Source: Spirochaetota bacterium
Lineage (GTDB): Bacteria > Spirochaetota > Spirochaetia > Treponematales > UBA12059
Assembly (NCBI GenBank): GCA_029547205.1
Contig: JAKPPT010000072.1
Coordinates: 248,001-312,000, forward strand
Reading direction: 5' to 3'
DNA length: 64,000 nt
Made by a program: the position numbers and the translations under genes. The stretch's first letter is position 1, and every line of letters begins with the position of its first letter. The notes under the pieces are model-generated. The model had not been told where the DNA came from, made no database searches, and saw nothing but the letters and a program-made list of their open reading frames with translations. Of this stretch, positions 1 through 64,000 are shown piece after piece.

Positions 1-1
1 A

Positions 2-1021
2 ACGATTTTTATCAGTGCACAGACAATTGTATATTATAGTTCTGATGAAAATTATAGCATTCTTGAGACAATATCAGAAACAGAAATACAAAACTATGAT
101 TATTATATCAAACTGATAAGCAATGCAGAGCGACAAGAATATATTTATTTTAATAAAGGTGAGATTCAAAAAAGAATAGTAGTTACCCAAACAGATGATG
201 GTAAACAAGAGGAAGAATGGCAGGATGATCTCATGACAGCCCTCCGTATTTACAGGGGCCAGCAGCTTGTCAGTGAAAAGATATACAATACAACTGAAGC
301 AGAATATATAACACATGATTATTTTTATAAAAATAATATCCTTGAGAAAATAGTTGTTACGCCACAGAACAAAAAATCTTATGAAATTATTTACATTTAC
401 GATGCATCAAATAAAATTCGTGCACTGCTTATTCATGATAAAGTTATCAGCCTTTCACAATTTTCTGGAGCATCAATTTTTTCTAAATGGAATCAAACAA
501 TTTTCTCAATAGAAGTATATACAGTGCAAATGCTCTTGCAATTTAGATTTGACTATGATGCAACAGGCAAATGTATTTTTGAAGAAGAACGATTGTATCA
601 AAACAGTGTGCTAACTACTATTAAACAAAATAATTATAGCAATAATAATTACCGAACGGTTACCTATAGTAATTCACTCATACAGGAAGAGCAAACTTTT
701 TCTCTTAACAAAAAAGAGTTACTGGAAACAATACAGTATGTGTACGATGAGCAGAACTTGCTTATCAAAAAAATCATTCTTTCAAAAAAAGAAACAACCG
801 TATTTGAATATACATATGACAATAAAAAAGTCATCGGAGAAAAAAAATATAGCAACGGTATTTTAAAGCAAATTACTCGATGGATTTCAGATTCAATGTC
901 TGTTGTGGAACTATATGAGAATGATGGAGTTATTATTAAAATTACCTATAACAATGGTAAAAAAGTTAAAGAGGAAGCCTGGCTCAATTCTAATAAAATA
1001 TATGAAAAGGATTATGAATGA
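2..1021 (+). CDS. Repeat-rich hypothetical protein, 5' end outside window
   Basis: The reading frame is open from base 2 to the stop at 1019-1021, so the gene begins before the window; the ATG at 233 is internal. The visible 339 residues contain repeated beta-type segments of the form Y-x-Y-D/N-x2-N/G-x-hydrophobic (for example YEIIYIYDASNK and FEYTYDNKK). These resemble the antiparallel strand repeats of RHS/YD or MORN-like wrap proteins. No catalytic motif is visible. The stop overlaps the next gene by 4 bases (ATGA), so it is translationally coupled to the LolCDE-type transporter. An envelope protein that works with that exporter is plausible, but this is inference from position only. Confidence 0.7.
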   Translation, partial: TIFISAQTIVYYSSDENYSILETISETEIQNYDYYIKLISNAERQEYIYFNKGEIQKRIVVTQTDDGKQEEEWQDDLMTALRIYRGQQLVSEKIYNTTEAEYITHDYFYKNNILEKIVVTPQNKKSYEIIYIYDASNKIRALLIHDKVISLSQFSGASIFSKWNQTIFSIEVYTVQMLLQFRFDYDATGKCIFEEERLYQNSVLTTIKQNNYSNNNYRTVTYSNSLIQEEQTFSLNKKELLETIQYVYDEQNLLIKKIILSKKETTVFEYTYDNKKVIGEKKYSNGILKQITRWISDSMSVVELYENDGVIIKITYNNGKKVKEEAWLNSNKIYEKDYE

Positions 1022-2256
1022 AAAAAGCTAATCTTTACTCATTCATATTATCACATTGGTTTAGTAGAAAAAAATCCTACTCGGGAAAAACATTGCAGAC
1101 TGCATTTTGGAGCATAGTAATAGGAACCATGGCGCTTACAGTCATCTTATCAGTAATGAATGGGTTTCAGCTTACATTTATCAACGCTATTTTACACTAT
1201 GATAGTTACCATATACAAATAAAAGGTTTTAATAATGAAATATTTACCTTTTTTAAAACAAACAAATATGTACAGCATGTTTTTGCTTTTTCTGAACAAA
1301 GTACTCTCATTATGATAAAAAATGCTCCTCCTGTACCAGTAAAATTGAAATACATTACAAAAGATACTGCTTATGAACTTGGGCTCTATAAAAACGGTCA
1401 GGAAGATACTTCTCAAATAGAAAATGGAAGTGTCATTATTGGCAGTGAATTAGCTCGAAAATTAAATCGTTCTACTTCGCAGAATATTCTTGTGTTGGAA
1501 TTTATAATTTCAGAAGAAGATGGTATTGTCCCAGACATAAAAACATTCACTATCGCAGGAAGCTTTACTACAGGACACCTTGATATTGATGAATCATTTG
1601 TTTTTGTACTAGTGAATCAGGAAACTTTACAAAACAGGAAAGATTTGCAAACAGGAATTATATTAAAAAACAAATACGATTTTACCACTGTCATTAATGC
1701 TATTCCCAAAAACCTCATACAACCACATGATATTGCAACCTGGAAAGATTACAATCGCTCATTTTTTAATGCATTACAACTTGAAAAGAATATGATGATT
1801 CTTCTTGTTAGTATTGTGTACTTAGTTGTTGCTATAAATATTTATTATGGTTTACGAAGAATTATAGTAGAAAAATACAATGATATTGCTCTTCTCAAGG
1901 CGGTTGGACTAACAGGATATGATATACAAAACATTGTGACTGTGATTGGGGCATTTTTGGGAGTTGTTGGGAGTATTCTTGGCATAAGTATTGGTGTTAT
2001 TATCAGTAATAATATTAATAGCATTATTCATATAATCAATGTGTTTATTGATAGTATTAGCCCCAAATCAGCTTCTGAGTCTTTGAAGATACTCTCTCAA
2101 AATTCATTTTATCTTGTATCAATTCCACATGCAATTCTGTTTTCAGACTTATTGATTATAACTTTTATTGCCAGCTTTTTTGCTACAATCAGTGCATGGT
2201 ATGCTTCACGACGAATTGCATACCTGAGGCCTCAGGAGGTACTTCGTTATGAATGA
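1018..2256 (+). CDS. LolC/LolE-type ABC transporter permease (FtsX family)
   Basis: This 412-residue protein is an inner-membrane permease of the MacB/FtsX/LolCE type. It has one membrane segment near residues 28-52, a large extracytoplasmic domain to about residue 255, then three C-terminal segments (about 260-280, 305-335 and 370-395). It ends in the family's typical short cytoplasmic tail with ARPxxxL-like spacing ([15 protein letters not shown]). In Gram-negative bacteria LolCDE extracts lipoproteins from the inner membrane for transfer to the outer membrane. It overlaps the preceding gene by 4 bases and the ATPase gene by 8, and a second permease follows, giving the permease-ATPase-permease order of a heterodimeric Lol system. 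Assignment as LolC rather than LolE or a MacB-like system cannot be settled from sequence alone. Confidence 0.85.
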   Translation: MKKANLYSFILSHWFSRKKSYSGKTLQTAFWSIVIGTMALTVILSVMNGFQLTFINAILHYDSYHIQIKGFNNEIFTFFKTNKYVQHVFAFSEQSTLIMIKNAPPVPVKLKYITKDTAYELGLYKNGQEDTSQIENGSVIIGSELARKLNRSTSQNILVLEFIISEEDGIVPDIKTFTIAGSFTTGHLDIDESFVFVLVNQETLQNRKDLQTGIILKNKYDFTTVINAIPKNLIQPHDIATWKDYNRSFFNALQLEKNMMILLVSIVYLVVAINIYYGLRRIIVEKYNDIALLKAVGLTGYDIQNIVTVIGAFLGVVGSILGISIGVIISNNINSIIHIINVFIDSISPKSASESLKILSQNSFYLVSIPHAILFSDLLIITFIASFFATISAWYASRRIAYLRPQEVLRYE

Positions 2257-2932
2257 CACCCCGGTCATTACCTGCAGTCATGTTACAAAGACATTTGTTA
2301 CAGAAGCAGAACAATTAACCATACTACACGATATATCGTTTGAAGTGCCTTGTGGTAGGACCGTTTCAATAACAGGTCCAAGTGGCTGTGGAAAAAGTAC
2401 ATTACTCTCGCTACTTGGAGGTCTTGATAGACCTACTCATGGCACCATTTTTATAGATGGCTTTTCTGTGCATGATACTTCTGAAACAGAACTTGCACGA
2501 TTTCGTTCCGAAAAACTCGGGTTTATTTTTCAATTTCATTTTCTGTTAAAAGATTTTTCTGCACTTGAAAATGTTATGATGCCTCATTTGATTCTCTACG
2601 GTAATAGACAACAAGCACGAAACGTAGCCAGAGAGCTACTTGGTATTGTTGGTCTCGAAAATAGAATGCATCATTATCCCGATCAGCTCTCTGGTGGCGA
2701 ACGACAACGAGTGGCAATTGCACGAGCGCTTATTAATAAACCTAAAGTTGTTCTCGCAGATGAACCGACTGGCAATCTTGATGAAAACAATGCTGGAATT
2801 ATTGAAACAATATTGCTTGAAACAATCCGTCAATTTGATACAACACTTCTATTAGTTACACATGATAGTGATTTTGCTAAAAAGACTGATATACAATTTC
2901 GTATTCATGAAGGAAATCTTTTTACACTATGA
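2249..2932 (+). CDS. lolD: LolD-type ABC transporter ATP-binding protein
   Basis: This 227-residue ATPase of the LolD/MacB class supplies energy to the flanking permeases. Walker [10 protein letters not shown] is at residues 43-51, the Q-loop lies in [18 protein letters not shown], the signature is [15 protein letters not shown] near 143-157, Walker B is [12 protein letters not shown], and the H-loop is VTHD. The length is normal for LolD (about 230). The Q-loop region matches the lipoprotein-export class, which usually has FQxHxLLxxFTALENV. It overlaps both permease genes (8 bases before, 4 after), so the three are clearly one translational unit. Confidence 0.9.
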
Positions 2933-4212
2933 AATATACATCGCTAGCATTTATGACATGGCGTCTCATTTTAGGAAAAATTGGCCAAAAACATGACCTT
3001 GCTAAAAAAGCCGTTCGAGGTGCCATTATGAGTGTAGCGATAAGCATGATTCCACTTGTCGTCGTATTTCATATAGCAAATGGAATGATGTATGGCATTA
3101 TACAACGGTTCATAGAACTTGATTCATATCATATCCAGCTACAGCCAGTTGGCAACCACAAATTTTCTCAGGAAGAGATTGAAAAACTTGTAACGCTCGA
3201 TCATATCGTATATGCACAGCCCGAAATCCGTTCATTTGGAATGCTTTTTGCAAATTCTCGCTATGAAGGAGTTGCCATTCGCGCTGTTACAAATGATTTT
3301 TTTTCTGAACATACAATACAACAATTCTTACAAACAAAGGCAAATCGTCTTCAGTTTGACTCTTCAAAAGATATCATAGTTGGAGAAGCTCTTGCCAACA
3401 AGCTCTCGTTAAAAATCGGTGATACTGTAACACTCATTACAACAACGCAAAGTACCTATGATAACTTTTTCCCAAAGTTTTCGCTTTTTGTTGTAAAAGA
3501 CATTGTTTCCTCAGGATATCAACCACTCGATGGTCAATGGGTTTTTATCAATGAATTAGCAGCGCAAAAAATTGTCTCTCATAACAACCGACAGGTTCTG
3601 ATAGGCATAAAAACTGATATTCCATCGAACGATCTTGAATCAATTGAAACAGCAATTGCAGAAACAATTCCTGGGACATATCGAATATATGATTGGAAAC
3701 AGCTCAATAAAACTATGAATGACAGTTTACAGAGTACCAGAACGCTGCTCGTTATTATTATGTCAATTACCGTTCTCGTTGCTGCAATAAACATACTCAG
3801 TTCATTACGCATGATGATTCTAGAAAAGAGTATGGAGTTTGCTATTTTACAGTGTATTGGGATCAAGCCCTACGAGTTTGCTGGATTTTTGTTTTTTGCG
3901 GGTTGTATCATTGGTTTAATTGGCTCAGTAATTGGAATAATTCCAGGAATATTGATAAGTAGTTTTATTAATGAAATTTTTAAGGGTATCGGCATACTTA
4001 TCAATGTAGCAAAAATGTTGTTTGGATATAGTGCTCAAACTGCAGCGCTATTAGATCCCACCTATTACCTGGATTATATTCCCATTACCATTCTCTGGAA
4101 AGAAATACTCATGATAGTAGCTATTACTGCATTACTTTCCGGTATCGTTTCAATTACGTCTGTTCATGAAATAGTACGCAAAAAGCCAATTGAGACTATT
4201 CGACAGCGATAA
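2929..4212 (+). CDS. Second LolC/LolE-type ABC transporter permease
   Basis: This 427-residue protein is the partner of the permease at 1018-2256 and has the same architecture. There is a first membrane segment at about residues 30-55, a periplasmic domain containing the DSYHIQLQPVG motif that parallels DSYHIQIKGF in the first permease, and three C-terminal membrane segments from about residue 270. The shared DSYHIQ motif suggests both permeases came from one duplication, as in LolC/LolE. The cytoplasmic loop after the second membrane segment (ILEKSMEFAILQCIGI) matches the family coupling helix that contacts the ATPase. The gene starts with ATG inside the lolD stop. It is the last gene of the transporter set; a 148-base gap separates it from recA. 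Confidence 0.85.
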   Translation: MKYTSLAFMTWRLILGKIGQKHDLAKKAVRGAIMSVAISMIPLVVVFHIANGMMYGIIQRFIELDSYHIQLQPVGNHKFSQEEIEKLVTLDHIVYAQPEIRSFGMLFANSRYEGVAIRAVTNDFFSEHTIQQFLQTKANRLQFDSSKDIIVGEALANKLSLKIGDTVTLITTTQSTYDNFFPKFSLFVVKDIVSSGYQPLDGQWVFINELAAQKIVSHNNRQVLIGIKTDIPSNDLESIETAIAETIPGTYRIYDWKQLNKTMNDSLQSTRTLLVIIMSITVLVAAINILSSLRMMILEKSMEFAILQCIGIKPYEFAGFLFFAGCIIGLIGSVIGIIPGILISSFINEIFKGIGILINVAKMLFGYSAQTAALLDPTYYLDYIPITILWKEILMIVAITALLSGIVSITSVHEIVRKKPIETIRQR

Positions 4213-4273
4213 CCGTTACAATTGCATAAATCTCAATAGTTGTATATCATAAACTACATGCATGCAAGTTGTA

Positions 4274-4296
4274 GTAACTGTGTGTATAGTAGTTAC
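4274..4296. promoter_or_regulatory. Candidate operator upstream of recA
   Basis: An inverted repeat GTAACT-N11-AGTTAC lies about 65 bases before the recA start. It is the only conspicuous dyad in the lolE-recA gap, and recA genes are commonly controlled by LexA. No known LexA consensus is matched, so this is a position-based suggestion. Confidence 0.25.
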
Positions 4297-4360
4297 AGAT
4301 GCTGTAATATACCTTTCTATAACAGGCATTTAGACAACTTGATTGTAAGGAGATCCGCTT

Positions 4361-5512
4361 ATGGCAAAAAATGATGCACTCAATTCTGCAAGCTCGATGG
4401 AAGATAAGTTAAAAGCACTTGAAGCGGCAAAGCTGCAAATAGAAAAACAGTATGGCCAGGGTGCTATCATGAAACTGGGAGCTAACCAGCAAGCTCTTTC
4501 TATTGAATCAATTCCTTCTGGATCTGTATTGCTCGATGAAGCGCTGGGAGTAGGCGGTTATCCTCGCGGTAGAATTATTGAAATCTATGGCCCTGAATCT
4601 TCTGGTAAAACAACACTAGCCCTGCATGCAATTGCTGAATGCCAAAAACGAGGTGGTATAGCCGTTTTTATTGATGCAGAACATGCGCTCGACCCAGTAT
4701 ATGCAAAAAATCTCGGTGTAAATATTGATGATCTCTTAATTTCACAACCTGATAACGGAGAGCAAGCACTAGAAATTGCTGACTCACTCATTCGTTCAGG
4801 AGCTGTAGATATTATTGTAATTGATTCAGTGGCAGCCTTAACTCCACAGGCGGAAATTGAAGGTGATATGGGCGATTCGCATGTTGGACTTCAGGCACGT
4901 CTCATGAGCCAGGCACTTCGTAAATTAACTGGTTCTATAAATAAATCGAAAACAATACTAATTTTCATCAATCAAATTCGAATGAAAATTGGTGTGATGT
5001 TTGGTAATCCCGAAACAACCACCGGTGGCAACGCCTTAAAATTTTATTCATCATTACGGCTTGAAGTACGGCGAATCGAAACTATCGAAAAAGGTGATGA
5101 AGAAGCTGTTGGAAATAAAGTGAGAGTTAAAGTTGTAAAGAATAAAGTTGCTCCTCCCTTCAGAAGAGCTGAGCTAGAAATCATGTTTGGAAAAGGAATT
5201 TCAGCAAGTGGCAGCCTTATCGATGCAGCTGTTCGGTGTGGTATTATTGACAAAAAAGGTGCATGGTATACATATGGAGAAGAAAAGCTAGGTCAGGGTA
5301 GAGATAATGTTAAAGAACTGCTAGAAAAGAACCAGGATTTATTTAACGAAATTGATAATAAAGTAAGAACAATTTTATTTCCTGGAAAAACACAACTAGC
5401 ACAAACTACTACGCTCAATGAAAAAGCGGCTCAAGAAGCAAGAAAAATTGTCAAAGAAACAAAGCCTCAGACTAAAACAAATAGTGAAGAAGAACGAGGA
5501 GCATTATTCTGA
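4361..5512 (+). CDS. recA: Recombinase RecA
   Basis: RecA, 383 residues, promotes ATP-dependent strand exchange in recombinational repair and stimulates LexA self-cleavage in the SOS response. Walker [10 protein letters not shown] is at residues 77-85, the Walker B region is [14 protein letters not shown], the L1 loop contains [10 protein letters not shown], and the L2 region is [26 protein letters not shown] in pieces around residues 220-246. The length is slightly above the usual 345-360 because of a charged, Gln/Thr-rich C-terminal tail. The start is supported by an AAGGAG site at 4347-4352. The following gene, folK, overlaps its stop codon, so recA heads a long operon. Confidence 0.98.
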
Positions 5513-6006
5513 TTCAAGTTTATCTCGGTTTTGGTTCGAATTGTGGGGACAGTTATACTATTTTTCGCAATGCAATCCATGATTTACGAGAACACATTCA
5601 TGATATACGAGTATCAGCATTATATTCCAGCAAGCCATTGTATGTTACCAACCAGCCGGATTTTTTAAATTTTGTACTGCGTGGAACTACAGCATTATTG
5701 CCTCCAGAACTGTTAGCATTTACTCAATCAATTGAAAAAAAATATGGCAGGAATCGTTCTTTTGAAATAACAAAAGGACCGCGGACACTCGATATCGATA
5801 TTTTGCTATATGGCAATGAACAGATTACTACACCAGAACTTATTATTCCTCATCCGGGTATTAAGGAACGTGCATTCGTACTGCTACCGCTTTTAGATAT
5901 CGATCCAGAGCTAAAACTTCCAGGTGAAAACGAAGCGCTCGCTGAATATTTGAAAAAAAATTGTGAAAAACAAGGCATTTACCAGATATCGCCATCTATT
6001 ATATAA
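5509..6006 (+). CDS. folK: 2-amino-4-hydroxy-6-hydroxymethyldihydropteridine pyrophosphokinase, non-canonical start
   Basis: FolK transfers pyrophosphate from ATP to hydroxymethyldihydropterin in folate synthesis. The conserved N-terminal [10 protein letters not shown], the NQPDFLNFV segment, [13 protein letters not shown] (metal-binding DxD) and [16 protein letters not shown] are all present, and about 165 residues is normal. The frame has no ATG, GTG or TTG before codon 44 (TTG at 5638), and that later start would remove the LGxGSN motif. A CTG codon at 5509-5511, followed by ATT, lies 7 bases after AGGAG (5497-5501) and gives [11 protein letters not shown], the expected N terminus. The CTG overlaps the recA TGA stop, so initiation is probably coupled to recA termination. 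ATT at 5506 or 5512 is a possible alternative. Confidence 0.88.
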
Positions 6007-6020
6007 TCAAGCAATCTACT

Positions 6021-6800
6021 ATGGCTAATAATTACTCAATTGATCAGACTGTATTTGACTCAGAGAAACCTCGTTTTGTCTTAAAAGATTTTGAAGGACC
6101 GCTCGATTTATTACTCTATTTAATAAAAAAAAATGAAGTAAATATCTATGATATTCCTATAGCACTGATAACCGACCAGTTTCTCGAATGTCTTGCCAGT
6201 AGTGATTCTATCGATCTTGACGATTTGACCGAATTCTATGCGCTTGCAGCTACATTGATTTATATAAAAAGCAAAATGCTCTTGCCTATAGAAACAGATT
6301 TAGATGCTGAAATTGAAGATCCACGTTCCATTATTGTAGATAAGCTCATTGAATACCAAAAATATAAGAAACTTTCAGAGCTAATAGAAAAAAAAGAGTT
6401 AGAAACAGAGTTTTACTTAGAAAAGAAAAATGCTCAACGCATGTTGCCATTTCAAGATGAAAATCTCTGGGAATCAATCGATGTATGGGACCTTTTGCAG
6501 ACATTCACCAGATTCACAAAATCTATGTCACGTGAACGAATTATCGATCTTTTTGAAGAAGTATCAATCAATGAAAAATCAGCGTTAATCTATGAATTGC
6601 TCGAAAAAAAGGATAGTTTTGAATTTGAAGAACTAATTGTTCGCCCTAATTCACTAATGGACATTATTTGTGCATTTTTAGCATTGCTTGAAGCTGTAAA
6701 ATATAAAATTATATCAATTGCACAGCATAAGCTGTTTGGAACAATTTTAATACGAAAAGCGGAAACAAAAATTATAAAAGAGGGTAATGATGGAACTTGA
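6021..6800 (+). CDS. scpA: Segregation and condensation protein A
   Basis: ScpA, 259 residues, is the kleisin subunit that bridges the two SMC heads in the bacterial condensin and recruits ScpB. The diagnostic N-terminal motif FEGPLDLLLYLIKKNEVNIYDIPI is at about residues 24-47, and the mid region has the ALAATLIYIKSKMLLP motif. The C-terminal winged helix is recognisable from about residue 205. Length is typical (240-260). scpB follows with a 14-base overlap, the usual scpAB arrangement, and the gene lies 14 bases after folK. Confidence 0.94.
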   Translation: MANNYSIDQTVFDSEKPRFVLKDFEGPLDLLLYLIKKNEVNIYDIPIALITDQFLECLASSDSIDLDDLTEFYALAATLIYIKSKMLLPIETDLDAEIEDPRSIIVDKLIEYQKYKKLSELIEKKELETEFYLEKKNAQRMLPFQDENLWESIDVWDLLQTFTRFTKSMSRERIIDLFEEVSINEKSALIYELLEKKDSFEFEELIVRPNSLMDIICAFLALLEAVKYKIISIAQHKLFGTILIRKAETKIIKEGNDGT

Positions 6801-7338
6801 ATTTGAAATGGAAACGGCACTGCTTGAAGCTGTTTTATATATGGAAACTGAACCTATAACCATAGAACAGCTTTCAAAAATATGTAAACTTGATACAACA
6901 ATTATCGAAACGGCACTTGAGAAATTAGGTATGCAGCTTCATAACGAAAATCGTGGACTGGAGCTTTTGCATCTCAATGATGGATGGATGCTCTTTCCCA
7001 AAAAACAGTATTGGGAACAAATTCGTGATCGATATGCAAAACACAAAGAACAAAAGTTATCTAAAGCAGCACTAGAAACACTATCAATCATTGCATACTC
7101 GCAGCCAATTACTCGAGCTGAAATTGAAGCAATTAGAGGAGTCTCTGCAGATACGATGATACGGTTTCTTTTAGAAAAAAAACTTATTAAAGAAGTAGGA
7201 AGAAAAGAAGTGGCTGGGCGGCCTATACAATATGGAACAACACAAGATTTTCTTGATTTTTTTGGATTATCAAGCATTGCAGACTTGCCAAAACTTGATG
7301 AAACAGAACAGGAACGTTTTGATGTTGAATTGGATTGA
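6787..7338 (+). CDS. scpB: Segregation and condensation protein B
   Basis: ScpB, 183 residues, binds the middle of ScpA as a dimer and regulates SMC head engagement. Two winged-helix domains are present. The signature LSKAALETLSIIAYSQPITRAEIEAIRGVSAD is near residues 92-123, followed by EVGRKEVAGRPIQYGTTQDFLDFFG. Two ATG codons occur in tandem (6787 and 6790); the second is better spaced from GAGGG at 6780-6784. The start lies inside scpA. Confidence 0.94.
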   Translation: MMELEFEMETALLEAVLYMETEPITIEQLSKICKLDTTIIETALEKLGMQLHNENRGLELLHLNDGWMLFPKKQYWEQIRDRYAKHKEQKLSKAALETLSIIAYSQPITRAEIEAIRGVSADTMIRFLLEKKLIKEVGRKEVAGRPIQYGTTQDFLDFFGLSSIADLPKLDETEQERFDVELD

Positions 7339-7341
7339 GTA

Positions 7342-8070
7342 ATGGAAAATGGTAGTAACTCTGGTATTCGATTACAAAAATATCTCGCACACTGTGGCGT
7401 TGCATCACGGAGGACTGCAGAAACATTTATCACACAAGGTTTAGTTGCAGTAAACAATATTGTTGTAAAGGAGCTAGGTACAAAAGTATACCCTGGCGAT
7501 ATCGTAAGCCTTAATGGAAAACCAGTTTTTCCAGTAGAAAACTTTGTATACATTGTACTCAATAAACCACCAGGCTATGTGAGTACACTGCATGATGAAC
7601 ACAATAGACCAAAAGCAGTCGATTTACTCAAAGAAGTAACCAAAACCACTCGCATTTACAATATTGGAAGATTAGACTATCATTCATCAGGATTATTGCT
7701 CTTTACTAACGATGGAACATTTGCTGCAAAAGTCATGCATCCATCTTCAGAAATTAAAAAGACATATTTTGTGCAAACAGATAAAAAAATCCCATTTGAA
7801 TTTATTGATGCTTTTGTTCATGGCATAAATGATAATGGTGAAATACTCAAAGCGCTCTCGGTCCACTATGTTACTACCAATTCAGTAGAAATTACACTTC
7901 ATGAAGGTAAAAATAGAGAAATTAGACGAGCGCTTGCTCAATTTGGTTTACATGCTCGAATATTACAACGTATCGCACTGGGTCCTATTACTATTAAAGA
8001 TCTCCCTGAAGGTTCCTGGCGCAAACTTACACAAGATGAAATTTCTATACTTCAAAAAGGTGGTCATTAA
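7342..8070 (+). CDS. rluB: rRNA pseudouridine synthase, RsuA/RluB family
   Basis: This 242-residue enzyme isomerises uridine to pseudouridine in ribosomal RNA. An S4 RNA-binding domain is at residues 9-55 (RLQKYLAHCGVASRR). The catalytic domain carries the family motif NIGRLDYHSSGLLLFTNDG with catalytic Asp112, and GKNREIRRALAQFGL near 195. Adjacency to scpAB is typical of RluB in many bacteria. The choice of RluB over RsuA, RluE or RluF rests on that context, so the exact target nucleotide is inferred. It begins 3 bases after scpB and ends 2 bases before the cmk-rpsA fusion. Confidence 0.9.
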   Translation: MENGSNSGIRLQKYLAHCGVASRRTAETFITQGLVAVNNIVVKELGTKVYPGDIVSLNGKPVFPVENFVYIVLNKPPGYVSTLHDEHNRPKAVDLLKEVTKTTRIYNIGRLDYHSSGLLLFTNDGTFAAKVMHPSSEIKKTYFVQTDKKIPFEFIDAFVHGINDNGEILKALSVHYVTTNSVEITLHEGKNREIRRALAQFGLHARILQRIALGPITIKDLPEGSWRKLTQDEISILQKGGH

Positions 8071-8072
8071 CT

Positions 8073-10427
8073 ATGATAGTCGCAATTGATGGTCCTGCTG
8101 GAACAGGAAAAAGTACAATAGCTCATTTAGTTGCAGAGCGTCTGGGATTTTTACATGTCAACTCGGGCAATTATTATCGAACTATAGCTGTATGGGCACT
8201 GGAACATGCTATTGATTATCACGATACTGCAAAATTGGTTGCATCACTCAAAGCTATAACCATAACCTATTCAGAACAAAAGGTCTTGCTCAATGGTACC
8301 GATATTACACACAAGCTCCACACTGATGCAGTTGATGCAATTGTTGCCCAAATATCTGCTATAAAAGAAATCAGGCTTTATGTAAATGAACAATTGCGCA
8401 TGCTAGCAGTTGATCATGATATTGTAATGGAAGGCAGAGACATTACCACAGTAGTGTTTCCGAATGCAGAAGTCAAAATCTATCTTGATGCCAGCCCTGA
8501 TGCTCGAGCACTACGAAGATACAACCAGGGTACGAGCACCATGTCATTAGATGAAATAAAAAATGCAATTATTGCCCGGGATACCATAGATAAAAACAAG
8601 GAATTTGGAAGTCTCACCGTAGCTCCTGATGCATACTATATTGATACATCATACTTGACCATAGATGAAGTTTATGAGAAAGTATACAACAAAATTCAAT
8701 TACAAGGGAAACATATGGATAAGGAAGTGGTAATGAATGACTCTAATCCTTCTGAAGAGACCATTCAAACACAGTTACAGGAAGCGTATTTGCGAAACCT
8801 GGACACAGTTACAGAAGGTACTCTCGTTGAGGGTAAAGTGGTACAGGTAACCAGCGATTCAGTATTCGTTGACGTTGGCACAAAAAGTGAAGGTCGAATT
8901 GACATAAAAGAATTCACTACACTGCCCAAAGTTGGTGATACAGTTACTGTTTTGCTGCTAAAAAAAGAATCACGAAATGGTGAAAGCATTATTTCCAAGC
9001 AAAAAGCCGATGAAAAGCTGTATTGGAAGGCATTCACCGATGCGTACAAAAACCATAAAACAGTAGAAGGCACTATAACAACAGAAATAAAAGGCGGATA
9101 TGATGTTGACCTTGGATTCGGTCTAAAAGGATTCCTGCCTGTTTCTAAAGCATATTGTTCAAAAGAGGAATTAGAAAATCTTATCGGATGTAAGTCACAC
9201 TTTTATATTGAACGACTCTATTCAGACCGACGGGTCAATATCGTTCTCAATCGAAAACGCTGGCTCGAAGAGCAAAATGAAAAAAATAAAGCAGAATTTT
9301 TTGCCACAGTCAAAGAGGGAGATGTTGTAAAAGGTGTGGTAAAAAGCTATACCAGTTTTGGTGCTTTTATCGATCTTGGAGGTTTTGATGGCCTCTTGCA
9401 TATCAATGATATGAGTTGGGGACATGTAACACGACCGAAAGATTTTGTAAAAAAAGGCCAAACAATTGAAGTAAAAGTAATCAAATTAGATCCAGCAGAA
9501 GGACGAATCAATCTTTCATTGAAACATTTCACTCAAGACCCCTGGGAAAATTTTGAAAACAAATACCACCTGCATGATATCGTCAAAGGTAAAGTTACAA
9601 AATTTACCGATTACGGTGCATTTATTGAACTTGAAGAAGGTATTGAAGGTCTTGCTCATATTTCAGAATTTTCATGGGTGAAACGCATTAAAAAGCCTCA
9701 GGAAATGTTAAAACTTGGCGATATTGTATCCTGTAAAATTCTTGGTTATGACCTTGACCAGCAAAAAGTTTCTTTAAGTCTTAAAGAGGTTCAGGAAAAT
9801 CCATGGGAAACTATTGAACAGCGCTACCCTGAAGGTAAGGTTGTGACTGGGAAGGTAGTCAAATTAACGAACGCTGGAGCTTTTGTAAACCTTGAAGAAG
9901 GTATTGATGGATTCCTACCATTTGAAGAACTCTCCTGGACTGCAAAAGGTAAGGCATCATCAAATAGTTTACAGGTAGACCAGGAAATACAGGCAATTGT
10001 TACTGAATCAAGTGCAGCACAACAGAATATTCGTCTCTCCGTTAAAAAAATGTCAGAAAATCCGTGGGAAAGCCTTGCAAAAGCTTACAAAGTAGGCTCC
10101 ATTATTGAAGGAACAGTTTCTTCTATTACTGATTTTGGTGCATTTGTAAAGGTACAAGGCGACATTGAAGGATTGCTCCATAAATCAAATCTCGTGCTCC
10201 AGGACAATGAATCAACTGATGATGCTCTCAAAAAACTTACGCCTGGCACAAAAATTACTGCTGCAATTATTGAACTATATCCACAAAAGCAGAAATTAGC
10301 ACTTTCATTGAAAGATCTCGCTAAGCAACAGCAGCAGGCTGAATTTTCTAAGTTTATGGAAGATGCTGGAACTAACTCAGACAGCTACACACTGGGAGAT
10401 CTCTTAAAGGGTAAAGGCGGTAAATAA
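8073..10427 (+). CDS. cmk-rpsA: Fused cytidylate kinase / 30S ribosomal protein S1
   Basis: A single 784-residue frame encodes both enzymes. Residues 1-214 are cytidylate kinase, which phosphorylates CMP and dCMP, with the P-loop IDGPAGTGKST at 5-15 and the GRDITTVVFP motif near 120. From about residue 221 the protein is ribosomal protein S1, with six S1 RNA-binding repeats beginning near 252, 331, 419, 504, 591 and 678. Repeats three and four are closest to consensus (SFGAFIDLGGFDGLLHI, DYGAFIELEEGIEGLAHI). Separate cmk and rpsA genes are adjacent in many bacteria, and fusion is known in treponemes, which supports a spirochaete origin. An internal ribosome site near the junction could also produce free S1. 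Confidence 0.95.
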   Translation: MIVAIDGPAGTGKSTIAHLVAERLGFLHVNSGNYYRTIAVWALEHAIDYHDTAKLVASLKAITITYSEQKVLLNGTDITHKLHTDAVDAIVAQISAIKEIRLYVNEQLRMLAVDHDIVMEGRDITTVVFPNAEVKIYLDASPDARALRRYNQGTSTMSLDEIKNAIIARDTIDKNKEFGSLTVAPDAYYIDTSYLTIDEVYEKVYNKIQLQGKHMDKEVVMNDSNPSEETIQTQLQEAYLRNLDTVTEGTLVEGKVVQVTSDSVFVDVGTKSEGRIDIKEFTTLPKVGDTVTVLLLKKESRNGESIISKQKADEKLYWKAFTDAYKNHKTVEGTITTEIKGGYDVDLGFGLKGFLPVSKAYCSKEELENLIGCKSHFYIERLYSDRRVNIVLNRKRWLEEQNEKNKAEFFATVKEGDVVKGVVKSYTSFGAFIDLGGFDGLLHINDMSWGHVTRPKDFVKKGQTIEVKVIKLDPAEGRINLSLKHFTQDPWENFENKYHLHDIVKGKVTKFTDYGAFIELEEGIEGLAHISEFSWVKRIKKPQEMLKLGDIVSCKILGYDLDQQKVSLSLKEVQENPWETIEQRYPEGKVVTGKVVKLTNAGAFVNLEEGIDGFLPFEELSWTAKGKASSNSLQVDQEIQAIVTESSAAQQNIRLSVKKMSENPWESLAKAYKVGSIIEGTVSSITDFGAFVKVQGDIEGLLHKSNLVLQDNESTDDALKKLTPGTKITAAIIELYPQKQKLALSLKDLAKQQQQAEFSKFMEDAGTNSDSYTLGDLLKGKGGK
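8703..8735 (+). promoter_or_regulatory. Possible internal ribosome binding sites for free S1
   Basis: At the cmk/S1 junction two in-frame ATG codons each follow a purine-rich site: AAGGGA (8704-8709) before ATG 8715, and AAGGAAG (8721-8727) before ATG 8733. Initiation here would give an S1 of about 564-570 residues, the normal S1 length. This is inferred from spacing only. Confidence 0.4.
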
Positions 10428-10435
10428 GCATTTTT

Positions 10436-11947
10436 ATGCTTACAAAAATAGATCCAGTAAAGTTTGAAACATTACTCGAAATTAATACACTGATTAATTC
10501 AAACTATGGAGATGCTACTAAGTTGCTGACTCAGATTTTAGAGTCAGCAACTCGCCTTACCGAAGGAGAGGCATCTTCACTTGTTCTAAAAAATCAGGAT
10601 GATGGTAAACTATACTTTGAAATTGCACTGGGTCCAAAGGGTCGTGATGTAAAAAAATTTTGTTTAAATCCTGGTGAAGGCATTGCAGGCTGGGTTGCAG
10701 AACGTGGCCAATCACTCATTGTCAATGATGTAGAAACAGATTCTCGATTTTACAGTGAGATCTCAAAATCAATCGATTTCCCAACATACAGTATTTTAGC
10801 TGTTCCTATGCTTATCAGGGACAAATGTGTTGGTGTTATTGAAATACTTAATAAAAAAAATAATAAATATTTTACGCAGGATGATCTTGAATGGCTTGAG
10901 ATTTTTGCAGTTCAAGCAGCAATTGCAATTGAAAATGCACATTATTTTGAAAAAGCAAAAGAAGAAATAGGTTTTTTACGAAATCAAATTTCTGAAGATA
11001 AAGGGTATCATGTACTCATAGCTAAAAGCCCTGAAATACTTTCCAAGCTCGAGCTCATCAGCAGAATTGCTCAAACTGATTCATCGGTACTCATACTTGG
11101 TGAAAGTGGAGTAGGTAAAGAGCTCTTTGCTGAACAAATTCATTTGCAAAGTTTACGAAAAAATGGACCGTTTATTCGCGTAAACTGTGCTGCTCTTCCT
11201 GAGGGTTTATTGGAAAGTGAACTATTTGGCCATGTTAAGGGTGCTTTTACCGATGCAATTCAGAATAGAAAAGGCCGCTTTGAACTTGCAGATGGCGGAA
11301 CTATCTTCCTTGATGAAATTGGAGATTTACCACTAAAGCTTCAGGCAAAATTACTGAGAGTTCTTCAACAAAAAACTTTTGAAAAAGTAGGTTCGAGTGA
11401 AACAATTTCAGTTGATGTACGAATTGTAGCTGCCACAAACAAAAACATAGAAGAATTGGTAAAAAAAGGCGAATTCCGGAGCGATCTCTATTATCGGCTC
11501 AATGTATTACCAATACATATTCCTCCCTTGCGTTCACGAAAAGAAGATATTATAGAACTTGCAAATCATTTTTTAAAAAAGTTTTCACGAGAAACTAAAA
11601 AGCAAATAAACGGATTTACTAAAGATGCTATTGATGCAATGCTTTCCTATTCATGGCCAGGTAATGTTCGTGAACTTGAAAATGCAATTGAACGAGCCAT
11701 TGTCATTACAAAAGAAAAATTGATTTCATCACATGATTTACTAATTGGTACAAAAAATGATGATATTGCTGTGTATAAGGGAATGAACCTAAAAGATGCA
11801 CTCAATATCTTTAAAAAACATTTCATTCAAGCAGCACTCGAATCTCACAACTGGAATCAAACAGAGACTGCTCGTGAATTAGATATTCAACGCACATATC
11901 TTTCACGTTTAATAAAAGAACTAAACATCACCGTGCAAAAGGAGTAA
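10436..11947 (+). CDS. Sigma-54-dependent activator with GAF sensor domain
   Basis: This 503-residue NtrC-class activator has a GAF domain (about residues 20-170), an AAA+ sigma-54 interaction domain (190-425) and a Fis-type helix-turn-helix (about 460-500). Walker A GESGVGKE is at 222-229 and Walker B is GGTIFLDEIGD. The sigma-54 contact loop reads GAFTDA (269-274) instead of GAFTGA; this variant occurs in functional family members. It hydrolyses ATP to open sigma-54 promoter complexes in response to a ligand or redox signal sensed by GAF; the ligand is not predictable. Its layout resembles NorR and NifA without obvious metal ligands. It lies 8 bases after cmk-rpsA. Confidence 0.93.
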   Translation: MLTKIDPVKFETLLEINTLINSNYGDATKLLTQILESATRLTEGEASSLVLKNQDDGKLYFEIALGPKGRDVKKFCLNPGEGIAGWVAERGQSLIVNDVETDSRFYSEISKSIDFPTYSILAVPMLIRDKCVGVIEILNKKNNKYFTQDDLEWLEIFAVQAAIAIENAHYFEKAKEEIGFLRNQISEDKGYHVLIAKSPEILSKLELISRIAQTDSSVLILGESGVGKELFAEQIHLQSLRKNGPFIRVNCAALPEGLLESELFGHVKGAFTDAIQNRKGRFELADGGTIFLDEIGDLPLKLQAKLLRVLQQKTFEKVGSSETISVDVRIVAATNKNIEELVKKGEFRSDLYYRLNVLPIHIPPLRSRKEDIIELANHFLKKFSRETKKQINGFTKDAIDAMLSYSWPGNVRELENAIERAIVITKEKLISSHDLLIGTKNDDIAVYKGMNLKDALNIFKKHFIQAALESHNWNQTETARELDIQRTYLSRLIKELNITVQKE

Positions 11948-11954
11948 CACAACT

Positions 11955-12656
11955 ATGACACATGAATCACCTAAAAAATCTTTTTCTGAAAAATTGACTC
12001 AATTTTTTACTAGTTCTCGAAAATTATTATTAACAATTGCTGGAATATTAATTGGTTTCTTGATTATGTTTGGCATTATATCCCTAATTCATACAACACA
12101 AGAAAAAAATGCAGTTTCTCTTTTTGATAAAATAGAAAGTGCGTTTACTGATATTCAAACAAAACAGTATGAATCCTCTCAACTAACCAAAGAACAGGCT
12201 GTTGCTGCTGTTTTTACTGATATTGACACTCTGGTAAAAAGGTACCCCAAAAGTGTTTCTTCATTGCAGGCACTGTTGCTCAAGGCTGATTACTATATTC
12301 AGGAAAAGGATTATGCAAAAGCTCTTGATACCTATTTACAGATAATAAAAATAAACAGCAAACACTACATTACTGACATTGCAAAACAAAATGCAGCTGC
12401 TATGTATGAAGAAACAGGCAACATTGATAAGGCTATTGAAATGCTTGAAAAACTTGATGCCAGTTTACCAAAAGATTCATTCTTATCAAAAAATCATATT
12501 CTTTTTACACTAGGACGACTGTATGAACAAAAGCAGGATTTTCAAAAAGCTGCGCAAATGTATACTCGATTAATTGCAACAGGAGCTAATGACGATTGGA
12601 CAAAGCTTTCACAAAGTAGAATTATTGCTTTAAAAGCTGATAAAAAAATACCATAA
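11955..12656 (+). CDS. TPR-repeat protein with one N-terminal membrane anchor
   Basis: This 233-residue protein has a single hydrophobic segment at about residues 22-46, so the C-terminal domain is probably periplasmic. Residues 95-225 contain tetratricopeptide repeats (for example the YIQEKDYAKALDTYLQII and YEETGNIDKAIEMLEKL segments). This resembles YfgM/BamD-like scaffold proteins, but no specific function can be assigned. It begins 7 bases after the sigma-54 activator and is followed by a hairpin that may end the transcript. Confidence 0.8.
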   Translation: MTHESPKKSFSEKLTQFFTSSRKLLLTIAGILIGFLIMFGIISLIHTTQEKNAVSLFDKIESAFTDIQTKQYESSQLTKEQAVAAVFTDIDTLVKRYPKSVSSLQALLLKADYYIQEKDYAKALDTYLQIIKINSKHYITDIAKQNAAAMYEETGNIDKAIEMLEKLDASLPKDSFLSKNHILFTLGRLYEQKQDFQKAAQMYTRLIATGANDDWTKLSQSRIIALKADKKIP

Positions 12657-12690
12657 AAAATCATAGTAAAGTTTATACAATAAACGATAT

Positions 12691-12732
12691 AAACCAGGTC
12701 AACTATGCATAATGCAAATGTTTACCTGGTTT
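12691..12732 (+). terminator. Candidate hairpin after the TPR gene
   Basis: AAACCAGGT (12691-12699) pairs perfectly with ACCTGGTTT (12724-12732), with a 24-base loop, and T-rich sequence follows. The large loop makes it a weak terminator or an attenuator before the cyclase gene. Confidence 0.4.
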
Positions 12733-12794
12733 TATATTGTTGCATTTTTTCATTTATCCTGTATACTACAATAAAGGAGTACAGGAGGTACTGT

Positions 12795-15188
12795 ATGGCC
12801 AAAAAACGTCCAGCTATTTTAGAATCAAAACGTTTTTCATTTATTATCGCAGCCGTAATTCTATTAATTTCCATATATCTACTGCTTGAAACACGAATTT
12901 TCGATAACTCTGAATTGAAAACACTCGATCTGCATTTCCAAATAAAAGAATTAAATGAAAAAAAATATACTGCAGAAGGTGTTACTAAAGCAGATGTTAA
13001 TCCAAACATTTCCTCTGATATTATTATTTTATCAATAGATCAAAAATCATTAAATGAATTTGGACAGTGGCCTTTTTCGCGTTCCATACACGCCAATCTT
13101 ATTAATGCATTTGCACGAATTAAAGATCAAACAGAGCGTGAAAACGCATTGCTGATCGATATTTTTTTTAATGAACCAGGAAAAAATCCTGAAGCAGATG
13201 CTGCTCTTTTTAAGGCAATCGAAGAATCTCAACGCGTATTCATCGAAACTATTCTTACCGATGGCGAGGAAATTACCATCGATTCTCCTCGATTTCAGCG
13301 CCAACAAGAGTTTTATACTAAACACGGAACTATAACTAATATTCAGGGTAATTGGCAAAAAATTGCTGATTTTGTATCGCTTGATCCCCCTTTGCCTGAA
13401 ATCGCCAGAGCTTCTGCTGGATATGGACATGCAAGTTTTTTACCTGATTTTGACAAAGTGTTTCGTCAACAGCCCATGATTTTACGCTCACGTGTTTTAC
13501 TTAAAACCATACAATTTGAAGATATAACACCTGGTTATACTGTCGATACATCAAAATTTGAATATCTAGCATGGATCGACACCAATGGAAGAATACATCC
13601 AATACAAACACCTATTACTTCAAAAGTACTCAATCAATTAAAGCATGATCTTGCTCTCTATGCACCTAAAAAGTTGAATGAAGCAGGTGATGGTTATTAT
13701 ATCATCCGGCATTATCGAGATTATTTTGTGCCAGCAATAACATTATCACTCGCACTTAATTATTTTCATAAATCATTTAATGATATTAAGGTTGTGGTTG
13801 GCAAATACATAGAAATTCCCAATCCAATGATTTTAGATCCTGAGACTAACGAATTGATTCCATATTTTGTACAAAGAACTTTTGATGAATATAATTCTGA
13901 AACTGGAGAGTTAGTCAAACCAGGTAAACGAGAAGTAGTTAATACAATACGAATTCCAATCAATGATTCTGGACAAATGTTAATTAACTATATGGGGCCA
14001 CGCTCAAATGCTGAAGGTGGATATCAAACGTTTACATTGCGTTCATATGCATCATATGCAAAACGTGATCCAGGTGACAATGCTGAAAAATGGCTTCGAA
14101 CTCTCGCTGTCAAAAACAAAATACTGCTTACTGGTGCATTTAGCCATGGTATTGCAGAAGATGAAAAGCAGACACCATATGGACTGATGTATGGAATCGA
14201 AATTCACGCTAATGCATTAAATACAATATTAACAAATAATTATATAAAACAGTTGCCAAAACAAGTAACATTACTCATTCTCCTTGTAAGTGTTCTGCTT
14301 ATTTCATTGATAACTTCCAGAACATCTACAGTTTGGAGTTTTCTAACTGTCTTAGGTTTTTTAATTATTTATTTCTTTACTGTTGATATTATTTTTGAAA
14401 AAAGCGGTCTGCTGTTACCATATCCCACCATTGCATTCCCTGTTTTTATCACCTTTCTTTCAATAGTTGTCTATCGCGCATTTACCGATGAAAAAGATAA
14501 AAAGGCAATTCGTGAGACCTTTGGAAAATACTTAAGTCCGAAAGTAGTTGACCAACTAGTGCAAAATCCTCCTGAATTGGGTGGAGTAGATAAAGAGCTT
14601 ACTGTATTTTTCTCTGATATCCGTGGGTTTACAACACTATCAGAAAATATGACACCTCAAGAACTTGTCAATCATTTAAATATTTATCTTACCGCTATGA
14701 CTGATATTATACTTGAGTATGGCGGAACGATTGATAAATATATGGGTGATGCAATAATGGCTTTCTGGGGAGCACCATTACCACAGCCTAATCATGCAGA
14801 ACTAGCTTGCAAGTGCGCATTGAAACAGCTACAGGTACTATCAGAACTAAATGCACAGTGGCCTGAAAGCAAACGTATCAATATTGGTATTGGACTAAAC
14901 TCTGATATTATGACAGTTGGAAACATGGGTTCAAAATTGCGAATGAATTATACCCTTATGGGCGATCCTGTAAACTTAGGATCTCGACTCGAATCAACTA
15001 ACAAAGAATATGGTACAAAAATCATTATATCAGAATTTACTTATGCACATATTAAAGACAAGTTTATTGTACGAGAACTTGATAATATACGAGTAAAAGG
15101 GAAAAATAAGCCTGTTTTAATATACGAGCTTGTTGATTGTCTTGAAGATATTACACCTCCCGTAGAAACAAAGGCAAAAAATAGGTGA
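12795..15188 (+). CDS. CHASE2-domain adenylate cyclase
   Basis: This 797-residue membrane cyclase makes cAMP. The start at 12795 is chosen because AGGAGG lies 6 bases upstream (12783-12788). One membrane segment (about 16-36) precedes a long extracytoplasmic CHASE2 sensor (about 50-475), and two or three membrane segments follow (about 490-570). The class III catalytic domain (about 595-760) has the metal-binding FFSDIRGFTTLSE, IDKYMGDAIMAFWGAP and the YTLMGDPVNLGSRLES segment. The Lys of IDKYMGD favours ATP over GTP. The usual INTG segment is replaced by LNSD (IGIGLNSDIMTVGNMG). CHASE2 ligands are mostly unknown. A lipoprotein gene overlaps its stop codon. Confidence 0.93.
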   Translation: MAKKRPAILESKRFSFIIAAVILLISIYLLLETRIFDNSELKTLDLHFQIKELNEKKYTAEGVTKADVNPNISSDIIILSIDQKSLNEFGQWPFSRSIHANLINAFARIKDQTERENALLIDIFFNEPGKNPEADAALFKAIEESQRVFIETILTDGEEITIDSPRFQRQQEFYTKHGTITNIQGNWQKIADFVSLDPPLPEIARASAGYGHASFLPDFDKVFRQQPMILRSRVLLKTIQFEDITPGYTVDTSKFEYLAWIDTNGRIHPIQTPITSKVLNQLKHDLALYAPKKLNEAGDGYYIIRHYRDYFVPAITLSLALNYFHKSFNDIKVVVGKYIEIPNPMILDPETNELIPYFVQRTFDEYNSETGELVKPGKREVVNTIRIPINDSGQMLINYMGPRSNAEGGYQTFTLRSYASYAKRDPGDNAEKWLRTLAVKNKILLTGAFSHGIAEDEKQTPYGLMYGIEIHANALNTILTNNYIKQLPKQVTLLILLVSVLLISLITSRTSTVWSFLTVLGFLIIYFFTVDIIFEKSGLLLPYPTIAFPVFITFLSIVVYRAFTDEKDKKAIRETFGKYLSPKVVDQLVQNPPELGGVDKELTVFFSDIRGFTTLSENMTPQELVNHLNIYLTAMTDIILEYGGTIDKYMGDAIMAFWGAPLPQPNHAELACKCALKQLQVLSELNAQWPESKRINIGIGLNSDIMTVGNMGSKLRMNYTLMGDPVNLGSRLESTNKEYGTKIIISEFTYAHIKDKFIVRELDNIRVKGKNKPVLIYELVDCLEDITPPVETKAKNR

Positions 15189-15850
15189 GTGTTCACAAAA
15201 GTAAACATATAACAACAGTTTTTGCGGTATTAATATTTCTCATAAGTTCTTGCGGAATCGAAGATGCACAGCAGTATTTATTCTATCAACCGAGGACTAA
15301 TTCTGAATCTCCAACATCAATCAATTTTTATCCGCCAGAGCAGTATGAGACACAATTTACTGGTATAGATATTTACTATAAGATTTATGCATCAAAAACC
15401 GATGCTGATGCAGATGCTTCAAGTTTTTCTGTTCGACAGGATGCTGATATCATCCCTGGATCATCTATTGTAGCATATTTACTTTCTCCAAATGCTTTAA
15501 ACTATCACAGATTATACAATTATACACAACAATCACGATTTGTAATTACTAAGAGTCTTATTCCATCCACAAACAATTTGGTGACTTTTGAATTAACAGT
15601 CATCAATGAATTACTGTTTAAAATTGACAATATTGAAGTTGCAAAACTATATCGAAATACAGCTACTGATACTATTCCTTTTTCTATGCAGCCAAATCAA
15701 TCTGATAGCGACTTTAAATACTCATCAAACGATCAGGATCCACAATTTTATATTCAGTTATATGCTGTTTCATATGGGTATACAAATCTGTTAAAACCTA
15801 TATTCAGTAAAGCAGTTAAAATAGGGGTTCTTTCAATTGTCTACAATTAA
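15185..15850 (+). CDS. Hypothetical lipoprotein
   Basis: The gene starts with GTG overlapping the cyclase stop (GTGA). The 221-residue product has a signal peptide (hydrophobic core at residues 10-22) ending in LISSC at Cys23, a spirochaete-style lipobox. The remainder is unrecognised and rich in Ser, Tyr and Asn, with segments such as DIYYKIYAS typical of beta-structured surface lipoproteins. Coupling to the cyclase suggests it could feed the CHASE2 sensor; this is inference. Confidence 0.75.
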   Translation: MSVHKSKHITTVFAVLIFLISSCGIEDAQQYLFYQPRTNSESPTSINFYPPEQYETQFTGIDIYYKIYASKTDADADASSFSVRQDADIIPGSSIVAYLLSPNALNYHRLYNYTQQSRFVITKSLIPSTNNLVTFELTVINELLFKIDNIEVAKLYRNTATDTIPFSMQPNQSDSDFKYSSNDQDPQFYIQLYAVSYGYTNLLKPIFSKAVKIGVLSIVYN

Positions 15851-16029
15851 ACCTAAACACTTTATAAGCATAAAAATAAATATTCGATGCGACATCATTT
15901 TTGAATCTCTTATTGTTAATACACATTACTTCACATAATGTATATTCTGTCTACTTGATATTAGCTCATAGTATTAGTCTTTTCGAAGTGATTATGCTTT
16001 TCTTAATTAATAATAATCTAAAAATTACA

Positions 16030-16058
16030 TTCACTTTTTTTAAAAAATCGTTTATAAT
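16030..16058 (+). promoter_or_regulatory. Sigma-70-type promoter of glgC
   Basis: TTCACT (16030-16035) and a perfect TATAAT (16053-16058) are separated by 17 bases, about 60 bases before glgC. The 266-base gap before glgC is AT-rich and has no other supportable feature. Confidence 0.6.
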
Positions 16059-16116
16059 TTTACGTAAGAGAAAATCTTAAGAATATATTTCACTTTCAAA
16101 GTACGGAGGTTCTGCT

Positions 16117-17391
16117 ATGGCAAAGGTTCTTTCGATAGTACTAGGTGGCGGAAAAGGAACACGATTATACCCGCTGACAAAAAATCGGGCTAAACCAGCA
16201 GTACCGTTTGGTGGAAAATATCGAATTGTTGACATACCAATTTCAAATTGTATTAATTCTGGTTTTAAACAGATTTACATTCTTACGCAATTTAATTCCG
16301 CTTCTTTGCACCTGCATATAGAACGAACATATATGTTTGATTCTTTTTCTAACGGTTTTGCTGAAATTTTAGCTGCAGAACAAACACTTACACATTCTGG
16401 ATGGTATGAAGGTACTGCGGATGCAGTAAGAAAAAATCTTGATCATTTTCGCCCGCATAAGCCTACACACTACTTAATTCTTTCTGGTGATCAATTATAC
16501 CGAATGGACCTTGCTGATATGCTTAAAAAGCATCTTGAATCAAAATGCCCTTTAACGATTGCATGTACTACAGTTGCACGTGAACCAGCAAGTGCATTTG
16601 GTATTGCAAAAATTGATTCTCATAGAAGAATCCTTGAATTTCTTGAAAAACCAGGCCCCACACGCAATATTGATGATTACAAAATTCAACCAGAATTTAA
16701 GCGCAACAAAAATGATGGGAAAGACTACTTAGCATCAATGGGAATTTACATATTTGATGCTGAGCTACTTGAAAAAAGTCTTGACTCCGATACAAATGAT
16801 TTTGGAAAAGAAATTATTCCTGCTATTCTCAGCTCCGGTAACCCAGTAAATTCATATATTTTTGAAGGATACTGGGAAGACATCGGAACAATTAAAAGCT
16901 TTTACGAAGCAAATCTTGATTTAACATCGATCACACCAGAATTTAATTTTTATGATGAAGAAATGCCCATCTATACACATAAGCGCAATTTGCCTGCTTC
17001 TAAGTTAAATTATTGTACAATAAATCAATCACTCACAGCTGAAGGCTGTATCATAACTAACTCATCGATTTCCTCTTCCATTATTGGTATTCGAACGATT
17101 ATTGATTCTGGCGCTAGTCTGGATGGTGTTGTCTGCATGGGTTCTGACTATTATGAGACAGCAGAACAACAAGAGTATAATAAAAAGCATGGAATTCCTA
17201 ACATTGGTATTGGAGGAAGTACCATTATTAAAAAAGCTATTATAGATAAAAATGCTCGTATAGGCAGTAACTGCCGAATTGGCATAGATTCTTTTGAACG
17301 AATTGATGGCGAATATGATAACTACTTTATTGTTGATGGTATTATTGTAATTCCAAAAGGTTCGATTATTCCTTCAGGAACAATTATTTAA
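16117..17391 (+). CDS. glgC: Glucose-1-phosphate adenylyltransferase
   Basis: This 424-residue enzyme makes ADP-glucose from ATP and glucose-1-phosphate, the first committed step of glycogen synthesis. The N-terminal nucleotidyl-transferase motif LGGGKGTRLYPLTKNRAKPAVP is at about residues 8-29, followed by KYRIVDIPISNCINSG. WYEGTADAVRKN and the glucose-1-phosphate motif FLEKP are present. The C-terminal part is the left-handed beta-helix regulatory domain. Length is typical of bacterial GlgC (about 400-430). The start has a good GGAGG site (16105-16109) 7 bases upstream. It stands alone, with its own promoter and a terminator; other glg genes are not in the window. Confidence 0.95.
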   Translation: MAKVLSIVLGGGKGTRLYPLTKNRAKPAVPFGGKYRIVDIPISNCINSGFKQIYILTQFNSASLHLHIERTYMFDSFSNGFAEILAAEQTLTHSGWYEGTADAVRKNLDHFRPHKPTHYLILSGDQLYRMDLADMLKKHLESKCPLTIACTTVAREPASAFGIAKIDSHRRILEFLEKPGPTRNIDDYKIQPEFKRNKNDGKDYLASMGIYIFDAELLEKSLDSDTNDFGKEIIPAILSSGNPVNSYIFEGYWEDIGTIKSFYEANLDLTSITPEFNFYDEEMPIYTHKRNLPASKLNYCTINQSLTAEGCIITNSSISSSIIGIRTIIDSGASLDGVVCMGSDYYETAEQQEYNKKHGIPNIGIGGSTIIKKAIIDKNARIGSNCRIGIDSFERIDGEYDNYFIVDGIIVIPKGSIIPSGTII

Positions 17392-17393
17392 AC

Positions 17394-17429
17394 AAAAAGG
17401 CTGTCGCTATATATGCAGACAGCCTTTTT
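17394..17429. terminator. Bidirectional terminator
   Basis: AAAAAGGCTGTC (17394-17405) pairs perfectly with GACAGCCTTTTT (17418-17429), loop 12 bases. The A and T tracts on both sides allow termination of glgC on plus and of the phosphoribosyltransferase gene on minus. Confidence 0.9.
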
Positions 17430-17447
17430 CCTAAAGAATATCCTAAT

Positions 17448-18050
17448 TTAGTTTTCAATCACTTTTTTAAGAAGTGCTTGCACTTCAGGATCTGCATAGT
17501 TTTTTTCTATTTCTTCACGAGTTAATCCAACTAATTCATGGCTCATATAATGAATCCAGATTTCTTCTGCTTCGGAATGAATTACATGTTTTCTACAAAA
17601 ATAATCTGGAATTATTTCAGGTTTTTCCGGTTTGTATAAAATTTCTTTATAATCATGGACAGCAATTTTTAAATCATCACGTGGCACTCCCCTATCAAGA
17701 ATTATTTCTGCTAAAAAATTGATTGTCCTTCCAGAATCAAAAATGTCATCAACAAGGAGAACTTTATCTCCGTGCCTTAAATGATCTGGTGAATATGTCC
17801 ATCCGTCAACCCTCACCTTACCGTGTTGCCTAATATCCGTGTATGATCGTGCAACGACAGCAGCATAAAAAACAGGACGCTCATGTTTGCGAATAAGTTT
17901 AAAATATTCAGAAATAACATTTCCAATATATGCGCCGCCCCGTAATGAAGCATAGATAACATCGGGTATAAAACCATCTGTAGCAATTTTATGTGCAAGT
18001 TTTAATGCATTGTTTCGTACAATGTCATAAGAAATAAAATCTTTTTTCAT
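17448..18050 (-). CDS. Purine-type phosphoribosyltransferase
   Basis: This 200-residue type I phosphoribosyltransferase carries the PRPP-binding signature VLLVDDIFDSGRTI (about residues 97-110) and the N-terminal PPi loop SLRGGAYIG. The pattern is closest to Gpt/Hpt-like purine salvage enzymes that convert xanthine, hypoxanthine or guanine to the nucleotide, but the base specificity cannot be read reliably. Length is near 150-190 for the family, slightly extended at the C terminus. A promoter lies just upstream, overlapping the htrA end, and AGGAG precedes the ATG. Confidence 0.8.
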   Translation of the reverse strand: MKKDFISYDIVRNNALKLAHKIATDGFIPDVIYASLRGGAYIGNVISEYFKLIRKHERPVFYAAVVARSYTDIRQHGKVRVDGWTYSPDHLRHGDKVLLVDDIFDSGRTINFLAEIILDRGVPRDDLKIAVHDYKEILYKPEKPEIIPDYFCRKHVIHSEAEEIWIHYMSHELVGLTREEIEKNYADPEVQALLKKVIEN

Positions 18051-18081
18051 TGCTATAATCTCCTAAAAATAATTGACAGCT

Positions 18082-18110
18082 ATACTACACTGCAGAGCGG
18101 TTTAAGTCAA
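18082..18110 (-). promoter_or_regulatory. Promoter of the phosphoribosyltransferase gene
   Basis: On the minus strand TTGACT (18110-18105) and TAGTAT (18087-18082) are spaced by 17 bases, 32 bases before the start codon. The -35 box abuts the htrA stop. Confidence 0.5.
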
Positions 18111-19613
18111 TTAAAATTTCCGAACAAATGATAGTGTTGTCAGCTCCTGTTTATTTCTGAGAATAGTAAAGTGTATTTTTTTTGCGTCTGGGCTATTGAG
18201 TATTGAATAAAAATCAGCAAGCGAGGCAACTTGTTTGTCATTTATCTTAATAATCACATCACCTTCTTTAAGTTGTAAAATCTCAGCGGGACTGTCTTTT
18301 TGAATTGATGCAATAACAACTCCAGTTTGATTTTTTGAAAGGTTGAGTGTATCTCGAATTTTATCATTAATAGCAACGACTGAGAAACCTGGCCAGAGAT
18401 TCGCATAATCATCAGATTTAAGCTCTTTTCGTTCTGCAATTTGAGCAGAAAATGACAATCGTTTATTTTGACGTAACACAGTAAAGGTATACCTTTTACC
18501 TGCCTCCATCTCTCCTACAATTCTCATTACCTGATCTGCAGATGTTACGGGTTTGCTATCAATTTCAACTATAAAATCTCCAGGTAAGAGGCCAGCTTTT
18601 TGTGCCGGGCTTCCTACAAATATATTTCCAATAAATGCACCTTTTTGTGTTAGCAATCCCATGGCTGTAGCAAGTTCTTTATCTGCGTCCTGTATTGTAA
18701 CGCCGAGCCATCCATATTTTACGACACCATTAGCTATCAATGTTTCAATAACACGTTTAGTGTTATTGATGGGTATTGAAAATCCAAGCCCAATATTGCC
18801 ACCATTAGGTGAAGCAATCCAAGTATTGATACCTATTACTTCACCACGAATATTAACAAGTGCTCCTCCAGAATTACCACGATTTATTGCAGCATCTGTT
18901 TGGATAAAATCATTGATATTGTCATCAGGACCACCATTTCGATTAACAGCACTCACTATACCCACAGTAACCGATTGTGAAAGTCCAAGCGGACTTCCAA
19001 TTGCAATAGCCCAATCGCCAACTTTAATTTCATCGGAATTCCCTAACGTAGCTACACTTACTGGATTCTGTGACTCAAACTGCACTACTGCGAGATCTCT
19101 CCGCTTATCAACCCCAAGAATTTTTCCAGTATATTCCGAATCATCCCATAGTTTTACCAATACTGTTTTCGCTCCATCTACAACATGATTGTTAGTAAGG
19201 ACATATACACTCTTACCATCCTGTCTGACAATAATTCCAGACCCCAATCCTTCTACTTCTTCTGGCGCACTTTTGGGAATATTTTCAAAAAAAGGAAATG
19301 GCAAGGTTGGAATTTGTGTTTGTGCTTCTGCAGTAATGCGTAGTTCAACAATTGAAGGGATTACGTGTTGTGCAACTTCATTGAAGGCATTTTGCAAACT
19401 TTCTGCATATGATAAAGATCTTGTATCTTGTTCGGTGAACGGCACCGTTTTTGTCACGGAATTAGATTGTGGAAATGATTGTGCTGTTGTTTTAGCTTTT
19501 AAAGTACCAGCACCAAAAATAAAAAAGCCGGATAATAATCCAATTAGTATGCCTAATATCACTACATTAATAATAAAAAATTTGCGAGAATACAATACTT
19601 TTTGTAGAGACAT
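18111..19613 (-). CDS. htrA: HtrA/DegP-type periplasmic serine protease
   Basis: This 500-residue protease degrades or refolds damaged envelope proteins. The N terminus has a membrane segment or signal (about 12-34). The trypsin-like domain carries the triad His143 (LTNNHVVDG), Asp173 (RRDLAVVQF) and Ser248 (RGNSGGALVN). Two PDZ domains follow (about 295-385 and 405-495). The order signal-protease-PDZ-PDZ and the length match DegP/DegQ. The initiator ATG has a strong AGGAGG site 6 bases upstream. The hydrophobic N terminus lacks a clear cleavage site, so it may stay membrane-anchored. Confidence 0.95.
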   Translation of the reverse strand: MSLQKVLYSRKFFIINVVILGILIGLLSGFFIFGAGTLKAKTTAQSFPQSNSVTKTVPFTEQDTRSLSYAESLQNAFNEVAQHVIPSIVELRITAEAQTQIPTLPFPFFENIPKSAPEEVEGLGSGIIVRQDGKSVYVLTNNHVVDGAKTVLVKLWDDSEYTGKILGVDKRRDLAVVQFESQNPVSVATLGNSDEIKVGDWAIAIGSPLGLSQSVTVGIVSAVNRNGGPDDNINDFIQTDAAINRGNSGGALVNIRGEVIGINTWIASPNGGNIGLGFSIPINNTKRVIETLIANGVVKYGWLGVTIQDADKELATAMGLLTQKGAFIGNIFVGSPAQKAGLLPGDFIVEIDSKPVTSADQVMRIVGEMEAGKRYTFTVLRQNKRLSFSAQIAERKELKSDDYANLWPGFSVVAINDKIRDTLNLSKNQTGVVIASIQKDSPAEILQLKEGDVIIKINDKQVASLADFYSILNSPDAKKIHFTILRNKQELTTLSFVRKF

Positions 19614-19721
19614 CGCGAACCTCCTGTTAACACTAAGTTTTCTTATCTATTTCTATATATAAGCGTTGGAGCATATAATTGTTACAGTTCAATAAAATAT
19701 ATTAAAATTTTCTTGTATACG

Positions 19722-20468
19722 CTACCAGCGTGTTAAAACAAGAGGACCCTCCGCGGTTACTGCAACTGTATGCTCAAAGTGAGCAGAAGGTTTTTTATCA
19801 GCAGTAACAACAGTCCAACCATCATCTAGTTCATACACTGCATCTGTCCCTAAATTAATCATTGGTTCAATTGCTAATACCATTCCTGGTTTAAGACGAG
19901 GATTAGGACCAGAACTAACATAATTAGGAATTTGTGGATCTTCATGTTGTGAAAATCCTACTCCATGACCACAATACTCTCGAACAACGCCAAACCCATA
20001 TGCTTTTGCATGATTAAATACTGCCCTCGAAATATCATGTATACGAGCATCTATTCGTATTGCTTGTATTGCTCGCTCTAAACACTCCTTTGTGACTTGT
20101 AGAAGTTTACTCACTTCAGAAGTAACGGGTTCTATTGGAATAGTTAGCGCAGCATCACTGAAATAACCGTTATAATTTATTCCACAATCAAGACTGACGA
20201 TATCACCTTCTTTAATAACACGTTTCCCTGGAATTCCATGAATAACTTCTTCGTTTACTGATACACATAAGGCTGCTGGATAATTCATATAGCCAAGAAA
20301 TGCTGGCTCCGCTTTATTGTCATAAATAAATGTTTGTGTAACTTCATCAAGATATTTTGTAGTTATTCCTGCTCTGATTTCTTTTTTGAGTATATCAAAT
20401 AATTGTGATAATAATGCGCAGGAATTCGCTATTCCTTTAATATCTTCATTTGTCTTTAATCGTAGCAT
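19722..20468 (-). CDS. map: Methionine aminopeptidase, type I
   Basis: This 248-residue metallopeptidase removes the initiator methionine from nascent proteins. The metal ligands are Asp94 (DCGI), Asp105 (FSDAALT), the His of CGHGVG, and the Glu pair in AIEPM and FEHTVAV. His78 lies in EVIHGIPG. The length (about 250) and lack of an N-terminal zinc finger fit bacterial type I. It sits between htrA and a TPR lipoprotein gene on the same strand, with gaps of 64-108 bases. Confidence 0.96.
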   Translation of the reverse strand: MLRLKTNEDIKGIANSCALLSQLFDILKKEIRAGITTKYLDEVTQTFIYDNKAEPAFLGYMNYPAALCVSVNEEVIHGIPGKRVIKEGDIVSLDCGINYNGYFSDAALTIPIEPVTSEVSKLLQVTKECLERAIQAIRIDARIHDISRAVFNHAKAYGFGVVREYCGHGVGFSQHEDPQIPNYVSSGPNPRLKPGMVLAIEPMINLGTDAVYELDDGWTVVTADKKPSAHFEHTVAVTAEGPLVLTRW

Positions 20469-20532
20469 ATATATTCCTTAAAAAATTGACAATTATTAAA
20501 ATGACTGTAACTCCAATACTTAATACAATAGC

Positions 20533-22107
20533 TTATTTTGCTCCAGTTGCAGGTAAAATATTAGATTTAATTGCATCATGTTTCTGAGTATAGAGTTGCA
20601 ATTTGCTCTCATTATGCAATTTTTTCTCAACCTCAATCAATAGGTCATAAATATATATTTGCATATATTTCGATGTATCCGTTTTTAAGGTAGTCTCCAG
20701 AATAGTTTCTGCTTCTTTGAGCTTGTCTTGTAGTAAATAAAATTTTGATTTATTTAAAGATACTAAAATATTTTCTGGCATCATGTAAAACATCGTAATA
20801 TACGTATCTACTGGTAATTGCGTTTCAGATGTAATTAAATAATACACAAAATCAAGAAATTTGTTATTAATTGTACCCGAATTTGTTTTTACTTGTTTGT
20901 AGAGAACAGCAAAATCCTCCCACCATTTATGATGTATGAGCGCTAGAAATGCCTGTTCAATAAGCTGTATTTTCTGAGATGTAGTAATTACCTTAATAAG
21001 ATATGCTTTAAGTGAATTAGATTTTTTAAATTGGATCGCATGCAAATACTTAAGATATTCGTATTGGTCAGTATCAGGAAGACTGTTGATAAATTGTGAA
21101 TATGCTTCAAAATTACCTCTCTGAAATAGTATAACAGCATAAGACGCTGCATTAAAAAATGATTCAGCATTTTCCTGTAAAAGCATACATGCTTTTTGTA
21201 AATAATCATTCTCTTCCTGGTATGTATTAGTCCACGGCATATTTTGATTTTTTTGTGCAAACTCTTGTGATTTTTTATAGAAAAAATATGAACGTACATT
21301 TTTTACTTTTTTGGTAACAGTACCGCTACTTTCAATTTTTTCAAGGCTCGATTCTATAATATTAAGATGACCGGTCTGATATGCAGCATCAAGTACATAG
21401 AGAAGCGTTTTGTCATCGTTGGATGCGCTATAGTGTTCTATGATTGCTTCATATAATCCAGCATGCCATAACAAAACAGGATGTACTTGAATCCCATTAG
21501 AAAGAGCCTGAACGATTGATAACCGGGCATATTGCATGTTTTTTTGTAAAAAGCTGTGCACAGCAGCAAGAATATACAGTTCAGCACTATTAATTGTTGC
21601 TGCAAGAAAAGCATAGTCTTCTGGAGTAATTTTAGAATTATCGAAAGTTTTTTCAGGATAGGATAAAAACAGTTCTGCACAAAATTCTGGATGTAACCTA
21701 ATATCCTGTTCATCCAAATAATGGAATAGTTCATCAACATAAGCATTATCGAGCAAAAGCGATAGTGCACAGTATCTTACTGTTTCGTTCTGCTTACTTT
21801 GTAATAATCTAGTGAGAATTAGCTGTTTTTGTTGTGGCAACAACACAGATAGCTCATTGTTTTTATCCTGTACGAGACAAAGCCGAAGTAAAGTCATTTT
21901 TTGCTCTATAGTTTCAGCCTTATCAATTAAAGCATTCAGTAATTTTTCTGAAACAGTTCCTGGTTGTTGTTCGATTCTTGCAAGTAATAACGAAAAATCA
22001 GCTTTACGTTTTGAACAAGCAGCAAGGGATATAGTACATAGCAATGCAAGAGCAATAATGATTTTTTTTATAGGAAATCTTATCCTCATGCAATCAATTG
22101 TGTTCAC
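20533..22107 (-). CDS. TPR-like lipoprotein of unknown function
   Basis: This protein of about 520 residues has a signal peptide with the lipobox LAAC, so it is a lipoprotein facing the periplasm or outer membrane. The rest is almost wholly alpha-helical with degenerate TPR/SEL-like repeats and no catalytic motif. The GTG at 22107 overlaps the nusB stop by 4 bases (GTGA). An ATG six codons later (22089) gives a more standard signal peptide and is an alternative start. Treponemes have many such TPR lipoproteins; its partner is unknown. Confidence 0.75.
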   Translation of the reverse strand: MNTIDCMRIRFPIKKIIIALALLCTISLAACSKRKADFSLLLARIEQQPGTVSEKLLNALIDKAETIEQKMTLLRLCLVQDKNNELSVLLPQQKQLILTRLLQSKQNETVRYCALSLLLDNAYVDELFHYLDEQDIRLHPEFCAELFLSYPEKTFDNSKITPEDYAFLAATINSAELYILAAVHSFLQKNMQYARLSIVQALSNGIQVHPVLLWHAGLYEAIIEHYSASNDDKTLLYVLDAAYQTGHLNIIESSLEKIESSGTVTKKVKNVRSYFFYKKSQEFAQKNQNMPWTNTYQEENDYLQKACMLLQENAESFFNAASYAVILFQRGNFEAYSQFINSLPDTDQYEYLKYLHAIQFKKSNSLKAYLIKVITTSQKIQLIEQAFLALIHHKWWEDFAVLYKQVKTNSGTINNKFLDFVYYLITSETQLPVDTYITMFYMMPENILVSLNKSKFYLLQDKLKEAETILETTLKTDTSKYMQIYIYDLLIEVEKKLHNESKLQLYTQKHDAIKSNILPATGAK

Positions 22108-22526
22108 GTATTCTGCAAAGATTTTCTTATAGAATCCAACACTCCGTTTACAAAACGATATGACTCATCAGTCCCAAACTCTTTTGCAATTTCAACAGCT
22201 TCATCTATGACAATCTGAAACGGGATATCTTTTTGAAACATGAGCGTATATGTTGAAATTCTCAACAGTGCCAGATCAATTTTTTGAATGCGATCTATTG
22301 ACCAATGCTTGAGATGTTCTTGAATTTTTTTATCAATTATATCGATGTTTTCTATAGTTCCTTTAACTAGAAAGGCTGCAAAAAGACGAGCATCAGCATC
22401 GAGCTTTTCCAGTTTCTCCTGTTCTACCCATGAGAAGGTTAGCAGTTCCTCTGTTGAAATATGAGAGGTATTCCAGGCATAGAGTGCCTGGAATGCCAAT
22501 ATTCTCGCTTTTCTACGTGATGACAT
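22104..22526 (-). CDS. nusB: Transcription antitermination protein NusB
   Basis: This 140-residue all-helical NusB binds boxA RNA with NusE (S10) to allow antitermination of rRNA operons. The N-terminal SRRKARILAFQALYAW motif, RIQKIDLALLRISTYTLMF and PFQIVIDEAVEIAKEFGTDESYRFVNGVLD are diagnostic. Length is normal. It is 3 bases after the SurA-like gene on the same strand. Confidence 0.95.
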   Translation of the reverse strand: MSSRRKARILAFQALYAWNTSHISTEELLTFSWVEQEKLEKLDADARLFAAFLVKGTIENIDIIDKKIQEHLKHWSIDRIQKIDLALLRISTYTLMFQKDIPFQIVIDEAVEIAKEFGTDESYRFVNGVLDSIRKSLQNT

Positions 22527-22529
22527 GAA

Positions 22530-23555
22530 TTACGGTTTACCGATTATTTTTATTTCTGCCTGCTTTCTAAGCTTTTCAAAGAGCTCAGAAAGTACTTTTT
22601 GCATAAACTCAGTCTGCCGTTGCTGAAGCAAGAGCTGTCCAAGATAATCCTGGACTGTACCTGTTTGTCCTATTTTCATATTATCAGTCAGTTCAAGCTG
22701 TTTTTGTGGATAAAATTCGTAACGCATGATAATCCAGAGTCCTGTCTCTGTCTCGATAATACCTGACATTTCTTTTTCTTTTAATGAAAAAACAGTATCG
22801 TATACTTGTTTTCCAAACTGTTGCATGAACAGATCAGATTTCTCAAAATAAACACTATCCTTATTGGCTAAATAACCATCTTCCTGAGATTTGAGGCGTA
22901 GTGAATCAAAAGTTTCCTGATTTTTTTGCAATTTTGTTAAAAGTCCACGCATTAGCTCATATGCTTTTTTCTTTTCTGCATCAGTTTTTTCCTTAAATGG
23001 ATAATATAAAAAGCTTATACGGACAGTATCGGGGCGTACTAGCTTATACCGATACATTTCATAGGCTTTTAAAATTTCATCAGCAGAAATAGGAGGAATA
23101 GCCTTGAGTTCATTAGCTTTTGCTGTGGTAACCCATTTTTGCAAGAGCAACTGGTTTTTATATGCTTTTTTTAAGGCATCGAGAGTAATTCCTTGTGCAT
23201 TCAAATATTTTTCAAACTGCTCATTAGAAATATTACCCAATTGCATTTTCATTTGATTGATATATGCATCCAATTCACTGTCAGCAATACGGATACCATC
23301 TCGTTCACACATTTGTAAGAAAAGAATTTCGTTGATTTTATCATCTAACAATTTTTTCCGTTCGTCTTCAGTCAATGATCGACCCATTGCTGCTTCAAGC
23401 TTTTGAACATCCTGTTTGAAAGCCTGTTCGGTTATTATCTCAGTTCTAATTAACTTTACGGTGGCAAGCGGCGTTCCAAGTGAAGATGATTGCCCCCAAA
23501 TAGTTCCTAAAAACATAACTGTCACGATAACTGCAAGTAGACGCTTAGGTTTCAT
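22530..23555 (-). CDS. SurA-like periplasmic chaperone/PPIase
   Basis: The start at 23555 is chosen because GGAG lies upstream and it gives a normal signal peptide (MKPKRLLAVIVTVMFLGTIWG). An upstream in-frame start at 23642 has no advantage. The 341-residue product has a SurA-type N-terminal helical domain (residues 25-170) and a weak parvulin-like region (about 195-300) with ETGLWIIMRYEF resembling the end of a rotamase domain. It probably helps fold outer-membrane or periplasmic proteins. Rotamase activity is uncertain. Confidence 0.75.
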   Translation of the reverse strand: MKPKRLLAVIVTVMFLGTIWGQSSSLGTPLATVKLIRTEIITEQAFKQDVQKLEAAMGRSLTEDERKKLLDDKINEILFLQMCERDGIRIADSELDAYINQMKMQLGNISNEQFEKYLNAQGITLDALKKAYKNQLLLQKWVTTAKANELKAIPPISADEILKAYEMYRYKLVRPDTVRISFLYYPFKEKTDAEKKKAYELMRGLLTKLQKNQETFDSLRLKSQEDGYLANKDSVYFEKSDLFMQQFGKQVYDTVFSLKEKEMSGIIETETGLWIIMRYEFYPQKQLELTDNMKIGQTGTVQDYLGQLLLQQRQTEFMQKVLSELFEKLRKQAEIKIIGKP

Positions 23556-23646
23556 GCTAATTCTCCAATCATTCATTAAACTTATGTACTGATTAAACAA
23601 TCCATACTGCAATAGGTTAAAGAAAATCGATTTTTTTTTCAAGGGA

Positions 23647-24450
23647 TCATGATAGTGGTATGTTGGGTTTTATATAATTTTGTTGTTTTTTACTGTTCAG
23701 TATACCTAACTCATAGTGAACTGCAGCAAGTTCTTTTATTTGCTTATTTTTCTTATATATTCCTGCTTTTACCTTAAGTTGCCACTTTTGAAAATCATAA
23801 TCAGGCAATAATGTACTAAAAAAATCTAATTCGTTAATAATTTCTTCTGGGCGCAAATATTTTTTTAATTCTTTTTCAAGTAAATACTTAAGTGCGCTGA
23901 TAATTACATCAAAGAAGTAACCAAAGGTTGGCTTTTGTAATTCTTTGACAACCAACTGTTTGATAATCAGAAAAGCTTCATGATAGCGTTGTCTCTTTAT
24001 GTATTCTTCCGCAATACAAAATTCTGCATCCATGGCTTCGGCGCGCTCAAAAAATCTTTCAAAACGTGCATCAGGATTATTTTTAATAGTTTCGTAGAGC
24101 TCAAGCGCTTCATCTTCCATATCATGGAGTAAATCATAAAATATGAGTTTCACTATGTATTCCGGTTTATCAAGGCGTTCACGCAACCATTCACGATAAT
24201 CGAATTGTTTAGGTTCATTTTGTAGCTTTTGCTTTTTTAATAAGTGATCATAAGCAAATCGCTTTGAGGGATCTGAGAGAATTTTATACGCTTCGATAAT
24301 AATCCGCATTGATTCATCTGAACCAGTGCCTGAATCAGGGTGCTTTTCTTTTGCTATTTTACGAAAAGCTTTTTTTATTGTTTTTTCATCAGCATTCTGG
24401 CTTATTCCGAGAAGTTCATAGTAATTTTTTAATGTTTGTTTTGATGCCAT
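23647..24450 (-). CDS. J-domain protein
   Basis: This 267-residue protein has an N-terminal J domain (residues 9-67) with the essential HPD motif (KEKHPDSG), which stimulates DnaK ATPase activity. It lacks the Gly/Phe region, zinc fingers and C-terminal substrate domains of DnaJ, so it is a specialised J protein rather than DnaJ. The C-terminal 190 residues are helical and charged, of unknown function. It is separated from the SurA-like gene by 91 bases. Confidence 0.85.
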   Translation of the reverse strand: MASKQTLKNYYELLGISQNADEKTIKKAFRKIAKEKHPDSGTGSDESMRIIIEAYKILSDPSKRFAYDHLLKKQKLQNEPKQFDYREWLRERLDKPEYIVKLIFYDLLHDMEDEALELYETIKNNPDARFERFFERAEAMDAEFCIAEEYIKRQRYHEAFLIIKQLVVKELQKPTFGYFFDVIISALKYLLEKELKKYLRPEEIINELDFFSTLLPDYDFQKWQLKVKAGIYKKNKQIKELAAVHYELGILNSKKQQNYIKPNIPLS

Positions 24451-24456
24451 CCGGTA

Positions 24457-24500
24457 TAAAAAAACAAAACAGGGCTGTCCTCATAGAACAGGACAGCCCC
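24457..24500 (-). terminator. Rho-independent terminator after secG
   Basis: GGGCTGTCCT and AGGACAGCCC form a 10-bp stem with an 8-base loop (24472-24499). The minus strand continues into a T-rich tail. It ends the gap-pgk-tpiA-secG transcript just before the J-domain gene. Confidence 0.85.
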
Positions 24501-24518
24501 TTTAGTGATGCTTAAAAG

Positions 24519-24908
24519 TTATTCGTTTGTTTTTGTTGTTTCAGATGCAGAACCGGATAAAGTTTCTGTTCCAGGAAGCACTGTTGATTCAGTAGCAGAA
24601 GGTGCCTGTTCCGACTGCCATTCTTGAATAATTTCCTGTTCCTGCTTAGGTACGACTGGTGCAATTTCTGGTTTTGGACCTTTATTAATAATTGCAAGCG
24701 TAAAGGCAATAATAAAAAATAGTGCACCAAGCACATAAGTAAATTTTATCACAACATTAGTTGATCGAGCACCAAATGCTGCATTGCCAGCGTTTGCAAA
24801 TACTCCACCAAGCCCCTCACCTTCCTGGTCCTGTATAACAACCATGAAAATAAGGAGAATACAGACAATAACAAACACAACTAAAAGAATAATTCCAATA
24901 ACACCCAT
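24519..24908 (-). CDS. secG: Preprotein translocase subunit SecG
   Basis: SecG, 129 residues, is a small integral subunit of the SecYEG channel. Two membrane segments (residues 2-24 and about 56-76) flank the conserved QDQEGEGLGGVFANAGNAAFG loop. The C-terminal tail is longer than usual (70-110 residues) and rich in Glu, Gln, Ser and Thr. It is the last gene of the gap-pgk-tpiA-secG set; tpiA-secG adjacency is common in bacteria. Confidence 0.94.
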   Translation of the reverse strand: MGVIGIILLVVFVIVCILLIFMVVIQDQEGEGLGGVFANAGNAAFGARSTNVVIKFTYVLGALFFIIAFTLAIINKGPKPEIAPVVPKQEQEIIQEWQSEQAPSATESTVLPGTETLSGSASETTKTNE

Positions 24909-25004
24909 ACTATTTGTATCTCCATTACAACTGAATTACAAAACACATGTTATGTACCGTGTACCATACTAAAAATATATAAAACTTTCAAGGTCATATA
25001 ACTA

Positions 25005-25757
25005 TTAAACAACAACAGTTGCAATTGGTACAAATTGATCTTCTTTTAAAGAAGCACCACCAACAAGCGCACCATTAATATTAGGCATACTCATTAGTGC
25101 CTGTATATTTTCTGGTTTTACAGAACCGCCATATTGTATAATAGTATTTTTCGCAACTTCATCACTATACATTTTGGCGAGCACGTTTCTTATAAAAACA
25201 TGAACAGCTTCTGCATCATCTGGAGTTGCATTTTTCCCGGTACCTATAGCCCAAACCGGTTCATATGCAATTACAATACTACGCATCGCTTCTTTTGAAA
25301 CACCAGCAAGTCCTTTTTCTAGCTGTTCATGAATAACTTGTTCAAGCTTACCCGATTCACGTTCTGCGAGGGTTTCTCCAATGCAGAGAATTACCTCAAA
25401 ATTATGTTTTAAAGCTAAAAGAACTTTTTTGTTTATGAGTTCATTTGATTCTAGATATGTATGCCTGCGTTCAGAATGCCCTAAAATAACTGTCGATACA
25501 CCAATTTCTTTAAGCATGAGAGGAGATATTTCTCCTGTATGAGCTCCGCTCTCCTCCTGTCCCATGTTTTGAGCGCCAAGCCTGATATTTGATCCCTTAA
25601 GTACTTGCGCAACAGATGCAAGTGCTGTAAACGGTGGTGCAACCATCAATGTATGTGAAGTAGCAGAGAGGCGTTCGCGAAGTATTTTAGCAAACGATAC
25701 AGCTTCTTCGATTGTTTTATGCATTTTCCAGTTACCAGCAATGTATAAATGTTTCAT
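25005..25757 (-). CDS. tpiA: Triosephosphate isomerase
   Basis: This 250-residue TIM-barrel enzyme interconverts dihydroxyacetone phosphate and glyceraldehyde-3-phosphate. GNWKMHKT (residues 8-15, catalytic Lys), GHSERR (catalytic His), the catalytic Glu in AYEPVWAIGTGK (loop 6) and the phosphate-binding GALVGGASLK are present. Length is normal. Confidence 0.97.
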   Translation of the reverse strand: MKHLYIAGNWKMHKTIEEAVSFAKILRERLSATSHTLMVAPPFTALASVAQVLKGSNIRLGAQNMGQEESGAHTGEISPLMLKEIGVSTVILGHSERRHTYLESNELINKKVLLALKHNFEVILCIGETLAERESGKLEQVIHEQLEKGLAGVSKEAMRSIVIAYEPVWAIGTGKNATPDDAEAVHVFIRNVLAKMYSDEVAKNTIIQYGGSVKPENIQALMSMPNINGALVGGASLKEDQFVPIATVVV

Positions 25758-25819
25758 AGACTATCCTTGTATTTATCAATTTTCCGCAAATTAGCAATGT
25801 TTCTGTAAACCGCTCATCA

Positions 25820-27082
25820 TTATGTTCTGCACACTTCAATACCTGGAAGTTTCTTTCCTTCGAGTAATTCAAGCGATGCACCTCCGCCAGTTGATACATG
25901 GGTCATTGAATCCGCCAGACCAAACTTATTAACTGCTGCAACAGAATCTCCACCGCCTACGACTGTCATTGCACCGTGCTTTGTTGCTTCGGCAACAAGT
26001 TTTGCAACAGCTTCAGTTCCTTTTGCAAAAGCATCGAATTCAAAGACCCCAACCGGACCATTCCACATAATACTCTTGGACGCGAGTATTGCAGTTTTAT
26101 ATGAATCAAGGGTTTTTGGTCCCACATCCATTCCCATGAGGTTATCTGGAATAGTAATGGTATCAACAGACACTGGTGCAGCTGAAGCATCAAAACGATC
26201 AGCACACACATGATCGATGGGAAGCAATATGGTAACACCATTTTTTTGTGCAGAAGCAAGAATCTGCTTTGCTGTATCAAGAAAATCATCCTCTACTAGT
26301 GATTGGCCAACAGAATATCCTTGTGCCTTTAAAAAGGTATATGCCATGCCACCACCAATAATCAGTGTTGAAGCATTTTTTAAAAGACTTTCAAGAACAG
26401 CAATTTTTGAGCTTACTTTTGCTCCACCAATAATAGCAGTCATTGGTTTGGGGGGATTTGTAATCATGGGTTCAAGGTGAGCTACCTCTTTTTCCATGAG
26501 CATACCAGCAACAGATGTTGCAACAAATTTTGCTATTGATGCAGTCGAAGCATGATCTCGATGTGCTGTGCCAAAGGCATCATTAACAAAAATGGTTCCA
26601 TATGTAGCAAGCTCTTTCGCTAGCTTATCGCGTTCCTCTGCATTTTCACTGGTTTCTTCCGGATGGAACCGTGTGTTTTCAAGCATTACGATTGAACCAT
26701 CAGGCTGACTTTCAATGAATTGTTTCTTTCCGTAACATCCATCTTCACCTGCAAATACTACCGGTTTTCCTAAAAGTTTTGAAAGATATTCCGCTACAGG
26801 ACGCATTCTGTGTTTGCCATTCATATATGCCTGTTCATCCCAGGGTTTTCCTTCTTTATCTGCTTTTTCTTTTGCTTTTTTTGCATCTTTTTTTGGATCT
26901 CCAAGATGACTCATGAGCACTAATGATTTTGCACCATGATCGAGTATGTACTGAATTGTCGGGAGCGCAGCACGAATACGTGTATCATCCTGAACCTTTC
27001 CATCTTTCATGGGTACATTAAAATCTACACGCATGACTACACGCTGATCTTTTATAGCAACATCGCGAATTGTTTTAAGCAT
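25820..27082 (-). CDS. pgk: Phosphoglycerate kinase
   Basis: This 420-residue glycolytic kinase transfers phosphate from 1,3-bisphosphoglycerate to [13 protein letters not shown] with the R21-equivalent region, [16 protein letters not shown], the ENTRFHPEE loop and the C-terminal nucleotide-binding [11 protein letters not shown] motif are seen. A lysine-rich insertion of about 20 residues after the SHLG motif makes it slightly longer than the 390-400 norm. It lies between gap and tpiA. Confidence 0.97.
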
Positions 27083-27143
27083 AGAAAAACTCCTTATTTC
27101 TCTAATTGTATATGTTCAGTCTATAAATCTTTATATGAAACAA

Positions 27144-27170
27144 ACGGATACTTCGAAGTGAAGTATCCGT
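27144..27170 (-). terminator. Hairpin between gap and pgk
   Basis: ACGGATACTTC and GAAGTATCCGT form an 11-bp perfect stem with a 5-base loop. The minus strand continues with T-rich sequence, so it could partly terminate gap transcription and set gap above pgk. Confidence 0.7.
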
Positions 27171-27185
27171 TTTCATACAACAAGC

Positions 27186-28277
<1,092 letters not shown>

Positions 28278-28377
28278 TCAATATACTAATTTTCTGTAAT
28301 TATAGAATGACTAAAATCAAAAAAAATGTCAATTATTGAAACATTAAAGCTTGGAAAATTATTTCCGATACTAAATA

Positions 28378-28470
28378 TGTCAGAGTTGTCATAGTTCCCC
28401 TCCCAGTTTTCTATGCTTTTCTGACACCCTGCAGGGAAAGTGGCTGTTCGTTCTGAACAGCCACTTTTTT
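28378..28470 (+). ncRNA. Putative small RNA with C-rich loop and intrinsic terminator
   Basis: No gene on the plus strand precedes this region, yet it ends in a strong intrinsic terminator. Upstream, TGTCAGA (28378-28384) and TCTGACA (28420-28426) form an outer stem. CATAG (28390-28394) and CTATG (28411-28415) form an inner stem. The apical loop holds CCCCTCCC (28397-28404), complementary to Shine-Dalgarno sequences. A CCCTGCAGGG palindrome (28427-28436) separates this from the terminator. The promoter is not clear; GATACT at 28367-28372 is a weak -10 candidate. Confidence 0.45.
28437..28470 (+). terminator. Intrinsic terminator in the gap/PBP1A interval
   Basis: GTGGCTGTTC (28440-28449) pairs perfectly with GAACAGCCAC (28455-28464), 5-base loop, followed by six T. 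It faces the plus strand. Confidence 0.85.
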
Positions 28471-28565
28471 AGTAACAATAACTAGTTGCTATAGTTGATA
28501 TTGACTAGAATCCTCATCTTATAGTGTAATGGTCATTACAATGAAAAGGCAGGAATATTTTTAGT

Positions 28566-31097
28566 ATGGCAAAACGTACAATCCTTAAAGTACTTCTTTA
28601 TATATGTATAAGCCTAGTAGTCATTTTTGCACTCACTATTGGAATTTCAGTTGGTGCTGCTATTGCAGAGGTAAAAAATACGATTGCAAATGAAAACTTT
28701 ATGGAATTTGATCCTGCTTTACCCTCTAAAGTTGTCGATATCAATGGTAGAGTGATAACTCAATTTTATTCAGATGAAAAACGAGAAATTGTATCGATAA
28801 AAGAGCTACCTCAACATCTTATTGATGCAGTAATAACACGCGAAGATCAATCATTCTGGAAACATCATGGATTTACTTTACGAGGCTATTTCAGAGCATT
28901 ACTCGGTATTTTGTTGAGAAAGAATATGGGTGGTGGCTCAACAATAACATTGCAGCTTGCTGGAACTCTGTATGCAAACCGCCGTGAAATCAGCTTAAAA
29001 CGCAAACTGGTTGAGTTATGGTGGGCGCTCCAACTTGAACGCCGCTATACAAAAGAAGAAATTCTAGAGATGTATCTTAACCGTATGATTATGGGGCCAG
29101 GTGTATATGGGGTCGAAGCTGCATCACAATATTACTTTGGGCATTCAGCTCGCGATATCAATATTGCAGAATCGGCTATACTTGTTATTCAGTTATCCAG
29201 CCCCACGACATATAATCCTTATAGGAATCCTGGTATAGCCAAAGCCCGTTCAAAAGAAGTACTCGACCAGATGGTTAAACTTGGTTATGTTGACAGAGAA
29301 AAAGCAGAGGATGAGTTTCTTACCTTCTGGGATAACTATGATTATACGCGTGCTCCTACAGCTGCTTTTTATAATAAAGATGACAGGGCTCCATGGTTTA
29401 GTGAATATGTTCGGCGTGAACTTGAAAATATCCTGTATGGATCTATCGATATATACAAAGATGGGTTAACGATTTATACAACGCTCAATCTTGATTATCA
29501 GCAGTTTGCTGATGCTGTCATGACTCAAAAATTAAAAGAAGCAAATGATGAGTTTAAAAATTCATCAGGAAGCAGAAACCGCACAGTTGAAGCACAGTAT
29601 CTTCCTATCGTAGAGATGCTAGGACTTGTATGCAATCTTGAAGGACTTTTTCAAAGTTCAACAAAAATTCGTGGCAAATCTTTTAATTATTACTATTCAA
29701 ATATCAATCCTACACTTGATGCAGTTAGTCTTCTATTTAATATTGAACCATTAAAAACAGTTGCAGCGCAGGGATATGCAAAATCAAAACTGGACCTAGC
29801 GAAATCAACGGTTGAAGGTGCTTTAATTTCTATTGATAATGAGACTGGTTATATTGTTGCAATGGTAGGAGGCTCGCAATTTAACGAAGCCAACCAGCTC
29901 ATTCGAGCAACTCAAGCACAAATTCAGCCAGGTTCTGCATTTAAGCCGCTTATGTACTCTGCAGCAATTGATTCAAAATTATTCACTGAAGGTACTGTCC
30001 TCTATGATGCACCCAAAATATTTGTTCATGATGATGGTACTGAATACACACCCTCAAACTATAGCGGCACATGGTTAGGACCTGTACTACTTTATTCAGC
30101 ACTTGCTCGCTCTCTTAATATTCCTGCTATAGAAACACTACAGCGAATTGGTTTTGATGCCACAATTAACCGTGCTGCGATGCTCCTTGGAATTACCGAT
30201 CCAAATGAGATTAATAAAAAATTTCCAAGACGCTATGCGCTTGCCCTAGGAATTATTTCAGTTTCTCCATTGCAGATGGCTCGTGCATTTGCAGTATTTG
30301 CAAACCAGGGAAAAGAAGTCATACCTATTGCCATTCGCAGTGTTGAAGATCGATATGGGAAAATACTTGCAGAACCAGAAAAAAATGTTCGCCTGGCTCA
30401 AAAGAAAAAAGGTACTTCGATACAGCTCATATCACCGCAAAATGCATTTATCATGATGGATATGCTTAAACGCGTTACTACTGCTGGTACGCTTATGGGG
30501 GCAACTCAAAATGGCCAGCGATTTACCTATACAGATCCTAAAACAGGCAACAAATACACCTTCCCTGTCGCAGGTAAAACAGGTACAACACAAAACTGGG
30601 CTGATGCATGGGTGGTTGGTCTAACGCCGTACCATACAACGGCTATCTGGTTTGGATTTGATGAACCTGGCAATTCACTCGGAAGCAGGCAGACAGGTGC
30701 TGCAATCGCTGGATTTGCGTGGGCTGATTATTCCTATCAGGTCTTAAAATTATTGCCATACAAAAATTTTAGTCCAATGCCTCAAGGTATCGTTCAAGCG
30801 ACAGTATGCCGTAAATCAGGCTTACTTCCTACAGAGTATTGCAAAGATGAGGTTGTTAGTCTGTACTTTCTTGCTGGCACACAACCAACGCAGTATTGTG
30901 ACTACCATACAGCTATAAGCAGTCAGCAGGAAACAATTTTGAACAACCTCAAAAGTAACCTGGAGACAATTACTGGACCAGCGGTTAATTCTAATTTAGA
31001 ATTAGATCCTGAGATTCAAAAACTTCTAAACTCATTACAAAATACTACACCTTCTAGCACTGATGAAAGTTCTTCCTCATCATCCGTTTTAGATTGA
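28566..31097 (+). CDS. mrcA: Penicillin-binding protein 1A (class A PBP)
   Basis: This 843-residue class A penicillin-binding protein polymerises and cross-links peptidoglycan. It has an N-terminal membrane segment (8-36), then a GT51 transglycosylase domain with catalytic Glu93 in TREDQSFWKHHG and the GGSTITLQLAGTLY and RKLVELWWALQLERRYTKEEILEMYLN motifs. The transpeptidase domain has active-site Ser457 (GSAFKP), SLN in LARSLNIP and KTGTT at 671-675. The tail is Ser/Thr-rich. Residues 345-400 form an insertion between the domains. It lies alone in a plus-strand operon with the downstream ParB-like gene. Confidence 0.94.
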   Translation: MAKRTILKVLLYICISLVVIFALTIGISVGAAIAEVKNTIANENFMEFDPALPSKVVDINGRVITQFYSDEKREIVSIKELPQHLIDAVITREDQSFWKHHGFTLRGYFRALLGILLRKNMGGGSTITLQLAGTLYANRREISLKRKLVELWWALQLERRYTKEEILEMYLNRMIMGPGVYGVEAASQYYFGHSARDINIAESAILVIQLSSPTTYNPYRNPGIAKARSKEVLDQMVKLGYVDREKAEDEFLTFWDNYDYTRAPTAAFYNKDDRAPWFSEYVRRELENILYGSIDIYKDGLTIYTTLNLDYQQFADAVMTQKLKEANDEFKNSSGSRNRTVEAQYLPIVEMLGLVCNLEGLFQSSTKIRGKSFNYYYSNINPTLDAVSLLFNIEPLKTVAAQGYAKSKLDLAKSTVEGALISIDNETGYIVAMVGGSQFNEANQLIRATQAQIQPGSAFKPLMYSAAIDSKLFTEGTVLYDAPKIFVHDDGTEYTPSNYSGTWLGPVLLYSALARSLNIPAIETLQRIGFDATINRAAMLLGITDPNEINKKFPRRYALALGIISVSPLQMARAFAVFANQGKEVIPIAIRSVEDRYGKILAEPEKNVRLAQKKKGTSIQLISPQNAFIMMDMLKRVTTAGTLMGATQNGQRFTYTDPKTGNKYTFPVAGKTGTTQNWADAWVVGLTPYHTTAIWFGFDEPGNSLGSRQTGAAIAGFAWADYSYQVLKLLPYKNFSPMPQGIVQATVCRKSGLLPTEYCKDEVVSLYFLAGTQPTQYCDYHTAISSQQETILNNLKSNLETITGPAVNSNLELDPEIQKLLNSLQNTTPSSTDESSSSSSVLD

Positions 31098-31154
31098 TTT
31101 TTATTGCTGTCTGTATCATTATTATTATTGGATGATGCAGACAGGAAAAAACAT

Positions 31155-31544
31155 ATGAAAGTTCCGATTTCTTCAATTAAAATAAAAAAACGGATTCGGA
31201 AAGATAATGGTGATATTGCAACACTTGCTGCAAGTATGCACCGATATGGACAATTACATCCTCTTATCATAACGAAAAGATTTGTACTTGTATCTGGATA
31301 TAGAAGACTGCTAGCTGCTCAATCATTGGGATGGGAAACAATAGAAGCAGTAATTATCGATAAAACAAGTAAACTTGAATTGTATGAACTGGAACTTGAT
31401 GAAAATTTATATCGAAAAGCATTGACTGAAGATGAACTTACCGATGCATTTGTACACCTAGATAAATTGCGTAATCCAAGTTGGTTAAAAAAATTATGGA
31501 ATAAAATTGTTTCCTTTTTTTCCAATTTATTTAAAAAACGTTGA
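31155..31544 (+). CDS. ParB-like nuclease domain protein
   Basis: The ATG at 31155 is preferred over an in-frame upstream start (31104) because AGGA lies 8 bases before it and the product then begins MKVPISSIKIKKR, the usual ParB-like opening. The 129-residue product has GDIATLAASMHRYGQLHPLIITK and VSGYRRLLAAQSLGWETI, which match the N-terminal ParB domain. The DNA-binding helix-turn-helix of full ParB is absent. Its role is unknown; it is not in a parA context. Confidence 0.8.
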   Translation: MKVPISSIKIKKRIRKDNGDIATLAASMHRYGQLHPLIITKRFVLVSGYRRLLAAQSLGWETIEAVIIDKTSKLELYELELDENLYRKALTEDELTDAFVHLDKLRNPSWLKKLWNKIVSFFSNLFKKR

Positions 31545-31560
31545 AACTAAGGAGGTTCTC

Positions 31561-32448
31561 ATGAAACGTGCTGTATATTTCTTATTGACCATAACTCTTT
31601 TACTGTTTTCATCTGCATATACACAACAGCAGCAGTTTGTTATTAAAATTGCAAAATTCACCAGTGATATACTGAGCAATGAAGAGCTTACTACGTTAGA
31701 AAAAATTGTTGCTTCCTACGTAGCAGAACTTGGTCAATTTAGAATTATTGATTCACGTGGTCAGGAAATTGCTCTAACAGAAATTGAAAATTCTTTAGCC
31801 ATGGGAAATTCTGTCCAACCACAGATTTTATCAGCACACTATGTAATTACTATGCATATTGGAAAAATAAATCAGTCATATGCAATAACGATAGATATTG
31901 TTAAAACAGCTACTGGAGAAAAAAGAACTAAAACTGAAATTGTTTCTTCACTCAATGAGATACTTTTAACAATTCGACCTATGCTGTACTCGCTTATGGG
32001 TATACAAGCAGTATCAACCACACAATCTGTGCCAACAGAAGCTGCTGAATATAATTTTAAATCAACTATTGCAGTATCAGATATTGTTGGAATATGGAAA
32101 GGAGATCGTGGAATTGAAACCGTACGATTGTATGGAGACAAAACAGGCATTGTTGTACTGACATCAGGTAAAACTTTTAAGGTAAAATATCAAATCATAA
32201 ACGACACGTTGATAGTTGAACAGAATCAAAAGAATTTTCCAGAAATGTATGTTACCCAGACTATTACATTAGCCACTGCAAAAATCATTGCTCAAAAAGC
32301 AAGGCCACAGAAATGGATATTTAAACTATCAGAATCAGGACAGATGTTAATTGGTATCAAAGAAAGCATCTATGTGACTGGTTCTGGGAATTCCATTACT
32401 GTTGATAATACCTATGTCCGAGAAGCTGTATGGAGCAAGTTAAAATGA
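31561..32448 (+). CDS. Secreted hypothetical protein
   Basis: The ATG at 31561 follows AAGGAGG by 7 bases. The 295-residue product has a signal peptide (MKRAVYFLLTITLLLFSSAYT). Residues 22-140 resemble the TolB/FlgT-type N-terminal nucleotide-binding-like fold of spirochaete envelope proteins, in that it begins IAKFTSDILSNEEL and later has YAITIDIVKTATGE, but this is weak. The C-terminal half is beta-rich with DIVGIWKGDRG. No catalytic motif is visible. The 3' end overlaps the convergent gene by 9 bases. Confidence 0.65.
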   Translation: MKRAVYFLLTITLLLFSSAYTQQQQFVIKIAKFTSDILSNEELTTLEKIVASYVAELGQFRIIDSRGQEIALTEIENSLAMGNSVQPQILSAHYVITMHIGKINQSYAITIDIVKTATGEKRTKTEIVSSLNEILLTIRPMLYSLMGIQAVSTTQSVPTEAAEYNFKSTIAVSDIVGIWKGDRGIETVRLYGDKTGIVVLTSGKTFKVKYQIINDTLIVEQNQKNFPEMYVTQTITLATAKIIAQKARPQKWIFKLSESGQMLIGIKESIYVTGSGNSITVDNTYVREAVWSKLK

Positions 32449-32889
32449 ACGGTGGTTTTTTCGTGTTAGCAGCATAGCACAAAAGCCTACGATAAAGGTA
32501 AGCAGTCCACAAACCATTGATTTTTGTAGAAAATTGATATTTGCAATAGTGTTTTTTTGAAAGCTTTCGAATTGTACCGGTTGCATTAAAACAGGAGTCT
32601 TTACAACTGGAAACAAAGCAACCTCATTTTGCTCAAGATATCCTAGTTCATGAACAAGATTTCCTGCAAGCGTGTTTTTCCAGAATTCAAGTTTTGCATC
32701 ATTTTCAAAGGCAATCAGTTTAAGGTTATTTATGTTTTGTTCAATTTTTTTGTAACTTTCATATGCTTTTTGATACTGCAGCAAACCTGTATTTCCATAG
32801 ATAAAGAGCAATATCGAATACATAAAGCATATAACCCACATGGATGCAAAAATGATTTTGCGCATATTATTTATTCGGTAATTTTTCAC
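32440..32889 (-). CDS. FtsB/DivIC-like septum initiator-type protein
   Basis: The 149-residue product has a membrane segment (about 10-33), a coiled-coil stretch, and an ending like the FtsB/DivIC consensus ARExLGYxxxGE (LAGNLVHELGYLEQNEVALFPV). A second membrane segment near the C terminus (about 120-142) is unusual for FtsB. Family members act in the divisome with FtsL and FtsQ. The GTG start at 32889 and the ATG at 32865 are both weak. It converges with the previous gene, overlapping by 9 bases. Confidence 0.6.
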   Translation of the reverse strand: MKNYRINNMRKIIFASMWVICFMYSILLFIYGNTGLLQYQKAYESYKKIEQNINNLKLIAFENDAKLEFWKNTLAGNLVHELGYLEQNEVALFPVVKTPVLMQPVQFESFQKNTIANINFLQKSMVCGLLTFIVGFCAMLLTRKNHRSF

Positions 32890-32899
32890 ATTTCTTGAG

Positions 32900-32928
32900 T
32901 TGACAACTTCCTTTACTATTATTAGAGT
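32900..32928 (+). promoter_or_regulatory. Promoter of the acidic-protein / MAF operon
   Basis: A perfect TTGACA (32900-32905) and TAGAGT (32923-32928) are spaced 17 bases apart. A start site near 32935 would give a 70-base leader before the ATG at 33005. Confidence 0.6.
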
Positions 32929-33004
32929 TATACTAGAGCAGTTTAATGTTTGTTATTTTCTGCCGATGTTATTCATATACAGCTATCCCGGGGAGCTTAG
33001 GGAA

Positions 33005-35014
33005 ATGATTGATAAGTCAAATAAAAATAGTTCTTCACAAGAACTTGAGCAATATGGTATCTGGGTAAAATCAGAACCTCAAGATATTGAAGAGCCAGAA
33101 GAAATGGCTATCAGTGCAGAAACAGATCAAGAGCTTACATTTGAAACAGTAGAAGAACTTGAGTCTCCACTCGTAATTGAGACACTTGATGATTTTACTG
33201 CTGCACCAGAAACATCGGAATTTGAAAACGAATTCAATGAAAAAACAAGTATGCTTACAGAAGATGACTCAATTATAGATATACCACTTGAAACACTCAT
33301 TGAGCAATCTAGCCCTATTCCTCCCAAAAAACAAACTGAAACTGTCCCTGAAATAAAAGAAAAATCTCCTTCACTTACTGTAGATGAAGTATCTTTAGAT
33401 GATTTTTTAGATACAACAACTGAAGAATCCTCTTCAGAAAACACAACTGTCAATATTGATGATTTTTTACAACAGGACGAGAATCAGAATCTCGAATCTG
33501 AAGAAGAACCCGAAGAAATTGAATCTATTGATATTGATTTACAATTTGATGATACCATCGAAACACCGCTCGATACTTTGGAAGATGATTTTGCTTCAGT
33601 CGATTTAGATTCTTTTGATACTTTAGCCAATGCTGAAATTTCAGAATTTGAAACAACTCTCCAGCCTCCTTCAATGAGTTCTGAAACTCAAAACGATGAA
33701 GAGATAGATGTTAGCTCAATGTTTATGGATAATGAACCAAAAGCAAGCACCCGTTCGCAATCATCAAAACCTCCAGTTCAGGAACAAGCTGACAAAGAGC
33801 GAAAAACTAATCTTGATGCTTTTATTGATAATGAAGCAAGTTTGCCAATAACAGAATTATCAATGGAAGAAATCGCAGAAGAACCTATTCCAGGTGATGA
33901 AAAAAGTACTGCTTCCTCAGATATTTCTATAACAATATTAAATCAAATAGCACAGGAACTTGCATCGATTAAAAGCGAACTAGCAAGCTTGAAATCTCAG
34001 ATACAGACCACTCAATCCTACAGTAAAAACGAGGCACAAAAACCAAATCAACAAAGTGAATCAAAAGGCTTTTTTGAAGAAGAAGATGATGAAACAATTG
34101 CTCTAACGGGTGATGAACTAGATAATATTTTAAATACAGCATCATTTACTGTTGAAGCGAGAGATCTAGAAAATGCTGAAACTCAGAGCTCTATTTCTGA
34201 TGCATCACTTGAAGAATCTGTAGAAACATTACTACCAGAAGATGGAAATTATTCCAATGAAAAGGGAATTGAGATAATTGATGGTGAACAGGAAATTGAA
34301 ACACTTTCTGATGAAAGTGAAAAGATTGACTTTAATGCCAATGAAATAGTTGATACATTAACTCCCTTTACTGAATTACAGGAAGATGAAATACAACTTT
34401 CAGAACAACCTGATTTAGAAGTATTAGAAGAGATACCATTAGAAGAACCAGATTTATCACAAATTGATCTGCCAAAAACAAATGAAGAATTATTATCAAC
34501 ACTTGAAGCAAATGAAGAAGAGCCATCGATTAATTTTTCTCACCCCGATGAAAATGTGCTTGATAGAATCGTTTTATCACTTGATGGTAATGAGCAAGTA
34601 ACTGAAACAGTTAACGAAGTACAATCTATTCCAGAAATTGAAGAAACTCCTATTAATCAAGAACCCATCGAATTGCTTGAAGAAATGCCTTTACAAACAA
34701 TAGAGGATGAATCGATTAGTATTAAGCATCCTGATGAATTAAAAACTCAGCTTGATGATTCTTTATTTATTGACACAAAAGATACCGAGGCGAAAGAATC
34801 ATTTAAGCCAGCTACTCAACAATCTGAACAGCCGAGCATTTCTGAAGCACCAAATGTTGATGTTTCAGTTAAATTAAAAAAAGATATAAAGACTGTTCTG
34901 TTATATCTCGATCAATTGCTTACTGCATTGCCAGAAGACAAAATTGAAGAATTTGCGAATTCTGAATATTATGATACATATAAAAAACTCTTTGAAGAAT
35001 TGGGGATAATTTAA
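33005..35014 (+). CDS. Long acidic low-complexity protein
   Basis: The ATG at 33005 follows AGGGA and lies behind the promoter; the in-frame start at 32900 lies inside it. The 669-residue protein is dominated by Glu, Asp, Ser, Thr and Leu with repeated amphipathic acidic segments (for example LDDFLDTTTEESSSENT), so it is likely disordered. A short basic coiled-coil lies near 315-345 (IAQELASIKSELASLKSQI). The C-terminal 45 residues (VSVKLKKDIKTVLLYLDQLL onward) are of different composition, probably a folded helical module. There is no signal peptide. Its stop overlaps the next gene (TAATG), so it belongs to the MAF operon; a scaffold or docking role is inference. Confidence 0.75.
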   Translation: MIDKSNKNSSSQELEQYGIWVKSEPQDIEEPEEMAISAETDQELTFETVEELESPLVIETLDDFTAAPETSEFENEFNEKTSMLTEDDSIIDIPLETLIEQSSPIPPKKQTETVPEIKEKSPSLTVDEVSLDDFLDTTTEESSSENTTVNIDDFLQQDENQNLESEEEPEEIESIDIDLQFDDTIETPLDTLEDDFASVDLDSFDTLANAEISEFETTLQPPSMSSETQNDEEIDVSSMFMDNEPKASTRSQSSKPPVQEQADKERKTNLDAFIDNEASLPITELSMEEIAEEPIPGDEKSTASSDISITILNQIAQELASIKSELASLKSQIQTTQSYSKNEAQKPNQQSESKGFFEEEDDETIALTGDELDNILNTASFTVEARDLENAETQSSISDASLEESVETLLPEDGNYSNEKGIEIIDGEQEIETLSDESEKIDFNANEIVDTLTPFTELQEDEIQLSEQPDLEVLEEIPLEEPDLSQIDLPKTNEELLSTLEANEEEPSINFSHPDENVLDRIVLSLDGNEQVTETVNEVQSIPEIEETPINQEPIELLEEMPLQTIEDESISIKHPDELKTQLDDSLFIDTKDTEAKESFKPATQQSEQPSISEAPNVDVSVKLKKDIKTVLLYLDQLLTALPEDKIEEFANSEYYDTYKKLFEELGII

Positions 35015-35927
35015 TGGGATTACTTGAAAAGGCTGATATAACAAAAAAAATGAAATTGACTGAAAATTCTGTTGTAGAGCCAACAGGATTATTAAAAAGA
35101 GCTGAAAAAAAAAACTAGATGCACCACGTGCATCTCAGACTGTTTTCCCTGAACCAAACAGTAATGAACAAACTATTAAAGAAATCTTATCAACACAGCC
35201 ATATTGGATACTTCCTTATACGGTAATGAGTCAAATTGAAGCACATGCTACACCAGCATTGTTACTTTTAATTTATAAAAATAACCTTAAACGTATTCAT
35301 AGTGCACACAACATGGAATTATCTGAAACAAATCAAAATAAAATTTTACAATTAGTACCAACATTACAGAATTCATTGAATATATGTACTGCACTTACTG
35401 ATGATACTATGGTGTATGCTTTCCCCTGTACAAATATAATTATTGTATATAAGTTAACAACTTATACTGAAAATTTTTTTTCGATATTAATAAAACATAT
35501 TGCAACATGTTCTCTTCCAAAAGTTTTTGCCTGTGGCAATTATAGTGAATGTTCCGATGATAATTGTGCTTCCGAAATTACAGCACTTGGAAATTCTATA
35601 ACAATGCCGTGTTATACACTAATTAGTATAAATATTCAGCCAATTTCTGCATATTTCAATAAGGTAAATCTTTTTCAGTTTTCTGGTGATGAAATTTGTG
35701 ACCATCTTGCATTGATGCTTGCAAATCTTAATCCAGCACTTTCATTAACTATTAAAAAAAATAATACAACTATTTTTTATGTAATTTTTCACAAACAACA
35801 TCATAACAGTAATCTTATTGTGCAACCATTTATTAGACTACTTGATTCATTACTACAGCTTCCCCAAACTTTTATAAAGATACTTGAAACACGCACAATA
35901 AAACACTCTATAACCGAAAACCAGTAA
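35014..35927 (+). CDS. Hypothetical protein, frameshifted at a poly-A run
   Basis: ATG at 35014 overlaps the upstream stop (TAATG). Translation runs MGLLEKADITKKMK...TGLLKRAEKKN and stops at TAG (35116-35118), just after ten A residues (35105-35114). The open frame that reaches 35927 continues from the same tract in another frame, reading KKKLDAPRASQTVFPEP. Adding one A restores a single protein of about 304 residues; ten A gives two pieces. An ATG at 35226 is not a plausible natural start. Two GLLxxA motifs occur near the N terminus. The rest is unrecognised, without membrane segments. Candidates are a sequencing error, slippage, or phase variation. Confidence 0.7.
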
Positions 35928-35954
35928 ATATTAGACTAAATATAGGATTGCATC

Positions 35955-37475
35955 ATGAACGGTTCAAGCTCAGTTCACTTCCACTCACAGTATAATCCTA
36001 AAAAAGAAGCAGAACGGTTTGTTGCAAACTCATTAAAAGATAAAAAGCCAGGTGTAATCATTGTAATTGGTCCTGGTGAGAATTATATTAAAGATGTCCT
36101 TGATACTTCATTTTCATATGCAAAAAAATACTATATTCAACCATGTAGCCTTTTTGACACAATCTCAATTAATCAAGCATTTTATTGGAGTCCGGCAAGC
36201 TCCATACCCCTCAAGGATTTTTTACATCAAATAGTGTATGATGAATTTTCAGCTGCAGGTATTGCTGTTCTTGAGTGGGAACCAGTGACTCGCTATTTTG
36301 CACAAGAAAGCAATGTAATTCGTAATGAACTTGCAAAGGTACTGGCTGCTACAGCATCTGAAAAAGCTACAATTGCATATTGGTCTAAACGGTGGCTTAT
36401 TAACAGTATCAAATTTAGTAGTGGCGCACGTAATGTTTTATCACTTAATTCTCTTGATAAACCGATAGCGATTCTTGCAGCAGGACCAGGTCTGAGCGAC
36501 TATATTAATTTTATTAAAGCAAACAAAAATAAGCTATTTATTATTTGTATTGCATCTGCATTGCCTGCTATACTCGAACATGACATATACCCTGATGCTG
36601 TATTTTTATCTGATCCTGGTTACTGGAATACATTTCATACGCGTTTAATAAAACGTGCTCAGATTCCAATCATTATGCCTCCATCAGCACGTATTCCTAC
36701 AGATTTATTTTCACAGGAATTTTTTGTTGTAAACACTAATCTTATATTTGAACGATTTGCAATACAAGCGATCGGTTGCCCAAGTTACTATGCTAAAGCT
36801 TTTGGAACATCTGTTGGAACTGCACTTGATTTTGCTCTTCATATTACAAACAATCGAGTGCTAATTTTTGGTTTTGACCTTGCTTCATACGATATTGTAT
36901 CACATGTTATACCATATTCTTTTCTAACTTTATCATTGCAAAATAGTTCACGACTCACTCCATTTTATGCAAGACAATTTAGTGAGGTTACAGAACAGTT
37001 CCCGGAAACAATCAACGCATGGCGCTTTTCTCGATCATTTAATACATATGCCCAGGAACTTCCTGTTTCAGATGAATCATGTACAAGAATTATTCGCTTT
37101 TCAAAAAGCCCAATGATTAAACAGTATGAGAATCTTGCAGTTATTACAAAGGATTTTGACACCTATGACTTTTCATTTCTTAATTATGTTTCAAATGAAG
37201 TGTATATTACTAAAAATGTCTATCAAAATTCGATTTCAATAAAAACGCTTTTACAAAAATTTTTTGCTGAAGCAATACAAAAATTACAGAATAATACTTC
37301 CTTTGGATTGACATACGATGAAATTCTATTTTTTAAAGCACTCTCTATAAAAAAATTTAATGAAACCTTTGCTCTTGCAATACGAAATGAATTAAAACAA
37401 GAAACGATAAACCATTTTATTGAAGCAAGCAGTGAAGCATTATCTGCAATTCTATCGAGATATTGTTCTGATTAG
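35955..37475 (+). CDS. MAF/DUF115-family protein, copy 1
   Basis: This 506-residue protein has the DUF115 core. A Rossmann-like motif PIAILAAGPGLSDYINFIKANKNKLFIICIASALPAIL is at about residues 170-207, followed by HDIYPDAVFLSDPGYW. The N-terminal region (residues 1-150) is mainly alpha/beta without a known motif. DUF115 proteins include flagellin-modifying motility accessory factors and MptE-like enzymes, so transfer of nonulosonic acid or another sugar to flagellin is the most likely role. The segment YAKAFGTSVGTALDFALHITN fits a later Rossmann strand-loop. It lies 27 bases after the frameshifted gene and 8 before a second copy. Confidence 0.8.
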   Translation: MNGSSSVHFHSQYNPKKEAERFVANSLKDKKPGVIIVIGPGENYIKDVLDTSFSYAKKYYIQPCSLFDTISINQAFYWSPASSIPLKDFLHQIVYDEFSAAGIAVLEWEPVTRYFAQESNVIRNELAKVLAATASEKATIAYWSKRWLINSIKFSSGARNVLSLNSLDKPIAILAAGPGLSDYINFIKANKNKLFIICIASALPAILEHDIYPDAVFLSDPGYWNTFHTRLIKRAQIPIIMPPSARIPTDLFSQEFFVVNTNLIFERFAIQAIGCPSYYAKAFGTSVGTALDFALHITNNRVLIFGFDLASYDIVSHVIPYSFLTLSLQNSSRLTPFYARQFSEVTEQFPETINAWRFSRSFNTYAQELPVSDESCTRIIRFSKSPMIKQYENLAVITKDFDTYDFSFLNYVSNEVYITKNVYQNSISIKTLLQKFFAEAIQKLQNNTSFGLTYDEILFFKALSIKKFNETFALAIRNELKQETINHFIEASSEALSAILSRYCSD

Positions 37476-37483
37476 GAAAATCA

Positions 37484-39136
37484 ATGGACTTTGTCAATAA
37501 AAATCTAAAAGCATTAGAAAATCGATTCTTTACTGAAACATTATATAAAAACACGACTGATGTTTTTGTTGAAATAAAAACATCCAGAAGTGGATATCCT
37601 ATTCCTGTATTATCAAATCATAATCATTCAGTTACCCTCCACTCAGTGTATGATCCAGTACTTGAAGCGCAGAGGTTAACTAACGAATATACCAATAGTG
37701 CACGCGGTTTATATGTTTTCTTAGGATTGGGTGGTGGTTACCATATTCAAGAAATAATAAAAAAAAATCCAGAATCAAAAATAATAATTATAGAAACTAA
37801 TCTAAATCTTTTTTTTAATCTTATTAAATTAATTGATTATTCAGAGATTTTTTCACATGAAAACCTTTTTGTGTATGTTGATTATAATCCAGAAGCTTTT
37901 GAGGAAATAATCAAACAAATTTTTAATTATTTTTTTGACACACATTGTTATACTATTCCTTTGCGTAGCAGAATAAATTTTGACAACTATGAATATTTTT
38001 CTGCTTGCAGTACAATTATTGACTCAACGATACAAAACATTGCTTCAGATATTGCTATACAGGCACAATTTGGATATCAGTGGCTAAAAAACATTATAAA
38101 AAATTTTAATCTGCTAAAACATAATAAAATATTTAAGCTTCCAAAAGCTCATGTAATAATAACTGGTGCTGGACCTTCACTTGAATCTTATAAGACTATC
38201 AATGCTATTAAAAATCAATTACATACACATTGGCTCTTAGCTACCGATACGAGTGTTGGATTTTTACTTGCACATAATATTGTTCCTGATGCGATAATAA
38301 GCATCGACTGCCAGATATATAGCACATTTCATTTTAAGCATCGTATACAAGATACTACTACACTATTTCTCGATATTGCATCTCCTTCTAGCCTTGCAAG
38401 AAAATACTCCAATATATTCTTTTTTGGTTCTTATCATCCACTCTGTGTATATCTTTCACAAAAGACTAATGCGTTTCCGTTATTAGATTGCTCGGGTGGA
38501 AATGTAGTCTCTGCAGCTTGTGAATTAGTCTCAATGCTCGGAGCACAAACAGTTACTGTTTATGGTGCAGATTTTTCATATCCAGGTGGATCCCTTTATG
38601 CGAGAGGAACATATCTGTACGATTTATTTCAATCACAAGAAACAAGAATAATGCCTCTTACAACGTTATTTATGAAAATTCTTTTTCGAACTGCTATTAG
38701 ACGAATAAATCTGGGAACTACTTTTAGATATGAAAATGAACTATTAACGTCATATCATGATATGCTTCAGAAAAAAATACAAAATCACAGGTGCAAATAT
38801 CAATTTATTTCTGAATATGGATTGCCTATAATTATAAACCATAAAGACACTACAACAAATGAACAAGAGATTTTTATTCAAAAAGGAATTGATGTAAATT
38901 TGCTATTAAGCGAATATATAGATAAGCTGAAACAATTACAGGATAATATTGGGCAAAAAAAATATAAAGAAAGTAATTTACAATTTGATCCTGTTTTTAA
39001 TACACTACTTCCTCTTCTTGCATTCTTAAAGAAACATTCACGAGATCGAGATTTCTTTAGTTTGTTGCAAAATGCTATTGAACTTACAATACAAAAAATT
39101 GAAACCCAGCTATACAATACTAACCAGTACATGTAG
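37484..39136 (+). CDS. MAF/DUF115-family protein, copy 2
   Basis: This 550-residue paralogue has the same core: HVIITGAGPSLESYKTINAI, WLLATDTSVGFLLAHNIVPDAIISIDCQIYSTFHF, and later TVYGADFSYPGGSLYARGTYLYDLF, a characteristic motif of the family. The N-terminal domain contains a nucleotide-binding-like GLYVFLGLGGGYHIQEIIKKNP (about residues 75-96). Its full complement of motifs suggests it is catalytic, and copy 1 may be divergent. The tandem copies following an acidic protein form a likely flagellar glycosylation set. The 3' end overlaps the convergent gene by 17 bases. Confidence 0.85.
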   Translation: MDFVNKNLKALENRFFTETLYKNTTDVFVEIKTSRSGYPIPVLSNHNHSVTLHSVYDPVLEAQRLTNEYTNSARGLYVFLGLGGGYHIQEIIKKNPESKIIIIETNLNLFFNLIKLIDYSEIFSHENLFVYVDYNPEAFEEIIKQIFNYFFDTHCYTIPLRSRINFDNYEYFSACSTIIDSTIQNIASDIAIQAQFGYQWLKNIIKNFNLLKHNKIFKLPKAHVIITGAGPSLESYKTINAIKNQLHTHWLLATDTSVGFLLAHNIVPDAIISIDCQIYSTFHFKHRIQDTTTLFLDIASPSSLARKYSNIFFFGSYHPLCVYLSQKTNAFPLLDCSGGNVVSAACELVSMLGAQTVTVYGADFSYPGGSLYARGTYLYDLFQSQETRIMPLTTLFMKILFRTAIRRINLGTTFRYENELLTSYHDMLQKKIQNHRCKYQFISEYGLPIIINHKDTTTNEQEIFIQKGIDVNLLLSEYIDKLKQLQDNIGQKKYKESNLQFDPVFNTLLPLLAFLKKHSRDRDFFSLLQNAIELTIQKIETQLYNTNQYM

Positions 39137-39908
39137 TGTCATTTTCTACAAATGGCTGAAGAATAATTTCTTTTGCTAGAAGCTGAGCAAGTTGATAGCG
39201 CTTTTCCTGAGTTAATTTTGTTGCATCGAGTATATCGTTCCAGTAGCGTGAAAAGTTTTCTGGCACTATTGAGAGTTTACACAAATAATCATTGAGTTTC
39301 CGGTAATATGGAAACCATTCATGATTTCTGGCAAACAGAGCAGATGCACAGGAAGTCATAAAACCTGAAAGTGAAACAAGAAAGAAAAAATCATCTTGTT
39401 TAAGGACTGCTGATCCCAAATCAGTGAGAAAATGTTCAATTTTATATATATTATATTTAAATAACTGCCCCCAAAATACTTCTGTGAGTTTTGAAAACTT
39501 ATTTTGTATGTCAAATATCCAAGAGTCCCGATTGTAAATAATATCTGCATTAAATATCCTAAATATAGAATATGTCGTTCCTTCTTGAAAGAGCTTTTTG
39601 TAGTTGCTCAAGTACTCTTCAACAACATTTTGCTTTTTATACATAATGTGAACAGGAAGCTCATCAATGAAAAATCGATCCTTGTCCTGTTTGGGAGATG
39701 TTTCAAATGCTCCAGGATAATCGAACAGGATATTTCGTTTGTCGGAATCAGGTATGGTATCTTTATAGTAAACATCAAGTGTAATTACAAAATACGGATC
39801 AAGAATATCTTCTTTGAGCGCTTTGCCTGCAAGAATACAGTTTACATCCTCCCATGATGCAATTAATTTTTGCAATGTGTCCATAATCTTTTTTACACGG
39901 TTAATCAT
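39120..39908 (-). CDS. Conserved hypothetical, nucleotidyltransferase-like (DUF4037-type)
   Basis: The start at 39908 is preferred; AGGAG lies 6 bases before it and an upstream ATG at 39977 has none. The 262-residue product has an N-terminal alpha/beta region with acidic residues (YFVITLDVYY) like a nucleotidyltransferase-fold. A helical C-terminal half includes NHEWFPYYRKLNDYL, which resembles the DUF4037 region. A GS motif for catalysis is not visible, so activity is doubtful. It converges with the second MAF gene. Confidence 0.55.
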   Translation of the reverse strand: MINRVKKIMDTLQKLIASWEDVNCILAGKALKEDILDPYFVITLDVYYKDTIPDSDKRNILFDYPGAFETSPKQDKDRFFIDELPVHIMYKKQNVVEEYLSNYKKLFQEGTTYSIFRIFNADIIYNRDSWIFDIQNKFSKLTEVFWGQLFKYNIYKIEHFLTDLGSAVLKQDDFFFLVSLSGFMTSCASALFARNHEWFPYYRKLNDYLCKLSIVPENFSRYWNDILDATKLTQEKRYQLAQLLAKEIILQPFVENDTTCTG

Positions 39909-39975
39909 TGTAGCACTCCTAACCCTTGAAACTATTACAAAAATGATTATACAATGAATTTGTTGATTTGAGAAC

Positions 39976-40467
39976 ATGATAAATTATCAAAAGACGATTA
40001 TTTTTATCGAACCTCCTGGAAATATTCAAAAAGATCTCCATGCCTTGCGGCTTTCCTGCGCAAAAGTAACACGCACAACTTCCATTATATCGTTCCCTGA
40101 ACTAATACCGCTCATGTCCTTTGAAAACGAAACCATAGAACTTTCATCTATTGAAACACTGATACGAGGGAAGATACACATTTGTTTGACGCCAGAAAGT
40201 CACTCTGGTTGGCTATTTTTACCAGCAACTATTGCACACGATAAACTTCCCTATCAACAAGAACTATCCATTCCATCATGGCGGTGTGGATACGTTACAC
40301 TAGGACCACAGACAATAGATGATAGAATTATCGACTTGCTTGGACAGCAAAACACACTATCGTTTGCTGCTGGGCGCATACTCCTGACTGATGTTACGTT
40401 TTTAAATGAGGAAGGTACTTCTTATGTAATAGCTATTCGGGACTCTCTGTTTCGAAAAAAACAGTAA
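39976..40467 (+). CDS. Hypothetical protein
   Basis: This 163-residue protein has no signal peptide or membrane segment and no recognised motif. It is beta/alpha mixed, beginning MINYQKTIIFIEPPGN. ATG at 39976 follows a weak GAGA site. It lies between a divergent gene and an outer-membrane protein gene. Confidence 0.5.
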   Translation: MINYQKTIIFIEPPGNIQKDLHALRLSCAKVTRTTSIISFPELIPLMSFENETIELSSIETLIRGKIHICLTPESHSGWLFLPATIAHDKLPYQQELSIPSWRCGYVTLGPQTIDDRIIDLLGQQNTLSFAAGRILLTDVTFLNEEGTSYVIAIRDSLFRKKQ

Positions 40468-40565
40468 GTTCGTAACCAATTACTATGTAAATTATTTTTA
40501 TTGACATAGATTGCATAAGTGCAACAAGCTATGATACAGTGCTACTATATTACAACGGGGGAAGC

Positions 40566-41192
40566 ATGCGACGTTTTTTTGTTCTATTAGTAATACTGAG
40601 TATTGTTTGTGGTTCTGTTTTGCTAGCACAGGAACAAGCTCCTGAGCAAGGTACTGCGCAAAGTGATGCTACAGCATCTATTCCTGTTTTTTCACAATTT
40701 GAAAAAGGTGACATACTCTTTTCACTTTCTGCAGGAACTGCTTTTGGACTCGGTTTTTTTAATCCCACCACTGGCAGTTTTGATCCAGCGAACTTAAAGC
40801 CATCATTTACTATTCTCTTATCACTTCAGCGTTTTATGACACCAAACATTGTTCTCGGTGGTGAGATCGCAGGATACTTTTTTTCTACTATAAATGACCG
40901 TCAATTCTTTCTAGCACCACTTGGCGCACGTATTGGGTATGCATTTGATCTTAATCCTTTTTTCATTATTCCTACCGTTTCACTTGGTGCCGCAATTATG
41001 CGTTTGAGCGATATGGGACATATTGACCCGTATATAAAAACTGGCGCAGTGTTTGGCTGGAGTCCATCACAAGAAATCTGCTATACAATCCATGCTGATC
41101 TCATGACGATTCCACAGTTTTATAGTGACAGTTCACAAAATAGAACGGGATTATTTTTAGATTTAATAATTTCCGCAACATACCATTTCTAA
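40566..41192 (+). CDS. Outer-membrane beta-barrel-like protein
   Basis: The ATG at 40566 follows GGGGGAAG. The 208-residue product has a signal peptide (MRRFFVLLVILSIVCGSVLLAQ). The mature part has alternating hydrophobic strands separated by Gly/Asn/Asp turns and ends in aromatic Phe (SATYHF), the usual outer-membrane barrel C terminus. About eight strands fit the length. It has the look of the treponemal small OmpA/OmpW-like proteins; the substrate is unknown. It is followed 15 bases later by a lipoprotein gene. Confidence 0.7.
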   Translation: MRRFFVLLVILSIVCGSVLLAQEQAPEQGTAQSDATASIPVFSQFEKGDILFSLSAGTAFGLGFFNPTTGSFDPANLKPSFTILLSLQRFMTPNIVLGGEIAGYFFSTINDRQFFLAPLGARIGYAFDLNPFFIIPTVSLGAAIMRLSDMGHIDPYIKTGAVFGWSPSQEICYTIHADLMTIPQFYSDSSQNRTGLFLDLIISATYHF

Positions 41193-41207
41193 CCATAGGA
41201 GCATACC

Positions 41208-42308
41208 ATGAAACGTTTTATTCCAGCACTGCTGATACTGATAGTTTTTGCAGTTTCCTGTGATAACGGACCTGTAGGGATTTTTGCAAGCATTGGAAGC
41301 GAATCACCGATTGAGTACAAAGGCACTGAAGTATTCAAAAAATCAACGCCTGCTGCTGTAGTCTCACGAAATGGAACTCTCTATGCTGTTATTACAACGC
41401 TCTGGAAAAAGAACGGCAATACTTGGGAAAAAGCTACAAATCTGCCTTCCCAAGCTATGTATGCAACTTCTGCAGCTGTTACAGGAACAACGCTCTATGT
41501 CGCTTTTCTTGACAGCAATGCACATTCGCTCGGTGTTTTTTCCACCACCGATGATAGCAACTGGACTCCTGTTGATATCACTTTCCCAGCAAATGATGAA
41601 CAGGTACAGCAACTCTTAGCTGTAAATAACAAGGTTTTTGCTGTCACCACAAAAGCTGTCGATGGCAAAACGCAGTATAACCTGTATCATCTATCGAGCG
41701 GCAGCTTTGTTTCACTTATTAGAACTGGAACTAATTTGTTTTCTCTTGCCTATGTCGGCTCAACCTACTACGTTGCTTCAGGCACAACCATTTGGATCAG
41801 CACAGACCTTGCGAATTTTCAAGAATCACTAACACTTGCCGATGATTTTTTTACGAGCATTACCAGCATTGGAGGGAAACCTACAGCCGTTACCGCTTTT
41901 GGAAAAGTATATTGGCATGAAGGAGGCTGGTATAATACAAATGCGCTCACAAAAAGCTCAAAGAACCTGTACCTGCATGCTCCTGTAGAATACAATGATA
42001 CCCTTTTTGTAGCTACGAATACAGTTGTACGAAAAACAAGTTCTGTCACAGAAGTTAGCCCTATCGCAGGTTATATTGAACTTGCCTTTCCGCTTTCAAC
42101 AACTAAAACCCAGCGTGATGATAACTCACTTGTTACTGCAACCAACACAGTGTTTAGCGCCACCATTGGCGGTACTGCACTATCGATGCTGACGCTCATA
42201 ACCGAAAACGGAAAACCAACACTCTATGCCGGTTCAGTCGGAAACGGACTCTGGTCAAACCGAAATGAAAATGGCTCATGGTTAGGCTGGCAACGCGAAA
42301 CTGACTAA
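41208..42308 (+). CDS. Beta-propeller-like lipoprotein
   Basis: This 366-residue protein has a signal peptide and lipobox FAVSC at Cys18. The mature part is a series of repeated beta segments with motifs such as NGTLYAVITTLWKKNGNTWEKA and TTLYVAFLDS, which resemble the blades of a sialidase or Kelch-type propeller. No active-site motif is seen. It follows the barrel gene and may be co-transcribed with it, since both follow a shared gap. Confidence 0.65.
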   Translation: MKRFIPALLILIVFAVSCDNGPVGIFASIGSESPIEYKGTEVFKKSTPAAVVSRNGTLYAVITTLWKKNGNTWEKATNLPSQAMYATSAAVTGTTLYVAFLDSNAHSLGVFSTTDDSNWTPVDITFPANDEQVQQLLAVNNKVFAVTTKAVDGKTQYNLYHLSSGSFVSLIRTGTNLFSLAYVGSTYYVASGTTIWISTDLANFQESLTLADDFFTSITSIGGKPTAVTAFGKVYWHEGGWYNTNALTKSSKNLYLHAPVEYNDTLFVATNTVVRKTSSVTEVSPIAGYIELAFPLSTTKTQRDDNSLVTATNTVFSATIGGTALSMLTLITENGKPTLYAGSVGNGLWSNRNENGSWLGWQRETD

Positions 42309-42317
42309 TATCTTGCT

Positions 42318-44474
42318 GTGAAGCAATCACTCTTTCATACATCGGATATAAAACCGCTCGCAGAGCGCATGCGTCCAAGTACATTTGATGATGTGCTTGG
42401 ACAAACTCATCTTACCGCACCAGGGAGCCTCTTTCGAACAAGCGTAGAAAATGATCACGTTTCCAGCATCATATTGTTTGGACCACCGGGAACAGGAAAA
42501 ACAACACTTGCCCGACTCGTTGCACGGTATACACAGGCACAGTTTCAGGAACTCAATGCGGTATTTTCTACCGTACAGCACTTGCGGGATGTTATTAAAA
42601 CTGCGCAGGAACAGCAGGAATACTATAATCGAAATACCATTATTTTTATCGATGAAATACATCGATGGAATAAAGCACAGCAAGAGGCATTGCTCCCCTG
42701 GATTGAAAATGGCACCATTACATTAATCGGAGCCACAACACAAAATCCTTTTTTTGAACTCACGCAGGCACTGCTCTCACGCTTACAGATATTTGAGCTC
42801 TACCCTTTAGAAAAGGAACATTTATTCACGGCACTCAATCGGGCACTCCTGGATGAAGAACATGGTTTTGGAACGCGCAATCTTACTATAGAACCGGAAG
42901 CAGCGCAGTTTCTTGTAAATCATGCAGGATGCGATGTTCGTGTTGTGTACAATGCACTCGAATGGATTGTTGAAACATATGCACTTACCAATACAGTGAT
43001 AACCAGTCAAATGGTTCGAACTGCCCTCCAGAAAAAGGCTATACTCTATGATCGCGATGGAGATTACCATTACGATACTGCAAGTGCGTTTATTAAAAGC
43101 ATTCGCGGGTCTGATCCTGACGCGGCACTGTTTTGGGCTAGTGCCATGCTTGAAGGCGGCGAGGACCCAAAATTTATTTTGAGACGTATGCTCATAGCCG
43201 CAGCAGAAGATATAGGACTTGCTGATCCAACTGCGATTCAGATTGTTTCCGCCTGTGCTGAGGCTTTTGATCGGGTTGGAATGCCGGAAGGCTGGTACTT
43301 CATTGCAGAGGCTGCACTCTACTTAGCAACTGCACCAAAATCTAACTCCTGTGGTGCAATATTCAGGGCACGAGAACTTGTTAAAACCAGCACCTACACG
43401 GTGCCGATGGAGCTTCGCGATGCTTCCCGTGATGGCACACAATTAAAGCATGGTGTCGGTTATCAGTATCCTCATGATTACAGGGAGCACTGGATACCAC
43501 ATTCGTACATGCCACGGGAACTTGTTAATACTTTTTTGTATCAACCAGCACGAATTGGCTTTGAAAAAACTAGATTTATTGATACAATGCTCCGCCACAC
43601 TGATATTCTCATTAGTGAAGATTTAAAGCTTAGCATGATGGATGCGCACGGTGTTACGAGTGCTTATGCTGAGCTTATAAACCAGGTTACACGAATAGCA
43701 CCAGAAGCTGACACGCTTTGTATTACTGCAAACCAGGGACTTCTCTTTGCACGACTGAGCTGTATTTTTAATGAACGAGCAGTACACCATATCATACTGC
43801 CAGAAAGCTCATGCGAATATTGTGCTACTATTTATTTTCGCGATTTTGAAAAAGCCCTGGAGCCAGTCTATGTAGCAGTGCCCGATAACCTATTCCATCT
43901 CTTGTATGCTGAACACAGACAAAATCATCACATTGATGTAATGGATACAGGTCAGGCGCTATTTCTTACTAAATTGCAGACCAGCCTTGGAGCAAAAAAA
44001 ACACCTGTTGTTATGTATGGAATACCGCGACATAAGACGCATGAGCAGGGACTTGAACTAGTTATTAAGCTTCTCACACAGGTTGCTGATCATATTATCT
44101 ATATAGAACCACTGCCATTTCAAAGAGGACTTATACCTGCACTTATGATTGATGCACTTGAACAAAAACAGGCTGAAGCTCTTAAAGCATACGACCATGC
44201 TTTTTTTGCGGCAAAAGAAACAGGTACTGCCTGTAAACCTATAGAACACTTTACCTGTACCTATCACCCAATACTTGAAGCATATGCAGAACGCACAGTG
44301 AACGATGCTCTGATAAACCAGCTCTTTGATCGAGAGCATGAATACATGCGAACACTACCGTTTGAGCTTACGCATGAACAAATTACCTCTGCACTCAGTA
44401 AAAAACAGAAGCAAACGGTACAGTGGCGCTATGCCTGGCAACTCTGCGAATGGAAACGAATCGATGAATTATAA
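42318..44474 (+). CDS. rarA: RarA (MgsA) ATPase fused to a C-terminal domain
   Basis: Initiation is at GTG (42318). Residues 1-410 are RarA, the AAA+ protein that works at stalled replication forks: Walker A GPPGTGKT at 55-62, Walker B IIFIDEIHR, sensor region and the C-terminal helical tetramerisation domain up to YQYPHDYREHWIPHSYMP. RarA usually ends there (about 440 residues). The remaining 280 residues (from about 440) are alpha/beta, with segments such as ADTLCITANQGLLFARLSCIFNE, and resemble a Rossmann methyltransferase-like fold without a clear SAM motif. The fused domain is not a known RarA part to my knowledge. The next gene overlaps its end by 11 bases. Confidence 0.88.
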   Translation: MKQSLFHTSDIKPLAERMRPSTFDDVLGQTHLTAPGSLFRTSVENDHVSSIILFGPPGTGKTTLARLVARYTQAQFQELNAVFSTVQHLRDVIKTAQEQQEYYNRNTIIFIDEIHRWNKAQQEALLPWIENGTITLIGATTQNPFFELTQALLSRLQIFELYPLEKEHLFTALNRALLDEEHGFGTRNLTIEPEAAQFLVNHAGCDVRVVYNALEWIVETYALTNTVITSQMVRTALQKKAILYDRDGDYHYDTASAFIKSIRGSDPDAALFWASAMLEGGEDPKFILRRMLIAAAEDIGLADPTAIQIVSACAEAFDRVGMPEGWYFIAEAALYLATAPKSNSCGAIFRARELVKTSTYTVPMELRDASRDGTQLKHGVGYQYPHDYREHWIPHSYMPRELVNTFLYQPARIGFEKTRFIDTMLRHTDILISEDLKLSMMDAHGVTSAYAELINQVTRIAPEADTLCITANQGLLFARLSCIFNERAVHHIILPESSCEYCATIYFRDFEKALEPVYVAVPDNLFHLLYAEHRQNHHIDVMDTGQALFLTKLQTSLGAKKTPVVMYGIPRHKTHEQGLELVIKLLTQVADHIIYIEPLPFQRGLIPALMIDALEQKQAEALKAYDHAFFAAKETGTACKPIEHFTCTYHPILEAYAERTVNDALINQLFDREHEYMRTLPFELTHEQITSALSKKQKQTVQWRYAWQLCEWKRIDEL

Positions 44475-45336
44475 AAAAAACATGCACCAATTTGTGCTTG
44501 TCTATTCGCTCAAAACTAGTGATCCTGCATACCTGTATTCGTTTTATGCTTCTCGCCGTTTCTTTGAAGAAGCGCAACAAGTAGCCATCAATTTTTCCAT
44601 GTGCCTTGCACATGAGTTTGTGCCAGAAAACTATGTTCCAGAACATACTGTGCTTATAATGCGCGGTGATTTTTCTGGAATGTACCTCACGGAACTCTCA
44701 GAAAAAGGTTTTACGATCATTAATGCGCCTGAGGCTCATGAGCTTTGCCTCGATAAGTATAAAACTGCAGCATGGTTTTTGAGAAATGCATGGCCACATC
44801 CAAAAACAGAAATCTATAGTGCTGATAATTTATTTTTTCCCTGCATATTAAAGCCTCGATATGGAAAAATGGGTGCAGGTATTTTTCTTTTAGAAAATCC
44901 AGAATCTATTACTCCTCTCATAGAAAAGGCGCTCACAAATAAAGAGTATCTTATTCAGGAGTACGTTACAGCAAGCTTTGGAAGAGATATTCGTTTCTTT
45001 TTTGCAAATTTTACGGAGCCGTATGCTATTCACTATTCTGATACTGTATCCGCAGTATGCGTTATGAGAAAAGGTACTGGGTTGCTTTCTAACACACACC
45101 AGGGAGGTACCATGTCTCTCTGGAACCCTCCTCAAAGTCTTGCAGAACTTGCAGGAAAGATTTTTACCGCCTCCGGTCTCACCTACGGTACAGTTGATTT
45201 TCTCTTTGTAGATGAGGCACGCGATCAATTTTCTGTATGCGAATTAAACAGTATGCCTGGCTTTGAGGCTCTGGAACAGCTATGTGGCTGTAATGCTGCG
45301 CGCGCGATACTTTCATCGTGCATGCAATTAGTATAG
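44464..45336 (+). CDS. RimK-like ATP-grasp ligase
   Basis: The start at 44464 lies within the last codons of rarA. The 290-residue product has a RimK-like layout: an N-terminal alpha/beta domain, then ATP-grasp motifs FPCILKPRYGKMGAGIFLL, YLIQEYVTASFGRDIRFFF, and the C-terminal FSVCELNSMPGFEAL with the metal-binding Glu/Asn. Such enzymes ligate an amino acid or carboxylate to an amine, for example Glu to ribosomal S6 or a peptide. The substrate is unknown. Translational coupling to rarA suggests joint regulation only. Confidence 0.8.
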   Translation: MNYKKNMHQFVLVYSLKTSDPAYLYSFYASRRFFEEAQQVAINFSMCLAHEFVPENYVPEHTVLIMRGDFSGMYLTELSEKGFTIINAPEAHELCLDKYKTAAWFLRNAWPHPKTEIYSADNLFFPCILKPRYGKMGAGIFLLENPESITPLIEKALTNKEYLIQEYVTASFGRDIRFFFANFTEPYAIHYSDTVSAVCVMRKGTGLLSNTHQGGTMSLWNPPQSLAELAGKIFTASGLTYGTVDFLFVDEARDQFSVCELNSMPGFEALEQLCGCNAARAILSSCMQLV

Positions 45337-45418
45337 CAGCATGTTCGTACATGGCTTTGGATTGTTTGGTCATACAACAAGCTGGCAAAAGTTATCCGTT
45401 TTATGGTATAAATGACTG

Positions 45419-46717
45419 ATGTTTCAGTCAGCAGCTGATGTTTACACGTATCTATCCTCGTTTATAAACCTTGAACGCAAGCTTGAGCCGATTGAGTACC
45501 GCCTTGACAGAATGCACTACCTCAGAAAACTCTTTGGCTATCCCGATGAAGCAGTGCGTACGATTCACGTTACAGGCAGTAAAGGAAAAGGATCGACAGC
45601 AACACTGCTCGCATCGATACTAACAGCAAGCGGCTATAAAACAGGTCTCTTCACTTCTCCGCATGTATTAAACTTTACAGAACGCATTGCAATTAACAAG
45701 CTTCCTGTTACTAACGATATACTGCTTCCCTGTGCAGAAGAAATCTATCATCGTATTCCTCCTGGGAAACCTTTACCTGTCCCTGAATTTGAATATCCAA
45801 CATTTTTTGAGCTGCTTACTATTCTGGCATTTCTCTGTTATAAACGAGCCGGATGCCAGTATGCTGTGATTGAAGTAGGTCTTGGCGGAAGACTCGATAC
45901 GACTAATGTAATCTGTCCAGAGCTTGCAATTATCACATCGATAGAGTTAGAGCATACAGAAATACTCGGATCGACCGTTGACAAAATTGCCTATGAAAAA
46001 GCCGGAATTATTAAAAGCCTCATTCCGGTAATATCAGCTGTTTCTGATCCCGTAGCCCGTTCTGTGATATATACAAAAGCATACAATTCTGTAAGTCCAT
46101 TCTACAATCTTGACAGCATTGTTTCAGAATACCATACATCCGAGACACCCGAAGGAATTAGTGTGACCTGGCGTGACAGCGTTGGTAACCATACAGCGCA
46201 ATCGAGCCTCCATGGAATTGTACAGAGCAGAAATATTATGACTGCATGGTATGCGGGAAATCTATTACAAATTTCACCGGATGCTATTTTACAAGGTATT
46301 CGTTCGACGACAATGCGCGCGCGTTTTGAAATTATTCCAGGAGAGCCAACCATCATACTCGACGGCGCTCACACTGAAGTTTCAATACTGAATACTGTTG
46401 AGACGTACCAAAAACTGTTTCCGGAACCCTGTGTGCTGCTTTTTGGAACAGCACAAGATAAACACAGTTTTGCAATGCTTAAAACGCTCTACCCTATTAC
46501 AGAATTGGCGGTTATCACCAGACCGGGAACCTTCAAACAATCTGAGCCAGAGAGGATTCTCGAAGAAGCGCACGCACTCAACATGCAAGCAGAGCTTATT
46601 GCTGATACAGAAGCTGCAGTTATACATGCACACGCACTCGCAAAAGCTCGTAAGCTTCCACTTTTGATTTGCGGTTCTTTTTATCTCTGTGCCGATGCTC
46701 TTAAAACACTAGCGTAA
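45419..46717 (+). CDS. folC: Folylpolyglutamate synthase / dihydrofolate synthase
   Basis: This 432-residue Mur-ligase-family enzyme adds glutamate to dihydropteroate and to folates. The P-loop is GSKGKGST (residues 53-60), then FTSPHVLNFTERI, the IEVGLGGRLDTTNVI motif and ITSIELEHTEILGSTVDKIAYEKAGIIK with carbamylated Lys-equivalent positions. Length is typical (about 430). Its stop overlaps the convergent DUF445 gene by 9 bases. It lies after the ATP-grasp gene, with an 82-base gap. Confidence 0.94.
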   Translation: MFQSAADVYTYLSSFINLERKLEPIEYRLDRMHYLRKLFGYPDEAVRTIHVTGSKGKGSTATLLASILTASGYKTGLFTSPHVLNFTERIAINKLPVTNDILLPCAEEIYHRIPPGKPLPVPEFEYPTFFELLTILAFLCYKRAGCQYAVIEVGLGGRLDTTNVICPELAIITSIELEHTEILGSTVDKIAYEKAGIIKSLIPVISAVSDPVARSVIYTKAYNSVSPFYNLDSIVSEYHTSETPEGISVTWRDSVGNHTAQSSLHGIVQSRNIMTAWYAGNLLQISPDAILQGIRSTTMRARFEIIPGEPTIILDGAHTEVSILNTVETYQKLFPEPCVLLFGTAQDKHSFAMLKTLYPITELAVITRPGTFKQSEPERILEEAHALNMQAELIADTEAAVIHAHALAKARKLPLLICGSFYLCADALKTLA

Positions 46718-48217
46718 TATCTGAAGTAGTAATGCTTGAAATAAGCCTATGAGAGCGCCGAGCACACCACCGAGCAGCGTAATAGCGCGTAGTTCTTTAT
46801 TCATAATCTTGATTGTCAAATTTTCCAGCATTGCCATATCAAGATTATCGAGTTTAGTGCGTATCAATTCCTTAATATCAACGAGCTTGAGTATCACAGG
46901 AACCTGTTCAACTAAAACACTAACGAGAAATCGCCCTATAGTTTCGGATAGCCTCATAATTGTTTCTGGTTCGGGTCGTAAAGCCATCCTGAGTGTCTTT
47001 TCCTGGTCTGAATTGAGAATAATGGTAAAAAACTGCGTTAGTGATAGTTTTAGCGCTTCATATAAAACAGTAAACAATTTGCTATTAGGATTAAGGAGCA
47101 TAGCAATTACTTTATATTCAGTATTTGTGGAAGTACCTTCTGCAGTACTTAATCCTAATAGTTCTTTGATAGATTTATTGTGTGCGTATTCATACCATGC
47201 AGAAGCAAATTTTGTAAAGGAAACACTTTCGAGTATTGAATCAAATACTTCAATATACATGGTATTATCCTGCCCCGATTGTAATGGAAGCGAAGCAGGA
47301 TTGAGGATTTTTTTTGTCAGTTCTTCTGCTATTCGTGCATGAATATCATTATTAATAAATATATTTCCAATTGCTACAATTGCATCATCTACAGTATCTG
47401 GAATTGAATCATATAAAGCAGCATCAAATCGACCAATATTTATTATGAAACGCTGGAGAACATTCATTTTTTGTATGTAGTTTTGAATGATTGTTACTGC
47501 CAGAGTTTCGAGTTGTTTGTGAATTTCTGGTTTCTTGCAATAGAGAACAAATTCTTTTTGTATACCAGGGCCTAATTCTTTAAAAAGCTTTTGCAGAGCC
47601 GATGCTAACTTTTCGCGATCGATGTGCTGTTTTAATCCTGGTACCTGTTCTCCCTGCGAATTAGTGCCACCTAAAAGTTTTTGCAGGAATGCAATTCGTT
47701 TTTCATGATTGTCCAATGTTTCAAATAGAGCAACTACTTGATTTTCATCAAATATATCCTTGAGTGGTTTTTCTAAAAGACTATCAAGACCAGATGAGAG
47801 TGAACGCACCAGTATCTCGGTAAGCCCCGGTGCATGCAATAGCTCCTGTGCTACTTGCTCAAAAAAAGGAAATATTGAAACAGAAGTATCGGCGTTTACA
47901 GTAAACTTTTTCAGCGGAGTATCTAATAGTGATTCTAATGTGCCATGGATAAAACCTATAATTTCTTTTATAAATTTATTGCTTTCAAAATACGCTTTGA
48001 AATCGGCTGGAGTTAAAAGATCTGAGGTAATTACTGAACCAATAGATTCTGAAAGTCTATATCGTTCTTTTGGAATAACACCAGGTGTAAACGGCAGACG
48101 CCAGCCGAATATTTTTATTGGCTTGTACGGTCTGAATAGCATTTTTATAGCAAGCCAGTTTGTAATGTATCCAATTACACCACCGACAACAACCGTAACT
48201 AGTAAAATATACCACAT
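46709..48217 (-). CDS. DUF445-family membrane protein
   Basis: This 502-residue protein has membrane segments at each end (about 3-22 and 478-500) with a long helical domain between. The N-terminal GGVIGYITNWLAIKMLFRPYKPIKIFGWRLPFTPGVIPKERYRLSESIG is the diagnostic DUF445 segment (cited here in short motif form: NWLAIKMLFRPYKP, PGVIPKER). Family members are of unknown function and are linked to envelope integrity. Length is in the upper family range. Confidence 0.85.
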   Translation of the reverse strand: MWYILLVTVVVGGVIGYITNWLAIKMLFRPYKPIKIFGWRLPFTPGVIPKERYRLSESIGSVITSDLLTPADFKAYFESNKFIKEIIGFIHGTLESLLDTPLKKFTVNADTSVSIFPFFEQVAQELLHAPGLTEILVRSLSSGLDSLLEKPLKDIFDENQVVALFETLDNHEKRIAFLQKLLGGTNSQGEQVPGLKQHIDREKLASALQKLFKELGPGIQKEFVLYCKKPEIHKQLETLAVTIIQNYIQKMNVLQRFIINIGRFDAALYDSIPDTVDDAIVAIGNIFINNDIHARIAEELTKKILNPASLPLQSGQDNTMYIEVFDSILESVSFTKFASAWYEYAHNKSIKELLGLSTAEGTSTNTEYKVIAMLLNPNSKLFTVLYEALKLSLTQFFTIILNSDQEKTLRMALRPEPETIMRLSETIGRFLVSVLVEQVPVILKLVDIKELIRTKLDNLDMAMLENLTIKIMNKELRAITLLGGVLGALIGLFQALLLQILR

Positions 48218-48234
48218 TTATATATCCCTAGCGC

Positions 48235-48603
48235 TCACTGCATGGTTTTTAATACCGTAAGCGCTTGTTCTTTTGTTTCTACAATGAGCACGTCACGTGC
48301 TTCTACCCAACCTGATACTATTGCACCGTCAAGTTCATATTTTAATTCACACCAAATACGCTCTGTTTCAGGCACATAGATACGCCTCTGAAGCTCTGCC
48401 ATATCCTTATACCGTAAAAACGCAATATCCCGGGCTTGTTCTTGAGGATGTTCTTTTAATCGTACCCACTTTGCAGTAACAATAATCCAGCCTGGGCTTT
48501 TTGTAAGCACTGGAGTTTCTGGAAGTTCTGGGCGTTTTGCACTACAGGATACTAATAGTACAATCGCTGCACAAAAGATAAGTATGCTTTTATGTACCTG
48601 CAT
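48235..48603 (-). CDS. Small lipoprotein with SH3-like domain
   Basis: This 122-residue protein has a signal peptide ending in the lipobox LVSC at Cys20. The remainder has WIIVTAKWVRLKEHP and ELKYELDGAIVSGWVEARDV, resembling a bacterial SH3 domain of the cell-wall-binding type. It is probably an envelope lipoprotein that binds peptidoglycan or protein. It begins 18 bases before the DUF445 gene on the same strand. Confidence 0.7.
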   Translation of the reverse strand: MQVHKSILIFCAAIVLLVSCSAKRPELPETPVLTKSPGWIIVTAKWVRLKEHPQEQARDIAFLRYKDMAELQRRIYVPETERIWCELKYELDGAIVSGWVEARDVLIVETKEQALTVLKTMQ

Positions 48604-48653
48604 AGCATTTTCCTTGATTTATTTACTCTTCTGCGTCATAGTATACTCAAGAT

Positions 48654-49244
48654 ATGAAGAAACTGCTAGTGTTGTGTTTGCTTACTGTGATGATTTGTGT
48701 ACCAGTCTCTGTAAGCAGTCAGGAATTCTTGTATGAACCCGGGATAGTGTCACTTAGCATTGCTGGTTCTGCACTCCCGCTTGTATCGTTTGAAACTGAA
48801 TATGCGCTCTTATCACAGTTTATGGTTGAGGGAGAGCTCGGAATTCATATAGGAAATAATATAGGAAGATCTATCGCAGCCCATGCTGGATTGGCTCTGC
48901 CATCACTCCCCGCACGGGAATTGTACCGCTATAAAGGTTTTGAATACTATGGCGCTGGAATTGGTGTATTTTTAAGACAGTACCCACTCTCTGCATGGTA
49001 CTTTGAATACAGCCTACAGGCGTTTGCTGATTTTTCCTGGCAACCAGAAACGCTCATGATGTATTTTTTCATATCGCTTGTTCCTGAAATCATTTGTACT
49101 CCCAAAATGTTAAACTGGGAAACGCTCTCTTTCCAGGGGGCACTACGGTTTCCAATACATTTTCATGAAAACTTTTATTCATTTGGCATCGGGTTTACTG
49201 TTCGACTTCTCATTACACCATTTGCAAAGGTAAAACTGCTATGA
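48654..49244 (+). CDS. Secreted hypothetical, possibly outer membrane
   Basis: This 196-residue protein has a signal peptide (MKKLLVLCLLTVMICVPVSVSS). The mature part contains alternating beta segments with Gly and Tyr turns and aromatic girdle-like stretches (YRYKGFEYYGAGIGVFLRQYP), suggesting a small barrel. It lacks the C-terminal Phe. The following caspase-like gene overlaps by 4 bases (ATGA). Confidence 0.6.
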   Translation: MKKLLVLCLLTVMICVPVSVSSQEFLYEPGIVSLSIAGSALPLVSFETEYALLSQFMVEGELGIHIGNNIGRSIAAHAGLALPSLPARELYRYKGFEYYGAGIGVFLRQYPLSAWYFEYSLQAFADFSWQPETLMMYFFISLVPEIICTPKMLNWETLSFQGALRFPIHFHENFYSFGIGFTVRLLITPFAKVKLL

Positions 49245-50146
49245 AACACTTGCTCGCAATTACCTCATTGTGTTTATGCCTCGCATGTGCCTGTTCTATG
49301 CCGGAAATCAAAGGAACGGCAATAGTGTTAGGAGTATCATTATATAATATTACTGATGTTACCAATTTAACATACTGTGATGACGATGCTCGCGATATTG
49401 CAAAGCTTTTTGATGAACAAGGCTACAGAGTTTATTCATATATTGATTCAAATGCAACGAGAGCAAACCTTGAACACGCACTCGAATTGGCAGACAAGAC
49501 GAGACCAGTTGTTGTTTATTATTCCGGGCACGGGTTAAAACTTGATTTCTCAACTGATGGTGTTGATCCCGGTTTTTATATGCTGCCCTATGGGTTTGCA
49601 GTAAATCCTGGTACTGGTCTAGTATTGCACCGCGAAAACATGCTAGCAATTAGCGATATCGAAAAAAAGGCTCGGGAACTTAGCATTAAACACTGTATTG
49701 TTATTGCCGATTGCTGCTACTCTGGAGGCTTCGTTGACAACATGCAAGGGGTTAGTGCAATACCTAGAGACTATGATCCTGTGCTTGGTAAAGATTTAAT
49801 CACCTATGCTGAACTCATGGGTACAGCACCGGGACGATTTTTTACATATTCAGGCAACAGTTTGCTCATCGTACTTGCTGCATCAGGATCAGAAGAAATG
49901 AGTTTTGAATCGGGTACATATGAAAATGGCGTTTTTACTGAATATTTTTTAAGCGGAGCCAGTACCAATGCTGATAGCGATCGGGATGGTTACATCACAA
50001 CGAGCGAGATCTATTTATATGTCGCTCAGTGCATGAATAAATATTGGAACAGTACAACCCAATCGCAGAGTAATACTAAACAAATATATCTTCCGCATAT
50101 TTCTGACAATGCACGGGAGTATATACTCTTTAAGGCAAAACCGTAA
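49241..50146 (+). CDS. Caspase-like (C14) lipoprotein
   Basis: This 301-residue protein has a short signal with lipobox LACAC (Cys16 or Cys18). The mature part is a caspase/metacaspase-type peptidase domain. Catalytic His97 is in VVYYSGHG and the catalytic Cys159 in IVIADCCYSGG, with the GVSLYNITDVTNLTYCDDDARDIAKLF opening typical of the p20 domain. The end has NSKQIYLPHI-like contacts but no extra domain. Bacterial caspase homologues are proteases of Arg/Lys or Asp specificity, often in signalling; the target here is unknown. A lipid-anchored form on the periplasmic face is unusual. Confidence 0.85.
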   Translation: MKHLLAITSLCLCLACACSMPEIKGTAIVLGVSLYNITDVTNLTYCDDDARDIAKLFDEQGYRVYSYIDSNATRANLEHALELADKTRPVVVYYSGHGLKLDFSTDGVDPGFYMLPYGFAVNPGTGLVLHRENMLAISDIEKKARELSIKHCIVIADCCYSGGFVDNMQGVSAIPRDYDPVLGKDLITYAELMGTAPGRFFTYSGNSLLIVLAASGSEEMSFESGTYENGVFTEYFLSGASTNADSDRDGYITTSEIYLYVAQCMNKYWNSTTQSQSNTKQIYLPHISDNAREYILFKAKP

Positions 50147-50150
50147 GCGA

Positions 50151-52580
50151 TTATTTTTCTGAATAAACTTCAAAGGTTACTGTAAGAGAATTACCCTGCT
50201 CATCAACAACAGTTAATTCATGAAATCCTTTTCCTGGTCGAGCTTCAAGCTTATGCTCGTCTGTTGTTTCACCAAGAAACTCACCGTCAAGGTGCCAGAA
50301 TACTCTGCAATTTGCTGTGCGGTGTACGAGTGAAAAAACAATTTTTCCCGGCGTACCGTCGAGCTCAATGGGAATATAAACCTTTGCATATTCCTCAGGA
50401 ACGATAAACTGCATGGGGTTTTCATTTTGAACATGTATCGATGGAAGGAGTGGTGGTAATGGCTTGTATGTAGGATTAAGTTTGGCATAGTAGTACTCCA
50501 TGACCGGTGGAAGTACAAACCACTGTTCGTAGTGGATTTCATCGAGTTTTGAAACAGAAAGATTTGTCCGCCATTTCCCATCTTTTGTGAGACAAACAGT
50601 ACGACAGTACGGACACACAGTATCAATCTGTGCTGATTTTGGGACATATTCCATGACAGTATGCTTGCAATTGGGAGATGCTGGATATCCAGACTCGGCA
50701 CAGACGGTTAGCGCTTGTAAATCGTTATAGGGTTCGTCGAACCATGTTGATTCAGGAAGCAGTGCAAAAAGCTCAAACAGTATCGGTGCTGCTGTTCTGG
50801 TACTAACAAGTTCCGGTCTTCCTTCTCCTGTCGCATTGCCAACCCATACACCTACAACATAATCTTTTGTGACACCTATGGACCATGCATCACGATTACC
50901 GTAGCTTGTACCTGTTTTCCATGCAATATTTCGTTTTGAGACAAATTCTTCCCAGAGCGCTTCTTCCTGTGGCCGTTTAACTTTTATGAGTGCCTGAAGT
51001 GTGAGCCATGCAGCACCCTGTGAAAACTCATGGTGATTATTCTCCAGAGCACTCTGAGCCAGTTCTGCATACGCTTGCACTGCATCAACCAGGGTTACCT
51101 CTGCACCACCAACAATGAGCGGAAGACCATAGTCATCAAGTGCTCGTGTGAGTGTAGTAAATCCAAGACGTTTAAGGAGTAATCCAAAACGCTCAACACC
51201 ATAGCTTCTCAGCAATCGTACAAAAGGGATATTGAGGGAGTTAGCAAGTGCCCTGTCCGCACGTATTGCACCTGTGTATGTTTTGAACATATTTTCCGGG
51301 CTGTATGAACCAACATGTGTAGGAATATCGGGGATAAGTTTTCCCGGAGTTAGTTCTCCGGAAGTAAGCATTGCTGCATACAAAAAAGGCTTTAAAATGC
51401 TTCCTGAACTTCGCGGTGCGCGAGCGCAGTCTACGTAACCAGCAGGAACCGGCGTTTTACCAGTGGCATTGCCAATATATGCAACAAATGACTTGTCATG
51501 TATATTTATTATTACAGCTGCGATGTTATTAATGCCATAGAGCTCAAATTGCCTGGCATAACGATTAACAACTGCAACTGCCTGTTCCTGAATACGTGCA
51601 TTGAGCGAAGTTGCAATAGCACCGCCGCCGTACTGTTTTCTCATGGCTTCGGTATAATGATAGGCTAATGACGGCATTTGCTGTGCTTTTTCTGGTAATG
51701 TTTCAAGCAGTGACAGTTCATAGGTTTCTCTATCAATAATTTTATTTTTATACAATTTTTCGAGTAACGCATTACGCTTACTTAGCAAAACATCTCGATA
51801 GGTTTCCAGCGATATATTCCCAGGATTATTTGGTAAAAGTGCGAGTACAGCTGCTTCTGCCCAGGTAGCATCTTCTAAATCTCTCCCATACCAACGAAAC
51901 ATCGCAGTCTCAAGCCCTACAACATTACCCCCAAACGGTGCAATGTTAGCATAGCATGCTATAACGCCGGTCTTGCCATGTAAGAGCTCGAGCTTTATAG
52001 CAAGCAGTGCTTCCTTGAATTTTTGCACTATTGTCCGCGGTTGATTGTTATACAGGAGCCGACTTGTTTGCATGGTCAACGTTGAAGCTCCTGAAGCAAT
52101 ACGTTTTGTGAGAAAATTATCTTTTATTGCCCGCACTATTGCCCAAGAATCAATTCCAAGGTGTCCCCAGAATTTTTTATCTTCTAGCATTGTTAACGCA
52201 ATTATGTATTTTTCATAACCAGGAACTGCCATATTTGTTGCAGCTCTTAGTTTGCCTTTACTATTTACAGCATCCACAAGCTTTAAAAGTTTATGGTGAG
52301 GTAACTCGAGGCGCCAGAGTCCTTGCGAATCAGTAAGCGCTCCGAGCAATACTCCTTCTTTACTATACACAGCGGTTGCATATTCTTTTGTAGTAATTCC
52401 AGATTTTTGCGTTGTTACCGTGTACTGTTTAGGAGAAAACTTATACTCTTGAATTGGATAGAGAAAAAAAACAATGCATGAAAGTATGCCCAGGAAAACC
52501 CAATTGAGTTCTCTGTTGCAATCATGAAAGATGCTGGCACAACATGCCAGCATCCTTCGTATCCAGTATCGATATTCCAT
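50151..52580 (-). CDS. pbpC: Penicillin-binding protein 1C
   Basis: PBP1C, 809 residues, is a class A penicillin-binding protein. It has a membrane segment (about 28-46), a GT51 transglycosylase domain with LEDKKFWGHLGIDSWAI (catalytic Glu) and ASTLTMQTSRLLYN, a transpeptidase domain with SSGSILKPFLY (Ser-x-x-Lys) and WKTGTSYGNRDAW, and the C-terminal PBP1C-specific beta domain. Length is normal (about 770-820). The gene directly follows the alpha-2-macroglobulin gene, a pairing described in many Gram-negative bacteria. The 5' site AAGAGGA is adjacent to ATG 52580, closer than usual. Confidence 0.95.
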   Translation of the reverse strand: MEYRYWIRRMLACCASIFHDCNRELNWVFLGILSCIVFFLYPIQEYKFSPKQYTVTTQKSGITTKEYATAVYSKEGVLLGALTDSQGLWRLELPHHKLLKLVDAVNSKGKLRAATNMAVPGYEKYIIALTMLEDKKFWGHLGIDSWAIVRAIKDNFLTKRIASGASTLTMQTSRLLYNNQPRTIVQKFKEALLAIKLELLHGKTGVIACYANIAPFGGNVVGLETAMFRWYGRDLEDATWAEAAVLALLPNNPGNISLETYRDVLLSKRNALLEKLYKNKIIDRETYELSLLETLPEKAQQMPSLAYHYTEAMRKQYGGGAIATSLNARIQEQAVAVVNRYARQFELYGINNIAAVIINIHDKSFVAYIGNATGKTPVPAGYVDCARAPRSSGSILKPFLYAAMLTSGELTPGKLIPDIPTHVGSYSPENMFKTYTGAIRADRALANSLNIPFVRLLRSYGVERFGLLLKRLGFTTLTRALDDYGLPLIVGGAEVTLVDAVQAYAELAQSALENNHHEFSQGAAWLTLQALIKVKRPQEEALWEEFVSKRNIAWKTGTSYGNRDAWSIGVTKDYVVGVWVGNATGEGRPELVSTRTAAPILFELFALLPESTWFDEPYNDLQALTVCAESGYPASPNCKHTVMEYVPKSAQIDTVCPYCRTVCLTKDGKWRTNLSVSKLDEIHYEQWFVLPPVMEYYYAKLNPTYKPLPPLLPSIHVQNENPMQFIVPEEYAKVYIPIELDGTPGKIVFSLVHRTANCRVFWHLDGEFLGETTDEHKLEARPGKGFHELTVVDEQGNSLTVTFEVYSEK

Positions 52581-52592
52581 TCCTCTTGACTA

Positions 52593-55500
52593 CTACGGAG
52601 ACGGCTGCAATGCAGTTATAAGCGGAAGTTTCGCTCCTGGGAGAACTGCAGTAATCTCGGGTTTGTACATAGCTTCTGCTGTAATCGCAGGAAGATAGAA
52701 CTGACCTCCATATGTTCTATTAACAAAGACCGTAAATGTTTGTTCCTCATATTTATCTAAATTGGTATAGAACATTACTCTATCGTCTCGTATGTCTTTG
52801 TAAAAATATCCTTCTGATTTATTGCTCTCGGTATCAGCAATACGTTGATTAATAATTTCCCAGCCTGATGGTATTCGATAGGTGACTGCGACATTGTTGA
52901 GTTTTTGATACAATTTATTTTTAATACTAATTTTAACAATCATGTCCTGCCCGCGATACCCTTGTTCTGGTTTTATTATATTATAGTTTGTATCATAATA
53001 GGTAACATCAAGTTCAAGGCCATTTTCCAGTTTGGGTTCACTACCTGGCATTGCTCTTCCTGTTGCAATAATTCGAGCATATACCTGCATAGCATTTGTG
53101 TTATCAATAGTTAACTTTATTGTCTTACCAGTAATGGTAAGCGGAATACGTACCAGTGTCTTTGTAATTTCAATAGTCTCAGTTTTTCCATTTGAATCCT
53201 GATATTCAAGCCTTGCGGTATCTTTTTTGAGATTTTGAACGTAAGGCTGAATTGCAATTAGACTAAAAGCAATGTCCTGGGTACTATAGTAGCGTCCAGT
53301 TGCGAGTCTATCTGCTATTTCTTTGTATATAGAAGGCGCTACAGCACTGTCTCCTAAAACATTGAGGCAATCTAATACCATAGCCATTTCACGTAGTGTA
53401 CTACCGTATGTGTATTCAAAATATGAGCCGGGATAGTTATTATATTTTGTTTTTGTAAGCAATTCTTGCGCTTTGTTTTTTACTCCAGCGTAAGCATATG
53501 CAGCAGCAAGTTGTAATCTAATTGTTGTAGCTTGAGGATCGAGTGCAGCAAGTCTGTTTAATCCGCCAATATCAGCTTTACCTGCAAGAGCAAGCACATA
53601 GAGAATATAAGCTTGTTCTGAAAGTAAACCATAGTAATACCCTTCATCATTTTTTCCAGAACCGATATTCGACTGTTTAACTTTATTGCTTAAAAATTTG
53701 AGCGCATTTTCTAACATACCAGATGGCAACACATACCCCATTTTTTGTGCCATAAAGAGGAAATGGGTTACATATGCGGTAAGCCATGTTGACTCATCAT
53801 ATTGTCCTTGCCAGAATACAAAGCCTCCTGTACTCTTCTGGAACAATTGGAGATCCTTTATACCACTTGTTATATTATTTTGAATTGTATCAAGCTCCTG
53901 TTTTGAAAGGTTGACTGTGTTGGGTAGAAACAGCTGTGGAAACATTTTACTCGTTCGCTGTTCACCGCATCCATGTGGATATCCAATGAGATATTGAAGA
54001 TGTGCAGATAGATTGATTGGCGGCAGTAATGATACTTCAAGCCATGCAGCGTTTGAACCAGGGATTCCCGGAAGCGTATGTTCCAGAGTTACTCTTGATT
54101 TACCAGCAATAAGCTTCTGCGCCACAGTAGTAACAGGAACTGAAGGCGACTGCACAGGGATAGTTATGGTTTGGACAGCACTCTTTCCGCTTGTGGATAC
54201 TGCTACTGCTTCTATAGTTAGCGATCCTTCCTGATCCTGAAGCTGAACATCAAAATTGGCAAGCAAATCGCCATCCTGCTGGAACACCAGAGTTTGTTTA
54301 TTTGATCCAACTATGGTTCCAGGTCCTTTCACAGTGAGCGAAACATTTACCTGAGCATTTTTTCCTAAATAGCTGAAAACTGTTACTGGAATACTAATTC
54401 GTTCAGTTGGTCCAACAAACCGGGGTGCGGTAACAAAAGCCATGAGACTGCTCTTAACCTGCACCTCTTTTTCGTATTTTCCATATGCGCCTTCCTGAGT
54501 GCCTGCTACAATCATATAGCGCACTGCACCAATATATTCACCTAGTTCAAGTTCATGAACATTTTTTTGTCCGCGATCGAGTGTAAACGGGCCATAAAAT
54601 TTCACAACTGGAGGAAAGCGATTTGGTTTTTTAAGCGCATTTTCTCCTTCACTATCACCACCACCAATTGTTAAAAATGACTGTAAACTTCCAGAATAGG
54701 CATTAGCGACATCACGGTAGATATCATACGAAACCAGGAGTGAGGCTTCTTTTTTATAAAATGCATTCCATGGATCCGGAACAGAAAATTTTGTTATACC
54801 AAGAAGCCCCTCATCAACAACAGCAACAGTATAGGTCATTGCTCTTCCTGATGCTTCATACACCGTAAATTGAGATTTTTTGAGCGGTTCGAGGGTATCA
54901 GGTGTAGTGATGCGCGGTTCCAGCCTCGTCAGTGGATTTTCAACCATAATGGGTGCAATCCCGTAGAGTCTGATCGGAAGATCATTTTTTGTCTGTAAAT
55001 GCGGTTGCAGATAGGTAATGTGAACATACACATTGGGTACCATATCTGCTGTAACAGTAAATGTATATACTGTATAACCTTCGTTTGTCTGAATTATTTC
55101 TTCTTTGAGAACCTTACCGTTTTTCTCGAGTGTCACATATGCACTACTGTCTTTATTTGATGGAAACTGAATTTGAACTTTTTCACCGACCTTATATAAG
55201 TCTTTATCAGCGGTAAATGAAAGCATCATCGTAGAGTCGCCGGTATTATCTCTTCCTTTTCCAGCCCAACCAGGCCAATCAATATAAAATTCTTTACCTG
55301 CCTCATGTCCATCCGCAATGTCACGAACACGTATAATAAATCTTCCCCATTCAGGATAATTGATTCTCAGTTTATATGTTCCTTTGCCATTTTTTATTTG
55401 AACCTGGTCTGATGTAACCAGTTGTTTTATTTCAGATGATGCAACTTCAGTTTCTTCACTATTTGATTTTTCAAACCACCAGCGCCAGGAAAGCTTAAAT

Positions 55501-58160
55501 ATCTCAACCTGCACTGTACCAGACGAAACAGGCTTACCGTTAGTATCAAGGAGTAAAAGCTCAACTTGATGATCCTTATCTGTTAGGAGCATATTACGGG
55601 CTTTATCACCCTGAGGGAGTTTTATGCCGACATATTGCTTAAATGGATGAAAGGGAACCGTCAAAACTTCTGAAGAAAAGATACCGCTTTCCTCAAAAAC
55701 CCGCGTGAAAAAGAATGCTTTGCATGGACCTGAAATTGATTTATATTCTGAGAAGTCCACTGAAAATGTTTTTTTACCATTGCTGTCAAGATAACCATTC
55801 CAGAGTTCATTTTTATCGCTTGCAGATAAAAACAGTGGACTATAAAAGGTATAATCAGGATATGAGCTTGCAAAATATTTTTTATCTAGTTCTAGCAGCA
55901 TCGAAACATCGGCTTTCATGTCTGATGCTGGAGCACCATGGAGCCACGTAGCCTGCAATGTTAGTGATGAGAGCTTTGTATCAATGAATGGCGCATTTCC
56001 ATATGAGATGTTGGTTTTTAATCGATTAGGAATAATTGCTTCAACTTTTATTGGTTTAGTAAATACAGCGTTTCCGACTTTGATTTTAGCCAGATAGTTT
56101 CCTGTTGGCGCATCCGAAGCTGTACTAGTTTTAAAATAATAAAAACCATTTACCGATTGAGTAAGCACTATCGATTGAATATTCTGTCCACGGGGATTTA
56201 TGAGATTGAGTTCAACTGGATGGTTTGGAGGAATTTTTTTACCCAGATCCTGTAAAATAAAGACAATATGAATGTCATCACCAGGTCTCCAGATACCGCG
56301 TTCCGTATAGATAAAGCCTTTAATACCTTGTGCTGATTTTTCGCCACCAACTTCAAAATGACTTATGGCAAGCGGTCTTGTTAACTTTAGATAACCATTT
56401 TGTGTATTGCCCGATGATCCTCGAGTAATTACAAACATCGGCTCAAGCGTTGATTGCGGCTTTATAAGAGCAAATCCGTTTTTATCGAGAGTACCAGAAG
56501 CGATTAATTTTGCAGAATAGCTATACACACTAACCGATAAACCGGATAACGGTTTTGTAGTCTTTAAATCGCTTGCAAAAACATGGAGGGCTCCATCGGT
56601 ATCAACTTTAACATTGAGACCAACATCAGAAACAAGCACATTCTTTCGAGCTATAATATCCTGTTTATGTCGATAGTAATATGCCGGATGGATGGGATCG
56701 TTAGAATACTTCCAGTATTCATCATAGTTAAATCCTGAATCATCATCATAGCCATACCCATCATAATAATCCCAGTAACTCTGTTCTTCATCAGCATCAA
56801 TAACAATTGGAGGAAATTTCCAATTGCCAAAATCGGTGTATGTATTTGGGCTTTCGTATTTAATACATTCATAGTTATATGTTGCACGAATCTGATACAT
56901 TCCTCCCGGGTTGCTTGCAAGTATCGGTCCAAGATCTATTACGTGTGTCTGCTCTTTGTTTTTCATGGAATCATCCCAGGGGAGATCGATCGTTTTTCTC
57001 CATATAACGTCGCCTACCCGTTTAAGTTCCTCAGAGCCATTGAGTTCATTAACCTGTAAAAATTGAATCATATTGCTACCGTAAATATGCAATACTTCGA
57101 TATAGACTTTAGCCAGGTTTTTTGTATTGAGTAGAACTTTTGTACCCTGTGTTGTTGGAATAATTACACCAGAATCTTCAAACCATACTGCAGGTATGTC
57201 CCATTGTGATGAAACTGTTGCAGAAACCTTAGTTGCGATATAGTTATTTGAGATGCTCTCTACGCCAGGATGTACTGTTACTTCTGTGTTCTGTGGTAAT
57301 GGTATATCAGAATACACACGCACAAGGTTATCATCAATTTCATAACGCAAGGTGGTAATGCCTTTAATATCGATAAGTCCTCGCAAATCCTGATTCTTTT
57401 TGAGCGGTTCAGAAAATGAAAGTGTTACAGCATTTCCCGAACTCGATGATGTCTGTTTAACTCCTAACAATGCAAAACTGCCAGCTTCAGGAATTACAAA
57501 TTCGAAATTCCTGTATATTTTCCCCTGTAACTTCCGTGTATCAATTGAAAGATTTAGCTTCTGTGCTTTGCTCGTTCTCGGTACTGCTTTTATTGTAAAC
57601 ACATGCAAGTTTTCTCCCGGGTGACTCCAGGATAGTGCAAGTGACTTTGTTCCCAGCTTAGCGCTCACGAGTGATTCAATATCTGCTGATGATTCAATTG
57701 CATACGCAGTAAACGAACCGGTTATCATTACAGTTTTTTCATCAATGGCTTTCAGTTCAGGTTCCGCAGTAAATTGAATCTCAGGGAGTGCAACTCCAAA
57801 TGTGAAATTAAAAAAACCCTTATCCGCTAATCCTAATTTCCTAAAATCGAATGTTGCTATATATTTTTTACCAGGTTTGAGCGGTGCTTTTGGCTTGAAA
57901 TCAACACGTGTTCCATCTTCACTCCAGACAACACTACCTTCCAGTGCAGGTTCAAACATAAAAGGATTTAAACCAATTCCTGTTTGCGGAGCATGTGCAA
58001 GCACAACCGAAATTACGCTATCGCGTTTTACTATTCCATCGGTATGTGCGATAATATCGACAGGATTAGGTCGAACAAGTGTTTTGTGTTGCGAACAACT
58101 CGTAAAAAGTGCACATAAAATGATTGCAACATAGACAATTTTATACTGTTTACGTTTCAT
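52593..58160 (-). CDS. yfhM: Bacterial alpha-2-macroglobulin (thioester) lipoprotein
   Basis: This 1855-residue protein traps external proteases at the envelope. The start at 58160 is preferred; GGAGGA lies upstream and a lipobox follows (FTSCS at Cys24), giving a signal-peptide lipoprotein. It has repeated MG domains, bait region, and the thioester motif GCGEQ with Cys1398 and Gln1401. Receptor-type C-terminal domains follow. An insertion rich in Tyr, Asp and Gly occurs near 455-490. Length is typical (about 1650-1900). pbpC follows 12 bases downstream. Confidence 0.95.
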   Translation of the reverse strand: MKRKQYKIVYVAIILCALFTSCSQHKTLVRPNPVDIIAHTDGIVKRDSVISVVLAHAPQTGIGLNPFMFEPALEGSVVWSEDGTRVDFKPKAPLKPGKKYIATFDFRKLGLADKGFFNFTFGVALPEIQFTAEPELKAIDEKTVMITGSFTAYAIESSADIESLVSAKLGTKSLALSWSHPGENLHVFTIKAVPRTSKAQKLNLSIDTRKLQGKIYRNFEFVIPEAGSFALLGVKQTSSSSGNAVTLSFSEPLKKNQDLRGLIDIKGITTLRYEIDDNLVRVYSDIPLPQNTEVTVHPGVESISNNYIATKVSATVSSQWDIPAVWFEDSGVIIPTTQGTKVLLNTKNLAKVYIEVLHIYGSNMIQFLQVNELNGSEELKRVGDVIWRKTIDLPWDDSMKNKEQTHVIDLGPILASNPGGMYQIRATYNYECIKYESPNTYTDFGNWKFPPIVIDADEEQSYWDYYDGYGYDDDSGFNYDEYWKYSNDPIHPAYYYRHKQDIIARKNVLVSDVGLNVKVDTDGALHVFASDLKTTKPLSGLSVSVYSYSAKLIASGTLDKNGFALIKPQSTLEPMFVITRGSSGNTQNGYLKLTRPLAISHFEVGGEKSAQGIKGFIYTERGIWRPGDDIHIVFILQDLGKKIPPNHPVELNLINPRGQNIQSIVLTQSVNGFYYFKTSTASDAPTGNYLAKIKVGNAVFTKPIKVEAIIPNRLKTNISYGNAPFIDTKLSSLTLQATWLHGAPASDMKADVSMLLELDKKYFASSYPDYTFYSPLFLSASDKNELWNGYLDSNGKKTFSVDFSEYKSISGPCKAFFFTRVFEESGIFSSEVLTVPFHPFKQYVGIKLPQGDKARNMLLTDKDHQVELLLLDTNGKPVSSGTVQVEIFKLSWRWWFEKSNSEETEVASSEIKQLVTSDQVQIKNGKGTYKLRINYPEWGRFIIRVRDIADGHEAGKEFYIDWPGWAGKGRDNTGDSTMMLSFTADKDLYKVGEKVQIQFPSNKDSSAYVTLEKNGKVLKEEIIQTNEGYTVYTFTVTADMVPNVYVHITYLQPHLQTKNDLPIRLYGIAPIMVENPLTRLEPRITTPDTLEPLKKSQFTVYEASGRAMTYTVAVVDEGLLGITKFSVPDPWNAFYKKEASLLVSYDIYRDVANAYSGSLQSFLTIGGGDSEGENALKKPNRFPPVVKFYGPFTLDRGQKNVHELELGEYIGAVRYMIVAGTQEGAYGKYEKEVQVKSSLMAFVTAPRFVGPTERISIPVTVFSYLGKNAQVNVSLTVKGPGTIVGSNKQTLVFQQDGDLLANFDVQLQDQEGSLTIEAVAVSTSGKSAVQTITIPVQSPSVPVTTVAQKLIAGKSRVTLEHTLPGIPGSNAAWLEVSLLPPINLSAHLQYLIGYPHGCGEQRTSKMFPQLFLPNTVNLSKQELDTIQNNITSGIKDLQLFQKSTGGFVFWQGQYDESTWLTAYVTHFLFMAQKMGYVLPSGMLENALKFLSNKVKQSNIGSGKNDEGYYYGLLSEQAYILYVLALAGKADIGGLNRLAALDPQATTIRLQLAAAYAYAGVKNKAQELLTKTKYNNYPGSYFEYTYGSTLREMAMVLDCLNVLGDSAVAPSIYKEIADRLATGRYYSTQDIAFSLIAIQPYVQNLKKDTARLEYQDSNGKTETIEITKTLVRIPLTITGKTIKLTIDNTNAMQVYARIIATGRAMPGSEPKLENGLELDVTYYDTNYNIIKPEQGYRGQDMIVKISIKNKLYQKLNNVAVTYRIPSGWEIINQRIADTESNKSEGYFYKDIRDDRVMFYTNLDKYEEQTFTVFVNRTYGGQFYLPAITAEAMYKPEITAVLPGAKLPLITALQPSP

Positions 58161-58222
58161 AAATATTCCTCCATTCATCTATCCAAATTAAAGAGATTAC
58201 ATACAATGACGCAATTTAATTG

Positions 58223-58849
58223 CTATTTAATGAGCTTTTTAAAACGCTCCCAGACCACTTCTACAGATCCCTCGCCATCAAGTGCTTTTAAAAGTCCTAG
58301 CTTAGAATAAAAAGCAATGAGCGGTTCGGTTTTTTCTCGATACGTTTTAAGCCGCTGCTGAATTGATTCTGGATTATCATCGCTACGAGTATAGAGTGAA
58401 CCACCACAGATGTCACAGATTCCTTCTTGTTTTGGCGGCATGTTTTTAATATGGTACACCTTACCGCACTGAGAACAAACTCTTCTTCCGGTAAGACGAT
58501 CGATTATGATCCCATCGCGCACACGAAAGTCGATTACCATATCGAGTGTTTCAAAAGTTTGCAGAGCTTCTGCTTGCGGTATTGTGCGGGGAAATCCATC
58601 TAGAATAAACCCTGCTTTTGTATCAGATTCTTTTAGCCGTTCTTGAACCAATGCTATCGTGAGCTCATCAGGAACAAGCTCGCCCCTATCGAGTATCGAT
58701 TTTACCTGTTTCCCGAGTTCAGTTTCATTTGCTATGGCAGCTCGGAAGAGATCTCCAGTAGAAATTTGTGGAATGCCATATTCTTGCTTAAGTTTATCTG
58801 CAATAGTACCCTTTCCTGCACCAGGCGGACCTAACAGTATTATTTTCAT
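58223..58849 (-). CDS. adk: Adenylate kinase
   Basis: This 208-residue enzyme converts ATP + AMP to two ADP. The P-loop GPPGAGKGT (residues 7-15), STGDLFRAA and DGFPRTIPQA are diagnostic. The LID domain has four cysteines (CSQCGK and CDICGG), the structural zinc site of many bacterial adenylate kinases. ATG at 58849 follows GAGGAG by 7 bases; the more upstream start would remove that site. It lies 63 bases before the alpha-2-macroglobulin gene. Confidence 0.96.
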   Translation of the reverse strand: MKIILLGPPGAGKGTIADKLKQEYGIPQISTGDLFRAAIANETELGKQVKSILDRGELVPDELTIALVQERLKESDTKAGFILDGFPRTIPQAEALQTFETLDMVIDFRVRDGIIIDRLTGRRVCSQCGKVYHIKNMPPKQEGICDICGGSLYTRSDDNPESIQQRLKTYREKTEPLIAFYSKLGLLKALDGEGSVEVVWERFKKLIK

Positions 58850-59373
58850 ACAAACTCTCCTCATCGTTACTCTTAAAGGTAGTATAGCGTACTTTTGATA
58901 ATAGTACAGTATCTAATGCAAAAACCTGCCTATTGTCAGAAAAAATATATGGGATCTGAAGGGAGATGGCCACCCAAGGGTGCTGTTTAAGCGCTGTATC
59001 GAGCAGGCAATTCCCAGCAACAATGCGTAGAATATAGACTGGCAAGCATGTTTTGGTTGCTGTCAGCGCGCTTCGCTACATGAAGGATCAATAAAATAAT
59101 AGGTTTTTCCAGAGGACCCTGAATTCCGCACATGTTTCTGACAAAGACATAGGCGCAGATTATGGTTGTCCTAATATTGGAATAACCGAGGCATCGATGG
59201 GGAGTATATGCATATATAGCGTCATAATCGCATTGAGCGCAAATTCCTGCGTTGCAGCACTCACCTGCTGTCTGATTGCCTGGATTGCTCCCCGTCTCGT
59301 GAGCAAGGCGAGTTCATTTCTTCCATTTGGGCATGCAATTTGTGGTATAATTGATACCCCTGCTGAACTATAG
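58850..59373. other. Gap without a recognised intact gene
   Basis: This region is more GC-rich than the TPR gene that follows. On the minus strand a frame stays open from about 59390 down to a stop near 59160, reading PATINYSSAGVSIIPQIACPNGRN and later TLYMHILPIDASVIPILGQP. It has no start, no homology I recognise, and may be a decayed gene. Confidence 0.4.
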
Positions 59374-59433
59374 TTTATTGTAGCAGGTGGCGTCTTTGGA
59401 ATTGAATTTCTAAATAAAGCATTAAAAATTAAT

Positions 59434-59967
59434 ATGGATCGATTAGATGTTCATCTTGGGAAATGTGCAATATTAATTCGTTCTGAAAATTATAGCTTAG
59501 CTAAAGATAGTATTATAGTATTATTAAAAACATCAATTGCTAATAAAAATAAATGGTTTTGGACTGATAATAAACCAATAGAATCAATAGGGCAAAATGG
59601 AATGCAAGTGGTATTAGAAAGCGTTAATGATTATCTCAATAGAATGTTTCAAAATTATAAATCAAATAAATATTTTATTAAAGAAATATCTGAGATATTC
59701 ATATCATTATATCCGAATGTGACTTATGGATATAATTATTTAGCAAGATATCATATGGAGAATAAAGATTATAATAATGCATTAGATATGTTATTAAAAG
59801 CTTATGTTTATAATCCAGATGACTATGTTATAGTTGGTAATATTGCATATATATATAAATCTATTGGTGATAAAGACAATGCATTGAAGTACTATACGAT
59901 CCTGTCTAAAATGAAAAACAATGAAGCTAGAAAGATTGGATTTGATGGAATAGAAAGATTAAAATAG
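59434..59967 (+). CDS. TPR-repeat protein, 5'-truncated
   Basis: The frame is open from after TAG at 59371-59373, and residues before the ATG (GIEFLNKALKIN) continue the TPR pattern. So the true N terminus is lost or the start lies in a repeat; the ATG has no ribosome site. The remaining 177 residues have TPR motifs (NYLARYHMENKDYNNALDMLLKAYVYNPDDY). Base composition is much more AT-rich than the flanks, which suggests acquisition. It ends 9 bases before an attC-like half-site, as gene cassettes do. Confidence 0.6.
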   Translation: MDRLDVHLGKCAILIRSENYSLAKDSIIVLLKTSIANKNKWFWTDNKPIESIGQNGMQVVLESVNDYLNRMFQNYKSNKYFIKEISEIFISLYPNVTYGYNYLARYHMENKDYNNALDMLLKAYVYNPDDYVIVGNIAYIYKSIGDKDNALKYYTILSKMKNNEARKIGFDGIERLK

Positions 59968-59975
59968 TAATATAT

Positions 59976-60045
59976 GGCTAACAACTGCTTCAAATGGATA
60001 AAGCTATGTCACGGTTTTTGCAGTCGCTTTGCTCGGCACAAACCG
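59976..60045 (+). other. Possible integron attC half-site
   Basis: GGCTAAC (59976-59982) starts 9 bases after the TPR stop and leads into CAACTGCTTCAAATGG, a sequence resembling the start of known attC sites (YYYAAC box). A central hairpin of CGGTTT (60012-60017) and AAACCG (60040-60045) follows. The right half with the GTTRRRY box is missing; the IstB remnant takes its place. No intI gene is present. Confidence 0.4.
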
Positions 60046-60112
60046 CGCCAATGACGCCTCGCAGGTTATCATCGAGTCTTTCCTGGTACTCTTCAGCGGT
60101 TTGCCCATCAAC

Positions 60113-60268
60113 AGGACCAACAAGCCCTTTAGCAAATGGACGGAAATAATGTCAGACGAATCAATAGCCACAGCAACTCTGGATCGTCTCTTTCACCACA
60201 CCCATGGTATCTCGCTCAAGGGAGATTTATACCGTATGAAGGATAGGAAGCAACATTGGGTAATGTAG
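60113..60268 (+). pseudogene. istB: Remnant of an IS21-family IstB ATPase
   Basis: The segment RTNKPFSKWTEIMSDE, then ATATLDRLFHHTHGISLKGDLYR, matches the end of IstB-type transposition helpers (consensus TSNRPFSEWGxIFGD...LDRLLHHSHVIxIRGDSYR). Upstream IstB domains and IstA are absent, so it is a small fragment. The remaining bases to 60420 hold no gene I can support. Confidence 0.75.
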
Positions 60269-60427
60269 CATGAAACTTTATTTTATTTTTTATTCCGTAA
60301 TGATTCAATAATCGTAAGTTTTCTTGAATTTAGTACCGTCACGTAAACCGTATAATTGGCATTTTATCTGTTTTTTACATCAAGGCGGCTTGTCATAATT
60401 CTTTATTTTATAATACTTTAGCTTGTT

Positions 60428-60499
60428 AGCGACCGATGGGAGTCGAACCCACGTCTCCAGCTTGGAAGGCTGGGGTAATAGCCGTTATACGACGGTCGC
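60428..60499 (-). tRNA. tRNA-Gly (anticodon TCC)
   Basis: The acceptor arms GCGACCG (5') and CGGTCGC (3') pair fully. The anticodon stem CCAGC/GCTGG encloses CTTCCAA with anticodon TCC. The T arm has GTGGG-TTCGACT-CCCAT. The CCA tail is not encoded. The 5' end is copied in the adjacent repeats. Confidence 0.95.
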
Positions 60500-60771
60500 A
60501 CGATGTTACTGCGTCGCTTTGCGACGTATGCTGTAGTTCGTCGTCGTGCAGCTCGCTCTGTTCCTTTGGGCTCACTATACGACGGTCGCACGATGTTACT
60601 GCGTCGCTTTGCGACGTATGCTGTAGTTCGTCGTCGTGCAGCTCGCTCTGCTCCTTTGGGCTCACTGTACGACGGTCGCACGATGTTACTGCGTCGCCTT
60701 GCGACGTACGCTGTAGTCCGTCGTCGTGCAGCTCGCTCTGTTCCTTTGGGCTCACTGTACGACGGTCGCAC
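60491..60771. repeat. Three 90-bp tandem repeats ending in tRNA-Gly 5' end
   Basis: Units begin at 60491, 60581 and 60671, exactly 90 bases apart, with few mismatches; a partial fourth copy starts at 60761. Each starts with the tRNA-Gly 5' end (GACGGTCGCA on plus). Within the unit GCGTCGCTTTGCGACG forms a hairpin. Open frames on both strands merely reflect the 90-base period. Confidence 0.9.
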
Positions 60772-60925
60772 GGTATGCTAATCGCGCAATTTGTGTAAAA
60801 AAACTATCATATTTCTTATTACAAAGTCAAGTACATCAAGACTCGATTACGAACTAGGTACCCATGCCGCCTAGATCCAAATAGTGATACTAGTTTTTAT
60901 AATAATCAATTCTTCTCTGCAAGAG

Positions 60926-61424
60926 TTATTGCTTAAATTCCTCAGGAAACCACTTGGCACGTATTTTATCATAGGTTCCATCCTGTACAATTTTCTGAAA
61001 TGCACGTACCCATGCTTCGTATATGTTTTTATTCGTTTTCTGCGTAGAGACTGTAGCGCACATCCATGAGCGGACCAACCCACAGGAAGAGGTCTTCTCG
61101 TTCAGGTGTCCTGTTCATAGGGAAAAGAATGACATTGCAATTTTGCAAACAATCTTCATACGCTCTTGCCCAGGGAACTATTTTGATTTCAGTTTCATCA
61201 CCGATTTGTTTCTGAATTTCAATAACGATTTCTCCATATAAACCATAGGGATTTTGCTTGTCATATATGCCATAAGACACGCCCGAAATTTCGGTATAAA
61301 TCGTTAGTGCTTCACCGTTCTCAAGAGGTGTGTCAGGCGCTTCTCCTGCCGTCATCGGAGCTTCCTTTTTACATGTCCAAAGCAGTGTTATATAAAAAAG
61401 AAAGCATAAAAATTTCCGCTTCAT
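60926..61424 (-). pseudogene. Solute-binding lipoprotein, internally deleted
   Basis: The gene begins MKRKFLCFLFYITLLWTCK, a signal peptide and lipobox, at 61424 with GGAAGG upstream. Residues 40-130 match the N lobe of amino-acid-type periplasmic binding proteins (YTEISGVSYGIYDKQNPYGLYGEIV, AYEDCLQNCNVILFPMNRTPER). That frame stops at 61029. A second frame then encodes the C-terminal end (NIYEAWVRAFQKIVQDGTYDKIRAKWFPEEFKQ, cited as EAWVRAFQKIVQDGTYDKIR) up to TAA at 60926. About 100 residues of the C lobe are missing, so the gene is dead. Confidence 0.8.
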
Positions 61425-61610
61425 ATATACCTTCCATACAGATTGCATAAGACAATCTGCCTGCTTCTCGTTAGAATTGTATTCTACTTTCAAGCAACTT
61501 TCCAATTTATAGTGAAGGAAATCGCTCCGTTACAAGTCCACTCCGATTTACAGATAAATCCTTACATTGCCAATACGTTTTGTAAAATATTGTAATTTCC
61601 CACTGCTTTT

Positions 61611-61639
61611 TTGACACTTTATCCATATTAATTTATTCT
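61611..61639 (+). promoter_or_regulatory. Promoter of the polyferredoxin operon
   Basis: A perfect TTGACA (61611-61616) and TATTCT (61634-61639) are spaced by 17 bases, 34 bases before the TTG start. Confidence 0.6.
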
Positions 61640-61673
61640 ATGATATAACAGTGTTTTAGATTAAGGAGGATGT

Positions 61674-62531
61674 TTGGCCGCTGTTAAAAAAAGATGGTGG
61701 TGGGTACGCAGTGCTATTCAAGTCTTCTTCTTTGTGCTCGTCGCACTCACTGCTCTAAATGAGACACTCAACAATTATGGTATAAATATACCATTCATCC
61801 AGAAGGCTTCGCTGCATGCGCTCTGTCCTTTCGGAGGTGTTGTTAGTTTTTATCAGTTTATTAGTAATGGCACACTGGTAAAGAAGGTACATGAATCTTC
61901 AATGGTTTTGTTCGGAATTACTCTTGTTTTATTAGTACTTGTAGGGCCTGTTATCTGTGGATGGATATGCCCGCTTGGCAGCATCCAGGAATGGATTGGA
62001 AAGATTGGCAAAAAGATTTTCAAAAAACGATATAACACATTTGTACCTTCTAAGCTTGATAAGGTGCTCCGTTACCTTCGATATGTAGTATTGATATGGG
62101 TGACTTATATGACAATAGTTTCTGGTAAGCTCATCTTCCAAGATTATGATCCTTATTTTACATTATTTAATTTTTGGACAAGTGAAGTTTCCTTAGCAGG
62201 AATTATTATATTAACTCTAACACTGGTACTCTCATTGTTTGTTGAGCGTCCATTTTGCAAGTATGCCTGTCCTTTTGGCGCATTCCAGGGGTTATATAAC
62301 CTTATAAGAATTTTCCCCATCAAACGAAATGTTGCTACATGCATTAACTGCAAAGCATGTGATAGAGCCTGTCCAATGAATATCGAAGTCTCAAAAGCAC
62401 AGTCGGTGCGAGATCATCAGTGTATTTCCTGCCTTGAATGCACGAGTGAGGTTGCATGTCCTGTTACAAATACCGTGCTGCTTGCTCAGGGTAAATTTTC
62501 CGATACGAGAGCAAAAGGAGATGTGTCATGA
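61674..62531 (+). CDS. NapH-like polyferredoxin membrane protein
   Basis: This 285-residue protein has several membrane segments and is likely an electron carrier at the membrane. Two CxxxCP motifs (CGWICPLG and CKYACPFG) lie in the NapH/YccM-type region. The C-terminal end has two ferredoxin-like [4Fe-4S] motifs: CINCKACDRACP, regular, and CISCLECTSEVAC, with an enlarged last gap. The start is TTG at 61674, 4 bases after AAGGAGG (61663-61669). An ATG at 61670 would give only five residues. The downstream gene overlaps by 4 bases. Confidence 0.88.
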   Translation: MAAVKKRWWWVRSAIQVFFFVLVALTALNETLNNYGINIPFIQKASLHALCPFGGVVSFYQFISNGTLVKKVHESSMVLFGITLVLLVLVGPVICGWICPLGSIQEWIGKIGKKIFKKRYNTFVPSKLDKVLRYLRYVVLIWVTYMTIVSGKLIFQDYDPYFTLFNFWTSEVSLAGIIILTLTLVLSLFVERPFCKYACPFGAFQGLYNLIRIFPIKRNVATCINCKACDRACPMNIEVSKAQSVRDHQCISCLECTSEVACPVTNTVLLAQGKFSDTRAKGDVS

Positions 62532-63322
62532 TAACTATTAAACGTCCGATTCTAGCACTAATTATCGTTTTAGGTATATTTGGCGGCATACTGCTATCGA
62601 ATGCTCTAGGTTATTGGAAAACTGAAAGCACAAAAACACCAGCCACCATAAAAACTGGAACATTTGCTGGCATGGCTGATCCGGGAGACATTCGAGGTTC
62701 CTATACATTTCTTGATATCGAAAAAGCATTTGCTATTGATGCAACGATTTTATGCTCTTCCTTTTCTACAGCTACCATTATTGTAAAACCAGAGGATAAA
62801 GTAAACACGCTCGAAACCTTGTATGCTGGCAAGACTGGTACAAAAGAAATTGGTACTGACTCGGTACGATTATTTGTGGCACTTAGCAAGGGCATACCAT
62901 ACAATCCTGGTGAAGGAACCGGCCTTCCACCCAATGCTGTACGCTACCTCATGCAAAATAAGCTCTTAACAGCTGAACTGGCTACCTTGTATCGAGTTAC
63001 AGAATTAGAAAGCAGTGTACCATCCCAAACTCCACCCGTAAGCAGTGAACAGGCAACAACTTCGCAAACAAATCAAAGCACTGGTGGTACTGCATCACAA
63101 ACTACCAGTGAACACACCAGCCTGCCAAAAACCGTCACAGGTAGTACAACATTTGCTGATGTGTTATCGTGGGGATTAACAGAAAAAGAAATAGAAACAA
63201 TTATTGGATTTCCTCTTCCACAAAAGACTGCTGTAATAAAAGATGCAGTAACAAGCCAAGGAAAATCGTTTGGAACAATTAAGACTGCACTACAAGAATT
63301 AATTAATAAGAAGAACCAGTAA
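62528..63322 (+). CDS. Membrane-anchored partner of the polyferredoxin
   Basis: This 264-residue protein has an N-terminal membrane anchor (about 8-28), then two helical modules separated by a Gln/Ser/Thr-rich linker (residues 163-205). The first reads DIRGSYTFLDIEKAFAI...GTDSVRLFVALSKGIPYNPGEGTGLP; the second is TFADVLSWGLTEKEIETIIGFPLP, a related helical pattern. I recall similar modules as partners of NapH-like proteins in other anaerobes; the role is unknown. Translational overlap confirms the operon. Confidence 0.75.
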   Translation: MITIKRPILALIIVLGIFGGILLSNALGYWKTESTKTPATIKTGTFAGMADPGDIRGSYTFLDIEKAFAIDATILCSSFSTATIIVKPEDKVNTLETLYAGKTGTKEIGTDSVRLFVALSKGIPYNPGEGTGLPPNAVRYLMQNKLLTAELATLYRVTELESSVPSQTPPVSSEQATTSQTNQSTGGTASQTTSEHTSLPKTVTGSTTFADVLSWGLTEKEIETIIGFPLPQKTAVIKDAVTSQGKSFGTIKTALQELINKKNQ

Positions 63323-63330
63323 TATGATCT

Positions 63331-63375
63331 ATGCTCAGTCTGATGTATGCCTTGTACATACCCTGGACTGAGCAT
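63331..63375. terminator. Long hairpin between convergent genes
   Basis: ATGCTCAGTC (63331-63340) pairs with GACTGAGCAT (63366-63375), and GTATG/CATAC forms an inner stem. No T run follows, so its efficiency as a terminator is uncertain. Confidence 0.45.
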
Positions 63376-63389
63376 GGTTTATTACTAGC

Positions 63390-64000
63390 TTACACTGTCC
63401 ATCGTACAAGCCAGCGTGTCTCCTTACCGTCAATAATTTTTAAATGCCGTGCGTGCTGTAATGCCATGACAGCAGCAAAATCCTCACGATCACAAAAAGA
63501 AGAAATATCAAAGCCCTTATAGTATCGCTCAAAATGATTTTTTAGCTGTGCATAGAGATTTTCTGTTTCTTGTTTATTAGAAATTCTATTACCATACGGA
63601 GGATCGGTTATTACAAATCCATGATCGCTCATTGGTTTTGTTGTTCTAAAATCAGATACAGTAAAAAATATGCCTGGTTTATGAGGACTATCTGATAGAG
63701 GAACTTCGGCATAGCGTGCATTTTGCTTTGCCTGTTGTATCATTGCTGGATCTATATCCGAAGCCGTAATATAAAATTTCGATTGTGTTCGTACATTTTC
63801 TTGTGCTTTACGTTTCGCTTCCTGTACCGATTTCCCATCATAGCAGGCATAGTGTTCCCATGCAAAATTTCTGTTGAGACCGGGAGCTCGATGCAGCGCA
63901 TACAGTGCTGCATCAATTGCAATCGATCCCGTTCCGCAAAACATATCAGTGAGTTGATTTGATGCTTTCCATCCAGCATTGAAAAGGCTTGCAGCTGCAA
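63390..64000 (-). CDS. rlmL: RlmL-type rRNA guanine-N2 methyltransferase, 5' end outside
   Basis: The frame is open through the window edge, so only the last about 203 residues are seen. They form the catalytic SAM-dependent domain: TDMFCGTGSIAIDAAL (motif I), ASDIDPAMIQQAKQNA (motif II) and VITDPPYGNRISN (motif IV, NPPY-type). This matches the THUMP-type RlmL/YpsC family that methylates guanine 2445 of 23S rRNA. The THUMP domain would lie beyond the window. Confidence 0.88.
   Translation of the reverse strand, partial: AAASLFNAGWKASNQLTDMFCGTGSIAIDAALYALHRAPGLNRNFAWEHYACYDGKSVQEAKRKAQENVRTQSKFYITASDIDPAMIQQAKQNARYAEVPLSDSPHKPGIFFTVSDFRTTKPMSDHGFVITDPPYGNRISNKQETENLYAQLKNHFERYYKGFDISSFCDREDFAAVMALQHARHLKIIDGKETRWLVRWTV

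Follow-up and report, generated by a model that had tools for sequence, protein, structure and literature searches.

The analysed window, a 64,000-nt stretch of the genome of an uncultured spirochaete, contains a small split gene located between the gene for an acidic protein and two consecutive genes for MptE-like proteins (Table 1). The split gene begins with an ATG at position 35014, overlapping the stop codon of the acidic-protein gene, and its zero frame runs for 34 codons before a TAG at 35116–35118. A second frame, open from 35106, ends with a stop codon at 35925–35927. The two frames overlap solely across 35106–35115, which places the switch point at the run of ten A residues (A10) at 35105–35114 of the forward strand, the longest homopolymer in the window. 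The initial annotation had located the frame change at this run and proposed that an eleventh A would restore one protein of about 304 residues; the overlap confirms the former, and arithmetic on the coordinates gives a single frame of 304 codons after the addition of one base. Read on the opposite strand, the stem-loop at 35115–35139 followed by T10 resembles an intrinsic terminator.

Table 1. Features of the split-gene locus (window coordinates).
Feature	Position	Strand	Basis or remark
Upstream acidic protein, 704 aa by mechanical start	32900..35014	+	Conserved ending YDTYKxLFxxLG, marks synteny
Zero-frame ORF, 34 codons, short product	35014..35118	+	N-terminal pattern also in relatives
A10 tract, proposed transcriptional slippage site	35105..35114	+	Frames, conservation, rarity
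Second frame, C-terminal part of the putative long product	35106..35927	+	Open frame; fold of a relative
Stem-loop directly 3' of the A10 tract	35115..35139	+	RNA folding
MptE-like protein (PF01973), anchor for orthologous loci	35955..37475	+	Family-database match
MptE-like protein with Maf_flag10_N (PF20157), flagellin glycosylation type	37484..39136	+	Family-database match

Conservation of the tract within the family

Used as a query in protein searches, the second-frame protein recovered no relatives in 22 other genomes of the family and none in the named genomes. Since it is too divergent for a direct search, the downstream MptE-like gene was taken as an anchor, and it was matched in all 23 family genomes, the window's own genome (G000) included. 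Family members also appeared under record names such as HGW-Spirochaetae-3 and -7, RIFOXYC1_FULL_54_7 and SZUA-370; these are metagenome-assembled Spirochaetota from several separate projects, several of them being genomes already counted rather than extra samples. In the family loci, the same small gene sits between the acidic-protein gene and the MptE-like gene, with an M[GS]LLxxA start in nearly all relatives and a lysine run before the frame junction.

The site was readable in 20 of the 23 genomes, namely G000 and 19 relatives, which represent 10 genera and were separately assembled; the contig ends before the site in G015 and G021, and only a distant paralogue was found in G008. All 20 loci carry A10 or A9 at the frame junction. 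In seventeen, the tract is A10 and the frames are out of register by the same offset, so that one extra base is needed to join them, and two (G016 and G001) have A9 out of frame, where two more bases or one fewer are needed. The remaining locus, G010, has A10 in frame and in another codon phase, and one extra A there leads to a stop after 5 codons. The tract is thus exactly A10 in 18/20 loci and out of frame in 19/20, and A11 was seen at the site in none of the 20. G014 is represented by two strain copies, both with A10. The initial annotation had suggested counting the A residues in other isolates, and the count across the family argues for its slippage option, since both a tract of at least nine A at the junction and the relation between the frames are conserved in the homologues. 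A gene that appears "broken" in the window likewise appears so in nearly all family members.

When the frame overlap was intersected over the out-of-frame loci, it covered +1 to +11 from the tract start, that is, the tract itself. The second frame is open for 123–371 codons in every family locus, the lowest value being ended by a contig edge, and the C-terminal parts are very divergent (~7–15% identity to that of the window). Lysine codons in these parts are split about evenly between AAA (61) and AAG (62), and an unbroken run of A is therefore not expected from codon choice. The scarcity of in-frame states is statistically weak by genus (1/10 versus an expected 1/3, P = 0.10, not significant); counted by genome, P is 0.003, but genomes are not independent. 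We therefore place the weight on the conserved tract, its position and its offset.

Rarity of long A tracts in the family genomes

An exact-A10 search of all 23 family genomes, with overlapping matches merged, returned 57 distinct tracts of at least ten A: 19 at this site (18 genomes, G014 twice), 10 in dnaX, 3 in ftsK and 25 elsewhere. A10 is therefore found at the homologous position in 18/23 genomes searched, and in G011, G012, G019 and G022 it is the sole A10 of the genome, although G011 and G012 are incomplete. The window's own genome has 5 A10 sites versus ~35 expected from its base composition. GC reaches ~69% at the locus, and A10 is almost absent from the family genomes; random placement would give the observed 10 of 11 with a probability of ~4e-39, a value that ignores relatedness.

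Other A10 sites of the same genome lie near the start of an LPG_synthase_C gene (L162) and in a region where no long frame is open (L163). A further one, G000:C149:58471-58480 (L165), splits a second gene (L168, 1755-3762, minus strand): one frame encodes a membrane part and the beginning of a GGDEF domain, and a different frame the remainder of GGDEF together with EAL. The frame offset there is unlike that of the main site.

Tracts in dnaX and ftsK

The dnaX gene was located in 20 of the 23 family genomes (loci L127–L146). Nine of them (G001, G002, G003, G005, G006, G007, G010, G020 and G021) carry an in-frame A10 after domain III, followed in both other frames by stops within 10 codons. In the remaining 11, the window's own dnaX among them, no tract is present at that place; G009 has A10 near the C-terminus instead. 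According to the available text of two sources, Thermus thermophilus produces the tau and gamma forms of DnaX via polymerase slippage (PMC5009743, PMC1088944). The in-frame A10 of the family dnaX reproduces the Thermus arrangement and serves as an internal positive control, which supports a slippage reading of the split gene.

In ftsK, the linker preceding the motor domains contains an in-frame A10 in G000:C69:53181-53190 (L161) and G020:C10:3488-3497 (L107) and an in-frame A11 in G021:C69:1925-1935 (L192), a gene identified as ftsK from its resemblance to the first two. In all three, stops follow the tract within 8 codons in both other frames, and slippage could possibly produce a truncated FtsK. 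The presence of this tract in the window's own genome and two sister genomes lends further support to the slippage reading.

State outside the family and origin of the tract

As an outgroup, 32 loci were taken from the order's other families, and 28 of them were evaluable. A single ORF extends from the stop of the acidic-protein gene onward in 26 of these, and the remaining two have a gap without any gene. Runs of at least nine A occur in just two of the 28 loci, L088 (A9) and L095 (A11), both inside one open frame. The A11 of L095 (G184, another family) lies in frame at an N-terminal KKK, where slippage would truncate the orthologue. At L051 (G064), likewise from outside the family, no stop appears to separate the acidic-protein gene from this one; they share a frame of 476 codons and may be fused.

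A 29-row tree of the MptE-like protein places the 21 rows of the family in one group with support 90/90. The two A9 loci fall separately, pointing to separate origins, and G010 belongs to an unresolved three-way split at the family base. The grouping of the family, the position of G010 and the occurrence of the tract throughout the family together indicate that the tract arose at or near the family base. The gene would then have been one ORF before the family arose, with the tract and the frame offset gained at or near that point.

Predicted products

The short product has 28–51 residues in the 19 out-of-frame genomes; in the window it contains two GLLxKA-like motifs (MGLLEKA and GLLKRA) and ends with KKN before the stop codon. 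For the C-terminal part, the model of the window's own protein was poor (pLDDT 62.1), and the fold was assessed on a relative, L066 (257 residues), predicted with a pLDDT of 87.2. Residues 5–121 of L066 align with GAF domains (best VIA Z 9.8, rmsd 3.5) and residues 122–257 with GGDEF domains (best VIA Z 9.8, rmsd 3.7), the Foldseek E-values being modest (best 2e-4). The protein gave no useful match in family databases and none against PDB sequences, PF00990 (GGDEF) was matched in none of 34 members at E 0.1, and no GGDEF motif was seen in the C-part sequences, which makes diguanylate cyclase activity unlikely. Going by the structural model of this relative, the gene product seems to combine a GAF domain with a degenerate GGDEF domain.

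PelD, a c-di-GMP receptor, likewise consists of a GAF domain and a degenerate GGDEF domain. The domain order is the same and PelD entries are among the Foldseek matches; however, the whole-chain TM is low and there is no sequence match. PelD-like binding of c-di-GMP is a hypothetical property of the product. The initial annotation had placed the gene in a flagellar glycosylation operon. This fits the neighbours, as both downstream genes are MptE-like and the second also carries Maf_flag10_N, but the gene itself does not look like a glycosyltransferase. From these MptE-like and Maf-type neighbours alone, its product might serve the flagellar glycosylation genes as a sensor-like or scaffold protein.

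Slippage and its alternatives

We consider the A10 tract to be a family-wide, selectively maintained site of programmed transcriptional slippage (realignment), with a probability of roughly three in four as judged from comparative sequence evidence. The A run is most likely a built-in switch through which a single gene would yield both a short and a long protein. RNA polymerase would slip on A10 and release mRNAs with 9, 10, 11 or more A residues. Unslipped mRNA would encode the ~34-residue peptide with its two GLLxKA-like motifs and lysine tail, and mRNA with one additional A (modulo 3) would encode the protein of ~304 residues that includes the GAF-like and degenerate GGDEF-like domains. The comparison shows the tract, the two frames, their conservation, the outgroup state and the fold predicted for a relative, whereas slippage itself, its level and the roles of both products are inferred; perhaps the tract keeps an N-terminal docking peptide in constant proportion to a sensor-like protein, which would act on the flagellar glycosylation proteins encoded alongside it.

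The main rival is programmed -1 ribosomal frameshifting on A_AAA_AAN at the end of the tract, aided by a 3' stem-loop, with the mRNA keeping its ten A residues. E. coli dnaX works in this way, with -1 frameshifting on A_AAA_AAG and a 3' stem-loop. Our site shares an in-phase heptamer, A_AAA_AA[GCT], which is present at each of the 17 loci where A10 is out of frame, the protein being continued there in the -1 frame, and some 3' structure: the 60 nt immediately following the tract show more RNA structure (mean z -1.39 versus ~-0.1 at most other positions), most strongly in G006, G011, G000 and G007. It differs from E. coli dnaX in the excess length of the tract, the A9 variants and a second tRNA-Lys. 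The dnaX-type arrangement does not extend to every member: at the two A9 loci (G016 and G001), a step of -1 does not lead into the C frame. A ribosomal shift of that kind cannot join the frames there, which argues against ribosomal frameshifting. The tract is kept at 9–10 A though 7 would do, spacers between tract and stem range from 0 to more than 10 nt (several being 0–3 nt), and no Shine-Dalgarno-like element common to the upstream sequences was seen by eye. tRNA-Lys(CTT) was found in 12/12 family genomes tested; the available text of PMC5009743 ties this tRNA to polymerase slippage over ribosomal shifting in Thermus, and on that basis ribosomal slippage on A_AAA_AAG is disfavoured. We regard ribosomal frameshifting as a distinctly less probable explanation that still deserves attention, and the two processes may act together.

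Two further candidates were rejected. The 40 nt upstream of the tract, considered for a 5' stem-loop as a slippage stimulator, showed a mean z of just -0.26. As for translational coupling or an internal start, the second frame has no conserved start codon close to where the zero frame ends; start codons at +16 occur only in G007 (ATG) and G006 (GTG).

Phase variation, also proposed in the initial annotation, would have replication slippage alter the tract length and switch the gene on or off between cells. Long A tracts mutate easily, A9 and A10 are both present, and the operon may act on surface structures. However, tract length and offset are nearly fixed over 10 genera, both G014 strain copies agree, A11 is absent from the site, and the sole in-frame case is still A10, all of which makes phase variation improbable. 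It is still harder to regard the gene as a decaying fossil in which the frameshift is a pseudogene mutation and the second frame yields nothing: the low identity of the C parts would fit such decay, but the second frame stays open in every family locus, the C part of a relative folds into two known domains, and the tract is kept over long divergence. A sequencing or assembly error, the remaining option of the initial annotation, has a negligible chance, because the same tract and frame break recur in 19/20 readable, separately assembled genomes, even though homopolymers are error-prone and the two A9 calls could themselves be assembly errors. Judging by the sequences compared, the A10 tract is real, and neither faulty assembly nor a recent mutation accounts for it.

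Comparison with known slippage systems

Thermus thermophilus dnaX (A9) is similar to the proposed site in having an A9–A10 tract in a coding sequence, with polymerase slippage giving two lengths of one protein, and the spirochaete family has A10 in its own dnaX. The polarity differs, since in Thermus the genomic frame gives the long form and slippage the short one, whereas here the genomic frame gives the short form, except in G010. In Shigella flexneri mxiE, as described in the available text of PMC1088944, two overlapping ORFs are joined only once a base is added in a homopolymer. The need for an extra base is shared; however, mxiE has a run of U and encodes a regulator of one pathogen, whereas A10 here lies in an uncharacterised GAF/GGDEF-like gene and is family-wide. 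For Buchnera and Blochmannia, the available portion of PMC5009743 describes frames that are interrupted at poly(A) and restored when the polymerase slips. The broken frame and the proposed slippage are common to both cases, but those genomes are AT-rich and reduced, in contrast to the A10-poor genomes of this family, with up to ~69% GC at the locus.

Implications

In the literature searched for slippage in spirochaetes and in ftsK, as judged by titles and the openings of abstracts, we found no paper on this gene or on slippage in this family. Homopolymer-split genes are routinely called pseudogenes or sequencing errors; here, the split state is kept across a family, in a gene beside flagellar glycosylation genes, and with a built-in positive control in dnaX. 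The natural set of loci, with A10 or A9 out of frame, with an in-frame A10 or with no tract, is suited to the study of how slippage evolves and is selected.

More tentatively, and with rather less than even odds, polymerase slippage might be a general device of the family, with A10 purged except in dnaX, ftsK and the GAF/GGDEF-like gene, where it would set fixed ratios of truncated to full-length products that serve replication, the segregation of chromosomes or cell division, and the glycosylation of flagella. If this is true, these product ratios might shift with nucleotide pools.
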